A stretch of DNA of 64,000 nucleotides, from contig SHYA01000003.1 of NCBI GenBank assembly GCA_009693055.1, positions 1-64,000 on the forward strand, read 5' to 3'. Positions 1 to 64,000 of this stretch are shown piece after piece. The notes beneath the pieces are model-generated. The model was not told the origin of the DNA, made no database searches, and saw only the letters and a list, made by a program, of their open reading frames with translations. A program made the translations under genes and the position numbers. This DNA is from Dehalococcoidia bacterium (GTDB lineage: Bacteria > Chloroflexota > Dehalococcoidia > Lucifugimonadales > SHYT01). The first letter of the stretch is position 1, and every line of letters starts with the position of its first letter.

Positions 1-612
1 GCCTACAACAACCGGGGCAGCGCCTACGGTTACCTCGGCCAGCACCAGCGCGCCATCCAGGACTACGACGAGGCCATCCGCCTCGACCCCCAGCTTGCCA
101 AGGCCTACTACAACCGGGGCAGCGCCTACGTCGGCCTCGGCCAGCACCAGCGCGCCATCCAGGACTACGACGAGGCCATCCGCCTCGACCCCCAGCTGGC
201 CAAGGCCTACTACAACCGGGGCAGCGCCTACGTCGGCCTTGGCCAGCACCAGCAGGCCATCCAGGACTATGACGAGGCCATCCGTCTCAACCCCCAGGAT
301 GCCGAGGCCTACAACAACCGGGGCGTCGCCTACGACGGGCTGGGCCAGCACCAGCGCGCCATCCAGGACTACGACGAGGCCATCCGCCTCGACCCCCAGC
401 TTGCCAAGGCCTACTACAACCGGGGCGTCGCCTACGACGGGCTGGGCCAGCACCAGCGCGCCATCCAGGACTACGACGAGGCCATCCGCCTCGACCCCCA
501 GGATGCCCTGGCCTACGGCAACCGGGCTTTAGCCTACACTCTCCTGGGGCAAGACCAGGCGGCCCAACGGGATATAGACAAGGCCGTGGAGCTGGGCATA
601 GCCCGTACCGAG
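1..612 (+). repeat. 102-bp tandem repeat encoding TPR units
   Basis: Five near-identical 102-bp units (1-102, 103-204, 205-306, 307-408, 409-510) and one diverged unit (511-612). Each codes for one TPR motif. Because the array enters from the window edge, the full copy number is unknown, and this is a place where assemblies can collapse. Confidence 0.9.
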
Positions 613-651
613 CTGGAGCGAGCAATAGAGCAAATAAAGCAGGCCCGTTAA
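1..651 (+). CDS. TPR-repeat protein, C-terminal part (5' end outside window)
   Basis: The frame is open from base 1, so the start lies upstream of the window; TAA is at 649-651. Six 34-residue tetratricopeptide repeats are visible as 102-bp units starting at 1, 103, 205, 307, 409 and 511, with the core AYYNRGSAYVGLGQHQRAI followed by QDYDEAIRLDPQ. The sixth unit is diverged and is followed by a short helix ending in KQAR, as expected for a capping repeat. TPR arrays form superhelical protein-binding scaffolds; the partner cannot be deduced. Units 1-5 are nearly identical in DNA as well as protein, which suggests recent amplification or homogenisation. Confidence 0.9.
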   Translation, partial: AYNNRGSAYGYLGQHQRAIQDYDEAIRLDPQLAKAYYNRGSAYVGLGQHQRAIQDYDEAIRLDPQLAKAYYNRGSAYVGLGQHQQAIQDYDEAIRLNPQDAEAYNNRGVAYDGLGQHQRAIQDYDEAIRLDPQLAKAYYNRGVAYDGLGQHQRAIQDYDEAIRLDPQDALAYGNRALAYTLLGQDQAAQRDIDKAVELGIARTELERAIEQIKQAR

Positions 652-676
652 TCAAGGCCAAAGCCTGAACATATCG

Positions 677-1921
677 CTAACTCTTTGAGCCCTGGCCGGC
701 CTCCACCAGCACCGCTCCAATCTCCTCCCTCACCCACGCATCCTCCTCCGCCACGGCCGCCTGCTCAAGTGCCAGCCGCGCCGCCTCACCCCCAATCCGG
801 CCCAGCGCCCACGCCGCGTGCCCTCGCACCAAAGTCGTGGCCTCCCGCAACGCCCTGATAAGCACCGGCACCGCCTCTGGGTTTTTAGATTGCCCAGCGT
901 CACGCACGCGTTCCGCTGCATCCCCTGGTGTCCCGCGCGACGGATTGGGCTCCCCGCGAACCGCGCCTTGAACGTCGCCTCGTCCATCTCCAGCAGCGCC
1001 ACCAGGTCAAGCCACTCATGCAGCGTCGCGGACACCGGCTCCTGAGCGGGGGCCTGGCGCCGCTCGTTCACCGGACAGGCGTCCTGGCACACGTCGCACC
1101 CAAACGCCCAGTCCCCCATCAGCGGCCTCAGCTCTCTTGGGATCGGCCCGCGGTGCTCGATCGGCAGGTACGCGATGCACCGGTTGCTGTCCAGCACGTA
1201 CGGCGCGATGAGCGCCCCGTCGGGCAGGCGGGCATGCACGCGCGGCACCGCCCGCACGACCGCTCTAGCGGACGGTCCGGTTCCAGGTCAAGGTCGGTCA
1301 CCAGCTTCCCGAGCAACACCCACGAGCCGATGCGCGTCAGGATGTTGGTGTTCTTGCCGGTGAAGCCGACTCCCGCGCGCCGCGCCGCCTCCCGGTCCAA
1401 CATCGGCCCGTCGTCCACGTACAGCCGGTACGCGAAGCCCTGTCCCAGCCGTTCGCCGAGCAGCGCAGCCATCCGTTTGAGCCGCTTCTTGAGCACCGTG
1501 TGATAGTCCCGCCCCCACGCGTACCGTGCCACGTGCCCCCTCACAACTCCTCTCTGTGACCGAACGCTCTCTCCGCCTCATCAGCGAGCGGCGAAGGCGT
1601 CCCCTTCTCCACAATGTGGAGAGGGGTTAGGGGTGAGGCCGCCGTGTAGTAGCTGCACGCCACCGAGATAATGGACCGCGCGCCGGGCAGCAGCGCCTGG
1701 GGGTTGCAGCCACGCCGCACACGCGCCTCCGTGTACCATGGGAGCTGCCCCATCAACCTGTCCGTGAGCCGTTCCAGCACCACCGCCTGCTCGCGGGCGA
1801 ACGGCGCTGCGGAGGACACGCCCACCAGGTCAAAGCCCGCCTCGCGCGCGCACTGCTTCACCAGCGCCTTGTTACTGTCTACGCCGTTTCCTTCCACGTT
1901 CTCCGGCGCCTCATTATCCAC
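677..1921 (-). pseudogene. queG: Epoxyqueuosine reductase QueG, broken by three frameshifts
   Basis: QueG is a cobalamin- and 4Fe-4S-dependent enzyme that makes the last step of queuosine in tRNA. The pieces read in order on the minus strand: an N-terminal segment with AREAGFDLVGV (start near 1897 or 1921), RYAWGRDYH and a first cluster motif CGRCRACMPACPTG, then DSNRCIAYLPIEHRG and CDVCQDACPVN, then a C-terminal HEAT-like stretch. The frame changes at about 1541-1544 (TGA/GTG overlap), at the C4 run 1215-1218 and at the T5 run 882-886. Each change is repaired by adding one base. A dispersed palindromic repeat (1601-1639) is read in frame within a variable loop. Either a decaying gene or single-base sequencing errors. 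Confidence 0.8.
1601..1639 (+). repeat. Dispersed palindromic repeat, family A, inside queG
   Basis: Stem TCTCCACA / TGTGGAGA followed by the tail GAGGGGTTAGGGGTGAGG. The same tail occurs at 10105-10141, 10337-10374 and 12657-12676. Here it is translated within queG (minus strand, encoding SPLTPLHIVEKG), lengthening a loop between the YY and RYAWG motifs of the enzyme. Confidence 0.8.
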
Positions 1922-2011
1922 CGAATAACCGCGCGGCGCGAAAAAACCTCTCGCCGCCACACCGTATAATGCTGCTGCGTCCTGTAGAAGACGCTGGAGG
2001 AGAGTTACGCT

Positions 2012-2554
2012 TTGACCCTCGCCAGAGAGCTCCGGGCCGCCAAGCTGTTCGACGGGGTGGATGCCGCGCACCTGCAACCCGTCCTGTCCCTCTGCCAGCA
2101 CGTCACCGTGGACAAGGGCGCCCGCATCTTTGAACAGGGCGCGCCTGCGCGGTCTCTCTACATCGTCCGGCGCGGAAGAGTCGCTCTGGAGTCAACCCTT
2201 GAGCGGCCGGACGGCAGCATCACGCACCCCACGGTCGTGGCAAGCGTCGGCCCCGGTGAAGCCTTTGGCTGGTCCGCCCTCGTTGAGCCTCACATCCTGA
2301 CCCTGTCGGCAAAGGCCGTTGAGCGCTCCGAGCTTGTCCAGATCGATGGGCCAGGCCTCCGTGACGTGCTCAGCCGCTTTCGGGACCTTGGCTACCCCGT
2401 CATGGTCAACGTCTCCAACCTCCTGGCCGAGCGGTGGAGACAGGCCCGCGAGGCGTTCGTCTACGAGCGCGACTGGCTCTTTGACGAGAAGCACGCCCAG
2501 CCACCCAAAACACGCCCGGCTCCCCAGAAGCGTGCAGCGAAGCGCAAGCACTGA
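2012..2554 (+). CDS. Cyclic nucleotide-binding domain protein (Crp-like sensor domain only)
   Basis: A single cNMP-binding beta-roll: LFDGVDAAHLQPVLSLCQ, then IFEQGAPARSLYIVRRGRVAL, VASVGPGEAFGWSALVEP and a C-terminal helix. The phosphate-binding-cassette position reads GEAFGWSAL, so nucleotide binding is possible but not assured. At about 180 residues it lacks the helix-turn-helix of Crp/Fnr regulators; the tail after residue 150 is basic (PAPQKRAAKRKH). It starts at TTG 2012 behind a good GGAGGAG ribosome site at about 1994. It diverges from the broken queG. Role unknown: probably a soluble sensor module acting on another protein. Confidence 0.75.
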   Translation: MTLARELRAAKLFDGVDAAHLQPVLSLCQHVTVDKGARIFEQGAPARSLYIVRRGRVALESTLERPDGSITHPTVVASVGPGEAFGWSALVEPHILTLSAKAVERSELVQIDGPGLRDVLSRFRDLGYPVMVNVSNLLAERWRQAREAFVYERDWLFDEKHAQPPKTRPAPQKRAAKRKH

Positions 2555-3082
2555 CACAAACCCCCTCCCTGTCATTCTGAGGGAACGAAGTGACCGAGGA
2601 ATCTCTCCGGGCTGCGACGCCATCCACACTCCTTAGCGGGAGAAACCCCTTTCCACTTCATTCCTCGTCCTTTCCCAGAAGGACGACCGAAGCATCCGAA
2701 CTCCCGCACGACCACGCACCCGCCTCCGCCATCCAACCCGCACCCACCGCATTAGAGCTTGAGGCTCCGATACTCCTCGGAGCGCCACGCCTCGCCCGTC
2801 ATTCTGAGTGAGTCCTCCCAAAGAAGGACGAGCGAGGAATCTCCCCCCGTTCGGCGGCCGCGCCCCATCCACGCCATCCAACCCGCACCCGTCGCGTTAG
2901 AGCTTGAGGCTCCGACACCCCTCGGAGCGCCATGCCGCGCCCGTCATTCTGAGTGAGTCCCGACAAGTCGGGACGAGCGAGGAATCTCCACCCCGTTCGG
3001 CGGCCGCGCCGTGTCCACGTCATTCAGCCCGCACTCGTCGCGTTGACACCCCTCGGAGCGCCATGCCATAATGCGCTTTTAC
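2555..3082. repeat. Gene-free stretch of dispersed and tandem repeats
   Basis: No supported gene. It holds a repeat of about 147 bp seen nearly three times: the phrase TTAGAGCTTGAGGCTCCGA is at about 2751 and 2898, and CTCGGAGCGCCA recurs near 2776, 2922 and 3052. Inside each unit is the element GTCATTCTGAGTGAGTCC ... GAGCGAGGAATCTC (from 2798 and 2943); a further copy begins at 2570. The last partial unit ends about 15 bp before the tRNA-Ala gene. Confidence 0.8.
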
Positions 3083-3158
3083 GGGGATGTAGCTCAGCTG
3101 GTAGAGCGCGGCATTCGCATTGCTGAGGTCAGGGGTTCGAATCCCCTCATCTCCACCA
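3083..3158 (+). tRNA. tRNA-Ala (CGC)
   Basis: Acceptor GGGGATG pairs with CATCTCC. Anticodon stem CGGCA/TGCTG closes the loop TTCGCAT, giving anticodon CGC for GCG. T arm AGGGGTTCGAATCCCCT. CCA is encoded. First of five tRNA genes in a row. Confidence 0.95.
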
Positions 3159-3162
3159 ACAG

Positions 3163-3235
3163 GCCCCTGTAGCTCAGTGGATAGAGCGCCGCCGTCCTAA
3201 GGCGGGCGTCGGGGGTTCGATTCCCTCCAGGGGCG
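3163..3235 (+). tRNA. tRNA-Arg (CCT)
   Basis: Acceptor GCCCCTG pairs with CAGGGGC. Anticodon stem CCGCC/GGCGG closes GTCCTAA, giving anticodon CCT for AGG. CCA is not encoded, unlike its neighbours, so it depends on a CCA-adding enzyme. Confidence 0.95.
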
Positions 3236-3248
3236 GGGCCTTAACCAC

Positions 3249-3325
3249 AGGAGCGTAGCTCAGCACGGGAGAGCGCCGGTCTCCAAAACCGGAAGTCGGG
3301 GGTTCAAGTCCCTCCGCTCCTGCCA
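3249..3325 (+). tRNA. tRNA-Trp (CCA)
   Basis: Acceptor AGGAGCG pairs with CGCTCCT. Anticodon stem CCGGT/ACCGG closes CTCCAAA, giving anticodon CCA for UGG. The 3' CCA is encoded. Confidence 0.95.
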
Positions 3326-3396
3326 GACGTTCCCAGCCCGCTCCGGCGGGGTCGCACGAAAGTCCTCTCCCTCCGGGACCAGGGTCCGGCTCTCGC

Positions 3397-3481
3397 GCCC
3401 AGGTGGTGGAATTGGTAGACACGCCATCTTGAGGGGGTGGTGGGTTTTCCCGTGCGGGTTCAAATCCCGCCCTGGGCACCA
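3397..3481 (+). tRNA. tRNA-Leu (GAG)
   Basis: Class II tRNA with a long variable arm. Acceptor GCCCAGG pairs with CCTGGGC; anticodon loop TTGAGGG gives GAG for CTC. CCA is encoded. Confidence 0.93.
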
Positions 3482-3495
3482 TGCGTGAACAACGG

Positions 3496-3571
3496 GGCGA
3501 CGTAGCCAAGTGGTCTAAGGCGGGGGTCTGCAAAACCCCTATCGCCGGTTCGAATCCGGCCGTCGCCTCCA
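3496..3571 (+). tRNA. tRNA-Cys (GCA)
   Basis: Acceptor GGCGACG pairs with CGTCGCC. Anticodon stem GGGGT/ACCCC closes CTGCAAA, giving GCA for TGC. CCA is encoded. Confidence 0.95.
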
Positions 3572-3687
3572 ACACCTCCCACTGCTTTGCCGTAGGCTCG
3601 CCTCACTTCCAAACGCCTTCTCGATGCCGGAAGGGCGAGCCAGCCACCGTGAGCGCGCCCACGAAACGTGTGTTCTGCGCCCTTTCG

Positions 3688-3696
3688 TGGTATAAT
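3688..3696 (+). promoter_or_regulatory. Extended -10 promoter for the HesB-like gene
   Basis: TGG-TATAAT with a perfect -10 hexamer at 3691-3696, 43 bp before the chosen ATG. No good -35 is seen, which fits an extended -10 promoter. Confidence 0.55.
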
Positions 3697-3738
3697 ACAA
3701 GTTCTCACCCTTGCAGACGCGAACTCATGAGGTGTGCC

Positions 3739-4035
3739 ATGCCGTTAACCGTCACCGACAGGGCTGCGGTACTCCTGAAACAACTGCTGGAACGACGGAG
3801 AGGGGGCCCTAACCAGGTCCTCCGGGTGATCGTCAACGCCACCGGGAAGTTAGTCTTGGCCCTTGACACCCAGCGAAAAGGCGACCACCTCATAAGCTAC
3901 CAAGGTGATCCTCTCATGGTGGTTGCCCCAAAGCTCCAAGAGCGCCTGACCACACGCAGGCTGGACAGTGTGGAGACGCAAAAGGGGCGTTCGTGGCTGC
4001 TCACCAAGAGCGCGCCAAAACACCGCAGCGCGTGA
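3739..4035 (+). CDS. HesB/IscA-fold protein lacking the cluster cysteines
   Basis: 98 residues: LTVTDRAAVLLKQLLERRR, then LRVIVNATGKLVLALDTQ and GDPLMVVAPKLQERL. This follows the HesB/IscA fold (opening helix, then beta strands), but the conserved Cys and Cys-Gly-Cys that bind Fe-S in A-type carriers are absent; the predicted protein has no cysteine from the chosen start. It therefore probably does not carry a cluster. ATG 3739 is preferred over ATG 3727 because GAGGT lies at the right distance. A TATAAT box stands just upstream. Confidence 0.65.
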   Translation: MPLTVTDRAAVLLKQLLERRRGGPNQVLRVIVNATGKLVLALDTQRKGDHLISYQGDPLMVVAPKLQERLTTRRLDSVETQKGRSWLLTKSAPKHRSA

Positions 4036-4138
4036 TGCTTTACTCGACGCAGGCGAACAGCCTCGCGGTGTGATAGGCGCCTGAACATCCCGAAAAGCGT
4101 TCCCTGGGGCTGCCCTGGCCGTTCGTGCGAACGCGGGG

Positions 4139-4771
4139 TTACGGCAGAACGTACCGGACCACGACAACGTAGAACACGCCAGTTGCTGCCATCGTGAGCA
4201 AGTGGAACACCTCGTGGTACCCAAACACCCTCGGGATGGGGTCGGGCTTACGGGTTGCGTAAACGATCCCGCCGAGGGAGTAGAGCAGCCCGCCGGCCAG
4301 CAGCAGAACAAACGCTATCCCTGGCAATGACTCCCACAGCTCGCGCGCCGGGATGACGCCGAGCCAGCCAAGCGCGACGTAGGGCCCCATCCGAAGCCAG
4401 CGCGAGGCGCCTATCCGCGCCACCGCAAGCACCATGCCGATACCCGCCAAGCTCCACACCACCACCAGAATGGGAATGCCCCACCCGTTGCCCAGCACCT
4501 TGAGGGTGAATGGGGTGAACGTCCCCGCGACAAGCACGTAGATCATCGCATGGTCTATCCGCCGGATGCGCGTCCAGCGGAGCACGTGATAAGCGGTGCT
4601 GGTAGCGTGGGTGGCGATCAACGCGATGCCAAAGACAACCCCACCGACCAGGGCACGCGTGGAATCCGCAACGAGCACAAGCCCTACAAGCGCAGCCGGG
4701 GAGACGAGCAAGCCCAGCAGATGGATATAGCCGCGCAGAAGAGGCCGCACGGCGGGTTGCCGCGTAGTCAA
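4139..4771 (-). CDS. Hemolysin III / PAQR-family membrane protein
   Basis: About 210 residues with seven predicted membrane helices. Family motifs are visible: an early helix followed by ATHATSTAYHVLRW (His in the S-x3-H position), RRIDHAMIYVLVAGTFTPF (Asp and His of the metal site) and, near the end, FGYHEVFHLLTMAATGVFY with the HExxH-like pair. Bacterial members (TrhA/YqfA type) are inner-membrane proteins linked to lipid homeostasis; haemolysis is not implied. The start is uncertain: TTG 4771 as given, or GTG eight codons in. Convergent with the HesB-like gene. Confidence 0.85.
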   Translation of the reverse strand: MTTRQPAVRPLLRGYIHLLGLLVSPAALVGLVLVADSTRALVGGVVFGIALIATHATSTAYHVLRWTRIRRIDHAMIYVLVAGTFTPFTLKVLGNGWGIPILVVVWSLAGIGMVLAVARIGASRWLRMGPYVALGWLGVIPARELWESLPGIAFVLLLAGGLLYSLGGIVYATRKPDPIPRVFGYHEVFHLLTMAATGVFYVVVVRYVLP

Positions 4772-4839
4772 AGCGTTAACGGCTCCGCACAGTCTGGACC
4801 GCTGTTCTCACGTCACGGAGCAGAGGAAAGCGCTTGGGA

Positions 4840-5046
4840 TCAGCGTCTGCCTCGCGAACGGATCCGCTCGTTCCGGGCAGCCCGTTTGACGCCAAGCCGC
4901 GCGGCAATTCTGGCCTTCTCACCCTTGGAGCGGAAGAATCGGTGATTCCGTGCGTCTTTGAGGATGCCGGCGCGTTGCACCGCAGTGTTGAACCGCGCCA
5001 GCAGGCTTTCGTTACTTTCGCCATCTCGCAATAACACTTCGACCAA
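4840..5046 (-). CDS. rpsU: Small ribosomal subunit protein bS21
   Basis: 68 residues starting MVEVLLRDGESNESLLARF, then FNTAVQRAGILKDARNHRF and a basic tail rich in Arg and Lys: the bS21 pattern. bS21 sits near the anti-Shine-Dalgarno end of 16S rRNA and aids initiation. TTG 5046 is chosen because AAGGAGG lies six bases before it. Slightly longer and more Arg-rich than the E. coli protein. Upstream of the HlyIII gene on the same strand, with a 68-bp gap. Confidence 0.85.
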   Translation of the reverse strand: MVEVLLRDGESNESLLARFNTAVQRAGILKDARNHRFFRSKGEKARIAARLGVKRAARNERIRSRGRR

Positions 5047-5160
5047 TTCGCGCCTCCTTCAGAGATTCACGCACCAACGGAGGAACCCCGGAGAACACCG
5101 AGAGGCGGCCTAGAGCAACCTCGTGGGTCCCAACGGACCGCCCCTCAGGAGTCGGACGTT

Positions 5161-5496
5161 TTACCGTCGGCCGCCGGTGCGGCCGCTCTGCTGGCTAAAG
5201 CAATCGCTGCAGTACACGGGGCGATCCCCGCGCGGCTGGAACGGCACCTGCGTCGCCTTGCCGCATTGTGCGCAGACCGCGGGGAACATCTGTCGCGGGC
5301 CTGTCCTGAAGTTGCCGCTGCTGCCGCTGCTGCCGCTGCTGCCGCCGCCCGCGCTCCGCCGGCTCTGGCGGCACGAGGGACAGCGACCAGGCTCGTTCGT
5401 GTAGCCCTTCTGCTGGAAAAACTCCTGCTCGCCTACGGTGAAGACAAAGGTCTGAGCGCAGTCCTGGCATGTGAGGGTCTTGTCTTGAAATGCCAT
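5161..5496 (-). CDS. CxxC zinc-ribbon protein
   Basis: 111 residues with three pairs of zinc ligands: CQDCAQTFVFTVGEQEFF near the N-terminus with GRCPSCR completing the first ribbon, a low-complexity GSSGSSGSSG linker, then CAQCGKATQVPF and VYCSDCF as a second ribbon. The architecture matches the 'CxxC-x17-CxxC' proteins common in Chloroflexota. Function unknown; nucleic-acid or protein binding is the usual guess. Ends in a basic TGGRR tail. Confidence 0.8.
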   Translation of the reverse strand: MAFQDKTLTCQDCAQTFVFTVGEQEFFQQKGYTNEPGRCPSCRQSRRSAGGGSSGSSGSSGNFRTGPRQMFPAVCAQCGKATQVPFQPRGDRPVYCSDCFSQQSGRTGGRR

Positions 5497-5726
5497 CGGT
5501 GACGTCCTTTCCTACGATGTTGGCGGGGGTCCGGTCACGGATGCGCAAGAAGCCTCTGGTCTAGAGTGGGGCGCATCAAAGAGAACGGGTCTCACCACGG
5601 ATGTGAGGGTATCACGCCGGGACGGAAAACACCAGCCCAAACGCCCCGTGGGCAACACCCGCCGCGCCGTGCGTCACCCCTGCCTCTTGCATCCCCTCAA
5701 GCCCCTCCCTACAATCGTGTGACCGC

Positions 5727-5812
5727 GCCGGGGTGGCGGAATGGCAGACGTGGCGGACTTAAAATCCGCTGCCTTCACAGGCGTGTGGGTTCAACCCCCA
5801 CCCCCGGCACCA
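5727..5812 (+). tRNA. tRNA-Leu (TAA), likely integration target
   Basis: Class II tRNA: acceptor GCCGGGG pairs with CCCCGGC, anticodon stem GCGGA/TCCGC closes CTTAAAA, giving TAA for TTA. CCA is encoded. An integrase remnant ends 154 bp downstream in the opposite direction, the usual arrangement after integration into a tRNA 3' end. Confidence 0.93.
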
Positions 5813-5965
5813 CGATGATGACCACGTAAAAATGGCGTCGGCGTCGCTCCGCGTTGTGGGTGTTCCGTGCCATTTGGTCACGGTTTGGTCACGAATCCAC
5901 AAAGGGGGGCCTCGTCGCCCCTCTTTCTTTTCAAGTGGGAACATACAGGTAAGACACATAAGCCA

Positions 5966-6496
5966 CTACCCGCCAGCCTGTACCAGTTCCTCAAACCTGC
6001 GTGCCGCCCTTGCTCCTTGTGTTGGGAGGACGTGTGCGTACTTCTCCAACATAAATGCACTCGTACTGTGACCCGCCCGTTCGGACACAACTTTGATGTT
6101 CTCCCCTGCCGCCAGCAAGAGCGTTATGGGCGTATGCCGCAGATCGTGGAAACGGATCACCGGTAGTTTGAGGCGGTTCACGGTGGCTAGCCACTCATGC
6201 GTTACGTCGTCGGGGTTCACTGGCCTTCCATCGGGACGAGTGAACACCCAATTGCCACCTTGCCATGCTGGACCCACGAGGAGTCGTTGCGCGATTTGTT
6301 TCCTGCGGGTCTCTTTTAGTCGCTCGATAACGCCCGGGGAGATATCAATCGGCCGGCGTGACTGCTTGCTCCTTGGCTGGAACACCACCAGGCCTTGCCC
6401 TTTGATTCGGAGGATTGTGCGTAGCACGTAGACCGTGCCCCGCTCTAGGTCAACCGAACCCCACTCAAGCCCGCATACCTCACGCCTCCGCCAGCT
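5966..6496 (-). pseudogene. Tyrosine recombinase (phage/ICE-type integrase), C-terminal remnant
   Basis: About 176 residues of the catalytic domain only. The frame opens in RRREVCGLEWGSVDLE (box I, where RRxE carries the first catalytic Arg) and continues through TILRIKGQGLVVFQPRSK, FHDLRHTPITLLLAAG (H-x-x-R), RAGHSTSAFMLEKYAHV (His/Tyr) and the normal C-terminus EELVQAGG. The N-terminal arm- and core-binding domains are missing: immediately upstream the sequence is the truncated end of a thiamine-diphosphate enzyme gene, with the two frames overlapping at 6480-6496. The 3' end faces tRNA-Leu(TAA). Probably inactive relic of an element that used that tRNA. Confidence 0.85.
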
Positions 6497-7969
6497 TCAT
6501 GAAGTCCGGGTTCACCAGCTCCGTCTCGATGTACCACCCCTGGTACCGATCCCGCTGCATCCCCTTCAGCATGCCCCACGCGCCGTCGTTCCACACCGTC
6601 GCCACCACGGGGATACGCTCCTGCACCGCCGTGCCAAGCTCCTGCAAGTTGAGCTGGAACCCGCCGTTCCCGCTGATGAGCGCCACCTTCCGCTCCGGCT
6701 TGCCCAGCCTCGCGCCCAGGCTGGCCGGCCACCCGAACCCGATGCTCCCCCACCCGTACGGGCTGATGTACGTGCGAGGCTGTTCCACCGGAAACCCCTG
6801 CGCCGCCCAGTACGCGGGCATCGCCGCGTCCGCCACCACGATCGCCTCCGATGGGATGGCCGCCCGAAGCGCGTCCATCGTCCGCTGCTGGTTCGGCCCC
6901 GCGGCGTGCAACGCCGCCCGCGCCTTCGCTTTCGCCTCCGCGATCTCCCTCAAGCGGGCGTCCCCTTTGCTCAGCGCCTTGCCCCGCAACGCCTCCAAAC
7001 GCTGGCGCAGCACCGTCTTCACATCGCCCTGCACCGCAATCGTTGGCGGGTAGTTCTTGCCAAACACCCCGGGGTCAATATCCACGTGGATGAGCCTCGG
7101 CGGCAGCCCGAGTCCCACGCCTACCGTCTGGTTGTACGCCAGGCGCCTGCCCAGAACCAGCGCCACGTCGCACATCGGCAGGTACTCGTGGAGCGGGTTC
7201 GGCCCGTACACTCTGCCCGCACGAGCGCACCCCAGCGCCAGCGGGTGGCTGTCCGCAATGGCCCCCTTCCCACCGTGCGTGGTCACCACCGCCGCCTCAA
7301 GCAGCTCCGCAGCTCGTCCCACCCGCCCGTCGAGAGCACACCGCCGCCCGCCCACAGCATCGGCCTCCGCGCCGATGCCAGCAGCCGCGCGGCCTCCTCC
7401 ACCCCCTTCGGCTCCCCCTGTGTCTTGGCGTAATCGCGCGCCGGCAGCACCTCCGCCTCCCCGTCAGCGTGCAGCGCGTCCGTCGCCACCTCAACCGCGA
7501 TCGGCCTCGGCCGCTGTGTCTTGCACCGCTCAAACGCCTCAAACACCGCGCGCGGCACCTCATCCACCGTCCGGCACTGCGCCGTCCACCCCATCACCGA
7601 ACGGAGCATCTCCAGTTGGTGGCGAGGCTCGTGCAACGCGCCGCGTCCACTGTCAATCAGCGCCGCCTTCACGTTGCTCGTCACCTGCAACACCGGCGAC
7701 GAGCACGCCCACGCCTCCCCCATCGCCCCCATCGTGGTCGCCGCGCCTGGCCCACTGCTCGTCAGCGCCACCCCCGGCCTGCCCGTCGCCCGCGCGTACC
7801 CGTCGCCATGTAGACCGCCGCCTGCTCGTGCCGCACCCCCCACGAACCGCACCCGGTCGCGGGCGTCGTACAGCGCCATCATGTGCACCGAGATGAGGTC
7901 AAACACAGTGTCCACGCCCTGCGCCGCCAGGGAGTGCACCACCGCTTCGCCGCCCCTCATCCGCGCCAT
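6480..7969 (-). pseudogene. Thiamine-diphosphate enzyme (acetolactate synthase-like), truncated and frameshifted
   Basis: Reads in order as an N-terminal Pyr domain (ARMRGGEAVVHSLAAQGVD, GDGYARATGRPGVALTSSGPGA), a middle domain (ARRPMLWAGGGV), and a C-terminal PP domain (YISPYGWGSIGFGWPASLG, ISGNGGFQLNLQELGTAV, WNDGAWGML). Defects: a shift at the C6 run 7836-7841 hides the catalytic RHEQA motif and is undone at about 7803-7808; another shift at about 7306; the metal-binding GDG motif reads GNG; and the protein stops at FMKLAEA where relatives continue for some 20-40 residues. Family: benzoylformate decarboxylase / acetolactate synthase-like. Best read as a pseudogene. Confidence 0.8.
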
Positions 7970-8177
7970 AACGGCCTCCTGGTCGCATCATACGCTCAGC
8001 TTCCCGCCGCTTCAAGAAACGCCCCGCGTCCAAAACAAAAAGCGGCCCCGCTTCTCGAGCAAGGCCGCCTCTCCATTGGCACGCGCCAGATGAACATCGC
8101 TGTGCGAGCCTGCGCCGGGCCAAGCCGAGGGCTCAAGAGCTTGCCCTGAGCGCAGCGAACGGGGCTGCGCCCTTGTG
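7970..8177. other. Spacer without recognised gene
   Basis: 208 bp between two minus-strand genes. It contains a fragment of a dispersed repeat (CCCTGAGCGCAGCGAACGGG near 8148). Nothing else is recognised. Confidence 0.5.
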
Positions 8178-9128
8178 TCAGAACCCCAGCAGCTCCCTCG
8201 GGTTCCCCACCGTCATCTGCTCAATGTCCGCGTCCCGCACGCCCCCGTGCCGCAGTCGCGGCAAGAAGCTCTGGTGCAGGTATCCGAAGTGCCTGGTCAT
8301 CGCCGCCGCCAGCGGGGGGCGGTTCGGGAACCACACCCCCTGATGGTCCAGCGACAGCAGCACCTGCGGCGCGTAACCGGCCGCGCACAGCGCCGCTACC
8401 AGGCCCGCCCTGGTCTCGTCCGAGTTCGTGAAATGCACCCCCACCTGGTCCAGCGCGATGTAGCACCCCGCCTTCACGATCTCCAACAGGTACGCCAGGT
8501 TCGCCGTCGCACACACGTGGCCGATCATGACCCGCTCTGAATCCGCTCCCTCGCTCAGCAGCAGGTCAAGCTGCCGCTTCCCGATGTTGGTCGCCGCCCA
8601 CCCCGTCGCGTCCGTGTGCGTGATGATCGGACAGCCAGTCCGCTTGGACGCCCGCGCCGCCGCTCGGAACACCTTCTCCTCCACCCCCGTGATCGCCCCG
8701 TCCGTGGAGGCCAGCTTGATCACCCCGCACTTCACCTTGTTCGGCCCCACGCCCTCCGTGATTTCGCGCACCAGGTAGTCCTCAATCGCATCCAGCTCCT
8801 GGATCTGCCACACCAGCGAGATGCCGGAGGTCAGCCGGTGGAACCCCGTGGACGCGATGACGTTGACGCCCAGCCGCTGCGCCACCTGCCGGTACACCTC
8901 CACATCGCGCCCCAGGTCGGCCGGCCCGGCGTCCACCACCGTCTTCAGCCCAAACATCTGCACCGCCTGCCCCAGGTCCTTGCACACCTCATCCGCCAGC
9001 GCCTTCGCGTCGTATCGCGGGTCGTCGTGCTGCGCGGTCGCGGGCGCGAGGATGATGTGCTCGTGCGGCAGCGTGATTCCAAGCTGCTCTACCGGAATGT
9101 CACCCAGGACCGTGCGCGCGTTCGGCAT
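8178..9128 (-). CDS. Phosphotriesterase-family metal hydrolase
   Basis: 316 residues of the amidohydrolase TIM barrel. Metal ligands expected for the PTE family are all visible: HEH in ITLPHEHIILAP, the bridging Lys in CGVIKLAST, His in CPIITHTDATG, His in MIGHVCATAN and Asp in LLSLDHQGVW. The C-terminal TVGNPRELLGF matches the 'NPxxxL' end of PTE-like lactonases and PHP proteins. Substrate cannot be inferred (organophosphates, lactones or N-acyl amino acids are hydrolysed by relatives). Appears intact and full length; transcribed toward the broken TPP enzyme. Confidence 0.9.
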   Translation of the reverse strand: MPNARTVLGDIPVEQLGITLPHEHIILAPATAQHDDPRYDAKALADEVCKDLGQAVQMFGLKTVVDAGPADLGRDVEVYRQVAQRLGVNVIASTGFHRLTSGISLVWQIQELDAIEDYLVREITEGVGPNKVKCGVIKLASTDGAITGVEEKVFRAAARASKRTGCPIITHTDATGWAATNIGKRQLDLLLSEGADSERVMIGHVCATANLAYLLEIVKAGCYIALDQVGVHFTNSDETRAGLVAALCAAGYAPQVLLSLDHQGVWFPNRPPLAAAMTRHFGYLHQSFLPRLRHGGVRDADIEQMTVGNPRELLGF

Positions 9129-9227
9129 ACTTGCTCTCCTGTGCTCCTCTCAGAGGGGGCTCCCCAAGCCGCCACAACCCTACTCGCTCGTGCAAGCCCT
9201 GTCAACGAGACGCACTGCAAGGGTGTC

Positions 9228-9259
9228 ATGCCTAGTCCTTCAGCCGAAGGACTAGGCAT
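9228..9259. repeat. Perfect 14-bp palindrome
   Basis: ATGCCTAGTCCTTC - AGCC - GAAGGACTAGGCAT, a perfect stem upstream of the phosphotriesterase gene. It has no T-run on either side, so it is unlikely to be an intrinsic terminator; a REP-like element or protein-binding site is possible. Confidence 0.75.
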
Positions 9260-9400
9260 CTCTGCAGCCCTCTATCCCGGTGACAGCGCCGTAGAGACGG
9301 CCCACAACTTCCTAGGCACGCAGGGCTCTTCCTGGGATTGACGGGCCCAGCCCGCATGGCGGACAATCACCCCAACATACTGGACGGCAGGAGGAACGCC

Positions 9401-9703
9401 ATGCAAGCTAAACCCAAGAGCCGCATGATCAAGCGCACCGTCGTCCTGGACCCCGCCGTGGACGCCTACGTCCGCAAGGTGTGGGCCATGCTGATCGACT
9501 CCGGCGCCGACGCGAACTACTCCACCTCCCTCAACATGCTCGCCCTCGCCGTCATCCTGGAGGCGCAGAAGTCGCCCGGCCCACTGCCCCGCGACTCGCG
9601 CCGCGTCCTCTGGGACTTCGTGGAGAAGCCCGAATCCACCCAGTCCATTCGCATCAACGACACCCGCGATGCCATCCTCAAGTTCTGGGGCAAGCAGGGG
9701 TAG
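9401..9703 (+). CDS. Hypothetical protein, possible ribbon-helix-helix fold
   Basis: 100 residues; ATG 9401 is preceded by AGGAGG at a good distance. The N-terminus is basic (KPKSRMIKRTVVLDPAVDAYV), a strand followed by two helices (VRKVWAMLIDSGADANYS, TSLNMLALAVILEAQ), which resembles a ribbon-helix-helix DNA-binding unit. The C-terminal half (DSRRVLWDFVEKPEST, INDTRDAILKFWGKQG) is not recognised. Flanked by repeat-rich spacers on both sides. No operon partner. Function unknown. Confidence 0.6.
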   Translation: MQAKPKSRMIKRTVVLDPAVDAYVRKVWAMLIDSGADANYSTSLNMLALAVILEAQKSPGPLPRDSRRVLWDFVEKPESTQSIRINDTRDAILKFWGKQG

Positions 9704-10104
9704 CCCAGGTGTGTCATTCCTCGCTGCGCTCAGAATCTCCCCTGGCGTTCCGGCTCGCTGCGCGGGACACCGCTCAACCCCACATCCCGTAGAGGCGGGG
9801 TTGTGACTCGCCCCTCACCTGTCATTCTGAGCGGAGTGATCCGAAACCCTGAGCGAAGCGAATGGGGCCGTGCCCTTGTGCCACCCGCCCCCTGCGCCTC
9901 CGTCCTCTCCCTGATAAGATAGCTCGTGTAGCGTCCACCTCCATCCGGCCCCGAAGCGAGAGGCGCCGAACCAGACCAAAAGCGAGCAACACCATGCGAA
10001 ACACAGGCCAAAAGCGATCCGTCCAACACCGCCTCCTCGTCGTCACTACCGCTTCGCGTCCCATTCGTTTCTCCAACAAACGTCTCTCGCAACGAGCAAC
10101 GTTA

Positions 10105-10141
10105 CCCCTCTCCATCGTATGGAGAGGGGTTAGGGGTGAGG
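10105..10141 (+). repeat. Dispersed palindromic repeat, family A
   Basis: Perfect stem CCCCTCTCCAT - CGT - ATGGAGAGGGG followed by TTAGGGGTGAGG. Best-preserved copy in the window. Confidence 0.85.
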
Positions 10142-10336
10142 TAGCTTACCAAGCCCTGCTAAGATAGGCTCATGCCACACCCGCTGCTGAATGTTAGCGT
10201 GCCGGAAAACAATCAAACCCTCCGCGCGCCATCCGTGGCGCCCACCGCCCACGCAGGCCGCCAACCCGGCACACGCGCCCTCATGTCAATCAAACACCTT
10301 CAGAACAATCAAAGCCCCCAGCCCACAGTCCAGGTT

Positions 10337-10374
10337 CTCCCTCCCCATATGATGGAGAGGGGTTAGGGGTGAGG
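10337..10374 (+). repeat. Dispersed palindromic repeat, family A, abutting uvrB
   Basis: Imperfect stem CTCCCTCCCCAT.../ATGGAGAGGGG, then TTAGGGGTGAGG. The final GGTGAGG lies about six bases before the uvrB ATG and is the only candidate ribosome-binding site for it. Confidence 0.8.
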
Positions 10375-10379
10375 CTCTA

Positions 10380-12521
10380 ATGCCCAACTTCCGCATCGCC
10401 GCCGACTTCAAGCCAACGGGCGACCAGCCCGCGGCCATAGACCAACTCGTCATGGGGCTGGAGCGCGGCGACCACGGCCAGACCCTCCTCGGCGTCACTG
10501 GCAGCGGCAAGACCTTCACCATGGCCAACGTCGTGGAGCGCGTCCAGCGCCCCGCCCTCGTCATCGCCCCCAACAAGACCCTCGCCGCCCAGCTCGCCTC
10601 CGAGTTCCGCGAGTTCTTCCCCGACAACGCCGTCGAGTACTTCGTCTCCTACTACGACTACTACCAGCCCGAGGCGTACGTCCCACAGACCGACACGTAC
10701 ATAGAGAAAGAGAGCGAGATCAACGAGGAGATTGACCGGCTGCGCCACGCGGCCACACGCGCGCTCCTCACCCGGCGCGACGTGCTCATCGTCGCCTCCG
10801 TCTCCTGCATCTACGGCCTCGGCGACCCCAGCGACTACCAGCAGTTCGTCGCCACCATCAAGCGCGGCGAGCAGCGCAGCCTCCAGCGCCTGCTGCGCAC
10901 CCTCGTGGACATGCAGTACGAACGCAACGACACCGGCTTCAGCCGCGGCAAGTTCCGCGTCCGCGGCGACACCCTGGACGTCTTCCCCGCCTACGAGGAG
11001 CTGGCCGTCCGCATCTCCTTCTTCGGCGACGAGGTGGAGCGCATCCTGGAGATGGACCCGCTCACCGGCGAGGTGCTCGCCGAACGGGACGAGCTTGAGC
11101 TCTTCCCGGCCAAGCACTTCGTCACCAGCCAGGAGAAGCTTGAGCGCGCCATGCTGTCCGTTGAGGAGGAGCTGCAACAGCGCCTCGTCTGGCTGCGCGA
11201 GCAGGGCAAGGTGCTGGAGGCCGCCCGGCTGGAGCAGCGCACCCGCTACGACCTGGAGATGCTCCACGAGGTCGGCTACTGCTCCGGCATCGAGAACTAC
11301 TCGCGCCACATCGCGGGCCGCGCGCCCGGCAGCGCCCCCTGGACCCTCCTGGACTACTTCCCGGAGGACTACCTGCTGTTCATTGACGAGTCGCACATGA
11401 CCGTCCCGCAGGTGCGCGGCATGTACCTCGGCGACATGGCCCGCAAGCAGGTGCTGGCCGACTTCGGCTTCCGCCTCCCCTCCGCGCTGGACAACCGCCC
11501 GCTCAACTTCCAGGAGTTTGAGCAGCGCGTCAATCAGGTCATCTTCGTCTCCGCCACCCCCGCTGACTACGAGATGCAGCACAGCCGGCAGGTCGTGGAG
11601 CAGGTCATCCGGCCCACGGGGCTGCTTGACCCCACCATTGAGGTGAAACCCACCAAAGGCCAGATTGACGACCTGCTTGAGCAGGTCAAGGCGCGCGTGG
11701 CCCGCGGCGAGCGCGTGCTCGTCACCACGCTCACCAAGCGCATGGCGGAGGAGCTGGCCGACTACCTGCTGGAGATGAACGTCAAGGTGCACCACCTCCA
11801 CTCGGACATTGAGACGCTGGAGCGGACCCAAATCCTCCGCGACCTCCGCCTCGGCGTGTACGACGTGGTCGTGGGCATCAACCTGCTCCGCGAGGGGCTG
11901 GACCTGCCGGAGGTCAGTCTGGTCGCCATCCTGGACGCGGACAAGGAGGGGTACCTCCGCTCCCGCTCCTCCCTCATCCAGACCACCGGGCGCACCGCCC
12001 GGCACGAGAACGGCCACGTCATCATGTACGCCGACACCATGACCGACTCGATGAAGGCCGCCATTGGCGAGACGTATCGCCGCCGCAGCATCCAGGAGGC
12101 GTACAACAAGCAGCACGGCATCGTGCCGCAGAGCATCCGCAAGGAGATAAGGGACATCACCGACCGCGTGCGCCAACTCGCCGAAACGCAGACGCCCTAC
12201 CGGACCGGGCGCGAGGCCGCACCCGCGGCCAGGTCGCTGCCCAAGGACGAGCTCCTTCGCCTGACCAAGGAGCTGGAGAAACAGATGAAAGACGCAGCGG
12301 CCTTGCTGGAATTTGAGAAGGCCGCCATGCTCCGCGACCGGGTCATTGACCTGCGCCGCGCCATGCTGGAAGACCAGTCCGCCGTCCCCGTCCGCCTGGA
12401 GACCGCCCTCGCGGTACCCGCCGCCGCCCGCGCACGCGCCAGGCCCCCCAAGCCATCGGACCCCGCCGCGCCACCCGCACCCAATCGGAACGGCAGCCGC
12501 GGACGACGCAGGTGGCGGTGA
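10380..12521 (+). CDS. uvrB: Excinuclease ABC subunit B
   Basis: 713 residues. UvrB is the helicase-like damage-verification subunit of nucleotide excision repair, loaded by UvrA and recruiting UvrC. Walker A GVTGSGKT is at residues 38-45; the damage-probing beta-hairpin [20 protein letters not shown] follows at about 91-110; the DESH box is at about 336; the helicase C half carries [15 protein letters not shown]; and the UvrC-binding UVR motif ([20 protein letters not shown]) is at about 627. The tail is Pro/Arg-rich. The start ATG follows a dispersed repeat that ends in GGTGAGG, a plausible ribosome site. Intact. Confidence 0.97.
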
Positions 12522-12885
12522 TGCCAGGTGTTCCTCCCCTTTGCAAGGGAAGGTTAGAGCATGTCCTGCGCGAAGCCGAAGGGTGGTAGGGAGAGTCCCG
12601 ATGCATCGGAACTCTCTACTCCGCTTCCCCCTCGCCATGCGATAGGGCTTTAGCCGCAGAGGGGTTAGGGGTGAGGACCTGCTCAGCGTGTAGCGCTGGC
12701 AGGTCAGCGCCGCCACTTTGCGCGGACTTGGCGGGCCCGTCCGCCACTGGCAACACGAATCGCTTGAGCGTATCCTTACGTGCACCGGCCCCGGCCCGCT
12801 CATCCCGGCGGTAGCACGCCCAGCACTTTCTTTTGCCCGGAGTGCTATACTCCTGTCATCCAAAATTTCTAAGCGAGAGGGGAAA
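12522..12885. other. Spacer with repeat fragment and a -10-like box
   Basis: 364 bp without a gene. A degenerate family-A tail GAGGGGTTAGGGGTGAGG is at 12657-12676. TATACT at 12846-12851 could be the -10 of the DinB-like gene 40 bp downstream; no clear -35. Confidence 0.5.
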
Positions 12886-13392
12886 ATGGACGCAATCCAG
12901 TTGCTCAAAGAGAACTTCTCTGGAGCCCGGATGGAGGTCGCAGGCACAATCGCCGATGTCACGCCGGCTATGGCGAACTGGCAGCCGCCCGGTGTGGCCA
13001 ACCCCATCGGCGCCCTGTACGTTCACATGCTGCACGCCCAAGACATGGTTGTGCACCAGATGGTGCAGGGCAAAAAGACGATCTGGGAGAACGAGGGGTG
13101 GGACAAGAAGGTCAAACTGGCGTTCGGCGGGTTGACCCCTGAGGCTCGCAACGCGAAGATTGACCTGGCCACCGTGAAGCCGTACGCCGACGCCGTCGCC
13201 AAGGCGGTCGACGCGTGCCTCAACAGCCTCAAACCGGCCGACCTGGACCGGAAGATCAACGTCGGCCCGCCCATTGGCGAGATGTCGCTCGGCTCCATCA
13301 TCCAGGCGTTCGGCGTGGGCCACATGCTCTCCCACCTTGGCGAGATCTCAGCGCTCAAGGGCATCCAGGGCAAGAAGGGCTACCCGTTCTAA
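12886..13392 (+). CDS. DinB-superfamily protein
   Basis: 168 residues of mostly helical sequence. The three metal-binding histidines expected in the DinB/YfiT four-helix bundle are visible: His in GALYVHMLHAQDMVVHQMV and the late pair in FGVGHMLSHLGEISALKG. Members include thiol-dependent transferases and metal-bound hydrolases; the substrate is unknown. ATG 12886 follows GAGAGGGG. A strong terminator lies 30 bp after the stop, so it is probably a single-gene transcript. Confidence 0.8.
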   Translation: MDAIQLLKENFSGARMEVAGTIADVTPAMANWQPPGVANPIGALYVHMLHAQDMVVHQMVQGKKTIWENEGWDKKVKLAFGGLTPEARNAKIDLATVKPYADAVAKAVDACLNSLKPADLDRKINVGPPIGEMSLGSIIQAFGVGHMLSHLGEISALKGIQGKKGYPF

Positions 13393-13421
13393 GCCATATC
13401 CAAGCCATGCAGCGGAATCGT

Positions 13422-13457
13422 GGAAGCCGCTCACCTCAAGGTGAGCGGCTTCCTTTT
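13422..13457 (+). terminator. Intrinsic terminator after DinB-like gene
   Basis: Perfect stem GGAAGCCGCTCACCT - CA - AGGTGAGCGGCTTCC followed by TTTT. Also lies just past the mutS stop on the other strand, so it may serve both convergent genes. Confidence 0.9.
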
Positions 13458-13472
13458 CGCCTGGTTGCTCTT

Positions 13473-16205
13473 CTAGTCCACCGGTGGTTTCGCTTTGCGT
13501 TGCAGCTCGTACAGCCTGTTCAGCGCCTCCAAGGGCGTCATGCCGTTCAGGTCCAGTTCCGCCAGCGCCTTCAGCACCTCGTGGGCCTGCGCTTCGGCCA
13601 GCAGCGGCAACTGCGCCGCGCCTTGGTCTTCGTTGCCTTGCCCCCTACCACCTGCCTGCCGCGCGAGCCTCGTCCCTTCTCCCCGACCTCCTCCCTTCGC
13701 GGTGAAGAGTCCAGGGCCGTGCCCTGGTGCTGGGCTGCGCCCCGCCTCCAGTTCGGTCAGTAAGTCCCCCGCGCGGTGCACCACCGTGCGAGGCAGCCCC
13801 GCGAGCTGCGCCACGTGCACGCCGTAGCTCCGGTCGGCGCCGCCCGGCTGCACTCGGTGTAGAAAGACTAGCTTGCCATCCTGCTCCACGGCCGACATGT
13901 TGAAGTTGCGGACGCGCGGGAGTCCGCCCCGGTCGGACGCCAGCTCCGTCAACTCGTGGTAGTGCGTGGCGAACAGCGTCTTGCAGCCCAGTCGCGGACT
14001 ACTGTGCAGGTGCTCGGCCACCGCGCGGGCGATCGCCAGCCCGTCGTAGGTGCTGGTGCCGCGCCCGATCTCGTCCAGGATGACCAGGGAGGCGGAAGTT
14101 ACGTTATGCAGGATTTGTGCCGTCTCCACCATCTCCACCATGAACGTGGAGAGGCCGGTGGTCACGTCGTCCTGCAGGCCCATCCGGGTGAAGATGCGGT
14201 CCACCAGGCCGATCTCCGCCCGCTCCGCCGGCACGAAGCTGCCGATCTGCGCCATGAGCACGATGAGCGCGGCCTGCCGCAGGAACGTGGACTTGCCGCC
14301 CATGTTGGGGCCGGTGAGCACGATGAGCGTGCAGTCACCGCCGAGCTCCAGGTCGTTGGGCACAAAGGTGCCCTGCGGCAACACCCGCTCCACCACCGGA
14401 TGCCTGCCGTCCTTGATGCGGATGAGCGGCCCCCGGTTCAGGACGGGCCGGGAGTAACCGCGCCGCGCCGCCGTGTCTGCGAAGGAGGCAAGTACGTCCA
14501 ATCCTGCGACGGCGCGCGCCGTCGCCAGGAGCCTCGGCGCTTGGAGTGCCACCTGGCGGCACACCTGGCGGAACAGCGCCGCCTCCAGCTCCGCCATCCT
14601 CTCCTGTGCTCCCAGCACCGTCGCCTCGTGCTCCTTGAGCTCCGGCGTGATGAACCGCTCCGCGTTCACCAGCGTCTGTCGCCGGATGAAGTCGGACGGC
14701 ACCTTGGCCAGGTGCGGATTGGTCACCTCCAGGTAGTACCCGAAGACACGGTTGTACCCGACCTTGAGCGCACTGATGCCGGTGCGCTCGCGCTCCCGCT
14801 GCTCCAGCCCCGCCAGGTACAACGTGGCGCTCCGTGAGGCGGAGCGCAGCTCGTCCAGTTCCGGCGAGAACCCCTCTCGGATGACGCCGCCTTCACCGAG
14901 CGGCGCGTTCGGCTCCGCCACAAGCGCCTGGGCCAGCAGCGCCGTCACTTCGTCGCACGGCCGCAATTGCTCGACAACGTCTCCTGGGAGACCGTCGGTC
15001 GTGAGCGAAGCCCGCAAGGCGGGCAGCGCGTCCAGACCGCGGCGCAGGGCCACAAGCTCCCGCGGCTGTGCCACGCCCGCCTGCACCCTCGCCACGATGC
15101 GCTCCACGTCTCCCACCTGTCCAAGGAGCTTGCGTACCTGCTCCCGCACGAGGCCGCGCTCCACGAACCACTGCACCACCTCCTGGCGCCGGTGCAGATC
15201 AGCAAGGTCGCGCAGCGGTTGGCCAAGCCACGTCCTCAGCAGGCGGCCGCCCATCGGCGTGCGGGTCGTGTCCAGCTCAGCCAGGAGCGAGTGCTCTGCA
15301 CCGCTCCGCCCCGCCTGGAACAGCTCCAGGTTGCGCCGCGTCTGCGCGTCCAGCGGCACGGTCCGGTCCAGGGCGTACGTGGAGAGGGCGGTGAGCTGCG
15401 CCAGCGCCGTCTTTTGCGTGCGGCCCAGGTACGCCACGATGGCGCCCGCTGCGCGGACAGCGAGCGGCAGGCTGTCGCAGCCGAAGCCCGCGAGCGTCGT
15501 CACGCCGAGGTGCTCCTGGAGCCGTTCGCGCGCCAGTTCCCCGTCCGAGTCTTCCGGGTCCAGCTTGGTGATCGCAGCGCCGCCTTCGCCGCTGCGGAGG
15601 CCGAGAAACATGCGCGCAGGCCCTTCCGCTGCGCCGGCCGCGAGCAGCAGCTCGGCGGGAGACAGCCGCTCCAGCTCAACCGCGAGCCGCTCAAGCGGGA
15701 GCTGTGATACGGCAAACTCACCCGTGGAGATGTCCGCGTAGGCGAGGCCCGCGTCCGATTCGCCGGGGACGACCGCCACCAGGTAGTTGTTCGCCTTCTG
15801 CTCCAGTAGCGCGGGCTCCAGCACGGTGCCCGGTGTCACCACGCGCACCACGTCCCGCTCAACCAGCCCCTTGCCCTCTGTGGGGTCGGTGAGCTGCTCG
15901 CAGATGGCGACCTTGTGGCCCTTCTTGACCAGCCGCGCCAGGTAGGAGTCCAACGCGTGGTAGGGGATGCCTGCCATCGGCACGCGCTGGCCCTTGCCCA
16001 TCTCCCGCGAGGTGAGCACGATCTCCAGCTCCCGCGCCGCCAGCTCCGCGTCCCGGTCAAACGTCTCGTAGAAGTCGCCGAGGCGGAAGAGGAGGATGGC
16101 GTCCGGGTACTGCCTCTTGACGTGGAGGTACTGCCGCCGCAGGGGGGTGATGACGGCCACGACCCGCTGCTCCGACGGTTGCTCTTTGACTGATTCAGCT
16201 TCCAT
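13473..16205 (-). CDS. mutS: DNA mismatch repair protein MutS
   Basis: 910 residues. MutS binds mismatches as a dimer and signals through ATP. The mismatch-reading motif is at the N-terminus (LGDFYETF, Phe45-x-Glu47). The connector, lever and clamp regions follow, then the ATPase domain with Walker A TGPNMGGKST at about 632, DEIGRGTSTYDG and FATHYHEL. Near the C-terminus a Gly/Arg-rich linker (GHGPGLFTAKGGGRGEG) carries a 7-bp palindrome and is probably a tolerated repeat insertion before the C-terminal dimerisation helix (LNGMTPLEALNRLYELQ). Intact. No mutL in the window. Confidence 0.97.
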   Translation of the reverse strand: MEAESVKEQPSEQRVVAVITPLRRQYLHVKRQYPDAILLFRLGDFYETFDRDAELAARELEIVLTSREMGKGQRVPMAGIPYHALDSYLARLVKKGHKVAICEQLTDPTEGKGLVERDVVRVVTPGTVLEPALLEQKANNYLVAVVPGESDAGLAYADISTGEFAVSQLPLERLAVELERLSPAELLLAAGAAEGPARMFLGLRSGEGGAAITKLDPEDSDGELARERLQEHLGVTTLAGFGCDSLPLAVRAAGAIVAYLGRTQKTALAQLTALSTYALDRTVPLDAQTRRNLELFQAGRSGAEHSLLAELDTTRTPMGGRLLRTWLGQPLRDLADLHRRQEVVQWFVERGLVREQVRKLLGQVGDVERIVARVQAGVAQPRELVALRRGLDALPALRASLTTDGLPGDVVEQLRPCDEVTALLAQALVAEPNAPLGEGGVIREGFSPELDELRSASRSATLYLAGLEQRERERTGISALKVGYNRVFGYYLEVTNPHLAKVPSDFIRRQTLVNAERFITPELKEHEATVLGAQERMAELEAALFRQVCRQVALQAPRLLATARAVAGLDVLASFADTAARRGYSRPVLNRGPLIRIKDGRHPVVERVLPQGTFVPNDLELGGDCTLIVLTGPNMGGKSTFLRQAALIVLMAQIGSFVPAERAEIGLVDRIFTRMGLQDDVTTGLSTFMVEMVETAQILHNVTSASLVILDEIGRGTSTYDGLAIARAVAEHLHSSPRLGCKTLFATHYHELTELASDRGGLPRVRNFNMSAVEQDGKLVFLHRVQPGGADRSYGVHVAQLAGLPRTVVHRAGDLLTELEAGRSPAPGHGPGLFTAKGGGRGEGTRLARQAGGRGQGNEDQGAAQLPLLAEAQAHEVLKALAELDLNGMTPLEALNRLYELQRKAKPPVD

Positions 16206-16419
16206 TGATTGACAGCCCCTGCATTTCTGAGACCAGGTGAACGCGATGTGTGGTGTTGGCCGCGTGGACGGTCAAGCGGAGCACGTTCAGGTTTGATTGT
16301 TTATCCGTTGGAACCCCCCAGCCCAATGCGAGCGCCGCACGCAAGGCTTGGGCTCGCGCACCATGGTGCCTGAAAGGGGCCGCCGGTGCAACTGGCAGGT
16401 GGCGTCCGTCGCAGGCGGA
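16206..16419. other. Spacer without recognised gene
   Basis: 214 bp upstream of mutS, containing its leader region. No gene, tRNA or clear promoter was recognised. Confidence 0.4.
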
Positions 16420-16887
16420 CTAGCCTCCGGAGCCGCCGGGCAGGCCGTCCAGCTGCGCGAAGAATGCGGGGCAGTCAGGGAACGGGCCCGCACGCCCCTC
16501 ACAGACGAGCTGCGTGGCGGAGCGGAGGGCGTTGGCGTCCACGGGCTGGAACGCGCCATGCTCCATGTCCACCATCCACGTCTCCTCGGTGGAGGGGGTG
16601 TACGGCAGGACGCGGAACTTGACCTCGTACTGGCGGCCCTCCTGGTTCTTGACGCGGGTGGCGGCGGAGACGGCGCTCAGGCCCCACTGCCTCAGGTACT
16701 CCTCGCCGGCGGGCACGGTGTTCCGGGCGATGCCGCTGGTGAGGACGTTGATCACCTTGGAGCGCGCGTCCGGCCCGGAGTTCCCCTGGCAAGCCACGGC
16801 GACGAGCGCAACGGCCAGCACGGCGAGGAGAAGGGCGGGGCGGCGACTCGTGAGTAGCGAGAACGGACAGGTAAGCAACGTGCGCAT
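16420..16887 (-). CDS. Hypothetical lipoprotein
   Basis: 155 residues. A type II signal peptide is clear: basic start (MRTLLTCPFSLLTSRRP), hydrophobic run LLLAVLAVALVAVA and a lipobox ending VAVAC, so the mature protein would be lipid-anchored outside the membrane. The rest (VINVLTSGIARNTVPAGEEY, TWMVDMEHGAFQPVDAN, LVCEGRAGPFPDCPAFF) is not recognised. It includes two further cysteines that might form a disulfide. Divergent from the SnoaL-like gene at 17032. Confidence 0.65.
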   Translation of the reverse strand: MRTLLTCPFSLLTSRRPALLLAVLAVALVAVACQGNSGPDARSKVINVLTSGIARNTVPAGEEYLRQWGLSAVSAATRVKNQEGRQYEVKFRVLPYTPSTEETWMVDMEHGAFQPVDANALRSATQLVCEGRAGPFPDCPAFFAQLDGLPGGSGG

Positions 16888-17031
16888 GCTGGTAGCTTAC
16901 CATCCGGCGTTAGGAAATGTTGGCGTGGAGGACGGGTTGGGCGATTGGGCGCTCCTAGAATGTAGCGCCCAGTATCTAACGTCCCTAGCATGCTGTGCAC
17001 TAACCGAAACTGTACAAAGAGGAGGGCGGCC

Positions 17032-17454
17032 ATGTCGGGGCGGAACAAGGATCTGGTGCGGCGGTTCATCCACGAGGAGGACCACGGGAATTGGGACGTG
17101 CTGCGGCGCGAGATCGTCTCGCCAAAGTACATGACGCACTTCCCCGGCGCGCCGCCGGTGGACCTGGACGGGCAGGAGCGGAACAACCGGGCGTTCTTGA
17201 AAGCGTTTCCGGACCTGGAGCACATCATCCTCCACACGATCGCCGAGGGGAACAAGGTGATAGACATCACGACCGTGCGGGCCACGCATACGGGGGAGTT
17301 CCAGGGCAAGACGCCCACCGGCAAGACCATTGAGCTGTGGGCGATCCACTTCTGGGAGATTGAGAACGACCGGATCGTGAATCAGACCGTGTACGCGGAC
17401 ACGGCGGCGCTGGTGCGGCAACTGGGCATCAATCCTATCCCGCAACAGCGGTAG
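17032..17454 (+). CDS. SnoaL-like polyketide cyclase / ester cyclase family protein
   Basis: 140 residues with the NTF2-like alpha/beta cone pattern: KDLVRRFIHEEDHGNWDVL, YMTHFPGAPPVDLDGQE, KAFPDLEHIILHTIAEGNKV, ATHTGEFQGKTPTGKTIEL, AIHFWEIENDRIVNQ. This is the SnoaL-like ester cyclase type (DUF1486-like). Such proteins bind small hydrophobic substrates; few have known reactions. ATG 17032 is preceded by AGAGGAGGG. Two paralogues are present at 40858-41289 and 57465-57881. Confidence 0.8.
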   Translation: MSGRNKDLVRRFIHEEDHGNWDVLRREIVSPKYMTHFPGAPPVDLDGQERNNRAFLKAFPDLEHIILHTIAEGNKVIDITTVRATHTGEFQGKTPTGKTIELWAIHFWEIENDRIVNQTVYADTAALVRQLGINPIPQQR

Positions 17455-17502
17455 GGCGACCTAACCCCTACCCGGCGCGGGAAGGGGGCGGTACGGAGTT
17501 TC

Positions 17503-18270
17503 CTAAGGGTTAGGTGGTCGCCACCCCATCGCCTTAAGGAGGCTCCGTTCCGCAGGCGTGAGGTCGGCGAGGACGAGCAGGTCGGGGCGGAGGCGGAGGG
17601 TGCGCAGCAGCGCCTCGCGGCGGCGCCAGCGGGCAACGGCCTCGTGGTCGCCCGAGAGCAGCACATCCGGCACACGCATGCCGCGGTACTCGGGAGGGCG
17701 GGTGTACTGCGGCTCCTGGAGCAGCCCCGTCGTGAACGAGTCGTCGCGGGCCGAGTTGACGTCGTGGAGCACGCCAGGGAGCAGGCGCGCCACCGCGTCC
17801 ACGACGACCAACGCGGGCATCTCGCCGCCCGTGAGCACGTAGTCGCCGATGCTCAGCACGTCGGTGGCGAGGCTCTGCTCCACGCGGGAGTCCACCCCTT
17901 CGTAGTGGCCGCAGAGGAGCACCAGTTCCTCCTCGCGCGCCAGCTCCTCAGCCACGGGCTGCGTGAGCGTACGGCCGCCCGGCGCGAGCAGCACAACGCG
18001 AAGCTTCTGCGCGGCCTCTTGCCCACGCCGCTGGGCGGTGTCCGCGCGGATGGCGTCCACCGCCTCAAAGAAGGTGGGCGCTTTGAGCAGCATGCCGGCG
18101 CCGCCGCCGTACATCGCGTCGTCCGCAACGTGGTGCCGGTCGTGCGTGTAGTCACGCAGGTTATGGACACGCACCTGGAGGAGGCCGGCCTCCTGCGCGC
18201 GCTTGAGGATGCTGTGACCCAGCGCGCCCTCCACCATCGCTGGGAAGAGGGTCACGACGTGGAAAAGCAT
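17503..18270 (-). CDS. trmD: tRNA (guanine(37)-N1)-methyltransferase
   Basis: 255 residues. TrmD methylates G37 next to the anticodon and prevents +1 frameshifting. Family motifs are present: FHVVTLFPAMVEGALGHSIL at the N-terminus, DDAMYGGGAGMLLKAPTFFE, LLCGHYEGVDSRVEQ and SIGDYVLTGGEMPALVV (trefoil-knot SAM site), and YTRPPEYRGMRVPDVLLSGD. Unlike in many bacteria it is not next to rpsP, rimM or rplS. A degenerate family-A repeat (GGGTTAGG) lies between its stop and the SnoaL-like gene. Confidence 0.95.
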   Translation of the reverse strand: MLFHVVTLFPAMVEGALGHSILKRAQEAGLLQVRVHNLRDYTHDRHHVADDAMYGGGAGMLLKAPTFFEAVDAIRADTAQRRGQEAAQKLRVVLLAPGGRTLTQPVAEELAREEELVLLCGHYEGVDSRVEQSLATDVLSIGDYVLTGGEMPALVVVDAVARLLPGVLHDVNSARDDSFTTGLLQEPQYTRPPEYRGMRVPDVLLSGDHEAVARWRRREALLRTLRLRPDLLVLADLTPAERSLLKAMGWRPPNP

Positions 18271-18313
18271 TGCCGCCTCAGCACGTTCAAGTCTCAGGCC
18301 ACTCGCGGTGCCG

Positions 18314-18691
18314 TCATGGCCGCTTCTTCGGCCGAGACGAGCTGACTTTCACGAGGTCGTAGGAAAGGTCAACCATCTTTTTGACCTCGTCCTCGTCAAT
18401 GCTGCCGTCAAGGAGCACGGTGTTCCAATGCGTCTTGTTCATGTGGTAGCCAGGCAGGACGGCGGGGTACTGTTCACGCAGGTGAACGGCGAGCATGGGA
18501 ACGCACTTCAGATTAATCCTGTCCGGGTTTCTCGGAGGCGTGGTCAGCGCGAACATCTTCCCACCGACCCGGAAGACGGCAGTCTGGGGACCGAACGGGA
18601 ACGCCAGCTCAGTGCCGGGCTTGGATAAGCAGTACCGTTCAACGTTGAGCACCGCGTTATTCTTCTTCGAACCGGACCGGCGGGTTGCCAT
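18314..18691 (-). CDS. MmcQ/YjbR-family DNA-binding protein
   Basis: 125 residues. The CyaY-like YjbR fold pattern is visible: LNVERYCLSKPGTELAFPFG, TAVFRVGGKMFALTTPP, INLKCVPMLAVHLREQYP and the typical HMNKTHWNTVLLDGSIDEDE. These small double-wing proteins are annotated as DNA-binding, mostly without known function. The start MATRRSGSKK is chosen because upstream sequence belongs to the alpha/beta hydrolase. Same strand as, and just downstream of, that hydrolase. Confidence 0.85.
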   Translation of the reverse strand: MATRRSGSKKNNAVLNVERYCLSKPGTELAFPFGPQTAVFRVGGKMFALTTPPRNPDRINLKCVPMLAVHLREQYPAVLPGYHMNKTHWNTVLLDGSIDEDEVKKMVDLSYDLVKVSSSRPKKRP

Positions 18692-18711
18692 ACTAATGCC
18701 CCAGACGCCAG

Positions 18712-19587
18712 CTACGCCCTGGACGGCTGCTTGGCGTGCTCTTGGAGAAACGCCCCAATCGCCTTGATGGTCGCGGCGCGCTTCTGCTCGGAGCGGCAGT
18801 CCACGTCCAGGCACCGGGCGTGCGGCGCCGTCTGGCAGATGGCGTGCGCAATACCCGTGGGGTGGAACGGGTCGTTGCCGGGCAGGATGAGCAGCGGGGC
18901 AGGGCACCGGGGGAGCCACGCCTTGTCCACGGTGAAGTACGGCGGGTTGTCCGGCCACATCCCTTTTGCAAACGCCTCAACCAGCCTGATGTACTCGTCC
19001 GGCTTCATCGCGCTGATGCGGACGCGGAAGGTATCATCTTCCTTGATGCGCTGGGCGAAGGGGCCGGCGGCGTTGTTGAACACGAACACCGGGTTCTTGA
19101 GGGCGGCCTCCACGACCGCCTTCATGCCGTCCCGCCGCGCGGTCTCCAGCGCCGGCTTGAACATCTCCATGAACGTGGCGATGGAGTTGGTGCCGTCCAG
19201 GCCCACAGGGTCTTGCCCGACGCCCGCGCTGATGCGACTCGGCGCGTCGTGGATGAGCTTGAGGACGTGCGCGACGCCGATGCAGCCGCCCCAGGCGTGC
19301 GCCCGCCGCACGCCCGCGTGGTCCAGCACCGCCACCTGGTCCGCCGCGGTCAGGTCGTACGAGAAGGTTGGCGGGGCGTTCCAGCTCTTTCCCGCGTGGC
19401 GCTGGTCCATCGCGATCACCATGAACTCGCCCGCGAACTGCTTGATCGGGTTGATCGGGCCCATCTCCCAGAAGGCGATCTCGCTGTTCACCGCGCCCGG
19501 CGCGATGAGCAGCAACGGGTATCCTTTCCCAAAAACCTCGTAGTGGATGATGGCCCCGTCGGGACGCTTGACCTCTGGCATTGGCAC
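18712..19587 (-). CDS. Alpha/beta hydrolase with cysteine in the nucleophile elbow
   Basis: 291 residues. The fold is clear: IHYEVFGKGYPLLLIAPGAV, VIAMDQRHAGKS, a nucleophile elbow reading AWGGCIGVAHVL and PLLILPGNDPFHP (acid Asp). The elbow has Cys where most relatives have Ser, as in dienelactone hydrolases. A clear catalytic His near the C-terminus is not obvious (LDVDCRSEQKRAATIKAI stands where one would look). Function unknown; it may not be an ordinary esterase. Starts at ATG 19587 or 19581. Confidence 0.8.
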   Translation of the reverse strand: MPMPEVKRPDGAIIHYEVFGKGYPLLLIAPGAVNSEIAFWEMGPINPIKQFAGEFMVIAMDQRHAGKSWNAPPTFSYDLTAADQVAVLDHAGVRRAHAWGGCIGVAHVLKLIHDAPSRISAGVGQDPVGLDGTNSIATFMEMFKPALETARRDGMKAVVEAALKNPVFVFNNAAGPFAQRIKEDDTFRVRISAMKPDEYIRLVEAFAKGMWPDNPPYFTVDKAWLPRCPAPLLILPGNDPFHPTGIAHAICQTAPHARCLDVDCRSEQKRAATIKAIGAFLQEHAKQPSRA

Positions 19588-19644
19588 CCTCCTCTCGCTC
19601 CTCTTGTGACGACTCCGTGGCGATACTTGTGCTTATGCGGGCGC

Positions 19645-20127
19645 CTACGCGGGATGGACGTTGGTGGGGCCGCGCAGCGTCTCCAGTCCGTGCGGGATGA
19701 GCGGCAGCACCACCTCAAGGCACTCGCGGACGGCCTTCGGGCTGCCCGGCAGATTGATAATCAGGCAGCGGCCTCGGATGCCCGCGGCGGCACGGCTGAG
19801 CCACGCCATCGGGGTCTTCTGCGCGGTGACGAAGCGCATCGCCTCCGGCAGGCCCGGCACCTCGCGCTCGATCACCGCTCGCGTCGCCTCCGGCGTGACG
19901 TCGCGTTGGCCCAACCCGGTGCCGCCCGTGGTGAGGATGAGATCCACGTCGGCAGACCAGCGGCGCAACCGGTCCGCGATCATCTCCTGCTCGTCCGGCA
20001 CGATCTCGGCACGCAGCACCTGGAAACCCTTGGCCTCCACCATCTCGCGGATCACCTGGCCGCTGACGTCCTGGCGCTGGCCGCGATAGCCGGCGTCGCT
20101 GCTGGTAAGGATGCCCACCGTCACCAT
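19645..20127 (-). CDS. mogA: MogA/MoaB-type molybdopterin adenylyltransferase
   Basis: 160 residues. VTVGILTSSDAGYRGQRQDV opens the MoCF_biosynth fold, followed by the nucleotide-binding LILTTGGTGLGQRDVTPEAT and CLIINLPGSPKAVRECL. MogA adenylates molybdopterin before metal insertion; MoaB-type proteins are very similar, so the choice is tentative. ATG 20127 is preferred over 20142 because AGGGGA stands before it. It implies that molybdenum-cofactor enzymes exist elsewhere in the genome. Divergent from rsmH. Confidence 0.85.
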   Translation of the reverse strand: MVTVGILTSSDAGYRGQRQDVSGQVIREMVEAKGFQVLRAEIVPDEQEMIADRLRRWSADVDLILTTGGTGLGQRDVTPEATRAVIEREVPGLPEAMRFVTAQKTPMAWLSRAAAGIRGRCLIINLPGSPKAVRECLEVVLPLIPHGLETLRGPTNVHPA

Positions 20128-20229
20128 GCGCGTCCCCTGCAACGGTACACGTACAATAGGGGGGAGTCGGAGTCCGAACGTTGGGCGTATGATAGCACAG
20201 GGCAGCGAGAACGAGGTTTAGCAAAGTTC

Positions 20230-21288
20230 ATGGAAAAGTCTCAAAATATCCCCAAAATGCCCTTGAAAAGTCGTAGGAAATCCGCCTACTATGCCAGCAC
20301 GAGGAGCAAGCGTCCCGCTACGGCGCCTGCGAAGAGCGCCGCCGACGGGGAGGCCGAGACCAGGTTCGGCCGGCACGTCCCCGTGATGCTCGCCGAGGTG
20401 GTCCAGGCCCTCCTAGTGCACGCTGGCGATGCCTACATCGACTGCACGGTGGGAGAGGGCGGCCATTTGGAGGCGATCTGGCAGCACAGCCAGCCGGGTG
20501 GCAGGGTTCTTGGAATAGATGCTGACGAAGCCGCCATAGCGAGGGCGCGAGTGCGGTTTGCACCTTACCAACAGGAGATAGTCGTAGAGCACGGCAACTT
20601 CCGCGATGTAGAGGCGATCGCCCATGAGCACGGGTTCGCCGCGGTCCAGGGCATTGTGCTTGACCTGGGGCTCAACACGCGCCAGCTTGGGAGCGGGCGT
20701 GGGTTCAGTTTCCATGAGGACGCACCGTTGGACATGCGGTTCGACCGCGCGCAGCCGCTGACCGCCGACCAGGTGGTCAATCACTATCCCGAGGACCGGC
20801 TGGCGCAGGTGCTCCGAGAGTACGGAGAGGAACCCCGGGCCCGGAGAATCGCGCGGGCGGTTGTGCGGCAGCGGCCCGTGAGGACGGCCCTTGAGCTGGG
20901 ACAAATCGTCGGTGCGGCGGTAGGATCCGCAGGCGGCCGCATCCACCCGGCGACCAGGACGTTCCAAGCGGTCCGCATAGAAGTGAACCAGGAGCTAGCG
21001 AGTCTGGAAACCGGCCTGAAGCAGGCCATCCGGCTGCTGGCGCCGGGCGGAAGAGTTGCCGTGGTCTCCTTCCACTCCCTGGAGGACCGGGTCGTGAAGC
21101 AGGTGTTCCAACGCGCGAGGCGGGGTTGTGGTTCACCCGCCGATTGCGCGGACGAACAGTGCCTTCACAAGCCAGTGGCGCGCCGGGTAGAGCCGAAGCT
21201 CTGGCGTCCGTCTCCGGAGGAGACCGATACGAACCCAAGGAGTCGAAGCGCCCGCATGCGGGTGCTAGAGCGGTTGCCGGAAGGATGA
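20230..21288 (+). CDS. rsmH: 16S rRNA (cytosine(1402)-N4)-methyltransferase
   Basis: 352 residues. RsmH (MraW) methylates C1402 in the ribosomal P site. Motifs: HVPVMLAEVVQALLVHAGDA, CTVGEGGHLEAIW (SAM loop), VLGIDADEAAIARA, GIVLDLGLNTRQLGSGRGFSF, RTFQAVRIEVNQELASLE and VVSFHSLEDRVVKQVF. The first 45 residues are a basic extension; the conserved region begins at FGRHVPV. In most bacteria this gene opens the dcw cluster with mraZ, ftsL and mur genes; here ftsA follows directly. Confidence 0.95.
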   Translation: MEKSQNIPKMPLKSRRKSAYYASTRSKRPATAPAKSAADGEAETRFGRHVPVMLAEVVQALLVHAGDAYIDCTVGEGGHLEAIWQHSQPGGRVLGIDADEAAIARARVRFAPYQQEIVVEHGNFRDVEAIAHEHGFAAVQGIVLDLGLNTRQLGSGRGFSFHEDAPLDMRFDRAQPLTADQVVNHYPEDRLAQVLREYGEEPRARRIARAVVRQRPVRTALELGQIVGAAVGSAGGRIHPATRTFQAVRIEVNQELASLETGLKQAIRLLAPGGRVAVVSFHSLEDRVVKQVFQRARRGCGSPADCADEQCLHKPVARRVEPKLWRPSPEETDTNPRSRSARMRVLERLPEG

Positions 21289-21440
21289 GGCGGTTTTCCG
21301 GCTCGATACACGGGACAGAAGGCGGTGGTCTCGTCAACGCCTGACGATCCTCCCCCCACCACCGCCTTCCCCCTAACACCTCCGCACCCTTGCGGCGCCA
21401 CGGGAGCAAGAAAATTCGTAGAACTTCTCAGTAAAACCGC

Positions 21441-21470
21441 TTGACAAACATCTAAACAATGTCTTAGATT
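21441..21470 (+). promoter_or_regulatory. Sigma-70-type promoter for ftsA-ftsZ
   Basis: TTGACA at 21441-21446, 18-bp spacer, TAGATT at 21465-21470, in an AT-rich island about 140 bp before the ftsA ATG. The 323-bp gap after rsmH holds no gene, so ftsA-ftsZ probably have their own transcript. Confidence 0.7.
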
Positions 21471-21611
21471 TGAACAATCAGATAAGAGAGCGCTCGTTAA
21501 CCAGCGAACGGACGCGCACGACGGCCAAGCGTGCATCCGGAAAAAGAACATCCCCGGCGGGTGAACGCCGGGACAGATTGCCATCCTGGCAACAGCTACA
21601 GGAGGCTCAAT

Positions 21612-22913
21612 ATGAGGGACAACCTATACGTCGCCCTGGATGTCGGCACCAGCAAAGTGGCCACCTTGGTGGGTCAGGTCCACCTGGACGGCCGCGTGGA
21701 GGTAGTGGGCGCTGGCGTTGTCGAGTCCGCGGGGCTCGCGAAGGGTGCCGTCATTAGCATCCCGGAGGCACAAGAGGCGATCCGCGCTTCCCTTGAAGAA
21801 GCCGCCGTTTCCTCTGGCAGGCCTATCCACGACGTGTACGCCACCGTCACCGGCACCCATCTCCAGTTCTCCACCCGTCAGGGCTCCATCCACTCGCCGC
21901 ACTACAGCGTGCCCATCTCCTACCCAGAGGTGGACCGCGCGATCGAGACGGCGTACCCCACAGACATTTCCCCGGAGCTCCAAGTGCTCCACCTGGTCCC
22001 GCGCTCCTACACCGTTGACGGCCTGAAGGGCGTGCGGAACCCGATCGGGATGCATGCGTTGCGGCTGGACGTGGAATGCCTGTGCATCTCAGCGGCCAGC
22101 GCGCCAATCCGGAACCTGCTGAAGGCGATTGAGCACAGCCGCGTCAAGGTTGCCGGCCTCATCATGAGCGGCCTCGCATCGGGCGAGACGGTGCTGACAC
22201 GGGACGAACGCGAAATGGGCGTGCTCCTCGTCGAGATCGGCGGCGGAGTCACGACGGTAGCCGTCTTTCAGCAAGACTCCCTTGCCGGGGCCAGCGTACT
22301 CCCTGTCGGCGGCGTGAACTGCACCAGTGACCTGGCCATGGCGCTCAACACCCCACTTGAGGTGGCCGAGCGGATCAAGCTTCAGCACGGGAACCTCATG
22401 CCGGACAACGCCGCGAGCGAGCGCGTGGAGATCCCCTCCTTCGGCGAAGGGGCCGCGCTCAAGGTTGACCAGCGGGAGGTTGCCAGGTACCTGCGCGACC
22501 GGATGGAAGAGGTCCTGCGGATGGCTGCGCTCCAAGCCAGGTCCATGGGGTACGCCACGCTGCCCCCCGCGGGGATTGTCCTCACTGGAGGCAGTGCCAA
22601 CCTGCCAGGGCTTTCTATGCTGGCCCGCCGGACCCTGAGCGTCCCGGCGCGCATCGGGAGCCCGCGGGGGATCGCCGGGCTGCAGGAGCAGTACACCAAC
22701 CCATCCTACGCCGCCGTTCTGGGAACACTGCAGTGGGCGGCAAGGAACAGGACCGCTCACCTGCACAAGGTCGGGCATGCGTTGTGGCACCACGGAGGCA
22801 ACGGGACCAACGGGACGCCGAATGGCAACGGGCATGGGGTTCCTTCCGGGCGAGAATTGCCAGCCAAAGCGATGGCCTGGCTCAGAGAGCGGGCGAAGCG
22901 AGTAGCGCTCTAG
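21612..22913 (+). CDS. ftsA: Cell division protein FtsA
   Basis: 433 residues of the actin-like ATPase that tethers FtsZ to the membrane. Visible: phosphate 1 loop YVALDVGTSKVATLVGQV, the SHS2/1C domain (AVISIPEAQEAIRASLEEA, IHDVYATVTGTH), phosphate 2 LLVEIGGGVTTVAVFQ, adenosine motif GIVLTGGSANLPGL, and a C-terminal amphipathic membrane-targeting helix (AKAMAWLRERAKRVAL) after an Asn/Gly-rich linker. ATG 21612 follows AGGAGG. ftsZ starts 30 bp after its stop. Confidence 0.95.
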   Translation: MRDNLYVALDVGTSKVATLVGQVHLDGRVEVVGAGVVESAGLAKGAVISIPEAQEAIRASLEEAAVSSGRPIHDVYATVTGTHLQFSTRQGSIHSPHYSVPISYPEVDRAIETAYPTDISPELQVLHLVPRSYTVDGLKGVRNPIGMHALRLDVECLCISAASAPIRNLLKAIEHSRVKVAGLIMSGLASGETVLTRDEREMGVLLVEIGGGVTTVAVFQQDSLAGASVLPVGGVNCTSDLAMALNTPLEVAERIKLQHGNLMPDNAASERVEIPSFGEGAALKVDQREVARYLRDRMEEVLRMAALQARSMGYATLPPAGIVLTGGSANLPGLSMLARRTLSVPARIGSPRGIAGLQEQYTNPSYAAVLGTLQWAARNRTAHLHKVGHALWHHGGNGTNGTPNGNGHGVPSGRELPAKAMAWLRERAKRVAL

Positions 22914-22942
22914 CCTGCGCAATACGAGAGGAGAGGACTTGT

Positions 22943-24070
22943 ATGGCTGACTACTTGTTCAACAGCTCCAACGGCGCGGAAGGTGACGTCCCTTGCATCA
23001 AGGTGATCGGGGCAGGCGGTGGCGGCGCTAACGCCGTGAACCGAATGTACAAGGAGCCCATTCCGGGCGTTGAGTACATCGTGGTGAACACCGACGCGCA
23101 GGCGCTGGGTCGGTACGAAACGCCCACCCGGATCCAGATCGGCGAGCGGCTGACGCGCGGGCGCGGCGTCGGCGGGGACCCTGAGATGGGCCGCCAGTCC
23201 GCTGAAGAGAGCAAGGACGAAATCGCCGACCAGCTGCGAGGCGCCGAGATGATCTTTATCGCCGCCGGCATGGGCGGCGGCACGGGAACAGGCTCCGCGC
23301 CCGTGATCGCTGAAATCGCCAAGTCGCTCGGTGCGCTGACCGTCGCGGTCACCACCAAGCCCTTCTCATGGGAAGGACGGCGCCGCATGAAGGTGGCCGA
23401 GGACGGGATCCACAAGCTGAAGGAAAAGGTGGACGCGATCATCGTGATCCCCAATGACCGCTTGGCGTTTCTGTCCGATACGAAGCTCACCATGGCGAAC
23501 GCGTTCCGCATGGCGGACGATGTGCTCCGCCAGGGTGTTCAGGCGATTGCCGAGCTCGTGACCATCCCCGGTGAGATCAACCTGGACTTCGCGGATGTCC
23601 GCTCGGTCATGGCGGGCGCCGGGGCCTCCTGGATGGGGATCGGCCAGGGGCGCGGCCAGACGCGTGCGGTGGACGCCGCCCGCGCAGCCCTGGCGTGCCC
23701 GCTCCTGGAGCTCTCCGTGACCGGCGCCAAGGGCGTTCTCTTCTCCGTCAACGGCGGGAACAACCTGACCCTCGCCGAGGTGCAAGCCGCCGCCGAGTGC
23801 GTCAGCCAGGTCGTGGACCCAGACGCGAACATCTTCTTCGGCATGGTGCACGACCCGAAGATGGAGGACGAAATCCGCGTCACCATGATCGCCACCGGCT
23901 TCCCATCTCAGGATATCTGGTCTCCCGGCCGGGACCTGGAGCTGAGCGACCTGCTCAATACCGGCTCTACTCCGGCCTCCGAGTCCAACAGCCTGGACCT
24001 GCCACCCTTCCTACGCCGCACGTACGCTGGGGCCAGAAGGGGCCGGACCAACGGGTTCAGCAACGGCTAG
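22943..24070 (+). CDS. ftsZ: Cell division protein FtsZ
   Basis: 375 residues. The tubulin-like GTPase that forms the division ring. Nucleotide motifs: VIGAGGGGANAVNRM, the signature GMGGGTGTGSAPVIAEIAK, and the synergy loop with DFADVRSVMAGAG. The GTPase and C-terminal subdomains are complete; the tail is short and reads DLPPFLRRTYAGARRGRT, a candidate conserved C-terminal peptide that would contact FtsA. GAGGAG lies upstream of ATG 22943. Followed by two hairpins that end the transcript. Confidence 0.96.
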   Translation: MADYLFNSSNGAEGDVPCIKVIGAGGGGANAVNRMYKEPIPGVEYIVVNTDAQALGRYETPTRIQIGERLTRGRGVGGDPEMGRQSAEESKDEIADQLRGAEMIFIAAGMGGGTGTGSAPVIAEIAKSLGALTVAVTTKPFSWEGRRRMKVAEDGIHKLKEKVDAIIVIPNDRLAFLSDTKLTMANAFRMADDVLRQGVQAIAELVTIPGEINLDFADVRSVMAGAGASWMGIGQGRGQTRAVDAARAALACPLLELSVTGAKGVLFSVNGGNNLTLAEVQAAAECVSQVVDPDANIFFGMVHDPKMEDEIRVTMIATGFPSQDIWSPGRDLELSDLLNTGSTPASESNSLDLPPFLRRTYAGARRGRTNGFSNG

Positions 24071-24085
24071 GCTTACGATCTTTGT

Positions 24086-24124
24086 GTCTAGGGGCTGCCC
24101 ACTCCCCCCGGACAGCCCCTAGAC
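24086..24124 (+). terminator. Long inverted repeat after ftsZ
   Basis: GTCTAGGGGCTG(C)CC ... GG(A)CAGCCCCTAGAC, about 14 of 15 bp paired around ACTCCCCCC. No T-run follows, so it may be a transcript-stabilising hairpin or the first half of a double terminator. Confidence 0.6.
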
Positions 24125-24140
24125 AACACCCCTCCTCTCA

Positions 24141-24175
24141 GAGCCGCCCTGTGCCGCCAGGGCGGCTCTTCTTTT
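24141..24175 (+). terminator. Intrinsic terminator of the ftsA-ftsZ transcript
   Basis: Stem GAGCCGCCCT / AGGGCGGCTC with an 8-nt loop, followed by TTCTTTT. Confidence 0.85.
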
Positions 24176-24350
24176 GGAACACCCCTCTTTAGACATTGGC
24201 CTGAGCAAGAAGTGCCCTGTTCCTTCTCGTTGGGTGACGAGGCCCGACGTCCTCTCTTCAGAGAACACCGAAAACCATCTTCGATGCAGTGACATTCCGG
24301 GCGTTCCCTCCACTCAACGCGAAATGGCCCGAAATTATGTCCCAAAACCC

Positions 24351-24379
24351 TTGACACACCTACTTCTTGGGGTTATGGT
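24351..24379 (+). promoter_or_regulatory. Promoter for nrdR-nrdJ, with possible NrdR box
   Basis: TTGACA at 24351-24356, 17-bp spacer, TATGGT at 24374-24379. Eleven bases further is ACAACATCTTGTG (24390-24402), an imperfect inverted repeat resembling an NrdR box, placed where it could block the polymerase. The box assignment is speculative. Confidence 0.55.
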
Positions 24380-24416
24380 ATTGCTCCATACAACATCTTG
24401 TGGTCAGGACAGCGCC

Positions 24417-25004
24417 GTGCAGTGCCCTGAGTGCAACCACCCGGACGCAAAGGTAACCGACTCCCGCGAGTCGGCGGAAGGCATCCGCCGTCGGCGGGAA
24501 TGCCAGTCGTGCGGGCATCGTTTCACCACCCTGGAGCGGTATCAGCCCGCCTCGCTCCAGGTGATCAAACGCGACGGCCGGCTTGAGGGGTTCGACCAGA
24601 ACAATGTGCGCGCCGGCGTGCTGCGCGCGTGCGCCCGACGCCCCGTGACGATGGAGGCGATTGACCGCCTGGTTGAGAGCGTTGAGCAGGCCGTGCGCCG
24701 ACTCAACCGCACCGAGGTGCCAAGCAGCCTCATCGGCGCGCTGGTGATGGAGCCGCTGCGCGCCCTGGACCCGGTCGCATACCTGCGGTTCGCCTCGGTG
24801 TACCGGAACTTCCAGGACGTAGAGAGCTTCCTCAAGGAGGCCCAGGGGCTGCTTGACCAGGCCCCGGCGGAAGGCAGCCGTCCGGCCGCGCGAGGGATCG
24901 TCTCCGCCGTTCTGCCGGAAGCCCAGTTGCCTCTGCCGCTGAACGGCAACGGCCGCAAGCACAGCAGAAGGTGGCGGGCCAGAAGGTCCACAACCCCCTC
25001 GTAA
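24417..25004 (+). CDS. nrdR: Transcriptional repressor NrdR
   Basis: 195 residues. NrdR senses ATP/dATP and represses ribonucleotide reductase genes. N-terminal zinc ribbon CPECNHPDAKVTDSRES ... CQSCGHRFTTLERY, then the ATP-cone (VIKRDGRLEGFDQNNVRAGV, RNFQDVESFLKEA). The protein is about 40 residues longer than usual, with a basic C-terminal tail (NGNGRKHSRRWRARRS) after a Pro-rich linker. GTG 24417 is chosen because Cys3 must start the ribbon and AGGA lies seven bases before. The reductase itself follows, so the repressor likely controls its own operon. Confidence 0.93.
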   Translation: MQCPECNHPDAKVTDSRESAEGIRRRRECQSCGHRFTTLERYQPASLQVIKRDGRLEGFDQNNVRAGVLRACARRPVTMEAIDRLVESVEQAVRRLNRTEVPSSLIGALVMEPLRALDPVAYLRFASVYRNFQDVESFLKEAQGLLDQAPAEGSRPAARGIVSAVLPEAQLPLPLNGNGRKHSRRWRARRSTTPS

Positions 25005-25069
25005 GCCCGCGGAGAGGGTGGGCCGCAGACACATGGCGCAAGCGGTACGTCCGAATCTGGGAGAGAAGC

Positions 25070-25273
25070 ATGGTCTACGTAGGCACGAAGTTCAAAGGGG
25101 AGTGCTGGATCGGCGACCCATCGGACGGGACCCACTGGGGCGGACGGCGGCTCCACATCTGCCGGTTGTGCCACCAGTCGGTCTGCGAGGCGCATTGGAT
25201 AGGCGAGAAACACGAACACTCCGGCAGCTACTGCGTCCACTGCCTGGAGGCGAAGAAGCGGGAGCTCGGGTAG
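25070..25273 (+). CDS. Small Cys/His-rich protein, unknown function
   Basis: 67 residues with a cluster of likely zinc ligands: HICRLCHQSVCEAHWIGEKH and YCVHCLEAKKRELG. The spacing (CxxC ... CxxH, then CxxC) suggests a zinc ribbon or small B-box-like fold. It lies between nrdR and nrdJ on the same strand with short gaps, so it may be co-expressed with the reductase. No close family recognised. Confidence 0.6.
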   Translation: MVYVGTKFKGECWIGDPSDGTHWGGRRLHICRLCHQSVCEAHWIGEKHEHSGSYCVHCLEAKKRELG

Positions 25274-25354
25274 CCAATGCCCTGACGAAGTGAGTGATGC
25301 CCCGGCCAGCAGCGCCGGTAGGCACAGAGAAGCGGGCCACAAGGAGAAGGGGCC

Positions 25355-28054
25355 ATGGTAGATATCGCGGGAAAGAAGACGTTCAAAGGAGCGGGGCTCC
25401 CCAGCCAGGCGGCGCAAGAGGCGCAGGCGCTCATTGCCGAGTTGCGCACCAAGCTGGCCGCAGCCACCGACCCGGCAGTCAAGAAGACGCTGGAGCAGGC
25501 GCTGGCGGCGCTTGAGGCATTGCCCGCCCCGTCCGAGGCGATCTCCGCACGGGTCGTGTCCTCCCTCCGGCGCGCGGGTGTGCGACTGGAGCCGGAAGAG
25601 CTCCCCTTCTCCGAAAACGCGCGTACGGTCCTCAAGCACCGCTACCTGCGCCGCAACGAAAAGGGCGAGGTGGTGGAGACACCCGAGCAGATGCTGTGGC
25701 GAGTTGCGCGGGCCATTGCGGACGGGGACAAGATGTACGCCCCTCATGCCGACCCTTCGGCCGTTAGAGCAAGAGTGGAGGCGAGCGCCGAGCAGTTTTA
25801 CCGGATGATGGCGCGGCTGGAGTTCGTGCCGAACTCGCCAACGCTGATGAACGCCGGTACGGAGGCGGGTACGCTCTCCGCGTGCTTTGTGCTTCCGCTA
25901 GCCGACTCGCTGGAAGGCATCATGGAGACGGCGCACGACGCGGCGATGGTGCAGAAGTACGGCGGCGGGACGGGCTTTGCGCTCTCCGCGCTGCGGCCCA
26001 AGGGCGCGTCCATCTCCACGACGCACGGGAAGGCTTGCGGGCCCATCGCGGTGCTGCGCCACCTCTCCTCCGTCTCCACCATGATCACGCAAGGCGGCAA
26101 GCGGGACGGGGCCAACATGGCGGTGATGAACATCCACCACCCGGACATCCTGGAGTTCATCACGGCCAAGGAGCAGGAAGGGCAGATCCACAACTTCAAC
26201 ATCTCCATCGGCGTGGACGAGGAGTTCATGCAGGTGGTGGAGCATGGCGGCGAGCTTGAGCTCCACGACCCGCTCACCGGCGCGACGGGCGGCAAGCTGC
26301 CTGCGCGCGAGGTGTTCCAGAAGGCGGTGGAAGGCGCGTGGCGGAACGGCGAGCCGGGGATGATCTTCCTGGACCGGGTGAACCTGGACAACCCGACCCC
26401 GCACCTTGGCCAGATGACCGCGACGAACCCATGCGGAGAGCAGCCGCTGCTCCCGTACGAGTCGTGCAACCTTGGGTCCATCAACCTGGCGCGTATGCTT
26501 CGATTTCCTCCTGAGCCGCCTGCGGCGGACCCCCCCTCTGCCGCAGGCGACGCTCTCCGGCTCGACGCCGCAGGCGCCGAGATTGACTGGGAGAAGCTGC
26601 GCCAGACGGTGTGGACCGCCGTCCACTTCCTGGACAACGTCATTGACGTCAACCGGTACTCGGTCCCGAACATTGAGTGGATGACCAAGCTGACGCGCAA
26701 GATCGGGCTTGGCGTCATGGGCTTTGCGGACATGCTGGTCCGGCTGGGCGTCCCGTACGACTCGGAGGAAGGGCTGGAGACCGGCCGCCAGGTGATGCGC
26801 TTCATCCGGGAGGAGGCGGACGCCGCGTCGGTGGAGCTGGCAAGCGAGCGCGGCGTGTTCCCAGCGTTCAAGGGCTCCCGCCATGACCGGCCGGGCGGGC
26901 TGCACGTGCGCAACGCCTGCCGGCTGACCGTCGCTCCCACCGGGACGATCTCCATGATCGCGGGGTGCTCCAGCGGCATTGAGCCGGTCTTCGCCCTGGC
27001 GTACCGGAAGCACAACATCCTGGAGGGCAAGACGCTGTACTACACCGACGCCGCGTTTGAGGCGGTTGCCCGGCAGGAGGGGTTCTGGAGCGACGCCCTG
27101 GTGGAGGAGTTGGCACAGGGCAAGTCGCTGAGCGACCGCGCGGACGCGCCGCCGTGGATCAAGCAGCTGTTTGCGACCGCGCCGGAGATCGCTCCCGAGT
27201 CGCACGTCCGGATGCAGGCGGCCTTCCAGGAGGCGACCGACTCCGCCATCTCTAAGACGATCAACTTCCCCAACCAGGCGACGGTGGAGGACGTGCAGAC
27301 GGCCTACCTGCTCGCGTGGAAGCTGGGGTGCAAGGGGATCACCGTTTACCGCGCCGGCAGCCGCGAGAAAGAAGTGCTCACTGCCGGCATTAGGACCGCA
27401 CCCGCCCAGGCCGTTGCGGCAGGGTTGCCTGCCGCAACGGAGGGCGAGTACGTGCGTCCCCGCGTGCGGCCCCAGGCGCTCCATGGGTTGACGGAGCGGG
27501 TGCGCACCGGCCAGGGCACGATGTACGTGAACGTGACCTTTGACGAGGACGGCAGGCCGTTTGAGGTGTTCGCCACGCTGGGCAAGGCGGGCGGCACGGA
27601 CGCCGCCTATCTGGAGGGGGTTGCGCGCCTGGTCTCCATGGCGCTGCGTTCCGGCGTGGACCCGCAGGAGATTATTGACCAGCTCCGCGGCATCACATCG
27701 GAGCCCGTGTGGGACACCGGCGTGTTGGTCCGCTCCGTGCCGGACGCAGTGGCCATCGCGCTGGCGCGCGCGATGGAGCAGGCGAAACGGGGCGGGCCGG
27801 CCCCGCTCAAGGAGCTGGAGGCGGCACAGCCGGGCCTGTTCTCAAGAGAGATGATGGAGTCCGGAAGCAAGGAGCCCCTGGCGATGACGGGCGCGTACCC
27901 GGAAGCAGGCGCACGGCCTTCCCGGCCGGCGCTGATGGGGGTCCAAGAAGATGGCCGCGCGGGCTGGAGCACCTGCCCAAAGTGCTCCGGCACCCTGGTC
28001 TACCAGGAGGGGTGCCTCACCTGCCGCGAGTGTGGGTACAGCAAGTGCAGCTAG
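25355..28054 (+). CDS. nrdJ: Adenosylcobalamin-dependent ribonucleotide reductase (class II)
   Basis: 899 residues. Makes deoxyribonucleotides with a B12-generated thiyl radical. Visible: PNSPTLMNAGTEAGTLSACF, KYGGGTGFALSALRPKGA, NPCGEQPLLPYESCNLGSIN (Cys, Asn, Glu of the active site), APTGTISMIAGCSSGIEPVF, and the thiol-transferring C-terminus with CPKCSGTLVY, CLTCRECGYSKCS. A Pro/Ala-rich insert at about 388-408 and a second at about 685-700 contain short palindromes at the DNA level (one a 13-bp perfect stem at 27411-27440). ATG 25355 follows AAGGAG. The cobalamin need matches QueG. Confidence 0.96.
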   Translation: MVDIAGKKTFKGAGLPSQAAQEAQALIAELRTKLAAATDPAVKKTLEQALAALEALPAPSEAISARVVSSLRRAGVRLEPEELPFSENARTVLKHRYLRRNEKGEVVETPEQMLWRVARAIADGDKMYAPHADPSAVRARVEASAEQFYRMMARLEFVPNSPTLMNAGTEAGTLSACFVLPLADSLEGIMETAHDAAMVQKYGGGTGFALSALRPKGASISTTHGKACGPIAVLRHLSSVSTMITQGGKRDGANMAVMNIHHPDILEFITAKEQEGQIHNFNISIGVDEEFMQVVEHGGELELHDPLTGATGGKLPAREVFQKAVEGAWRNGEPGMIFLDRVNLDNPTPHLGQMTATNPCGEQPLLPYESCNLGSINLARMLRFPPEPPAADPPSAAGDALRLDAAGAEIDWEKLRQTVWTAVHFLDNVIDVNRYSVPNIEWMTKLTRKIGLGVMGFADMLVRLGVPYDSEEGLETGRQVMRFIREEADAASVELASERGVFPAFKGSRHDRPGGLHVRNACRLTVAPTGTISMIAGCSSGIEPVFALAYRKHNILEGKTLYYTDAAFEAVARQEGFWSDALVEELAQGKSLSDRADAPPWIKQLFATAPEIAPESHVRMQAAFQEATDSAISKTINFPNQATVEDVQTAYLLAWKLGCKGITVYRAGSREKEVLTAGIRTAPAQAVAAGLPAATEGEYVRPRVRPQALHGLTERVRTGQGTMYVNVTFDEDGRPFEVFATLGKAGGTDAAYLEGVARLVSMALRSGVDPQEIIDQLRGITSEPVWDTGVLVRSVPDAVAIALARAMEQAKRGGPAPLKELEAAQPGLFSREMMESGSKEPLAMTGAYPEAGARPSRPALMGVQEDGRAGWSTCPKCSGTLVYQEGCLTCRECGYSKCS
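27411..27440. repeat. 13-bp palindrome inside nrdJ
   Basis: CCGTTGCGGCAGG - GTTG - CCTGCCGCAACGG, a perfect hairpin in a variable loop of the reductase. Related CCTGCGGC/GCCGCAGG phrases cluster at about 26511-26580 in the same gene. Confidence 0.8.
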
Positions 28055-28135
28055 GGGCGGAATAGCCTCTGAAAAAGGGGCGATCATACGATTCCCTCAA
28101 CCTGGAGGCATGGGGAGAACCACAGTCTACGCGCC

Positions 28136-28537
28136 TTGGCCATTACAGGAGGTCTGCTCCTCCTGCTTCTAGCTGGATGCACGGGGGAGGCGAACAGTTA
28201 TGTCATACCTGGTGGGCATGCGGCGGAGCAGGGACGAGTTTTGTACGAGGCGAACTGCCAGACGTGCCACGGCGGCGACACCGGCGGCAACCTAAGGGAT
28301 ATCCCACCTCCCCACAACACCAACGGGCACACCTGGCATCACGCAGACCAGCAACTCACGGACAGCATCCTTCACGGTTTCTCTGACCCGCTGTCCCCCC
28401 AGCAGATGCCGGCCTTCGCTGGTAAACTCGAGGAGAAAGACGTAAGGGACATTCTTGCGTATATTAAGACGTGGTCGACCGCAGATCAGCAGGATTGGCA
28501 GCGCCAAGCAACCGAACAGTGGGAGCAGTTGCGGTGA
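28136..28537 (+). CDS. Lipoprotein c-type cytochrome
   Basis: About 133 residues. A hydrophobic leader (ITGGLLLLLLAGC) ends in a lipobox with Cys15. Mature part: EANCQTCHGGDTGG with haem-binding CxxCH (Cys41, Cys44, His45), and a likely axial Met in PLSPQQMPAFAGKL (about 91), then the final helix VRDILAYIKTWS. A mono-haem class I cytochrome anchored outside the membrane. The start is unclear: TTG 28136 gives an uncharged leader, while ATG 28110, one frame off, sits just after GGAGG; one missing base would join them. Its stop overlaps the start of the next gene by 4 bp (GTGA). Confidence 0.85.
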   Translation: MAITGGLLLLLLAGCTGEANSYVIPGGHAAEQGRVLYEANCQTCHGGDTGGNLRDIPPPHNTNGHTWHHADQQLTDSILHGFSDPLSPQQMPAFAGKLEEKDVRDILAYIKTWSTADQQDWQRQATEQWEQLR

Positions 28538-29145
28538 TCCGACGGGCTGTAATTCTGGCAGCACTCTTGGGAATGCTGCCAACGGGCATCCCCGCCTGCT
28601 CCAGCGACAGCGATAGGGCGTCCCCGGCTCCAACCACTAGGACGTCCGCGGCACCAAGCACGATAAGCAACCCTGGGCTGGAACCCGTCGCCATTGGGCA
28701 AAAAGCGCCCGGCTTCCAGTTAACGAACCAGTACGGCCAGCCCTACACCGTGCAGCCCGGCAGCGACGCGCCATACCTTTTGGTCTTCCACATGGGGTAT
28801 TTCTGAGCGGGCTGCAGGGGCCAGCTTGGCAAGCTGGCAGAATACAAAGATGAACTCGGATCTGTGGACAATGTGGTTGCTATCAGTGTGGATCCGCCCA
28901 AGGAATCGCAGAAGATGGACCAATGGCTGAAAGGGGCTTTTGCATTACTACAGGATCCGGACCTCAGCGTAATTTCGGCGTTCCAAATGGATATGTCGAT
29001 GGGCGGGACCCCATTAGCGGCCATGGGCTATGTCATCATGGACAAGGAAGGCAATGTACGCTATCGGGTCACAGACGGGGCCTTCGGTGAGCACGCGGAC
29101 ACCATCCTCAAGAACCTGCGCGCTTTGGAGACCGCACAACCGTAG
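28534..29145 (+). CDS. Selenocysteine-containing redoxin lipoprotein (UxxC), predicted
   Basis: 203 residues if UGA at 28804-28806 is read as selenocysteine (residue 91). A lipoprotein-type leader (IRRAVILAALLGMLPTGIPAC, possible lipid Cys22) is followed by a Ser/Thr/Pro linker and an AhpC/TSA-like thioredoxin fold: IGQKAPGFQLTNQYGQPYTV, LLVFHMGYF-U-AGC-RGQL (U91, Cys94), VDNVVAISVDPPKESQ, LLQDPDLSVISAFQM and GYVIMDKEGNVRYRVTDG. In relatives the UGA position is Cys of a WCPxCRxQL motif. The reading frame continues for 112 codons in the same frame to TAG at 29143. GTG 28534 overlaps the cytochrome stop, giving translational coupling. Likely an extracytoplasmic thiol/peroxide reductase acting with that cytochrome. 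Confidence 0.85.
28807..28838 (+). promoter_or_regulatory. Candidate bacterial SECIS element
   Basis: Right after UGA: 13 nt, then GCCAGCTT (28820-28827), loop GGC (28828-28830) and AAGCTGGC (28831-28838), a perfect 8-bp stem. The loop starts 21 nt after the UGA and has G in its first two positions. This fits the general bacterial SECIS pattern (hairpin immediately 3' of the UGA, small loop with an early G), which recruits SelB and Sec-tRNA. Confidence 0.75.
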
Positions 29146-29262
29146 GCAGCGTTACCTACGGCTTGGTCTCTTCGTGACGGCCCTTCCCGGTGCCCTCTTT
29201 TTCGAACTCTCGCATGACAAATAAGCTCCAAAGCTATCCGCGCATGGCATAATTGCTTCGCT

Positions 29263-30126
<864 letters not shown>

Positions 30127-30140
30127 ATCGGGCAGCCCGC

Positions 30141-31082
30141 CTACTCCCCCGCGAAGCCCCGCGCGACGTCGGAGTGTGCGGCGGTGAACTCCACCGTGAC
30201 CGTGCTCTTGCTCTGCTTGATCTTCGGCTTCCCAACCGCATCGAATTCAAAGAGTTCGGCCAGCCTCCCGGCATCGTTCAGGTCAATGGCGGCCTTCTTG
30301 GCGTTGGCGTCAGAGTCAAATTGAGCGTACACCTTGTACGTGGTGGTCGTGGCGTTCTTCTTCACAAGGTTCGCCATGCCCCAAGTGAACCCGGCGACGG
30401 AGTCAAGCCCGGTGCCTTCATCTGTGTTCGGATCTGCGAAGGCGAGGTAGCCAAGCTTCCCAACCTTCTTCAGGACCGCCTTGATGTCCGGCGAGTCCAG
30501 AGCGCCCTTGCGTTTGTCCCGCATCTGATCAACGACGCGCTTTACGTCTGCCGGAGAAGAGGCCACCGCCCACGTCCTGGCGTCCGGAAAGGCGAAGACG
30601 CTTCCGAACTCCCCACCCGCAGCGGTGTAGATGTCCACACCACGGTAGGACTCCACCTCCTCCGTCCCTGCCACTAGCGCGGCCTGGAACAACGGCCCCT
30701 GGAGATCCTGGAATCCACCGTCAAGCACGCCGACCGTCGGCTCGTCCCCCTCCGACGAAACCGCTATCATGTCCATTGCCGCCGCGAGCGGCGCGAGGAA
30801 CTGTGCGAGGCCGCCCAAGCCCTCAGACTCCCCCTCAATCACGCCTGTCAGCACACCGCTGAAGTCCTCTCCGAGCCCACTGAGCGCCTCGGTGGTTCGT
30901 AGGGTGGACAGGTTGAGCAGGAAGAAGGAGTCCGTGCCGGCCGGGAGCTTCTTCAGCACGTCCTCGGGCTTGGCGGGCTTGGCCTTGGCCGCCACGGACG
31001 CCTCCGCAGGCGCCTGGACCACCCAGGCTGTTGCGGTAGTCGCCAGCACAAATGCCAGGACGATGATGAGCAGCCGCTTCGT
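30141..31082 (-). CDS. Exported protein of unknown function (DUF3352-like), possible ACG start
   Basis: About 313 residues. A Sec signal peptide is evident (KRLLIIVLAFVLATTATAWV, cleavage near APAEA). The mature part begins KPEDVLKKLPAGTDSFFLLN, a pattern of DUF3352-like proteins, followed by LTGVIEGESEGLGGLAQFLA and a repeat-like beta/alpha layout. The signal peptide starts at ACG 31082, four bases after a strong GGAGGAGG; the only alternative in-frame start is TTG 31103, which would put that ribosome site inside the gene. Either ACG is used, or ATG was mutated or misread. Convergent with purU. Confidence 0.65.
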   Translation of the reverse strand, partial: TKRLLIIVLAFVLATTATAWVVQAPAEASVAAKAKPAKPEDVLKKLPAGTDSFFLLNLSTLRTTEALSGLGEDFSGVLTGVIEGESEGLGGLAQFLAPLAAAMDMIAVSSEGDEPTVGVLDGGFQDLQGPLFQAALVAGTEEVESYRGVDIYTAAGGEFGSVFAFPDARTWAVASSPADVKRVVDQMRDKRKGALDSPDIKAVLKKVGKLGYLAFADPNTDEGTGLDSVAGFTWGMANLVKKNATTTTYKVYAQFDSDANAKKAAIDLNDAGRLAELFEFDAVGKPKIKQSKSTVTVEFTAAHSDVARGFAGE

Positions 31083-31230
31083 GGCGCCTCCTCCAGAGAG
31101 CAATCACCTAAGTGTGGCAGCCTGTCACGGGTCAAGCAAGACCAGTTCGGCAGAGCAACGGTACGTTGACACCCGCGCCCTCGCTTGGGTATGCTTCGCG
31201 AATCCCAGGTCTTCTGAGAAGGGGTGTGTT

Positions 31231-31674
31231 ATGACAAGCCGTCGGTCCAAGGGTGTCCTGCTCACCATTGGCACCAAGAAGGGGCTGTTTCTGTTCCAGA
31301 GCGACCAGTCGCGGGCCAAGTGGCAGATGTCCAGCCAATCTCTCGGCGGCAGTGAGGTGAACCACGCGGTGCTGGACGCCCGGACGGGCAGGCTGTTCGC
31401 CACAAACAACGGGTTTGAAGGCTGTCGAGTGTCATACTCCAACGACCTGGGCAAGACGTGGACGAACGCCAAGGAGAACCCCAAGATCGTCCAGGACTTA
31501 GGCATGAAGGTGGACCCTGCGTCGGGCGTCTCCGTCAGCGAACGGCTGTGGCGGATCCAGCCCGGGCGGCCGTCAGAGCCGGGCGTGCTGTACTGCGGTG
31601 CGGCGCCCGCAGAGCAGGCCGCGACCAAGCAGACCCCCGTAGAAGCGCCCCTCTCCGCTGGCCCTGTTAGCTAA
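31231..31674 (+). pseudogene. BNR/sialidase-like (exo-alpha-sialidase family) protein, truncated
   Basis: 147 residues: VLLTIGTKKGLFLFQSDQSR, MSSQSLGGSEVNHAVLDARTG, a BNR-type repeat VSYSNDLGKTWTNAKENP, and LWRIQPGRPSEPGVLYCGAAPAE. Relatives in this beta-propeller family are over 300 residues and continue with more Asp-box repeats; here the similarity stops after APAE and an unrelated 20-residue tail follows. Only the first one or two blades remain, so it is probably nonfunctional. Confidence 0.7.
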
Positions 31675-31792
31675 GACTGCTTCTCTGGCCTGTCCCGCTG
31701 TCACCGCACTTGCTTTCCGGCCATGGCACAGCGTATCCTGTGAGGCACAGAAAACGTCCTTCCCTTGAGGAAGGACTCGCGAGGACGCAGAT

Positions 31793-32260
31793 ATGAGGCG
31801 ACGCCCTGCCCATTTACGGCATCAACTTTCTCCTTCCGCCTCTGTGCACCCCCCGGTTACACGGGAGGTCCGCGAGATCCACTCCTCCCTCACCCGCCTG
31901 GAGAGCCGCCTTGAACGGCAGCGCGCCGAATTCAAGCAGATCCGCGTGCTGGACTCGCGGGCGAACACGGACACCATCCTTGGCAGCACTTTGGTAGGCC
32001 TAGGGCTGTTCCTGGTTTCCGGCGCGCCACTTCCCGGCTCTCTCAGCGCCCAGGTGACCATCATCGTGCAGCTCGTCGGCGTAGGGCTTGGGTTCCTTGG
32101 CCTGACGGTGCTGGTGCAGGCGTACCGGGAGTGGAGAGCGATCCAGACGCGGCGTGGGACGCACCGGCGCCGGCACGGAGTGCTGGGCAAGGCCCTGGTG
32201 CTGCTTGCGCTTGGGGCCGGCGGGTTCGCGACGCTCCAGCTCATGTCAACCCTGCGCTAA
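31793..32260 (+). CDS. Hypothetical membrane protein with coiled-coil
   Basis: 155 residues. A helical amphipathic stretch (VREIHSSLTRLESRLERQRA) likely forms a short coiled coil, then two hydrophobic segments (ILGSTLVGLGLFLVSGAPL and TIIVQLVGVGLGFLGLTVLV), a basic loop and a third (VLGKALVLLALGAGGFATLQ). ATG 31793 follows GAGGA. No family recognised; a 246-bp repeat-containing spacer follows. Confidence 0.6.
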   Translation: MRRRPAHLRHQLSPSASVHPPVTREVREIHSSLTRLESRLERQRAEFKQIRVLDSRANTDTILGSTLVGLGLFLVSGAPLPGSLSAQVTIIVQLVGVGLGFLGLTVLVQAYREWRAIQTRRGTHRRRHGVLGKALVLLALGAGGFATLQLMSTLR

Positions 32261-32506
32261 GCGCTTCACAGCCCTGGCCGCCTCCGGCTGACGTAGACGT
32301 GGGCTGCTGGAAAAGTCCGCGCCTCCCTTCGACCCTTCGCGGAGTTTACCCTGAGCAAAGCGAAGGGCTGGAGGGCAGGCAAACCCATTCGCTTCTCTCA
32401 GGGCGCTTTGCGGCTCAGGGTGAGCGGCGTGGCCAAGGCGCCCGCTCGTGCTGGGCTTGTCGAAGCACTCACAAAAGAGTTTGGAACGTCCTGGTAGACG
32501 TCGAGC

Positions 32507-33562
32507 GTGCGCGCGTGGTGTACTACCCACGTGCCGAATACCAGGCTGCGCGGAAAAGACACCAAACGCCCCATCGTGGCGGTAACGCTCGGTGACCCGT
32601 GCGGTATCGGCCCGGAGGTGGTGGTCAAGGCGCTGGCCAGCAGAGCGCTCTTCAGGCTCTGCCGGCCCGTTGTCATCGGCAGTGAGCCGGTGGTGCAGTC
32701 GGCCATCCGGCTGACCGGCGTGCCGCTGCAAACCCGTCGCCTCGCCTCAGTCCACGAGGCGCGCGGGGAGTACGGCACGGTGGAGGTGCTCCAGCACGGG
32801 AGCCTACGTGCTCAGGCCGTACCCATGGGGAAAATCTCGGAGGAAGCGGGCAAGGCCTCGGTGGAGTGGGTGCTGCGCGCGGGTCAGCTCTGCCTGTCCG
32901 GCGAGGCGATGGCGATGGCGACCGCGCCCATTAACAAGGAGGCGGCTAAGCTGGCGGGGTCCACGGCGGTAGGCCACATGGAGCTCCTGCAGGAGCTCAC
33001 CGGCTCGACGAACGTGGCGACGATGCTGATGACGAAGGGGCTGCGCGTGGTGCACCTAACTACGCACCGCTCGCTCAGGCAGGCGTGCGAGGCCGTAACG
33101 GTGGAGAACGTGCGGGCCAAGCTGGAGCTGACGCACCGCCAGCTCAAGGAGTGGGGTCTTCCGCGACCATGCATCGGCGTGGCGGCGCTCAACCCGCACG
33201 CCTCGGACGGCGGGCTGCTCGGCGATGAGGAGCAGCAGCAGATCGCGCCGGCCATAGCCCAGGCGCGCGCACAGGGCATTGACGCGACGGGGCCTATCCC
33301 CGCCGACGTGGTGTTCCACCAGGCCATCACCGGCAGGTACGACGTGGTGCTCGCCATGTACCACGACCAGGGGCACGTGGCGATCAAGGTGCATGGGTTT
33401 GAGGAGAGCATCAGCGTCACGCTGGGCCTGCCGTTTGTGCGGACATCCGTTGACCACGGCACCGCGTTTGACATCGCGGGCAAGGGGACCGCGGACGCGC
33501 GGAGCATGACTGGGGCGATCCGCGTTGCGGCGCTCCTTGCGCGGAGCGGCCGCTTGCCTTGA
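32507..33562 (+). CDS. pdxA: 4-hydroxythreonine-4-phosphate dehydrogenase
   Basis: 351 residues from GTG 32507 (GTG 32531 is also possible; no clear ribosome site). PdxA oxidises 4-phosphohydroxy-threonine in pyridoxal phosphate synthesis. Motifs: VAVTLGDPCGIGPEVVVKAL, MATAPINKEA, VGHMELLQELTG, VVHLTTHRSLRQAC, IGVAALNPHASDGGLLGDEE (metal His), VLAMYHDQGHVAIKVHGF and VRTSVDHGTAFDIAGKGTAD. Complete. Related proteins act on other hydroxy-acid phosphates, so the substrate is likely rather than proved. Confidence 0.92.
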   Translation: MRAWCTTHVPNTRLRGKDTKRPIVAVTLGDPCGIGPEVVVKALASRALFRLCRPVVIGSEPVVQSAIRLTGVPLQTRRLASVHEARGEYGTVEVLQHGSLRAQAVPMGKISEEAGKASVEWVLRAGQLCLSGEAMAMATAPINKEAAKLAGSTAVGHMELLQELTGSTNVATMLMTKGLRVVHLTTHRSLRQACEAVTVENVRAKLELTHRQLKEWGLPRPCIGVAALNPHASDGGLLGDEEQQQIAPAIAQARAQGIDATGPIPADVVFHQAITGRYDVVLAMYHDQGHVAIKVHGFEESISVTLGLPFVRTSVDHGTAFDIAGKGTADARSMTGAIRVAALLARSGRLP

Positions 33563-33612
33563 CACGTCAGGGCGCGCAGCCTAGGCTAGAAACGGCTTTC
33601 GTCGGAGGTGGC

Positions 33613-34419
33613 ATGAAGATAGCCTTCATCGGTGGCGGCGTCATGGCTGAGGCCATGCTCAGCGCCGCCCTTGCCAAGCAGGTGATAACCCAGCATGACG
33701 TGGCGATTGGCGAGCCCGTCGAGGCGCGCCGCCGCGATCTGAACCAGCGGTATGGGGTAGCGACCAGCCAGAGCAACACGCAAGCGTGCTCGGGCGCAGA
33801 GGTGGTGGTGCTCTCCGTGAAACCCCAGTGGCTTGCGCCGGTGCTCCAGGAGCTGCGGGGCACCCTGAAGCCCGCGCAGGTGGTGCTTTCCATTGTGGCC
33901 GGTGCCCCGATCCAGCGGCTCACGCAGGGGTTGAACCACCAGGCCGTCGTGCGCGTCATGCCCAACACGCCGGCGCAGGTGGGCGCGGGCATGAGCGTCT
34001 GGACCGCCACGCCGCAGGTGTCCGAGCAGCAGAAGGACGCGGCGCGCAGGCTGGTGCGGTCGTTTGGCGAAGAGGTGTACGTCAGCAACGAGCAGTACGT
34101 GGACATGGCCACGGCGCTCAGCGCAAGCGGCCCCGCGTTCGTGTTCGTGTTCCTCGAGGCGCTCATAGACGCGGGAGTGCACATCGGGCTGCCCAGAGAG
34201 CTGGCGCAAATGCTCGCCTACCAGACGGTAGCGGGCAGCGTGGAAATGGCGCGCAAGACGGGCAAGCACCCGGCCGAGCTGCGGAACATGGTGACGTCGT
34301 CCGGGGGCACAACGGCGGAAGGGCTGCTGGCGCTCAACGAGGGCAAGCTCCCCGCAACGGTGGTCAGAGCGGTCATCGCGGCGTTCGAGAAGGCCAAGAA
34401 ACTGGCTGAGCCGTCGTGA
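33613..34419 (+). CDS. proC: Pyrroline-5-carboxylate reductase
   Basis: 268 residues. Last step of proline synthesis. Rossmann start KIAFIGGGVMAEAMLSAAL, then VVVLSVKPQWLAPVLQELR, VVRVMPNTPAQVGAGMSVW, and the dimer/catalytic region ATALSASGPAFVFVFLEALI, VTSSGGTTAEGLLALNEGK. ATG 33613 follows GGAGG. Its stop overlaps the start of the yggT gene (GTGA), so the two are coupled, a widely conserved arrangement. Confidence 0.95.
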   Translation: MKIAFIGGGVMAEAMLSAALAKQVITQHDVAIGEPVEARRRDLNQRYGVATSQSNTQACSGAEVVVLSVKPQWLAPVLQELRGTLKPAQVVLSIVAGAPIQRLTQGLNHQAVVRVMPNTPAQVGAGMSVWTATPQVSEQQKDAARRLVRSFGEEVYVSNEQYVDMATALSASGPAFVFVFLEALIDAGVHIGLPRELAQMLAYQTVAGSVEMARKTGKHPAELRNMVTSSGGTTAEGLLALNEGKLPATVVRAVIAAFEKAKKLAEPS

Positions 34420-34670
34420 GCGACTCCATCGTTCAGGCCGTCCTGGTCATCACGTACGTCATCCAGTTCCTCATCCTGGCGCGGGTGGTGATGAGCTGGC
34501 TCCCCATCGGGAACAACCCGGTCACCGCCCTCGTGATGCAGGTCACCGAGCCGTTGCTGGCGCCCATCCGGCGGGTCCTTCCCAGGATGGGGATGATTGA
34601 CCTCGCCCCCATGATCCTCATCCTGGTCGTCATCGTCATCCAGCGGGTCGTGGTCGCCGCGGGAGACTAG
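34416..34670 (+). CDS. YggT-family membrane protein
   Basis: 84 residues with two membrane helices (VQAVLVITYVIQFLILARVV; LAPMILILVVIVIQRVVVA) joined by the conserved loop SWLPIGNNPVTALVMQVTEP and LLAPIRRVLPRMGMIDLAPM. YggT proteins are linked to osmotic or division-related membrane functions. Translationally coupled to proC by the GTGA overlap. Confidence 0.9.
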   Translation: MSDSIVQAVLVITYVIQFLILARVVMSWLPIGNNPVTALVMQVTEPLLAPIRRVLPRMGMIDLAPMILILVVIVIQRVVVAAGD

Positions 34671-35002
34671 GGCGCGGGAAGGTGTTGCAAGCGCCGGAGC
34701 GCGTCGGCTTGCCCCAGGCCGACCACCTGCACCAGCTTCCGTCGAGCCGAATGACCGCGAACGATGGCCAGCCGGGAGCGTGGAATGCCCAACGCCTCCG
34801 CCAGGAGGGTGAGGACCGCATCGTTCGCCTTGCCATGTTCGGGAGGCGCGCCGACGTACACGTGGACGGCGCCGTCGCCCCGGCGCTCAACGCAGGCGGC
34901 GCGCGCGCCGGGATGCGCGACGACAGCGAAGCGGACACCCTGAGTCACCACAGCCCCCAAAGGCGTTGCATTCTCCACCCCATGGTCTGCATAGTAGGAC
35001 AT
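34667..35002 (-). CDS. DUF167/YggU-family protein
   Basis: 111 residues: VRFAVVAHPGARAACVERRG, VHVYVGAPPEHGKANDAVLT, LLAEALGIPRSRLAIVRGHS, RRKLVQVVGL - the full YggU (DUF167) pattern. The function is not known. It overlaps the yggT stop by four bases on the opposite strand. The start ATG 35002 is chosen over 35074; the conserved part begins at about residue 20. Confidence 0.85.
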   Translation of the reverse strand: MSYYADHGVENATPLGAVVTQGVRFAVVAHPGARAACVERRGDGAVHVYVGAPPEHGKANDAVLTLLAEALGIPRSRLAIVRGHSARRKLVQVVGLGQADALRRLQHLPAP

Positions 35003-35059
35003 GCTAACGCGAGGCGTGAGCCGACGGCGACGCCACCCCGTCAGGAGCAGGAGAGAGGC

Positions 35060-36079
35060 ATGAGGAACCCGCAACAGATTGAGCGCGCCCTGGTCCGTCT
35101 CGGAATCCCGGTAACGCCCGCGGGCCAGGCGGTCCTGGAGGAGACGCTAAGGAAGCTCGGTGCGCCGCTCCACGTCCACAAGCTGGGCGAGCAAGAGGGC
35201 GCCGCGACGACTGCCTACTCCCGCTTGAGCGGTGAGGGGCTTGAGCTTTACCTGCCCCGCGGCACCTCGGAGCTCACGGTGATCCACGAACTGCTGCACG
35301 CGCTGCTCCTCACCGAGGGGTACCTGTTCCCGAGTGTCTCGCTCCCAGACCCGGCGGAGCGTGCGGCGGTCCAGAGCCTGACGGGCATTCTGGTGGAAGC
35401 GGTCACCCACCCGCTGGTGCTGGCTCGCATGCAGGCGAGGGGCACAGACGTCCGGCTGTTCCACCACGTGGGGCGGCGGACTCCAAAGCTCCCGGAGGGG
35501 CGGGCAAAGCCAACGCCGATGGAGGAGGTCCAGCTCGCCGCCAGCTACCTGTTGCAGGCGCTGGACTACCCCTCGCTCCGGGCGGAGACCGATCAGGAGT
35601 TCGTGGTCACGTACCCGACCGTGATAAGCCTGGCGCGGGAGATGGTGAAGGCTGTCGAGGCCGCGCTTGCGCACGACGTCCGGAGCTACCGGGCGCTGGT
35701 GCAAGGACTGCTCGCCTTGGCGGACAAACACGTCCAGGCGAGAGAGCCCGGCGCGAACCTCTCCCTCTACGTCGCGCTGGCGCCGGTCTGCACCGTTGAG
35801 GAGCTCGCCAGGCCGGCCCGCGACCTGGTGCGGGTGACGGATACGGGGGTGCTCAGCGCGCTCTCTCCCGGTACGGACGCCTCGCCTCCCCCTGCGGTGT
35901 TCCTCCTGTGGAAGCAGGACAACAGCACGGTCCAGGTGCGCAGCGTGGCGCATTCGGCGCTGGTGGCGGAGGTGCGAGAGAGGCTGAGAACGCTGCTCGA
36001 CCGCCCACTGCAGGACCTGCTGACAAGCATGGATGTCCCCTTCCACGTGGAGCGCACCGGCAAGAGGGCCGCGGGGTAG
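35060..36079 (+). CDS. Uncharacterised protein with HExxH motif
   Basis: 339 residues. The N-terminal third carries TSELTVIHELLHALLLTEGY: HELLH is a zinc-metallopeptidase-type HExxH, and a possible third ligand is downstream (Glu in GILVEAVTHPLVLARM, also with His). The rest is mainly helical (MEEVQLAASYLLQALDYPSL, LAREMVKAVEAALAHDVRSY). No signal peptide. A cytosolic metalloprotease is possible but no named family was recognised. ATG 35060 follows GAGAGAGG. Confidence 0.6.
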   Translation: MRNPQQIERALVRLGIPVTPAGQAVLEETLRKLGAPLHVHKLGEQEGAATTAYSRLSGEGLELYLPRGTSELTVIHELLHALLLTEGYLFPSVSLPDPAERAAVQSLTGILVEAVTHPLVLARMQARGTDVRLFHHVGRRTPKLPEGRAKPTPMEEVQLAASYLLQALDYPSLRAETDQEFVVTYPTVISLAREMVKAVEAALAHDVRSYRALVQGLLALADKHVQAREPGANLSLYVALAPVCTVEELARPARDLVRVTDTGVLSALSPGTDASPPPAVFLLWKQDNSTVQVRSVAHSALVAEVRERLRTLLDRPLQDLLTSMDVPFHVERTGKRAAG

Positions 36080-36287
36080 GTCTGAGGCTTGGGACTAGCT
36101 CCCTCGGGTTCCCGCTTGTGTCATTCCGAACCCGTTCGTCCGCCCCTGCTGACTCAGGGTAGACTCCGTGAAGAATCCGCGGATTTACGAAACGTGGGAC
36201 TAGGCGCGTCCCGCTTGACGCTGCCTGGCGCCCACCGCATAATGCGGGTGTCAAATCGCCCTTTGGGCATCGGTAAAGGAGCCTCCT

Positions 36288-36611
36288 ATGTCACGCCGTG
36301 AGCTTCTGAAAGGCAGCACCGACACCCTTCTCCTCTCCATCGTGGCCAGCCAACCAAAGTACGGCTACCAGCTGGTTAAGGAGATTGGGGAGCGGAGCAG
36401 CGGATACTTCCAGTTCAAAGAGGGGACGCTGTACCCGGCGCTGCACCGGCTGGAGGCGGACGGCTTTATTACGGGGTCATGGGAGGAGGCGCAGAACGGA
36501 CAGCTCCGTCGGTACTACCACATCACACCGCAAGGACTCAAAGCCCTCGGCTCTCTCCAGCGTGAGTGGAAGCTCTTTTCGCGGGCGGTGAACCTGGTGG
36601 TCCAGACGTAG
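36288..36611 (+). CDS. PadR-family transcriptional regulator
   Basis: 107 residues of a winged-helix: RRELLKGSTDTLLLSIVASQ, KYGYQLVKEIGERSSGYFQF, EGTLYPALHRLEADGFITGS, RRYYHITPQGLKAL. This is the PadR signature. ATG 36288 follows AAAGGAG. The membrane gene starts 21 bp after its stop; PadR plus a DUF1700/permease-prefix membrane protein is a common self-regulated pair. Confidence 0.93.
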   Translation: MSRRELLKGSTDTLLLSIVASQPKYGYQLVKEIGERSSGYFQFKEGTLYPALHRLEADGFITGSWEEAQNGQLRRYYHITPQGLKALGSLQREWKLFSRAVNLVVQT

Positions 36612-36632
36612 GATTCGTAGGCAAGGCGACAG

Positions 36633-37595
36633 GTGAACAGCACGCTGAGCAAGTACCTGCACGACATGGGCCGCAAGCTGAGGCTAGACCAGCAGACGCG
36701 GCAAGAGGTCCTGCGTGAGGTGCGGACGCACCTGGACGACCTGGTCCAAGAGCTCCAGCAACGCGGCCTTTCCCCCGAAGCGGCCTGGCGCGAAGCCGTC
36801 CGCATCCTGGGCAAGCCTGAAGAGCTTGCGAACGGCCTGTACGCGGCGCACAGCCGCGCCTCACTCGCACAGACGGGGATGGCCACGGCACCCCACCTCC
36901 TCTTCGCGTTTCTGTTCGCCATGCACCTGTGGGCGGCGACGAGCACGCTCATCCTGTTCCTCATCGCGACGGTCGTGATCTCCATGCTCGTGTGGCGCAA
37001 GGGGCTGCCCGACTGGGGCTACCCCTGGGTGGGGTACTGCCTGGTAGCACCGGCGGCGGCCTGGCTGCTGGTCTTCTCTGAGGTGGGTCAAGCGACATTC
37101 CATCTGGTTTCCAGCGGCAGCCCGGGAATACCCGTGCTGCTGTACCTTCTCGGCTCGGTGTACGTGCTAGTCGCCCTGGTGCTGGCGTGGCGCTTCTTGA
37201 GAATCGTGGTCAGGAGAGACTGGCTGTTCGCGAGCCTCATGGTCTTCCCCTTCCCCGTACTCACCTCCTGGCTGGTATACCTGAACAAGAACGGCGGCGC
37301 CCTCTCCTATGACAGCGGCCGCGCGTCCTTGATAGACGGCGCCACCGCACTGGTGTTCCTGGGCCTTGCGCTCACCACCGCCGTCGTGTACCGGGTCGGG
37401 CAGCGATTCACGAAGGTGGCGTTGCTCTCCGTCGCGCTGCCGCTCATGACGGTGCTCGCGGCGACGACGCACCTGGGAAGCGTGTGGAGCGTGGGCGTCT
37501 TCCTGCTGCTGCTGTTCAGCCTCGCCATCGTGGCGGTGCCGGCCTACCTGCAGAACCAGGTCGCTGACGGCGACAGCACCACCGTGCAGCCGTGA
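36633..37595 (+). CDS. PadR-associated membrane protein (permease-prefix/DUF1700-like)
   Basis: 320 residues. The N-terminal soluble module (LSKYLHDMGRKLRLDQQTRQ, VLREVRTHLDDLVQELQQRG, AWREAVRILGKPEELANGL) matches the permease-prefix/DUF1700 type of sensor head. It is followed by about eight predicted membrane helices. Function unknown; members often sense envelope stress together with the adjacent PadR regulator. Starts at GTG 36633. Confidence 0.75.
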   Translation: MNSTLSKYLHDMGRKLRLDQQTRQEVLREVRTHLDDLVQELQQRGLSPEAAWREAVRILGKPEELANGLYAAHSRASLAQTGMATAPHLLFAFLFAMHLWAATSTLILFLIATVVISMLVWRKGLPDWGYPWVGYCLVAPAAAWLLVFSEVGQATFHLVSSGSPGIPVLLYLLGSVYVLVALVLAWRFLRIVVRRDWLFASLMVFPFPVLTSWLVYLNKNGGALSYDSGRASLIDGATALVFLGLALTTAVVYRVGQRFTKVALLSVALPLMTVLAATTHLGSVWSVGVFLLLLFSLAIVAVPAYLQNQVADGDSTTVQP

Positions 37596-37672
37596 GGCTT
37601 CTGCGGGCAGCGTCCTTTCCTTGGAAACGGTCCCCCGCCTCCCCCAGAACGCCGTAAGGGCACGCGCCGTCC

Positions 37673-38569
37673 GTGGCTGATCCCCAACACCGCGCCTCCG
37701 TCGCCGTCGTAGTGGACAGTACGGCATCCCTGCCCCCTGAAATGGCGCAGCGGCACGCCATCACGGTCGTCCCAATGCAGCTCATCTTTGGGGAGATCGC
37801 GCTCCGCGACGGCGTGGACATCCAGCCGGCGGAGTTCTACCGCCGCCTAGCGCAGAGCCGCGTTCTGCCAACAACGAGCGGGCCAACGCCGGAGGACTTC
37901 CTCGCCGCTTTCCGGTCCGCCGCCGCACGCGGATACGCGGAAGTGCTCTGCCTGACGCTGGCCAGCGGGCTGAGCAGCACCTACGCTTCGGCCCTCGCGG
38001 CAGTGGGACAGGCCAAGGGAGAGCTTCCCCACCTCCAGGTCACCGTCATGGACAGCCAGACCGCGGGCGGCGCGCTCGGATTGGTGGCGCTGGCAGCCGC
38101 GGAGGAGGCGGAACGCGGACGCACGCTGGCCGCGGTCACCGCTGAGGCGCAGCGTGTGGCGGAGCGGGTGTACTTCGTGGGCGTGCTGGACACCCTCTAC
38201 TACATCTGGAAGGGAGGGCGGGTCCCACGGGTTGCGGTGTGGGCCACATCCCTGCTGCAGATCAAGCCCATCCTGGACATCCGCCACGGGAAGGTAAGGC
38301 TTGTGGAGCGGCCGAGGACGCGACGGCGCGCCTTGGAACGGATTCTGGCGCTGGTGGCGCAACACGCCAGCGGGCAGCCCGTAAAGGCCGTGGTGATGCA
38401 CGCGGACGCGCCGGGCGAAGCGGACGCTCTCCTGGCTCGGCTGCGCGCGGCGGTGCGCTGCACCGAGGTGTTCACGACGCCGTTCACCCCAGTCATCGGA
38501 GCGCACACGGGGCCTGGGTTGCTCGGCGTAGCGTTCTACCCGCTGATGGAGAGCGACGGAGACGGTTAG
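37673..38569 (+). CDS. DegV-family fatty acid-binding protein
   Basis: 298 residues. VAVVVDSTASLPPEMAQRH, the fatty-acid site TTSGPTPEDFLAAFRSA, LCLTLASGLSSTYASALAAV, VTVMDSQTAGGALGLVALAA and the C-terminal domain (YFVGVLDTLYYIWKGGRVPR, FTTPFTPVIGAHTGPGLLGV). DegV/FakB proteins bind a fatty acid for phosphorylation by FakA; no fakA is visible here. Complete, GTG start. Confidence 0.93.
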   Translation: MADPQHRASVAVVVDSTASLPPEMAQRHAITVVPMQLIFGEIALRDGVDIQPAEFYRRLAQSRVLPTTSGPTPEDFLAAFRSAAARGYAEVLCLTLASGLSSTYASALAAVGQAKGELPHLQVTVMDSQTAGGALGLVALAAAEEAERGRTLAAVTAEAQRVAERVYFVGVLDTLYYIWKGGRVPRVAVWATSLLQIKPILDIRHGKVRLVERPRTRRRALERILALVAQHASGQPVKAVVMHADAPGEADALLARLRAAVRCTEVFTTPFTPVIGAHTGPGLLGVAFYPLMESDGDG

Positions 38570-38649
38570 CATGGCCCGCGTGGCGCTCGCTTCCGCAACG
38601 CGCTACACTGGCAGCCGCATCCACGGACACCGCGAGGAAGGGGGCCACG

Positions 38650-40155
38650 ATGAAGCTCCGGGCCGTCCAGGGCGACATCATGCAACAACCGGTTGACGCC
38701 ATTTTGGTCAATGTGTTCGAAGGGGCGGCTTCGCCCGGCGGCGCCGCCGGCGCGGCGGACAAGGCCCTCCACGGGGCCATCACGTCGCTCATCGCCGACG
38801 GCGAAATCAGGGGCAAGCGCGGGGAGGCGACGGTCATCCACACCCTGGGGTCTCTGCCGGCGAAGCGGGTGATTGTGGCGGGGCTGGGGAAACAGGCTTC
38901 GTTCACCGCCGATACGGTGCGCGCGGTGAGCGGCGATGTCGCGCGGACGCTCAAACGGCTGCGCGTGGGGCTGGCCGCCACGGTCGTGCACGAAGCGGGC
39001 GCGGGCGGGATAGAGGCCGAGCAAGCCGCCCAGGCGCTGGCCGAGGGCACGCTGCTGGGCGCGTACGAGTTCAGCCGCCACAAGAGCAAGGAAGAGCCGG
39101 CGAAGGCCCTGGAGCTCTTGGTGGTGGAGCGGGACAGCAAGCAGCTCGCCGCCGTGGAACGCGGGTTGAAGACCGGCGCCGTCATAGCCGAGGCGGTCGC
39201 CCTCTGCCGCGACCTGGCGAACGAACCCGCCAACCATATGACCCCCACGGTCCTGGCGGACACCGCGCAGCGGATTGCCAAGGAGCACGGCCTGGAGATC
39301 ACGGTGCTGGAGCGCCCGCAGTGCCAGGAGCTGGGCATGGGCAGCTACCTGAGCGTGGCCCAGGGAAGCGCCCAGCCGCCAAAGTTCATCGTGGTACGGT
39401 ACTGGGGAGACCGCGCCAACCCTGAGAACGCCATCGGCCTGGTGGGCAAGGGGATCACCTTTGACTCCGGAGGCATCTCCATCAAGCCCGCAGAAGGCAT
39501 GGAGCAGATGAAGGGGGACATGGCCGGCGGCGCGGCGGTCCTGGGCGCCATCCAGGCCGTGGCGCGGCTTGGGGTCCGGCTCAATGTAACGGCCATCGTA
39601 CCCGCTACGGAGAACATGCCGGGCGGCAGCGCTTCGCGGCCCGGCGACGTCGTGCGCGCGATGAACGGCAAAAGCATAGAGATCGTCAACACAGACGCGG
39701 AAGGGCGATTGGTCCTCGCGGACGGCATCTGCTACGCCAAGCACCTGGGGCTGAAACGCGTGGTGGACGTGGCCACCCTGACGGGCGCCATGGGCGTGGC
39801 GCTCGGAAGCGTCCGAATGGGGGTCTTTGGCAACCACCAGGAGCTGATGGACCGGATCAAGGCGGCCGGCGACGCCACGGGGGAGCTGATGTGGCAGATG
39901 CCGATGGACGAAGCGTACAAGGAGCAGCTCCGCAGCGAGGTCGCCGACATCAAGAACGTCGGCGGTCGGGCCGCCGGCTCCATCACGGGCGCCCTGTTCA
40001 TGGACTACTTCGCGGAGGGTGTCCAGTGGGCGCACCTTGATATAGCAAGCGTCGCGCGCACCGACAAGGTGAGTGGCCACCTGGTGAAGGGCCATACGGG
40101 GATCCCCGTCCGCGCCCTGGTGCGGCTGTGCCAGGAACTAGCACAGCGGCAATGA
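38650..40155 (+). CDS. pepA: Leucyl aminopeptidase (M17)
   Basis: 501 residues. Two-zinc aminopeptidase. The catalytic domain shows the expected metal ligands and motifs: GLVGKGITFDSGGISIKPAE, MEQMKGDMAGGAAVLGAIQA, the signature VNTDAEGRLVLADG (NTDAEGRL), TLTGAMGVALG and SDVADIKNVGG-like RSEVADIKNVGGRAAGSITG, ending WAHLDIASVA. The N-terminal macro-like domain is complete. ATG 38650 lies 80 bp after degV. Confidence 0.95.
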   Translation: MKLRAVQGDIMQQPVDAILVNVFEGAASPGGAAGAADKALHGAITSLIADGEIRGKRGEATVIHTLGSLPAKRVIVAGLGKQASFTADTVRAVSGDVARTLKRLRVGLAATVVHEAGAGGIEAEQAAQALAEGTLLGAYEFSRHKSKEEPAKALELLVVERDSKQLAAVERGLKTGAVIAEAVALCRDLANEPANHMTPTVLADTAQRIAKEHGLEITVLERPQCQELGMGSYLSVAQGSAQPPKFIVVRYWGDRANPENAIGLVGKGITFDSGGISIKPAEGMEQMKGDMAGGAAVLGAIQAVARLGVRLNVTAIVPATENMPGGSASRPGDVVRAMNGKSIEIVNTDAEGRLVLADGICYAKHLGLKRVVDVATLTGAMGVALGSVRMGVFGNHQELMDRIKAAGDATGELMWQMPMDEAYKEQLRSEVADIKNVGGRAAGSITGALFMDYFAEGVQWAHLDIASVARTDKVSGHLVKGHTGIPVRALVRLCQELAQRQ

Positions 40156-40531
40156 GGCACCTTCTTGACGGTTTCCGTAGAAATATGAGGGAGGAATCCA
40201 ATAAAGCAGTCATCCTGCTGCTGAAGCGCTGACTTCATATCAGAATATCGTCCTATCTTCCTAGCGTCCGGCTGATTGACAAGGGCCGCCTAGAGCGCAG
40301 GCCTGCCGGTGTTAGGAAGCGGTTTTCCTGAAATCGGCGGCGTGGAACGCCCTCTCAACAGGGTCCGTTCCAGTCCGGCGCCGTCGTGTGCTCCGAGCGC
40401 TTCGCCCGCTCGTCCGGGCGGTAACGGCCAGCTCCATCGGGGCAGCGGGCGTGAAACTTGAACCCTTATTCCTGGCGGCACGTCATGGTATACTGTGGCG
40501 TCCAACTCCTCTGGAGCTTAGGGGGTCTATC
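40156..40531. other. Intergenic stretch with a -10 box only
   Basis: 376 bp without a supported gene. TATACT at 40489-40494 could be the -10 of the winged-helix gene 38 bp downstream. No tRNA, terminator or ncRNA was recognised. Confidence 0.45.
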
Positions 40532-40846
40532 ATGGCGAACAGACACTTCCCATTTGTCACCAACCACGGCCTTGTGCTTGCCTACCTTGCACGGCAGCGG
40601 AGGAGCACAACGCGTGAGATAGCAGAAGCGGCGGGCATCACTGAGCGGACCGCGTACGCCATCATCAGTGACCTGGTAAACGCGGGATACCTGAGCCGCA
40701 AACGCGTAGGGCGGCAGAACGCCTATCGGATCCGCCCGCGTTTCTTGCACAACGCCCGTGTGGAACGGGACACCACAGTTTCGCAACTCTTCCGAGCGCT
40801 CGGCAACCCCAAGCCGCGCGAGGCCGTCCCTACCGCTGAGCGGTAG
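40532..40846 (+). CDS. Winged helix-turn-helix transcriptional regulator
   Basis: 104 residues. HGLVLAYLARQRRSTTREIA, EAAGITERTAYAIISDLVNA and GYLSRKRVGRQNAYRIRPRF form a MarR/IclR-like winged helix with recognition helix TERTAYAIISDL. No ligand domain. The C-terminal tail (VSQLFRALGNPKPREAVP) is unassigned. Stands alone between pepA and a convergent SnoaL-like gene. Confidence 0.8.
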   Translation: MANRHFPFVTNHGLVLAYLARQRRSTTREIAEAAGITERTAYAIISDLVNAGYLSRKRVGRQNAYRIRPRFLHNARVERDTTVSQLFRALGNPKPREAVPTAER

Positions 40847-40857
40847 CTCGTAGTCCC

Positions 40858-41289
40858 TTAGGCGGCCGGCCTCCCCGGCGTAGGAACAGCACCCAACTGC
40901 TGCAACAAGCCGAGCATGTCGGCGTTGTTCCACCGCTCCACGCACTTCCCGTTCGCAAAACGGAGGATGGTGTTTCCGGCGAGCGTTATGCGCTTGCCCG
41001 TGGGTGGGATGCCAAGAAAGTCCCCGCGGTGAGTGGCCGGGAAGGCAAACCGGCACGCCAGCTTTTCACCCTCCGTCACCACGTCATCGATGGTGAGCTG
41101 CCCGTCCGGAAAAGCGGCCCAGAGCCCCCGGTAAAATTGCCCCGTCCCCTCAAGGTCCATAGGCCCGGGTCCTACGCCATAGAAGGCGAGCTTGGCATCG
41201 TACAGATCAAGGTACCTCTCCCTGTGCGCCATGTTGTTGAAGTTGGCCACCGCCCGCTCCAACGCCGCTCTGTTCTGTGCTGCCGGCAT
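40858..41289 (-). CDS. SnoaL-like ester cyclase family protein
   Basis: 143 residues with the NTF2-like pattern: RAALERAVANFNNMAHRERY, LDLYDAKLAFYGVGPGPMDL, FYRGLWAAFPDGQLTIDDVV, FAFPATHRGDFLGIPPTGKR, GNTILRFANGKCVERWNNAD. ATG 41289 is preferred over the upstream ATG at 41313 because GGAGGGGGA precedes it. A paralogue of the genes at 17032 and 57465; reaction unknown. Confidence 0.8.
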   Translation of the reverse strand: MPAAQNRAALERAVANFNNMAHRERYLDLYDAKLAFYGVGPGPMDLEGTGQFYRGLWAAFPDGQLTIDDVVTEGEKLACRFAFPATHRGDFLGIPPTGKRITLAGNTILRFANGKCVERWNNADMLGLLQQLGAVPTPGRPAA

Positions 41290-41356
41290 TTCCCCCTCCC
41301 CTTTCATCTGCACGCTACGTCAATGCAAACGTGGCGTGACGATCTGATCCAAGCGC

Positions 41357-42373
41357 CTACTGCTCCGGCTCTGCCCGCTGACCACCGCGCGCCCTTGGAT
41401 GCGCCCGCTCATACGCCTTGCGCGCGGTGGCCAGCGCCACGTGCGTGTACACCTCCGTGGTCGCGGGGCTGTTGTGGCCCAACAGCTCCTGCACGACGCG
41501 CAGGTCGGCGCCGCCGTCCAGCAGGTGCGTGGCGAATGAGTGCCGGAGCGTGTGCGGGTGCACTCCCGGGCCAAGGCCGGTGCGTACCGCCCAGCGCCGC
41601 ACGACCTTTTGGACTCCCCGTACCGAGAGCCGCCCGCCTCGCGGGTTGACAAACAGCGCCGTCTCCTGAGACGTCCGGCTGAGCGCGGGCCGTCCCAGGG
41701 CCAGGTACCGCTCCAGCGCCAGCCTGGAAGGGCGTCCGAACGGCACCACCCGCTCCTTGGCCCCTTTGCCCAGCACGCGCACTCTTCGGCTCTCCATATC
41801 CAGGTCTTCGAGGTCCAGCCCAGCGGCCTCGCTGACTCGCAGGCCGGCCGCATAGAGGAGCTCCAGCAGGGCGGCGTCCCTAAGAGCCGGCGGCTTTTCC
41901 TGCTGCTTCGGCGCCTCAACGAGCGAGCGCGCGCCCTCCGGGTCCAGAAACTGAGGCAGGCGGTACTCTCGCTTGGGGGTGGAGAGCCTAAGCGTTGGAT
42001 CGCTCGCTATGATGCCGCTCTTGACGAGGAGCCGGAAGAATGTGCGCAGTCCCACGATGCGCCGCGTCACGCTGCGAAGCGCGTAGTCGCTACGACCCCT
42101 TGGCGAGCGCTTCGCCGTAGTGAGGAGCCCGTGCAGGTACGCGCGCAGCAGGTCGCGGTCCACCCGCGTGATCTCCTGGACGCGTTGAGCGTCAAGAAAG
42201 CTCCACAGCGTGCCGAGGTCACTGAGGTAGTTCCGGATGGTGTAGGCAGCGAGGCCGCGCTGCGCCTCCAGGTGGCGCTGGAACAAGAGGTACAGAGCGT
42301 GTCCCCAGTGTTCCCGGCCTGGATCGCCTGGGCCGTGGCACCTGGCCGCGGACTCCTCACCCTTCCCCGCCAT
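41357..42373 (-). CDS. xerC: Site-specific tyrosine recombinase XerC/XerD
   Basis: 338 residues. A core-binding SAM-like domain (LFQRHLEAQRGLAAYTIRNY) and a complete catalytic domain: YAAGLRVSEAAGLDLED (Arg), LGKGAKERVVPFG (Lys), HPHTLRHSFATHLLDGGAD (His-x-x-Arg), LLGHNSPATTEVYTHVAL (His, Tyr). Chromosome-dimer resolution at dif is the expected role. Its ATG follows the topA TAG with no gap, so topA and xerC are one transcript, a common arrangement. Confidence 0.92.
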   Translation of the reverse strand: MAGKGEESAARCHGPGDPGREHWGHALYLLFQRHLEAQRGLAAYTIRNYLSDLGTLWSFLDAQRVQEITRVDRDLLRAYLHGLLTTAKRSPRGRSDYALRSVTRRIVGLRTFFRLLVKSGIIASDPTLRLSTPKREYRLPQFLDPEGARSLVEAPKQQEKPPALRDAALLELLYAAGLRVSEAAGLDLEDLDMESRRVRVLGKGAKERVVPFGRPSRLALERYLALGRPALSRTSQETALFVNPRGGRLSVRGVQKVVRRWAVRTGLGPGVHPHTLRHSFATHLLDGGADLRVVQELLGHNSPATTEVYTHVALATARKAYERAHPRARGGQRAEPEQ

Positions 42374-44632
42374 CTACCCAGCGTCCTCCGCACCGGCTGA
42401 GACCAGCTCGTCCACCCGGTATGCGCACGTGGTGCACCGGGCGCCCTTTCGCCCTGCGGCGATAAGCAGCCCGTCGCATTCCGGGCACGGTTCCTGCAAG
42501 GGGCGGCTGTTGACCGAAAAGTTGCACGCTGGATAGTTGCTGCACCCGTAGAACGTGGACCCGCCGTACCGGCCTTTGCGCGCCTTCCGCTGGACCAGAT
42601 CGCCGCCACACTTGGGGCACTCCACGCCGGTCCGCTGGACCAACGGCCTGCGGTTGGCGCACTCAGGGTAACCGCTGCACGAGAGGAACCGCCCGAACCG
42701 TCCGGTCTTGATGACCATCGGACGGCCACATAGCTCACACGTCTCGTCACTCGGCTCCTCCACCCTGACGCGGGGCATAGTCTCCTTCGCCGCGTTCAGG
42801 GCGGCCGCAAACGGGTCGTAGAAGTCGTGCAGGACCGGGACCCACTCCCGCTCACCCGAGGCGATGTCGTCCAGCTCCTCCTCCATGCGGGCCGTGAAGT
42901 CCAGGTCCATCACCTTGGGAAAGTAGGCGAGGAGCTGGTCGTTGACGGTTCTGCCGAGCGCGGTCGAGAGGAGTGAGCCGCGCTCCTTGGTCACGTAGCT
43001 GCGGGCTACCAGCGTGCCGATGATGGAGGCGTACGTGCTGGGCCGCCCGATCCCGCGTTCCTCCAGGGACTTGATGAGCGAGGCCTCGGTGAAGCGGCGC
43101 GGCGGTTCGGTGAAGTGCTGTTTTGGCTCGAGCTGCTGGCAGGAGAGCGCGTCCCCGCGGGCCAGCTCGGGCAGCCTGGCGTCCAGCTCATCTTCGGCTG
43201 CTTCGTCCGATCCCTCCAGGTACAGGGTGCGGAAGCCGGGGAACTTAAGGACGGAGCCGCTGGCTCTGAACCGGTATGGCGCACCGCCAGGCGGAGTTGC
43301 AAGGATGTCCACCTGGGTAGCGTCCAGAAGGGCGTCATTCATCTGGCTGGCCACCATGCGCTTCCAGATGAGGTCGTACAGGCGGAACTGCTCCGGCGAG
43401 AGGAACGCGCGGACCGATTCCGGCGTGCGCTGGACTGAGGAAGGGCGGACCGCCTCGTGCGCTTCCTGCGCGCCCTTCACCTTCTTCGTGTACACGCGGG
43501 GAGCGTCGGGAAGGTACGCCACCCCGTAGTGGCGCCCAATATGGTCCCGCGTCTCGCTCAGCGCGCTCGCGGCCACGTCTGTTGAGTCGGTGCGCATGTA
43601 GGTGATGAGGCCGGTGCTGCCTGCCGGGCCGAGTGGGACGCCCTCGTAGAGGCGCTGCGCGACGGTCATGGTGCGGCTGGCGGACCAACGGAGCTTCCGG
43701 TTGGCCTCCTGTTGCAGGGTGCTGGTGATGAAGGGCGGCGAAGGGCGGCGGCGCACCTCACGCTTCGCCACCTGCTCAACGGCGTAGGCCGCCCCCTGAA
43801 GTTCTGCCAGGACCGCCTGGGCGGCGGCCTCCCTGGACAACCCCATCCGTTCCTTGTCATCGCTCCTGCCGTAGAGGGCGGCCCGAAACAATGGCTCCGC
43901 GGCCCCGTCCCGTTTCTGGAAAAGGGCGTCAATCGTCCAGTACTCAACAGGGATGAACGCCTCAACAACGCGGTCCCGCTCCACCACGAGTCTAAGCGCA
44001 ACCGACTGAACACGGCCCGCGGAGAGGCCGCGCTGGATCTTGCGGGAGAGGAGCGGGCTGAGCTCGTACCCCACGAGGCGATCAAGGATGCGGCGGGCCT
44101 GCTGCGCGTTGACGAGCCGCATGTCAATGGACCGGGGGTGCTGGAAGGCGTCTCTCACAGCCCCCTCGGTGATCTCGTGAAAGACGACGCGGCGCCGGCG
44201 CTCCTGCGGGATGCCGGCCTTCTCCGCAACATGCCAGGAGATCGCCTCGCCCTCTCGGTCGGGGTCCGTAGCGAGATACACAGCAGACGCGCTGGCTGCC
44301 TGCTCCTTGATCTGCCTGACGACGGTGATCTTGCTGGGAGACACGACGTACTCCGGCTGAAACTCGTTCAACACTTCCACGCCGAGCCTCTTCGTCGGCA
44401 GGTCGCTGACGTGGCCCATCGAGGCGATTACGTTGTAGCGGTTGCCAAGGATGCGCCCGATCGTGCGCGCCTTGGTGGGCGACTCCACGATGACCAGCGC
44501 AACGCCGGCGCCGCCATTGCCGGGAGCCTCTGCTTCGGGCGCCGGCGTGGCTGCCGCCTTCTTCTTGGCCCTAACCTGCTTCGGCTTGTGGACTTCGCTC
44601 TCTGCCATCCCTATTCCTGTCTGCGCCGCCAA
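42374..44632 (-). CDS. topA: DNA topoisomerase I
   Basis: 752 residues. Relaxes negative supercoils. Toprim domain LVIVESPTKARTIGRILGNR with YLATDPDREGEAISWH, the active-site region GLITYMRTDSTDVAASALSE (Tyr), and three C-terminal zinc ribbons: CELCGRPMVIKTGRFGRFLS, CPKCGGDLVQRKARKGRYGG, CPECDGLLIAAGRKGARCTT. A low-complexity Ala/Lys leader of about 40 residues precedes Toprim; a downstream start such as ATG (MAESEVHK) is possible. Part of dprA-topA-xerC order, transcribed right to left. Confidence 0.96.
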   Translation of the reverse strand: MAAQTGIGMAESEVHKPKQVRAKKKAAATPAPEAEAPGNGGAGVALVIVESPTKARTIGRILGNRYNVIASMGHVSDLPTKRLGVEVLNEFQPEYVVSPSKITVVRQIKEQAASASAVYLATDPDREGEAISWHVAEKAGIPQERRRRVVFHEITEGAVRDAFQHPRSIDMRLVNAQQARRILDRLVGYELSPLLSRKIQRGLSAGRVQSVALRLVVERDRVVEAFIPVEYWTIDALFQKRDGAAEPLFRAALYGRSDDKERMGLSREAAAQAVLAELQGAAYAVEQVAKREVRRRPSPPFITSTLQQEANRKLRWSASRTMTVAQRLYEGVPLGPAGSTGLITYMRTDSTDVAASALSETRDHIGRHYGVAYLPDAPRVYTKKVKGAQEAHEAVRPSSVQRTPESVRAFLSPEQFRLYDLIWKRMVASQMNDALLDATQVDILATPPGGAPYRFRASGSVLKFPGFRTLYLEGSDEAAEDELDARLPELARGDALSCQQLEPKQHFTEPPRRFTEASLIKSLEERGIGRPSTYASIIGTLVARSYVTKERGSLLSTALGRTVNDQLLAYFPKVMDLDFTARMEEELDDIASGEREWVPVLHDFYDPFAAALNAAKETMPRVRVEEPSDETCELCGRPMVIKTGRFGRFLSCSGYPECANRRPLVQRTGVECPKCGGDLVQRKARKGRYGGSTFYGCSNYPACNFSVNSRPLQEPCPECDGLLIAAGRKGARCTTCAYRVDELVSAGAEDAG

Positions 44633-44657
44633 CCACTCGTCCTAAAGCTAGCCGGGG

Positions 44658-45768
44658 CTAGCTGGGCTGGTAGGCGACCGGTGCTTCCCTTGCCCGTAAG
44701 TAGTGCATGCCGCCCACCTGCTTAACCAGCCCCTTGAGCTCCATGAGGGCCAGGGTGCTGCTCACCGTCGTAACCGGCAAGGCGGCGCGGCGGACGACGT
44801 CATCAATGTGCACCGGCTCATGCCCGATGTGCCGGAGAAGCCTCGTCTCGGTCTCTTCAAGCGCGGTTGCCGTGGCTTGCGCAAGCGGCTCCTCCACGCG
44901 CCCGGACCAGGTGAACAGGTTGAGTTCCTCAAGCACGTCCTTCACGTCCAGGATAAGCTTGGCCCCCTTTTGAATCAACCTGTTGGCGCCAAGGCTTGCT
45001 GGGGAGAAGATGCTGACCGGCACCGCGAAGACGTCCCTGCCCTGTTCCAGGGCGTACCGAACCGTAATCATGACGCCGCTCTCCTCCGGCGCTTCCACCA
45101 CCAGGCACGCCTGGGTCATGCCGCTGAGGATCCGGTTGCGGCGCGGGAAGTTCTTCGCCTCGGGGCGGGAGCTCGGTGACCAACGCGCCCTTGGAGGCGA
45201 TCTCCTCCGCAAGCGCCGCGTGTTCCGGCGGGTAGATGACGTCCGGCCCAGAGCCCATCACCGCTATGGTGCGCCCGCCCGCATCCAGCGCGGCGCGGTG
45301 CGCAACCGCATCAATGCCGCGGGCCAGCCCGCTGATGACCGTGCAGCCAGCCGCGGCCAGGCCGTGCACCAACTGTTGGCACGCCTCGCGCCCGTAGGCG
45401 GTGGTCCTGCGCGTTCCTATCACCGTCACCGCCCGCTCATCCTCAGGACGGAACGCACCGTGCACGGACAGCACCGGCGGCGGGTCCGTGATCTGCTTGA
45501 GGAGGCGCGGGTACTCGTTGTCGTTCCAGGAGAGGGCGCGAGCGTTGGCGACGGCCAACCGCTCCATCTCCTGGTCTGAGTCCACTTTGACCCGCGCCTG
45601 GGCCACCAGGACGGCGACGCGCTCGTCCAGGCCGGCGGCCCGGCGGCCGCTCACCGGCGCGCGCCACGCCTCCTCCATGGAGCGGAAGGCATGCTCCAGC
45701 AGGCGGAACCGAGCCGGCCCAATGGCCGTGACCCGTGTCCAGGCGACGCGATACTTCAGGTCATCCAT
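44658..45768 (-). pseudogene. dprA: DNA-processing protein DprA, with one frameshift
   Basis: DprA loads RecA on incoming single-stranded DNA. The first part (45768 leftward) has WNDNEYPRLLKQITDPPPVL, VTVIGTRRTTAYGREACQQL, VISGLARGIDAVAHRAALDA, GSGPDVIYPPEHAALAEEI. At the G4 run 45162-45165 (CCCC on the coding strand) the frame changes; reading one C fewer restores TELPPEAKNFPRRNRILSGM, CLVVEAPEESGVMITVRYAL and a C-terminal winged helix (VSSTLALMELKGLVKQVGG). The rest is conserved and complete, so a sequencing error or a recent mutation is more likely than old decay. Confidence 0.85.
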
Positions 45769-45937
45769 GTGTTCTCGTTACCGGTCCTCTTTGGCCCACA
45801 GGAAGATGATACCAGCCGTATGGCTCTCAACCTTGTTGTTGCCTACGATGTTGTTCGCCACAGCCTCTTTGAGTCAGGCGACCAGTCCGCCGCGAAGCGG
45901 CTGGCGGGCGCCCGCGGAGCGCAAACCGGACACGGGC

Positions 45938-46029
45938 TGGCGGAGAGGGTGGGATTCGAACCCACGATCCCGATCACTCGGGATACGCGCTTTCCAGGCG
46001 CGCCTGTTCGGCCGCTCCAGCACCTCTCC
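45938..46029 (-). tRNA. tRNA-Ser (GGA)
   Basis: Class II tRNA on the minus strand: acceptor GGAGAGG pairs with CCTCTCC; anticodon loop CTGGAAA gives GGA for TCC; long variable arm; encoded CCA (tgg at 45938-45940 on the plus strand). Confidence 0.93.
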
Positions 46030-46111
46030 GCAAAGGAAAAGCCCCACGCCATCCTGCTGCGAGGGGCTCGGTCCGGCCTGCGCTTGCTTGAGACCGGCTC
46101 GAAGCGCAAGC

Positions 46112-46201
46112 TGGCGGAGAGAGTGGGATTCGAACCCACGATCCCTTGCGGAATACCGCATTTCGAGTGCGGCGCCTTCAACCGGGCTCGGCCATCTCTC
46201 C
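46112..46201 (-). tRNA. tRNA-Ser (CGA)
   Basis: Acceptor GGAGAGA pairs with TCTCTCC; anticodon loop CTCGAAA gives CGA for TCG; long variable arm; CCA encoded. A TATAAT (46209-46214, minus strand) lies eight bases upstream of the 5' end. Confidence 0.93.
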
Positions 46202-46564
46202 CAGCGGGCATTATAGCACCGTACAAGCGCGCCTCTGAAATGCAGCCCAGGCGCCAGGCCGCCCACGTTTCCTTGACAGCCAGGAGGCCTTTGGCTAGAC
46301 TTGCCTTCAGATGCACGGCGTCACGAGCGCCCGCGCGGGCTGTAGGCAGGAAGAGGTCCCCTTGCAGAACGCCTCACGGGCACCAGAGCCCGACCCAGAC
46401 CACCAACGGGGGGCCGTTCCACTCATCAAGCGGCTGGTGGCGCTGAGCGCGCTTGGGCGTCAATTCCCCTCCCACCGCTTCGCGGCGCACCTGCTCCTCC
46501 ACGGCAACGCCGTCCCCGCGCCCACGCGGCACCCGATGCAGAACAAGGGCAGGGGGTAGCGGAC
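46202..46564. other. Intergenic stretch
   Basis: 363 bp between the tRNA-Ser pair and the CorC-like gene. An 82-codon ORF exists (46311-46559, plus) but its composition is not convincing and nothing matches it. Holds the -10 of the tRNA-Ser transcript. Confidence 0.4.
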
Positions 46565-47854
46565 GTGGACGGAGGACAGGTAGCCGCAAGCGTCTTCTTC
46601 ATCGTCTCCGTGGCGCTGTACGCGCTGACCAGCGTAGGAGAAGCGGCGCTGGTCCAGGCCGCGGAAGCGTCGCTGCGCGAGCGTCAGGGCAACAACAACA
46701 AAACACTGAACGCCCAGATGCTGCGCCACCTGCTGGACTCGCTGCCGCGCTCCTTATCGGTGCTCGTGGGCACCAAACTCGTCCTCGCGGTTGTCGCCCT
46801 CGTCTGCGTTGTCGCCCTCTACGGCCCAACGGACGCCGCGTGGGAGGCGGAAGCCGGAGCCCTCAGTTTCACCGCCCTGGTGCTTGCTTTGCTGCCGGCC
46901 CTCTTGCCTGCGGTGCTGCGCCCAGGGCCTCACGTTGCGCTCAGGGCGGCGCCCTGGCTCTTCCTCCTCTCGTTGCTGGCGATACCGTTCGTGCGGCTGT
47001 TTGAGGCAGTGGTTCCACGTCGGGACAGGACGGCAGCCCCTTCGCTGTCGGCCGCGGCCCCAAGCCTTGAGGCATCCGCCGCGTCAGAGGAAACGCCGCT
47101 CCATCAGGAACATGAGCGGCGTATGATCCAGTCCATTCTGGAGCTCGACGTCACCACGGCGCGCGAGATCATGACCCCGCGCGTGGACCTCATGGCGGTT
47201 CCCGGAGACACGCCCGTTGCGGAACTCGTTCAGCTCATGGTGGAGACGGGCCACACGCGCATCCCGGTCTATGAGGACACGGTGGACCACATCATCGGCG
47301 TCGTCCATGCCAGGGACTTCCTGCGGATGTCCCAGTCGGGCCAGCCTGCGCTGCAGCTCCGGTCGCTCCTGCGACCCGCCCTGTTTATTCCGGAGTCCAA
47401 GCGCCTGAACGACCTGCTGCGCGAGTTCCAGGAGCAGCGCGTCCACGTCGCCATCGTGGTGGACGAGTACGGCGGCACCGCCGGCATCGTGACGCTGGAC
47501 GACCTGCTGGCGGAGATCGTCGGGGAGCTTTCCGAAGGTGTTGCGCGCGAGGAGCCGGAGGTGCAGGTGCTCAGCCCCAACGAGGCGCTTGTCCACGCCC
47601 GCACCAGCCTGGAGAGCATCAACAAGCTGTTCGGCTCCACGCTCCAGGGCGACGGGGTGGACACGATTGGCGGGTACCTGTTCGGCTTGCTGGGCAAGAT
47701 GCCCGCGGTCGGAGACCGCCTGCCCGCGAACGGCCTGAGCCTAGAGGTAGCCGAGCTGGTGGGGCGGCGCATCCGCAAGGTGCGCGTCAGACGCACGCAG
47801 GGCGCCTCCACGGAGGAAGAAGAGCCGGAGCGGGATACCGCCGCCCGACTCTGA
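46565..47854 (+). CDS. CorC/HlyC-type transporter with CNNM and tandem CBS domains
   Basis: 429 residues. The DUF21/CNNM membrane part has four hydrophobic segments (ASVFFIVSVALYALTSVGEA, VLVGTKLVLAVVALVCVVAL, FTALVLALLPALLPAVL, LFLLSLLAIPFVRLFEAVV). The CBS pair follows: AREIMTPRVDLMAVPGDTPV and HVAIVVDEYGGTAGIVTLDD, with TGHTRIPVYEDTVDHIIGVV. The C-terminal CorC domain reads TIGGYLFGLLGKMPAVGDRL. Family members handle Mg2+/Co2+ efflux. The DUF21 part has relatively few signature residues. Starts GTG 46565. Confidence 0.9.
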   Translation: MDGGQVAASVFFIVSVALYALTSVGEAALVQAAEASLRERQGNNNKTLNAQMLRHLLDSLPRSLSVLVGTKLVLAVVALVCVVALYGPTDAAWEAEAGALSFTALVLALLPALLPAVLRPGPHVALRAAPWLFLLSLLAIPFVRLFEAVVPRRDRTAAPSLSAAAPSLEASAASEETPLHQEHERRMIQSILELDVTTAREIMTPRVDLMAVPGDTPVAELVQLMVETGHTRIPVYEDTVDHIIGVVHARDFLRMSQSGQPALQLRSLLRPALFIPESKRLNDLLREFQEQRVHVAIVVDEYGGTAGIVTLDDLLAEIVGELSEGVAREEPEVQVLSPNEALVHARTSLESINKLFGSTLQGDGVDTIGGYLFGLLGKMPAVGDRLPANGLSLEVAELVGRRIRKVRVRRTQGASTEEEEPERDTAARL

Positions 47855-47857
47855 CAC

Positions 47858-48652
47858 ATGCCAGGAGAAGACTTGAGCGGCTCAGCTACCGAGTGGGACC
47901 CCCAACTCTACGATGGCAAGCACGCTTACGTGTGGACCTCTGCCGCTGACCTCGTTGACCTGCTCGCACCCCGGCCCGGCGAGCGGATACTGGACCTGGG
48001 ATGCGGGACGGGCCACCTCACCGCAAAGATCAGCGCCACGGGCGCCCGCGTCACCGGAGTTGACGCTTCCGGGCCGATGATTGCCAAGGCGCGGAACAAT
48101 TACCCCAAGCTTCATTTTGAGGTCGGGGATGCACTAAGCCTTCCCTACCGTGAAGAGTTTGACGCCGTCTTTTCAAACGCGACGCTCCACTGGATCCGCC
48201 CTCCGGAAAAGGTGGCAGCCTCCATCTGGAACGCGCTCCGGCCCGGAGGCCGGCTGGTCGCCGAGTTTGGGGGGCGCGGGAACTTGCAATCCATTGTGGA
48301 CGCGGTCACCGGCGCGCTGACCGAAGCGGGACTGCACGACAACGCGCGGAGGAACACGTTGTATTTCCCCACCATCGCGGAGTACACCACGCTCCTGGAG
48401 GGGCAAGGCCTCGCCGTAACCTACGCCGTTCTTTTTGACCGGCCGACACCGCTGGAAGACGGCGAGAACGGCATGCGCCACTGGCTGGCGATGTTTGGGC
48501 GGAGTTTCCTGGCAGGGCTCCCCGACGACACCCGACTGGCTATCGGCCGCAGGGTGGAGGGCCGGCTGCGGCCCCGGCACTTCATCAAGGGCGCGTGGGT
48601 GGCCGATTACCGGCGGATCCGCGTCGTGGCCCACAAGGTCGCCAGGCCGTGA
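47858..48652 (+). CDS. SAM-dependent class I methyltransferase
   Basis: 264 residues. WDPQLYDGKHAYVWTSAADL, then SAM motif I RILDLGCGTGHLTAKIS, motif II TGVDASGPMIAKAR, VFSNATLHWIRPPEKVAASI and ALRPGGRLVAEFGG. The overall form is that of trans-aconitate methyltransferase-like enzymes; substrate unknown. ATG 47858 is listed; TTG 47873, behind AGGAGA, is a reasonable alternative. Three bases after the CorC stop, so probably co-transcribed. Confidence 0.85.
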   Translation: MPGEDLSGSATEWDPQLYDGKHAYVWTSAADLVDLLAPRPGERILDLGCGTGHLTAKISATGARVTGVDASGPMIAKARNNYPKLHFEVGDALSLPYREEFDAVFSNATLHWIRPPEKVAASIWNALRPGGRLVAEFGGRGNLQSIVDAVTGALTEAGLHDNARRNTLYFPTIAEYTTLLEGQGLAVTYAVLFDRPTPLEDGENGMRHWLAMFGRSFLAGLPDDTRLAIGRRVEGRLRPRHFIKGAWVADYRRIRVVAHKVARP

Positions 48653-48757
48653 GGTCGCTCGCGACTTCTTGAGTAGGCCGGTGTGTCTTCAGCCGGACCA
48701 ACGTGGAACGCCGCCATTGTGGCCTCTCAGGACGCCTGGTATAGTGGATGCGACCAA

Positions 48758-48829
48758 GCCCCCGTAGCTCAGCGGATAGAGCACCGGCCTCCGGAGCCGG
48801 CTGCGGGCGTTCGATTCGCCCCGGGGGCG
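48758..48829 (+). tRNA. tRNA-Arg (CCG)
   Basis: Acceptor GCCCCCG pairs with CGGGGGC; anticodon stem CCGGC/GCCGG closes CTCCGGA, giving CCG for CGG. CCA is not encoded. Confidence 0.93.
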
Positions 48830-48842
48830 CTTTTGTCACTGT

Positions 48843-48914
48843 CGGGGCGTGGCCCAGCGGTAGGGCACCTGGTTTGGGACCAGGGGGTCGACAGTTCGAA
48901 TCTGTCCGCCCCGA
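48843..48914 (+). tRNA. tRNA-Pro (TGG)
   Basis: Acceptor CGGGGCG pairs with CGCCCCG; anticodon stem CCTGG/CCAGG closes TTTGGGA, giving TGG for CCA. CCA end is not encoded. Confidence 0.93.
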
Positions 48915-48985
48915 TAGCTTTGCAGGCGCGGCGGCGGGCATCCCGAGGCGTCGGGAGAGTCCGCCCCGATTTTCTTTGAGCGACG

Positions 48986-51649
48986 ATGAAGATAACGTTC
49001 AAGAAAGTCACACTCTCCAACGGCCTGGACGTCATCCTCCACGAGGACCATTCGGTCCCGCTCGTGGGGGTCAACGTCTGGTATCACGTGGGCTCCAAGG
49101 ACGAGGAACCAGGCCGAACCGGCTTCGCGCACCTGTTTGAGCACCTCATGTTCGAGGGCTCCAAGAACCACAACCGGAGCTATTTTGAACCCCTGCAGCG
49201 CGTGGGCGGCGTTCTCAACGGCTCCACCAACCGCGACCGGACCAACTACTGGGAGAACCTCCCGTCCAACTACCTGGAGCTGGCGCTGTGGTTGGAGTCC
49301 GACCGGATGGGGTTCCTGCTGGACGCGCTGGACGAGAAGCGGTTCAACGTCCAGCGGGACGTGGTTAAGAACGAGCGCCGCCAGAGCTACGAGAACCGCC
49401 CCTACGGCATGGCGCAGTCGCACCTCCAGTCCGCCCTCTTTCCGCTTCCCCACCCGTACCACTGGTGGACCATTGGGGAGCCGGAGGACCTGGACGCCGC
49501 GACGCTTGGGGACGTGAAGGCGTTCTTCAAGCAGTTCTACGGGCCAAACAACGCCAGCCTGGCGATCGCCGGGGACATTGACGCGGACGAGGCGCTGACG
49601 ATGGTGCAGCGGTACTTTGGCGACATCCCCGTCGCGCCCTCCTTCCCGCGGCAGCTCAGACGCGACTCCGACCTGAGCGGCACGGTAAGCCTGACCATTC
49701 ATGACAAGGTGCAGCTCCCGCGTCTGTACCTGTCCTGGCCGTCGCCGGCGCGGTTCCATCAGGACGACGCCGCGACGACTATCCTTGCCGCGGTCCTGGG
49801 CGAAGGGAAACGCTCCCGCCTGTTCCGCTCGCTGGAGTACGAGCAGCAGCTGGTGCAGGAGGCGACGGCGTTCAACTCCCCCGGCGAGATCGCGGGGCAA
49901 TTCCAGGTGATCGCCACGCCCGCGGCCGGGAAGAGCATCGCCGAGGTGGAGGCGGCGGTGGAGGAGGAGCTGGCGCGGCTGCGCCGCGAGCCGCCCACCG
50001 CAGAGGAGCTGGACCGGGCCAAGAACCGTCTTGAGGCGATGCACATCTACCAGCTTGAACACGTGGGCGGCTTTGGTGGCCGCGCCGACCAGCTCAACGC
50101 GTACAACGTGATGGCGGGAGATCCAGACGTCATCAACACCGACCTGGACTCGTTCCGCGCGGTGCACGCCGAGGACGTGCAGCGCGTTGCCCGGAGCATC
50201 CTGGGCGAGCGGCGCGTCCGCCTGGTGGTAACGCCGGAGCGCACCCTTGCGCCTGTGCCGAGCACCGTGGACCGGGCGGCCCAACCACAGGGCGGGCCGT
50301 CGCCGTCCTTCCGGCTGCCAGTCCCGGTGAGGCGCGCGCTTTCCAACGGGCTTCAGGTGCTGGTCATCCCCAAGAGGGATCTCCCCGTCGTCGGCACGGG
50401 AATGATGCTCGCCACAGGGGCGATGACCGACCCTCCCGAACAGCCCGGCCTGGCCTTCCTGGCCTCCACGCTGATGCTGGAGGGCACCAAGACCCGCTCC
50501 AGCCAGCAGCTCGCCGCGGAGCTGGAGTTCATCGCGGCGGACATCTCCGAGCGAACGGAGCGGGAGTTCACCCTCCTGTCCACCGATACGTTGACCCAGC
50601 ACTGGCCCAAGGCGCTGGAGCTGCTGAGCGACGTGGTGCAGCATCCCAGCTTCCCCAGCGAGGAGGTCGCGCGCATTCGCAAGCAACACCTGACGGAGCT
50701 GGCCCGGGCCAAGGACGACGCCGGGCGGATTGCGGAGCGGGTCTTTCCGGGCCTCCTCTTTGGGCGGGAGACCGCCTACGGCCACCCAACCAGCGGCACC
50801 GAACGCGCCGTGGCCGGGATGGCCCAAGACCACTTCCTGGGGCACTACCGCGCTCGCAGCGGCCCACACAACTCCACGCTGCTCGTTGTCGGTGACGTCT
50901 CCACCGAGCAAGCCCTGGAGCAAGCTGAGGCCGTCTTTGGGCGTTGGGCCAACCCTCCGGCAGAGGGCGCGCCAGCGAGGACGGGCGCGCTCCCTGATGC
51001 CCGTTCCCACCCGACGACCCTCTACCTGGTGGACAAGCCGGGCGCTGCCCAGTCGGCCATCAGGGCGGGGCACCTGAGCATCCCGCGCCACCACAAGGAC
51101 CACGACGCGCTGAGCGTGCTGATGTACGCCTTTGGCGGTCACTTCGGCGCGCGCCTCAACGCCAACCTTCGCCAGGAGAAGGGGTACAGCTACGGGTACC
51201 GGTCGTTTGTCGGGTGGATGCGCGAGGTGTCCTCCCTGGTTGCGGGCGGCGACGTGCAGACCGCGGTGACCAGGGAGGCGGTCGCCGAAACGCTCAAGGA
51301 GTTCGCGGGCATCCGCCGGGAACGCCCGTTGAGCGCGGAAGAGCTGGACGACGCCAAGACCGGCCTGCTGCGCGGCCTCCCGGCCTCCTTTGAGACCCCC
51401 TCCCAGCTGCTGGAGCGGATGGTGCAGCTCGTCCAGTTCAACCTGCCCGATGACGAGTTCGCCCGCCTGCCTGCGCGTATCGAGGCAGTCGGCCTGGAAG
51501 ACGTGCACCGGGTCGCGGACGAGCACATCCTGGACGACCACCTCGCGGTGCTGGTGGTGGGCGACCGGGCGCGGGTGGAACCGGGCCTCAGGGAGCTTGG
51601 CTTGCCGCTCGTCCTGCTGGACGCCGAAGGGAACACGCTGGCCGGGTAG
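48986..51649 (+). CDS. M16-family zinc peptidase, two fused halves
   Basis: 887 residues. The first half has the active inverted zinc motif HLFEHLMFEGSKN (HxxEH) with Glu ligand further on (VQRDVVKNERRQ). The second half (RRALSNGLQVLVIPKRDLPV) is a non-catalytic M16 half with FLASTLMLEGTKT where HxxEH would be. Such single-chain pairs occur in pitrilysin-like peptidases. No signal peptide is seen at ATG 48986. Stands between tRNA-Pro and PCD. Complete. Confidence 0.95.
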   Translation: MKITFKKVTLSNGLDVILHEDHSVPLVGVNVWYHVGSKDEEPGRTGFAHLFEHLMFEGSKNHNRSYFEPLQRVGGVLNGSTNRDRTNYWENLPSNYLELALWLESDRMGFLLDALDEKRFNVQRDVVKNERRQSYENRPYGMAQSHLQSALFPLPHPYHWWTIGEPEDLDAATLGDVKAFFKQFYGPNNASLAIAGDIDADEALTMVQRYFGDIPVAPSFPRQLRRDSDLSGTVSLTIHDKVQLPRLYLSWPSPARFHQDDAATTILAAVLGEGKRSRLFRSLEYEQQLVQEATAFNSPGEIAGQFQVIATPAAGKSIAEVEAAVEEELARLRREPPTAEELDRAKNRLEAMHIYQLEHVGGFGGRADQLNAYNVMAGDPDVINTDLDSFRAVHAEDVQRVARSILGERRVRLVVTPERTLAPVPSTVDRAAQPQGGPSPSFRLPVPVRRALSNGLQVLVIPKRDLPVVGTGMMLATGAMTDPPEQPGLAFLASTLMLEGTKTRSSQQLAAELEFIAADISERTEREFTLLSTDTLTQHWPKALELLSDVVQHPSFPSEEVARIRKQHLTELARAKDDAGRIAERVFPGLLFGRETAYGHPTSGTERAVAGMAQDHFLGHYRARSGPHNSTLLVVGDVSTEQALEQAEAVFGRWANPPAEGAPARTGALPDARSHPTTLYLVDKPGAAQSAIRAGHLSIPRHHKDHDALSVLMYAFGGHFGARLNANLRQEKGYSYGYRSFVGWMREVSSLVAGGDVQTAVTREAVAETLKEFAGIRRERPLSAEELDDAKTGLLRGLPASFETPSQLLERMVQLVQFNLPDDEFARLPARIEAVGLEDVHRVADEHILDDHLAVLVVGDRARVEPGLRELGLPLVLLDAEGNTLAG

Positions 51650-51681
51650 CCACGTGCAACGGGCGAGGTAGGACGCAGGCT

Positions 51682-52038
51682 TTAGCCCGTGAACACCTGG
51701 CGCATCTCGTCCGTCTGGGCGGCCATCACGAAGTCGTTCCGATGCAGCCCGCGAATCTTGTGCGTCCACCAGGTCACGGTCACCCTGCCCCACTCCACCG
51801 TGATCTTCGGGTGGTGGCCCTGCTGCTCCGCCCGCTGGCCCACCTGCACCGCGAACGCCATCGCCTGCGCAAAGTCAGGGAACGGAAAGGCGCGCTCCAG
51901 CTGCTTCATGCCATCGCGCTCCACAAGCTGCCACTCAGGGATTTGGGGACGCAGCTCCATGACATCCACGTCGCTGACGCGCAGCGCATCCCGACGGCAC
52001 GCCACGCACTTCTCCTGGGCTAGTCGTGCTCGCACCAT
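51682..52038 (-). CDS. 4a-hydroxytetrahydrobiopterin dehydratase (PCD)
   Basis: 118 residues. WQLVERDGMKQLERAFPFPD, FAVQVGQRAEQQGHHPKITV (the HHP catalytic signature) and VTVTWWTHKIRGLHRNDFVM match pterin-4a-carbinolamine dehydratase. It recycles oxidised pterin from aromatic amino acid hydroxylases; some bacterial copies act in molybdenum cofactor or act as DCoH-like factors. No hydroxylase is seen nearby. Convergent with the M16 peptidase gene. Confidence 0.93.
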   Translation of the reverse strand: MVRARLAQEKCVACRRDALRVSDVDVMELRPQIPEWQLVERDGMKQLERAFPFPDFAQAMAFAVQVGQRAEQQGHHPKITVEWGRVTVTWWTHKIRGLHRNDFVMAAQTDEMRQVFTG

Positions 52039-52183
52039 AGCTCCCTCCCTCGGCGCCGAGGTAGACCAATCCCCGTATTTTCCTTTAGGCTACACCAGCC
52101 ATCCGCCGTTTGCCACTCTTGGCAGCAGGCCGCGCCGCCCGATATAGTGGAGCGTGGAACGCGCCCCGGAAAGCGAGGAGTCC

Positions 52184-52867
52184 ATGCAGATCAAGTCGGA
52201 GAAGGGCCAGAACCTGATCTACGTCACCGTCTTCCCGGACGACTACGACGCGAAGAAGCGCTACCCGATGGTCATCATGCTCCACGGCTTTGGGGCCAAC
52301 ATGCATGACCTGGCGCCCCTCGGGGAATACCTGAACTCCACCGGCTACCTGTACGTGTGCCCGAACGGGACGGCGCAGTTTGACCGGGGGCCCGGCCAGG
52401 TGGGCTTTGCCTGGACGCCGCCGCACAGCGTGATGGACCCCGCGGCGCTCGCGGATGCGGGGGACCTGGTAAGCAGCTTCTGCGAAGAGGTGATGGAGAA
52501 GCACAACGTGCCTCCCGGAAGGGCGGTGCTGCTCGGCTTCTCCCAGGGCGGGGTGCTGGCGTACAACTGCGGGCTCCCTCAGCCGGAGCGGTTCGCGGGC
52601 GTGGTCTCCATCTGCTCGCTGGTGATGGACGGCGAGGCGCTGACCGCGAAGCTGCCGGAGAAGCGGACCCAGCCGGTGTTCATCGCGTACGGGGAGCAGG
52701 ACACGATGCTGCCTGCCGAGCTGTCTATCGCCACGAAGGAGTTCCTGGCCGGCGCGGGCTACGAGCCATTCTTCAAGGGGTACGCCATGGGCCACGGGAT
52801 CAACGACGAGGTCATCGCCGACCTGAAGGCGTGGCTGGCTCAGGTGCTGCCGCCATTGAAGGAATAG
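52184..52867 (+). CDS. Carboxylesterase / phospholipase-type alpha/beta hydrolase
   Basis: 227 residues. VIMLHGFGANMHDLAPLGEY (oxyanion region), nucleophile elbow AVLLGFSQGGVLAYN (Ser), acid region PVFIAYGEQDTMLPAE and late His in YAMGHGINDEVIAD. This is the carboxylesterase/thioesterase (YpfH-like, PF02230) group. ATG 52184 follows GAGGAG. Precedes aroQ by 38 bp on the same strand. Confidence 0.88.
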   Translation: MQIKSEKGQNLIYVTVFPDDYDAKKRYPMVIMLHGFGANMHDLAPLGEYLNSTGYLYVCPNGTAQFDRGPGQVGFAWTPPHSVMDPAALADAGDLVSSFCEEVMEKHNVPPGRAVLLGFSQGGVLAYNCGLPQPERFAGVVSICSLVMDGEALTAKLPEKRTQPVFIAYGEQDTMLPAELSIATKEFLAGAGYEPFFKGYAMGHGINDEVIADLKAWLAQVLPPLKE

Positions 52868-52905
52868 TGGACGTCCTCCCTCGTACTCACTAAACTGTGA
52901 GGCCT

Positions 52906-53352
52906 ATGCACACCTTCCTCGTCCTCAACGGCCCGAACCTGAACACGCTCGGCAAGCGTGACCCCAAGGTGTACGGCAAGGTCACGCTCGCCCAGATAGA
53001 GCAGCGCGTGCGCGCCCGCGCCAAGGAGCTTGGCGTGCAGGTGGAGCTGTGCCAGTCCAACCAGGAGGGCGTGCTGGTGGACTTCCTCCAGGCCAACGCG
53101 CCACAGGCACAGGGGGTCATCGTCAACGCGGGCGCGCTCACCCACTACGGCCTCTCGCTGCGGGAGGCGCTGGTGGACGCCAAACTGCCCGTCGTAGAGG
53201 TGCACCTGTCCAACATCCACGCGCGTGAGGAGTGGCGCAACAAGTCGGTCGTCGCGCCGGTCGCCGTCGGGCAGATCAGCGGCCTGGGCTGGCAGGGCTA
53301 CCTGTTCGCACTGGAGTTCCTGGCCCGCTATGCCAAAGAGGGGAGCAAATGA
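52906..53352 (+). CDS. aroQ: 3-dehydroquinate dehydratase, type II
   Basis: 148 residues. FLVLNGPNLNTLGKRDPKVY (catalytic Arg/Tyr region), LCQSNQEGVLVDFLQ, GVIVNAGALTHYGLSLREAL (Asn, His) and VEVHLSNIHAREEWRNKSVV (HLSN, His/Arg). Third step of the shikimate pathway. Its TGA overlaps the next ATG (ATGA), so translation of the peptidase is coupled. Confidence 0.96.
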   Translation: MHTFLVLNGPNLNTLGKRDPKVYGKVTLAQIEQRVRARAKELGVQVELCQSNQEGVLVDFLQANAPQAQGVIVNAGALTHYGLSLREALVDAKLPVVEVHLSNIHAREEWRNKSVVAPVAVGQISGLGWQGYLFALEFLARYAKEGSK

Positions 53353-54434
53353 CCGTCGCACGTGTCGCCAAGCTGCGCGAGAAGTTGCCCGAGTTGGGCG
53401 TTGACGCCTTCTTCGTCTCCACGCCGGAGAACCGGCGGTACCTGTCGGGGTTCAGCGGCTCGGCGGGCTACCTGCTCATCACGCAGCAGCACGCCATCCT
53501 GGCCACCGACTTCCGGTACATTGAGCAGGGCGGGCGGCAGGCGACGGACTTCCGCGTGCACCGGATCGGCGCGCCACTCTCGTGGGTCGTGGACCTGCTG
53601 AAGGAGACGGGCGCGCGCAAGATTGCCTTTGAGTCGGAGAACCTCACCGTCGGCGTCTTCAACCGCGTCCGCGACGCCGTCAAGGATGCGGGGCTGGACG
53701 GCGAGGTGACCTGGACGCCCACCACCAACGTCGTCGGCGTCATCCGCGCCGTGAAGGACGCCGGCGAGCTGAAGCTGATTGAGCGGGCGTGTCAGATCAC
53801 CGACCTGGCATTTGACCAGGTGACGCCCACCATTGAGCCGGGCGAGACGGAGAAGGCGGTGGCGTGGCGGCTGGAGAAAGTGATGCGCGAGGCGGGCGCG
53901 GAGGCGCTGGCGTTTGAGACGATTGTGGCCAGCGGGCCAAACGCGGCGCTGCCCCACCACCTCGCGTCGGACAAGCCGCTCCGCCAAGGGGAGCCGATCG
54001 TCATTGACTTCGGCGCGCGCTACGACGGGTACCACGCCGACATGACCCGCACCATCTGCCTGGGCAAGCCGGACGACACGCTCCGCAAGGTGTACGACAT
54101 CGTGCTCGGCGCGCAGCTCACCGCCTCGGAGACGGTCTGCGCGGGCATGACCGGCGGGCAGGCGGACAAGATCGCACGAGACATCATTGACAAGGCGGGC
54201 TACGGCGACAAGTTCGGCCACAGCCTGGGCCACGGCGTCGGCCTCGCCATCCACGAGTCCCCGTGGCTCGGCCCGAACCAGGAGAACAAGCTGACCGAGG
54301 AGATGCCGTTCACGATTGAGCCGGGCATCTATATCCCCGGCTGGGGCGGCGTTCGCATTGAGGACACGGTCGTCATGGAGAAGGGGCGCGTGCGCGCCAT
54401 CAGCAAGGCGCACAAGTTTGAGAACCCCCGGTGA
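53349..54434 (+). CDS. Xaa-Pro aminopeptidase (M24B)
   Basis: 361 residues. A creatinase-N domain (DAFFVSTPENRRYLSGFSGS) and a pita-bread domain with the five metal ligands: IVIDFGARYDGYHADMTRTI (two Asp), FGHSLGHGVGLAIHESP (His), FTIEPGIYIPGWGGVRIEDT (Glu, Glu). Cleaves X-Pro N-terminal bonds. aroQ-peptidase-efp in this order is common in Firmicutes and relatives and supports the assignment of the neighbours. Confidence 0.95.
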   Translation: MTVARVAKLREKLPELGVDAFFVSTPENRRYLSGFSGSAGYLLITQQHAILATDFRYIEQGGRQATDFRVHRIGAPLSWVVDLLKETGARKIAFESENLTVGVFNRVRDAVKDAGLDGEVTWTPTTNVVGVIRAVKDAGELKLIERACQITDLAFDQVTPTIEPGETEKAVAWRLEKVMREAGAEALAFETIVASGPNAALPHHLASDKPLRQGEPIVIDFGARYDGYHADMTRTICLGKPDDTLRKVYDIVLGAQLTASETVCAGMTGGQADKIARDIIDKAGYGDKFGHSLGHGVGLAIHESPWLGPNQENKLTEEMPFTIEPGIYIPGWGGVRIEDTVVMEKGRVRAISKAHKFENPR

Positions 54435-54440
54435 ACGGCT

Positions 54441-54548
54441 TGTCATTCTGAGCGCAGCGAGGAATCTCCCATGGCCGCACCCTGAAAGACAGTCTGCGGG
54501 GAGATTCTTCAGTCGCCCCGCTAGAGGCGGGACTCCTTCAGAATGACA
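54441..54548. repeat. MITE-like inverted repeat between pepP-like gene and efp
   Basis: 108 bp bounded by perfect 11-bp terminal inverted repeats TGTCATTCTGA (54441-54451) and TCAGAATGACA (54538-54548). Inside, AGCGAGGAATCTCCC is matched by GGGGAGATTCTTC in opposite orientation. The best complete copy of the family whose ends also appear at 2570, 2798, 2943, 9712 and 9820. Confidence 0.85.
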
Positions 54549-54572
54549 GCGAGTGCAACAGGAGGACACGGT

Positions 54573-55142
54573 ATGCCCAGCACCATCACCTATAGCGACC
54601 TGCGGCGCGGCACCCTCCTTGAGCTGGACGGCGAAGTGTACCAGGTCATGGACTTCAAGCACGTCATCATGCAGCAGCGCACGCCCACGCTCACCCTCAA
54701 GCTGCGCCAGCTCCGCAGCGGCAAGACGTTTGAGCGGAACCTCCCCGGCTACACCAAGCTCACCGTGCCGGACACGGAGACCAAAGAGGCGCAGTACCTG
54801 TTCACCGATGGCCAGAGCTACACCTTCATGGATACGGAAACGTACGACCAGTTCCCGCTCCCGAACGACAAGCTGGGCGACTTGGTGAAGTTCCTGACGG
54901 AGGGCGCGACGGTCACGCTGCTGATCTTCAAGGGCGAGCCGGTGACCATCACGCTGCCCAACACGGTGGACCTGAAGGTGACGGACGCGCCGTCCTCCTA
55001 CCGGGGCGACACAGCCCAGGGCGGCCGCAAGCCGGTCACGCTGGAGACGGGCCTAATAGTGAACGTACCGATGCACGTCAACAAGGGCCAGGTGGTGAAG
55101 GTGGACACCCGCACGGGGGATTACGTCGCGCTGGTCAAGTAG
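54573..55142 (+). CDS. efp: Elongation factor P
   Basis: 189 residues, three beta-barrel domains: ITYSDLRRGTLLELDGEVYQ, then MDFKHVIMQQRTPTLTLKLR, the middle domain EAQYLFTDGQSYTFMDTETY and the C-terminal FKGEPVTITLPNTVDLKVTD ... VKVDTRTGDYVALVK. EF-P rescues ribosomes stalled on polyproline. The tip of domain I, usually KPGKGxA with a modified Lys (or Arg in some groups), reads IMQQRTPT. ATG 54573 follows AGGAGG. Confidence 0.92.
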   Translation: MPSTITYSDLRRGTLLELDGEVYQVMDFKHVIMQQRTPTLTLKLRQLRSGKTFERNLPGYTKLTVPDTETKEAQYLFTDGQSYTFMDTETYDQFPLPNDKLGDLVKFLTEGATVTLLIFKGEPVTITLPNTVDLKVTDAPSSYRGDTAQGGRKPVTLETGLIVNVPMHVNKGQVVKVDTRTGDYVALVK

Positions 55143-55152
55143 GCGGCAAATC

Positions 55153-56337
55153 ATGCCCATTTACGCCGTCTCCCAGATCGCCACCTACCTCAAGAAGTCG
55201 CTGAGCAGCGACGCCCTGCTGCAAGATCTGTGGGTCCAGGGCGAGGTCTCCAACGCCTCCCACTCGGCGGCGGGCCACTGGTACTTCACGCTCAAGGACG
55301 CCAAGGCGCAGCTCCGGTGCGTGATGTTCCGCCCAACCAAAGGGAGCAGCGGCGGCCAGCACATCACCAGCGGCGTCGCGGTCACCGCGCACGGCCGCGT
55401 GGGCTTCTACGAGGTGCGCGGCGACCTGCAGCTTTATGTTGACCTGGTGCGGCCCGAAGGTGTCGGCGAGCTGGCGCTCAAGCTAGACCTGCTGAAGCAA
55501 AAGCTGGAACGCGAGGGGCTGTTTGAGCCGTCTCGCAAGCGTCCATTGCCGCCGTTTCCGAAGCGCATCGGCGTCGTCACCTCTCCCGCGAGCGCTGTCT
55601 GGCAGGACATCCAGAACGTGGTGCGCCGGCGCTTCCCGCTCGTGGAGCTGGTGCTAGCGCCGTGCCAGGTGCAGGGCCAGGGCGCTGCGGACAGCATCGT
55701 GGAGGCGTTCGGTGCGCTGGAGGGTGAGCCGGGCGTGGACGTGGTCATCGTGGCGCGCGGAGGCGGTTCGCTTGAGGAGCTGTGGCCGTTCAACGAGGAG
55801 TCGGTGGCGCGCGCCATCTTCGCGTGCCCCGTGCCGGTCGTCAGCGGCGTCGGCCACGAGACGGACGTCACAGTCGCCGACATGGTGGCGGACGTGCGCG
55901 CGCCCACGCCATCTGCGGCCGCGGAGCTCGCCGTGCCCGACGCGCGGCAGCTCATCTCGCAGGTGGCCGATGACGCCCGGCGGCTCGGCGACGCGGCGCA
56001 TGGCCTGCTCGCATCGCTGGCCAACGGTCTGGAAACGGCGGCGGCGCGCCTGCTGCGCCACGTGCCGGAGATCGCCACGCGCCGCCAGCGCATTGACGAC
56101 CTCCTCCAGTCAGTCCATCGCCACGTGCAGGCATCGCTCGCGCTCCACCGGGAGCGGACGAGCGGGCTCACCCTCCGGCTAGGCGCTCTGGACCCGTCCG
56201 CGGTGCTCAAGCGCGGCTACGCCGTCGTGCAGCGCGCCGACACGGGCGCGGTGGTCACCAATCCGGCGCAGGTGGCCGCAAACGAGAGGCTCGCGGTCAG
56301 CGTGGCGGACGGCAAGTTCGGCGCGCGGGTGGAGTAG
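55153..56337 (+). CDS. xseA: Exodeoxyribonuclease VII large subunit
   Basis: 394 residues. OB-fold start IYAVSQIATYLKKSLSSDAL, LWVQGEVSNASHSAAGHWYF, then the nuclease core PPFPKRIGVVTSPASAVWQD, VIVARGGGSLEELWPFNEES, PVVSGVGHETDVTVADMVAD, ending in a coiled coil and DPSAVLKRGYAVVQR. Degrades single-stranded DNA. 10 bp after efp, so probably one transcript with it. The small subunit is 1.8 kb further on. Confidence 0.95.
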   Translation: MPIYAVSQIATYLKKSLSSDALLQDLWVQGEVSNASHSAAGHWYFTLKDAKAQLRCVMFRPTKGSSGGQHITSGVAVTAHGRVGFYEVRGDLQLYVDLVRPEGVGELALKLDLLKQKLEREGLFEPSRKRPLPPFPKRIGVVTSPASAVWQDIQNVVRRRFPLVELVLAPCQVQGQGAADSIVEAFGALEGEPGVDVVIVARGGGSLEELWPFNEESVARAIFACPVPVVSGVGHETDVTVADMVADVRAPTPSAAAELAVPDARQLISQVADDARRLGDAAHGLLASLANGLETAAARLLRHVPEIATRRQRIDDLLQSVHRHVQASLALHRERTSGLTLRLGALDPSAVLKRGYAVVQRADTGAVVTNPAQVAANERLAVSVADGKFGARVE

Positions 56338-56348
56338 CGGGGTTTCGG

Positions 56349-56624
56349 TCACGCTCCGATGACCACGTTCCAGTTGCGCATGCGCCACCTGGTGACCAGA
56401 CCGTTTTTCACGTACGGGTCAGCAGCGACGAACTCTTCGACTATCCTCGCGTTGTCAACGCGAAAGACGAGGAGCGCCCCATCCAGCGGGTTTTCCAACG
56501 CGCCCGCCATCACAAGCTGGCCCCGTTGGTGGTGCTGCCGCGCCAGCGTCAAATGCTGTTCGCGGTATGGAGCGCGCCGCGTGAGCATGTCATCAACGTA
56601 GTCATACATGAGAACCCAATACAT
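56349..56624 (-). CDS. YciI-family protein
   Basis: 91 residues: YWVLMYDYVDDMLTRRAPYR, HLTLARQHHQRGQLVMAGAL, DGALLVFRVDNARIVEEFVA, DPYVKNGLVTRWRMRNWNVV. This is the YciI fold (dimeric ferredoxin-like) with the conserved His and Asp; mostly of unknown function. Confidence 0.85.
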   Translation of the reverse strand: MYWVLMYDYVDDMLTRRAPYREQHLTLARQHHQRGQLVMAGALENPLDGALLVFRVDNARIVEEFVAADPYVKNGLVTRWRMRNWNVVIGA

Positions 56625-56717
56625 GAGCAGACCTCCCTTATGCCATGGCGGAGATTATACGGGCCGCCGCCCACCCCGGCGTTTGGTAGAATACGACAAA
56701 GCCCCTAGCTTCCCACA

Positions 56718-57452
56718 ATGGAGTCTTGTGTGACCCAGCGCCTTGTGATCTCAGCGAAGAACCTGGGCGAGTTCGCCTACCGGGACCCGTGCCGGCGGTG
56801 CCTGTGGGTGCGTCTGCACGTGAAGAAGCTGCCGTACCAGGCCTTCCCCGGCGTGTTCAGCAGCATTGACCGGTACAACAAGGCGGTGGTGAGCGCCTTC
56901 TACAAGCGCGAGGGGCACGCGCCGCAGTGGCTTGCCCAGCTTGGCGACGTTGCGGAGAACGTCACGCCTCCGCACTACACTAGGTTCTCCGTGGAGCACG
57001 CGGAGAGCGGCGTGACGCTGCGCGGGGAGGCCGACGCCATCTTTCGGCTTCGGGACGGCTCCTACGTCATCGCGGACTACAAGACCGCCCGCTACACGCA
57101 AGGGCAGGAGAAGATGCTGCCCCTGTACCACGCCCAGCTCAACGGGTACGCCTTCATCGCGGAGCGGACGGATTTCCGCCCGGTCTCGCGCCTCGCCCTC
57201 GTGTACATGGAGCCTGTCACGGACGACGCGGCCTCAGAGCACCCGTCCACCGTGGACCAGCGTGGCTTCTCGCTCAGCCTGGCGGCCACCGTCGTGCCCC
57301 TGACGCTGGAACACGAAACCCTCATTCCACGACTATTGGAGCTGGCGCGGGCAATGTTTGACACGCTCGCGTGCCCACCCGGCAAAGACGGCTGCGACAA
57401 CTGCACCGCGCTGGACAGGATGCTAGCGGCGCTGCGCGGGGACGACCCCTAG
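56718..57452 (+). CDS. PD-(D/E)XK nuclease with Cas4/AddB-like Fe-S cysteines
   Basis: 244 residues. Nuclease core: VTLRGEADAIFRLRDGSYVI and ADYKTARYTQGQEK give GEAD ... DYK (motif II Asp and the D-x-K), with YHAQLNGYAFIAE as the QxxxY-like motif. Cysteines flank the core as in Cas4/AddB: DPCRRCLWV at the N-terminus and CPPGKDGCDNC at the C-terminus, which probably hold a 4Fe-4S cluster. No CRISPR array or other cas gene is near, so a repair or recombination role (with exonuclease VII beside it) is more likely. TAGAAT at about 56687 may be its -10. Confidence 0.8.
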   Translation: MESCVTQRLVISAKNLGEFAYRDPCRRCLWVRLHVKKLPYQAFPGVFSSIDRYNKAVVSAFYKREGHAPQWLAQLGDVAENVTPPHYTRFSVEHAESGVTLRGEADAIFRLRDGSYVIADYKTARYTQGQEKMLPLYHAQLNGYAFIAERTDFRPVSRLALVYMEPVTDDAASEHPSTVDQRGFSLSLAATVVPLTLEHETLIPRLLELARAMFDTLACPPGKDGCDNCTALDRMLAALRGDDP

Positions 57453-57464
57453 GACGTGGGGTTT

Positions 57465-57881
57465 TTACCCAGGGGGCTTGATGCCGATCTGGGCGAAGGC
57501 CATCATCTCGTCGCCGTAGTGCCAAGAGTCGGTAACCTTCCCATTCTTCATGCGCATAATGTCCACTGCGTGCATAGTAATCTTCTTACCAGTCGCCGCA
57601 GCGCCCATGAACGGCCCCTTATGAGTGCCGGTGGTCGTGAAATGTGTGACGACCGTGTCCCTCTCCGCCACCTGCTCTTGGATAGTAGCCGTGAGGTCGG
57701 GGAAAGCATTTCTCATCTCCGCAACTATCTTCTTCAGCCCAGCCGCACCCTGATATTCGGCAGGGACCGGATCGTGGTCCACAAATTTTGGATCTAAGAG
57801 TTGGTCAATGGCGTTGACGTTCCCCTTGTTGAACACCTCTTCGTAGAACTTCCGCACAAGCGCTTTGTTTTCCTCGGACAT
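57465..57881 (-). CDS. SnoaL-like ester cyclase family protein
   Basis: 138 residues with NTF2-like pattern: KALVRKFYEEVFNKGNVNAI, DQLLDPKFVDHDPVPAEYQG, MRNAFPDLTATIQEQVAERD, FTTTGTHKGPFMGAAATGKK, MRMKNGKVTDSWHYGDEMM. The clearest of three paralogues in this window. Lies between the nuclease and xseB, on the other strand. Confidence 0.88.
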   Translation of the reverse strand: MSEENKALVRKFYEEVFNKGNVNAIDQLLDPKFVDHDPVPAEYQGAAGLKKIVAEMRNAFPDLTATIQEQVAERDTVVTHFTTTGTHKGPFMGAAATGKKITMHAVDIMRMKNGKVTDSWHYGDEMMAFAQIGIKPPG

Positions 57882-58060
57882 GGCTTCCCCCCTTTGCTAC
57901 GCAACTCAGCGGCCCATTCCCTGGCTGGCGCCCTGATTGTGGCAAGCGGTGCTGGCGACCGTCAACGCGGCGGCCTCGGCCTGAACGTGGGTCCATGATG
58001 CGCTATTGTGGCAGGTCGGCGGCGTTGCGTCCTTCTACCGCCACACCCCCTGATGGCTGC

Positions 58061-58066
58061 TATAAT
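58061..58066 (+). promoter_or_regulatory. -10 box for xseB
   Basis: Perfect TATAAT 54 bp before the xseB GTG. No convincing -35. Confidence 0.45.
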
Positions 58067-58119
58067 GCCTCACGTATCCTTGCAGCAGCAACGGCGGCAG
58101 CGAGGTCAGCGAGGCGCGC

Positions 58120-58416
58120 GTGTCCACAAACGACGGCAAAGGGCAACCCAAGTCCTCCAAGGGCAGCCGCGCCTCCTTTGAGGACGCGTTTTCGCGCTTG
58201 GAGCAGACGGTGCAAGCGCTTGAGTCCGGCGGGCTGACCCTTGAGGAAGCCACGCGCCTGTACGAGGAAGGGATGCGGCTGGCGCGCCAGTGCAACGAGC
58301 TGCTCAGCGCCACCGAGCTCAAAATCCGCAGGCTCCAGACCGCGTACGGTCTCCAGATACAGATGGTGAGCGATGGGGCCGACGAGGCTGAGGATGCTGA
58401 GGGCGATGCCTCCTAA
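58120..58416 (+). CDS. xseB: Exodeoxyribonuclease VII small subunit
   Basis: 98 residues. RASFEDAFSRLEQTVQALES, GGLTLEEATRLYEEGMRLAR and QCNELLSATELKIRRL are the XseB helical hairpin that binds the XseA coiled coil. GTG start with GAGG before it. Separated from xseA by three other genes on mixed strands, whereas most genomes pair them. Confidence 0.93.
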   Translation: MSTNDGKGQPKSSKGSRASFEDAFSRLEQTVQALESGGLTLEEATRLYEEGMRLARQCNELLSATELKIRRLQTAYGLQIQMVSDGADEAEDAEGDAS

Positions 58417-58470
58417 CATCGGCCCCTCCTTCGCCCCCCGACCCCGCTACGTCCCCTCCCAGGACGGCGC

Positions 58471-59274
58471 ATGCTGACGCTAGGCTGGTTCTCCACCGGC
58501 AGAGGCGAGGGTTCGCGCGGCTTGCTCAGCTGCACGATGGAGGCGATCCAGCGGGGCGAGCTGGACGCGCGCATCGGCTACGTGTTCTGCAACCGCGCGC
58601 CGGGGGAGCACGAAGGGAGCGACCAGTTCATGGCGCTGGTCCGCCGGTACGGGATCCCGCTCGTCACGTTCTCGTCACGGGCGTTTCGGAAAGAACGCGG
58701 CGCACCCGTCGCAAAGCTCCGCGCGGAGCACGACCTGGAGATCATGCGGCGCATCGCGCCCTACCGCGTGGACCTGTGCGTGCTCGCGGGGTACATGCTG
58801 ATCGTCAGCGGGGAGCTGTGCCGCGCATACACCATGCTCAACCTCCACCCGGCGCTGCCGGGCGGGCCAACGGGCACGTGGCAGGAGGTCATCTGGAAGC
58901 TGATTGAGCAGCGAGCATCGGAGACGGGCGCCATGGTGCACCTGGTGACCGAGGACCTGGACCAGGGGCCTGCGGTGACATACGCATCGTTCCACATCCG
59001 CAACGGCGTCAATGAGCACCTGTGGCAGCAGGCCGCGGGGCGCAGCACAGACGAACTGAAGGCCACCGAGGGCGAGGAGCTGCAACTTTTCAAGGCGATC
59101 CGCGTGGAGGGGATGCGCCGGGAGCGCCCCCTGCTGCTGGAGAGCCTCATCGCGTTTGCGCAAGGGCGGGCCAGCGTGGAGGGCCGGAAGGTCGTGGACG
59201 CGCAAGGCGCGCCCATCAAGCCCCTGTGCCTCAACCCTGAAGTAGAGCGGGGAATGGCCGCCACCTGGATGTGA
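58471..59274 (+). CDS. Formyltransferase-family protein (PurN-like)
   Basis: 267 residues. LGWFSTGRGEGSRGLLSCTM replaces the usual nucleotide loop, followed by VFCNRAPGEHEGSDQFMALV, VDLCVLAGYMLIVSGELCRA, LNLHPALPGGPTGTW (Asn/His of the catalytic motif) and GAMVHLVTEDLDQGPAVTYA (Asp). The core is that of glycinamide ribonucleotide transformylase, but the protein is about 60 residues longer with a helical C-terminus (QQAAGRSTDELKATEGEELQ) that relatives lack. Function is therefore tentative: GAR transformylase or a related formyl transfer. Confidence 0.8.
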   Translation: MLTLGWFSTGRGEGSRGLLSCTMEAIQRGELDARIGYVFCNRAPGEHEGSDQFMALVRRYGIPLVTFSSRAFRKERGAPVAKLRAEHDLEIMRRIAPYRVDLCVLAGYMLIVSGELCRAYTMLNLHPALPGGPTGTWQEVIWKLIEQRASETGAMVHLVTEDLDQGPAVTYASFHIRNGVNEHLWQQAAGRSTDELKATEGEELQLFKAIRVEGMRRERPLLLESLIAFAQGRASVEGRKVVDAQGAPIKPLCLNPEVERGMAATWM

Positions 59275-59302
59275 GCAAGGCTGCCCGCGCGGTTACCAGT
59301 AC

Positions 59303-60598
59303 CTACGCCGACTGGCGCTCTTGTGGCAACTCCACCGTGCCGCCCGTGGCGTCGAGGAGGACGGGGCGCTTGCGTTGGAGGATGGTGTCGCCGTCCACCA
59401 CGCAGCGCTGCACGTCCTTGAGCGACGGCAGCCCGTACATGACGTCCAGCAGCACCCTTTCCACCACCGTTCGCAAGCCGCGCGCGCCGGTCTTGTTCTG
59501 CATCGCTTCGCGGGCGGCGGCTTCCAGCGCCTCCTTGGTGAAGACCAGCTCCACGTTGTCCATGCCGAACAGCGCCTGGAACTGCTTGACGATGGCGTTC
59601 TTCGGCTCCACCAGGATGCGCACCAGGTCGCCCAAGTCCAGCGGGTCCAGCGTGACGACCACCGGCACGCGCCCGATGAACTCCGGGATGAGGCCGAACT
59701 GCAGCAGGTCGTCCGGCGTGGTGAGCCGCAGGATGCGCGGGTCTTGCTCCTCAGGACGCAAGGGGGAATTGCGGAAGCCGAGGCCGCGGCGGTCCTTAAA
59801 CGCCCGCTTCGCCACCACCTGGTCCAGCCCCTCAAACGTACCGCCGCAAATGAAGAGGATGTTGTTCGTCCGTATCTGCAGGAACTCCTGGTGCGGGTGC
59901 TTCCTGCCCCCTGAAGGCGGCACGTTGGCCGTGGTGCCTTCCAGGATTTTCAGCAGCGCCTGCTGGACCCCCTCGCCGGAGACGTCGCGTGTGATAGACG
60001 GGTTCGGGCCCTTGCGGCCTATCTTGTCCACCTCGTCAATGTAAGCAATGCCCCGCTCTGCGCGTGGGATGTCCCAGTCGGCGGACTGTATAAGGCGGAG
60101 CAGGATGTGTTCCACGTCCTCGCCCACGTAGCCCGCCTCCGTGAGCGACGTGGCGTCCGAGATGGCGAACGGCACGTCTAGGACCTGCGCCAGCGTCTGA
60201 GCGAGCAGGGTCTTCCCGCTGCCCGTCGGCCCGATGAGCAGGACGTTGCTCTTGTGCAACTCCACCTGTTCCGCGTTGCTCTTCTGCGGGGCCTTCGCGT
60301 TGATCCGCTTGTAGTGGTTGTAGACCGCGACGCTCAAGACCTTCTTGGCGCGCTCCTGACCCACCACGTATTCGTCCAGCTTCCCGTAGATCGCCTCGGG
60401 CGTCAGGCGCACCGCCGGGGCGGAAGGTGGCGCCGGCGCGGGAACGTCCTTGTCCTCCGCGATAATCTGCAGGCAGAGCTGGACACACTCGTCGCAGATG
60501 AAGACGCTGCCCGGTCCGGCCACAAGCCGCTTGACCTGCGCCTGGCCCTTTCCGCAGAAGGAGCACTGGTAGTCCGTGCGAGCTGCGCCTTTAGGCAC
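59303..60598 (-). CDS. clpX: ClpX ATPase subunit of Clp protease
   Basis: 431 residues. N-terminal zinc domain [19 protein letters not shown] ... FICDECV, AAA+ domain with Walker [21 protein letters not shown], Walker [21 protein letters not shown], pore loop region [14 protein letters not shown], and the C-terminal D2 small domain with [20 protein letters not shown] (the ClpP-contacting loop follows in this region). Unfoldase that feeds ClpP. Follows clpP on the same strand with a 70-bp gap. Confidence 0.97.
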
Positions 60599-60668
60599 TG
60601 TTTCTCCTCCTGCGATCGTAGCGGGAAGCCGGCGCTGCCCTTGTGCGCGCTGGAAGGCTGGGGGAACC

Positions 60669-61379
60669 CTACCTCACGGTCGTGGCGGTGCTGGCGGCGG
60701 TCAGGACAGGACGGGTCAGCACCTCGTCCACAAGGCCGTAGTCTTTGGCCTGCTCCGCGTTCAGGTAAAAGTCCCGGTCCGTGTCGCGGACGACCCGCTC
60801 GTATGGCTGGCCGGTGTTCGTCGAGATGATCTGCCGGAGCTTGTCCTGCAGGCGCAAGATCTCGCGCGCGGCGATCTCAATGTCTGTTGCCTGGCCCTGC
60901 GCGCCGCCCACCGCCTGGTGCATGTGGATGGTCGCGTTGGGGAGGACGTACCGCTTGCCCTTCGCCCCCGAGCAGAGCAGCACGGTGCCCATGCTGGCAG
61001 TCATGCCCACGCCGATAGTGGCGATGTTGGGCCGCACCAGGTTCATCGTGTCAAAGATGGCCAGCCCGGAACTGATGACTCCGCCCGGCGAGTTGACGTA
61101 CAGGTTGATGTCCCGGTCGGGGTCCTCGCGCTCCAGGAACAGGAGCTGCGCGACGATGATGTTGGCGATCTGGTCATTGATGCCCGTTCCCAGGAACACA
61201 ATGCGCTCCTTGAGGAGCAGCGAGAAGATGTCAAAGGCGCGCTCTCCACGCGGCCCGCTCTCAATGACCATCGGAATAACACCAGCGGGCTGAGTCACGG
61301 CCAGCCGCTGGGCCTGCGCCTGCTGGTACTCAAACCACGGTTCTCTGCTGAGCGCCCTGTTCAAGTCTGCCATCGTCAT
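60669..61379 (-). CDS. clpP: ATP-dependent Clp protease proteolytic subunit
   Basis: 236 residues, with about 30 extra N-terminal residues. Serine protease: [40 protein letters not shown], catalytic Ser in [16 protein letters not shown], His in [14 protein letters not shown] and Asp in [15 protein letters not shown]. Completes the protease with ClpX. A downstream start near the conserved VIPMVIES is possible. Same transcript as tig and clpX. Confidence 0.96.
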
Positions 61380-61407
61380 TCTCTCCTTGGTTCCTCAGGT
61401 GTTCGTT

Positions 61408-62745
61408 CTAGGTGTTTGTGGGTGCTTCGCCGGTCTGGGCAACCGTTGCAGGCGCTTGCTCTGCCTTCCCCTGCGCAATGACCACCAGGCGCTCCATCGC
61501 CTTGCGGTTGCGCTGGATCCTGGCCAGCATCTCACGGTTCCGGTCGTTCCCGGTGAGCCGCTGCTTGCCGCCGCTCTGAGCCGCCACCTGGCGAGCAAGG
61601 TCGGCGATGTCCGAAGCCAGCTCCTCCTGGTCCACTTGGATGTTCTCCTCGTCGGCCACCTTGCGGAGAACGAGGGAGCGGAGCAGCGAGGTCCTGGTCT
61701 GCTCCTTCATGTCCTCGCGGAACTGCTCCAGCGTCTTGCCGGCACGCTGGAGGAAGTCCTCCAGCTTCACGCCCTGCCGCGCGAGGGTCTCCGCGCGGTC
61801 CTGGAGCAAGTGGTCAGTCTCGTGCCCGACCAGAAGCGGCGGAAGGACCACCTTCGCCTGCGCAAGAAGTGCCTGGACCACCTTCTCCTCGTACGCGCGG
61901 CGCGCACGGTCTTCTTCCGCCGCGCCAATGTTCTTGCTGAGCTGCGCTTTCAACGCTTCCAGGCTCTCAAAGCCCTGGCCAACGCCCTTGGCGAACTCGT
62001 CGTTGAGCTCCGGCAGGCGCTGGGACTTGACCTCGTTGACCTTGACGGTGAGGTGGCACGTCTTGCCCGCCACGCGCTTCTCCGGGTAGCTCTCCGGGAT
62101 GGGCAGGTCAAACTCCTTCTGTTGCTGGGGAGCGACCCCCACGATGGCGCTGGCGAAGCCGGGCAGCGGCACATCCGAGTCTGGAACGACGATGAACGGC
62201 ATCGCCTCCTGCTTGAAGAACGGCTGACCGTCCACGGTCCCAGCGAGGTCCAGGACAACCAGGTCGTGCGCGGCGACGGGGCGGTCCGCCGGTTCCCACA
62301 CGCCCTGCTCGCGCTGGAGCCCTTCCAGCGCGCGATCCACCTGCGCTCCATCCGCCTGGGCAGGCTCATCGGGGACGCGCACCGAGCGGTAATCCCCCAG
62401 ATCCAGGATGGGCGTGAGCGGCACGGTGGCCTTGAGCACCAGGGGCTCTTTCTGCGAGATCTCAATGTTCGGCGGCGCGGACCACTCCAGCTTCTCCTGC
62501 TCAAGCGCCTTCTGCGTGACCTCCGGCAGAAGGGCGTCCATCGCCTCTTGCAGCAGCCCCTCCTTGCCGACGGTGCGCTCGATGATGTGGCGGGGGGCCT
62601 TGCCCGGCCGGAAGCCGGGCACCTTCAGGCGCTGGGCAAGCTTCTTGGAGGCTCGCTCCAGATAGCCTTCCAGCTCCGGCGGGTCCAACTCAATAGTGAG
62701 GACCGCCTGCCGCTCTTCTGTGCTCTGCTCCGTCGTAACTTTCAC
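61408..62745 (-). CDS. tig: Trigger factor
   Basis: 445 residues. Ribosome-bound chaperone. N-terminal domain with the tail motif LKVPGFRPGKAPRHIIER (GFRxGKxP ribosome contact), a PPIase FKBP-like domain (DRPVAAHDLVVLDLAGTVDG, FASAIVGVAPQQQKEFDLPI) and a C-terminal helical domain ending in QRNRKAMERLVVIAQGKAEQ. tig-clpP-clpX in a row is a conserved order. clpP starts 28 bp downstream of its stop. Confidence 0.95.
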   Translation of the reverse strand: MKVTTEQSTEERQAVLTIELDPPELEGYLERASKKLAQRLKVPGFRPGKAPRHIIERTVGKEGLLQEAMDALLPEVTQKALEQEKLEWSAPPNIEISQKEPLVLKATVPLTPILDLGDYRSVRVPDEPAQADGAQVDRALEGLQREQGVWEPADRPVAAHDLVVLDLAGTVDGQPFFKQEAMPFIVVPDSDVPLPGFASAIVGVAPQQQKEFDLPIPESYPEKRVAGKTCHLTVKVNEVKSQRLPELNDEFAKGVGQGFESLEALKAQLSKNIGAAEEDRARRAYEEKVVQALLAQAKVVLPPLLVGHETDHLLQDRAETLARQGVKLEDFLQRAGKTLEQFREDMKEQTRTSLLRSLVLRKVADEENIQVDQEELASDIADLARQVAAQSGGKQRLTGNDRNREMLARIQRNRKAMERLVVIAQGKAEQAPATVAQTGEAPTNT

Positions 62746-62806
62746 AACTCACCTTGTCCCAGTATAGCGCACGCTCTGCCGATAATGCAGGGCCGTCTCC
62801 ACACCA

Positions 62807-64000
62807 TCACCCGCCTGTCGGTCTCACGGGCGGCGCCGGTGGCGCGAGCGCTTCCTCTAACACCTTCAGGTGCACCTCCTTGAGCTGCTCCGGCCGTACG
62901 GGCGCCGGCGCCCCAAAGAGGAGGTCTGTCCCCATCTGAGTCTTGGGGAACGCGATGACTTCGCGGAGCGACTCCTCGTCCGCCAGCAGCATGACCACGC
63001 GGTCCACGCCGCAGGCGATGCCGCCGTGCGGCGGCGCGCCATAGGAGAACGCCTCCAGCAGGTGCCCAAATCGCTCCTGCGCCTCTTGCGGCGTGTAGCC
63101 CAGCGCCATGAGGAGCCGCTCCTGGAGCTCCGGCGTGTGGATGCGGATGCTCCCACTTGCAAGCTCAAAGCCGTTGCACACCAGGTCGTACGCCTGGGCG
63201 CGGACCCGGTGCGGATCGCTCTCCAGCAGCGGCTCGTCCTCCGGGAGCGGCGCGGTGAAGGGGTGGCGGGCCGCTTTCCACCGCCCGTCCTCCTGGCTCC
63301 ACTCAAAGAGCGCGAAGTCTGTGATGAACGCCCACGCCATGAGGTCCGGGTCAAGCAGGCCCAGCCGCTTCCCCATCTCCTGGCGGAGCGAGCCGAGGGC
63401 CGCGTTGACCACGGGCGGAGCGCCCGCCACCAGCAGCAGAAGGTCGCCGGGCTTGGCGCCCAGGCGGCGGGCCATCTCCTTGACCTCATCCACGCTGAAG
63501 TGGCGCACGGCGAGCGATTGAATATCCGCAGCGGTAAGCGCGTCAACCGATTCAGGCCCCTTGCGCAGGGCGATGGTAACCAGCCCGCGCGCGCCTCTAT
63601 CCCGCGCCAGCTGCGCGAGATCGTCAAGCTGCTTCCGCGAGTAGCCGCCGCAGTCCGGCGCCGCCAGCCCCTTGATGATGCCACCCTGGGCAACCACCTG
63701 CTGGAACACCTGAAACCCGGTGCCGGCCAGCACGGAGGTGAGGTCGCCCAACAGCATGCCAAATCGGAGGTCAGGCTTGTCCGTGCCGTACTGGTCTATC
63801 GCCTGGCGGTAGGTCAGCCGGGGGAACGGCGTCATGATCCGCTTGTCGGGCCGGGCTGCCTTCACCAGGCCGGTGAACAGCTCCTCCATTAGGCCCAGGA
63901 TGTCCTCCTGGTCAATGAAGCTCATCTCCAGGTCAAGCTGGGTGAACTCTGGCTGCCGGTCCGCACGGAGGTCCTCGTCTCGGAAGCACCGGGCCATCTG
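62807..64000 (-). CDS. aspS: Aspartyl-tRNA synthetase, C-terminal part (5' end outside window)
   Basis: Open to the window edge, so the N-terminal OB-fold anticodon domain is missing. Present: class II motif 2 CFRDEDLRADRQPEFTQLDL, the bacterial GAD insertion domain (FHVDEVKEMA-like FSVDEVKEMARRLGAKPGDL, LLLVAGAPPVVNAALGSLRQ), and motif 3 GGIACGVDRVVMLL. The C-terminal extension ending in PVRPTGG is Pro-rich. Bacterial type, by the GAD domain. Upstream of tig on the same strand by about 60 bp. Confidence 0.95.
   Translation of the reverse strand, partial: QMARCFRDEDLRADRQPEFTQLDLEMSFIDQEDILGLMEELFTGLVKAARPDKRIMTPFPRLTYRQAIDQYGTDKPDLRFGMLLGDLTSVLAGTGFQVFQQVVAQGGIIKGLAAPDCGGYSRKQLDDLAQLARDRGARGLVTIALRKGPESVDALTAADIQSLAVRHFSVDEVKEMARRLGAKPGDLLLLVAGAPPVVNAALGSLRQEMGKRLGLLDPDLMAWAFITDFALFEWSQEDGRWKAARHPFTAPLPEDEPLLESDPHRVRAQAYDLVCNGFELASGSIRIHTPELQERLLMALGYTPQEAQERFGHLLEAFSYGAPPHGGIACGVDRVVMLLADEESLREVIAFPKTQMGTDLLFGAPAPVRPEQLKEVHLKVLEEALAPPAPPVRPTGG

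Follow-up and report, generated by a model that had tools for sequence, protein, structure and literature searches.

The redoxin gene and its product

The window (the whole stretch of Dehalococcoidia DNA that was analysed, 64,000 nt in length) carries on its forward strand, as with its other features given below, a predicted seleno-redoxin gene at 28534..29145, which begins with GTG, contains an in-frame TGA at codon 91 (28804..28806) and ends with TAG (29143-29145). A GGGAG stretch is found about 9 nt 5' of the GTG. With the TGA read as selenocysteine (Sec, U), the product would be a 203-residue lipoprotein of the peroxiredoxin (Prx) fold, and this single in-frame TGA lies within the active-site motif F-U-A-G-C, in which U91 opens the U-A-G-C motif and Cys94 (codon 28813-28815) closes it. 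The first-pass annotation had proposed both this frame, with its TGA at residue 91, and an AhpC/TSA-like fold on either side of the TGA; sequence and frame agree with the former, and the PF00578 (AhpC-TSA) match of the read-through product (61.6 bits against a cut-off of 26) bears out the latter, since it covers residues 54-177 around U91 and the redoxin similarity therefore spans the TGA. A standard gene caller splits the ORF in two or ends it at the UGA, and the membrane-anchored seleno-redoxins of one Dehalococcoidia order are therefore probably misannotated. The source genome is a draft metagenome-assembled genome (MAG) of 1.51 Mb in 11 contigs, 94% complete with 7% contamination.

The N-terminal leader (28534..28602) contains the lipobox I-P-A-C, with Cys22 at 28597-28599, and is followed by a low-complexity Ser/Thr/Pro linker. 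With Pro at -2 this lipobox is weaker than in most relatives, the majority of which have canonical ones such as LAAC or VVAC. It departs at that position from the bacterial lipobox pattern [LVI][ASTVI][GAS]C behind a signal peptide. By an automatic rule a clear lipobox is present in 34 of 45 frames of the seleno-redoxin family, and the G355 orthologue has a transmembrane anchor in its place. The lipoprotein leader proposed earlier is thus backed by the family, though the window's own I-P-A-C is weak, and we consider the protein to be probably extracytoplasmic and lipid-anchored.

Immediately upstream lies a gene for a c-type cytochrome lipoprotein (28136..28537) with a lipobox LAGC, a CQTCH haem motif and the sequence NGHTWHHAD, matching PF13442 with 54.6 bits and PF00034 with 47.1 bits. 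Its TGA stop codon (28535-28537) overlaps the redoxin start as GTGA.

Conservation of the UGA in relatives

A first set of relatives comprised matches in about four to five other genomes, with one TGA per match. Across the order, redoxin matches (E <= 1e-7) were found in 80 of 250 genomes and nearly all of them contain a TGA, as do those of the UxxC type. In loci that were read directly, the TGA forms the first position of [FWY]-U-x-x-C-R-x-Q-L, and every UxxC relative in the alignment has it in this column. The matches free of a stop are mostly ordinary TxxC peroxiredoxins, together with one Trx-like protein and the one Cys form of the seleno-redoxin family (L084, HRGYD-C-TG-C-RAQL). Close orthologues in the class (G355, G277 and G304, with 51, 46 and 52% identity, respectively) all read MGYF-TGA-GGC with the TGA in the same column; the putative public counterparts of their contigs (JACQUM010000039, SHYM01000055 and JACQGV010000024) are labelled Chloroflexi or Dehalococcoidia and come from groundwater and Lake Baikal. 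U91, C94, Q97 and L98 are the sole positions without variation in 36 aligned domains. In the relatives the frame runs on beyond the UGA, whose column holds U or C, as expected of a selenoprotein family from the earlier reading of the gene. That reading had placed the TGA where relatives have their first Cys; the column is indeed conserved, but nearly all UxxC relatives have U there and a single one (L084) has Cys. No redoxin homologue was detected at E <= 1e-7 in the two genomes of the window's own family, in which the gene is therefore not fixed, and there were none among the viral contigs searched.

Two further arrangements were seen among the loci. Tandem seleno-redoxins occur at L011, L039, L040, L044, L045, L047 and L048, and at L034, L049 and L057, either as two UGA domains per frame or as runs of two or three seleno-redoxin frames, mostly with linkers rich in Pro and Thr. 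L090 (G242:C14:28600-29700) has a peroxiredoxin-like frame with a TGA at the position of the peroxidatic Cys (FTGG-TGA-THQ), a probable seleno-peroxiredoxin of the TxxU type.

Fold and active site

The AlphaFold2 model, built from an alignment of the window protein and the loci, has a Prx fold with a mean pLDDT of 86 and U91 positioned just ahead of helix 92-103. Among solved structures, Bcp4, AhpE and PrxQ come closest, Bcp4 and AhpE being the best PDB matches. When the protein is aligned to peroxiredoxins, C94 falls on the peroxidatic Cys, and U91 takes the place of the conserved Thr. The fold, these AhpE- and Bcp-type structural neighbours and this alignment would all suit a membrane-anchored peroxidase of the peroxiredoxin type, with one of the two residues C94 and U91 reducing H2O2 or lipid peroxides and its partner acting as the resolving residue. 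However, the window protein lacks the canonical combination of PxxxTxxC and catalytic Arg, having M87 for the Pro, U91 for the Thr and M164 for the Arg, and the same holds throughout the 36 members, where residue 87 is always M or R, with no case of Pro, and residue 164 varies among P, A, M and L, with no case of Arg. Moreover, UxxC is a motif of thiol-disulfide catalysts, as is argued for the Prx-like class in PMC1088965. We therefore regard a peroxidase as possible but rather unlikely.

On sequence grounds, the active site is best described as a thioredoxin-like UxxC on a Prx scaffold, and because this site replaces the Pro, Thr and Arg of peroxiredoxins, a thiol-disulfide oxidoreductase is favoured over a peroxidase. 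A simple analogy with thioredoxin is weakened, since the thioredoxin-type cis-Pro is missing from the window protein (M164). Taking fold, motif and neighbouring genes together, we consider a thiol-disulfide (selenylsulfide) oxidoreductase role fairly probable. In such a reaction, U91 would attack the disulfide of a partner and C94 would resolve the intermediate, leaving a U91-C94 selenylsulfide.

Selenocysteine machinery

Family searches of the window's own genome recovered the whole of the machinery (selABCD) that the first-pass annotation had named as a check on its reading: a tRNA-Sec with a UCA anticodon (70.3 bits against a gathering score of 47), selA (560 bits), selB (337 bits with neighbours; it shares a contig with the window) and selD (387 bits). 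The selD gene has an in-frame TGA of its own (HCAG-U-AAKF), and SelD is a second selenoprotein of this genome (L031, G000:C8:96878-97798, minus strand). A TPP riboswitch (56.8 bits; L002 2229-2340, G000:C6) is located close to the tRNA-Sec gene, and the wider locus L016 around this region has a thiazole-synthase-like frame.

All three orthologue genomes (G355, G277 and G304) contain tRNA-Sec. In the order, selA occurs in 201 of the 250 genomes. Of the 79 matching relatives, 73 carry it, and the remaining six, all incomplete MAGs, include three with tRNA-Sec. One genome, G448 (90% complete), has a TGA-containing redoxin homologue (L072), but searches detected no selA and no tRNA-Sec there, a gap probably due to missing contigs.

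A SECIS-like hairpin downstream of the UGA

A candidate bacterial SECIS (bSECIS) hairpin, GCCAGCUU-GGC-AAGCUGGC, is located at 28820..28838, as judged by folding, covariation, a synonymous-codon test and comparison with published bSECIS criteria. It starts 13 nt after the UGA and has an 8-bp stem, a GGC apical loop, a UGA-to-loop distance of 21 nt and a folding energy of -12.8 kcal/mol. The bSECIS model, as given in PMC13188914, comprises a loop of 3-9 nt, a stem of 4-16 bp, a G in the first two loop positions, a distance of 16-37 nt from the UGA and an MFE <= -7.5 kcal/mol, and the window hairpin lies within all of these limits. Compared on its own with shuffled sequences, the window hairpin has a folding energy that is not unusual (z ~0); this single-hairpin test is uninformative, so that the case for a SECIS rests on the family and a family-wide synonymous-codon test was used.

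Across the family the stem codes for QLxxL. The third base of the Gln codon and the first base of the Leu codon covary, with 22 G-C, 13 A-T, 7 G-T and no A-C combinations (Fisher p = 3e-6, uncorrected for relatedness), and in alignment A4 the stem pair 21-31 is GC in 21 cases, AU in 12, GU in 7 and mispaired in none. All five stem pairs are kept at 46 of 48 sites, against a mean of 13.9 and a maximum of 24 in 2000 simulation runs in which codons were redrawn from each gene's own codon pool, a procedure that removes GC content and codon usage as confounders. Sliding the partner strand by one column lowers stem pairing from 95% to 30-37%. The SECIS-like hairpin is under selection and is kept by synonymous codon choice.

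Reading of the UGA

With a conserved TGA column, the Sec machinery and a family-wide hairpin, the earlier preference for selenocysteine over a nonsense mutation is upheld, and we are almost certain that the UGA at 28804-28806 is decoded as selenocysteine in the cell. Insertion would proceed by way of tRNA-Sec, SelA, SelB and SelD, together with the hairpin at 28820-28838. The GTGA overlap suggests translational coupling with the cytochrome gene, and it could be proposed that the UGA acts as a selenium-dependent switch of a cytochrome operon, low selenium yielding mainly a truncated 90-residue leader; there is, however, no sign of selection for the short product, codons being equally conserved upstream and downstream of the UGA, and we think such a switch highly improbable. 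A nonsense mutation or an assembly error in a dead gene could each produce a lone in-frame stop in a MAG, all the more in a draft genome with 7% contamination, but independent genomes, from groundwater, Lake Baikal and other sources, have the TGA in this very column, alongside an invariant UxxC, a conserved hairpin and full Sec machinery. The same error would have to recur in dozens of assemblies, and this explanation was rejected as having next to no chance of being correct. A changed genetic code, with TGA read as another amino acid such as Trp, would likewise leave the redoxin frame open but was rejected as vanishingly improbable, given that the neighbouring cytochrome gene stops at TGA, that the codon falls at a catalytic site where one relative (L084) has Cys and that the genome has a tRNA-Sec with a UCA anticodon.

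The cytochrome partner and a possible role

The same type of cytochrome adjoins the MGYF-U-[AG]GC redoxin at all four loci with a readable flank (window, G355, G277 and G164); the G164 contig holds only the C-terminal part of the redoxin (51% identity), and the G304 contig ends before the cytochrome-side flank. Next in the G164 locus come genes for a TlpA-like protein and for a membrane protein resembling CcdA (assigned by eye; Pfam gave no match), then a partial frame that resembles a second cytochrome, a further gene for a TlpA-like protein, and SCO1, and the G355 locus has a second cytochrome copy and a SCO1-like gene (named by eye). At the G277 locus, an Lgt-like frame (prolipoprotein diacylglyceryl transferase, named by eye; L075 9018-9842) immediately precedes the genes for the cytochrome and the seleno-redoxin. 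In the wider family, the G305 redoxin gene comes after one for cytochrome c assembly (PF01578), itself preceded by ccmA/ccmB-like genes, and that of G167 is near CopC/CopD and a cytochrome c. A CcdA/DsbD-like protein is encoded elsewhere in the window's own genome. These neighbours, as associations and not as proof, appear to point to extracytoplasmic thiol or copper/haem chemistry.

It is tempting to speculate on how such a protein might work. A CcdA-type membrane protein would probably supply the electrons, and the clients would probably be the neighbouring c-type cytochrome, the copper sites of respiratory enzymes, or both; the clients and the redox direction alike are suggested by the neighbouring genes. 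A dedicated role of the seleno-redoxin in cytochrome assembly seems doubtful. We would offer just as tentatively, as a single proposal, that Dehalococcoidia have a dedicated, selenium-dependent redox pair outside the cytoplasm, consisting of the MGYF-U-[AG]GC selenolipoprotein and the NGHTWHH-type cytochrome, with Sec either replacing the thiol step of the CcmG/ResA type or exchanging electrons directly with the cytochrome, so building or running a respiratory chain. The broader interpretation, a Sec-containing protein predicted to act as an extracytoplasmic thiol-disulfide redoxin, is in our view very likely. The hosts are uncultured Dehalococcoidia known mainly from metagenomes, and the cytochrome partnership, joined at some loci by SCO1, CcdA-like and cytochrome c assembly genes, suggests an extracytoplasmic role for selenium that can be tested.

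Comparison with known systems

Literature searches combining selenoproteins with SAR202 found no reports, and those combining selenoproteins with Chloroflexota found none that were relevant; among NCBIfam models, none reaches its cut-off on the MGYF-U-[AG]GC subgroup. NF041057, the Rcas_1661 thioredoxin-like (seleno)lipoprotein (DsbG-like), is likewise a lipid-anchored UxxC (seleno)protein of the thioredoxin fold, but this model (cut-off 190 bits) has no match to the window protein at E <= 0.1 and describes a different family. The SelL-related redox protein NF040769 is the best NCBIfam neighbour of the wider family, and the two-domain protein of G023 passes it (132.6 against a cut-off of 120); the window protein scores 33.5 bits, far below that cut-off. 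With the thioredoxin-like lipoproteins CcmG, ResA and TlpA, the window protein would share a mode of action, namely the reduction of thiols close to cytochrome c, outside the cytoplasm, with electrons from CcdA, but it has the Prx rather than the TlpA fold and Sec in place of the first Cys, and its match to the ResA model is weak (15.7 against a cut-off of 170). With the 1-Cys/PrxQ peroxiredoxins (AhpE and Bcp) it shares the fold and the closest solved structures, but not PxxxTxxC or the catalytic Arg.

The closest counterparts are the Prx-like UxxC selenoproteins. Members from the Sargasso Sea set, with a thioredoxin-like UXXC in place of TXXU, were described in 2005 (PMC1088965), 225 sequences of Prx-like 1 were reported from GOS in 2008 (PMC2398784), and a 2026 review (PMC13188914) lists both a 'Prx-like thiol:disulfide oxidoreductase, PF00578, UxxC/UxxU' and a 'Redoxin family protein, PF08534, UxxC'. 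In common with this class, the window protein has a PF00578 fold with a score above the cut-off, a conserved UGA as the first position of UxxC, a downstream bSECIS, a genome encoding selA, selB, selC and selD, and a predicted thiol-disulfide role. It differs in its low similarity and, going by the published descriptions consulted, may differ in its lipobox leader and its tie to a c-type cytochrome. In view of this literature and of NF041057, the chemistry and lipid-anchored selenoproteins were both already known, and the first-pass suggestion of an undescribed, new kind of extracytoplasmic selenoenzyme does not stand, the more so as dozens of genomes of the order carry such a gene. By its sequence, then, the window protein is a divergent member of the known Prx-like UxxC class, and what appears new, as far as tested, is the divergent subgroup itself, its spread within one Dehalococcoidia order and its partnership with a cytochrome.
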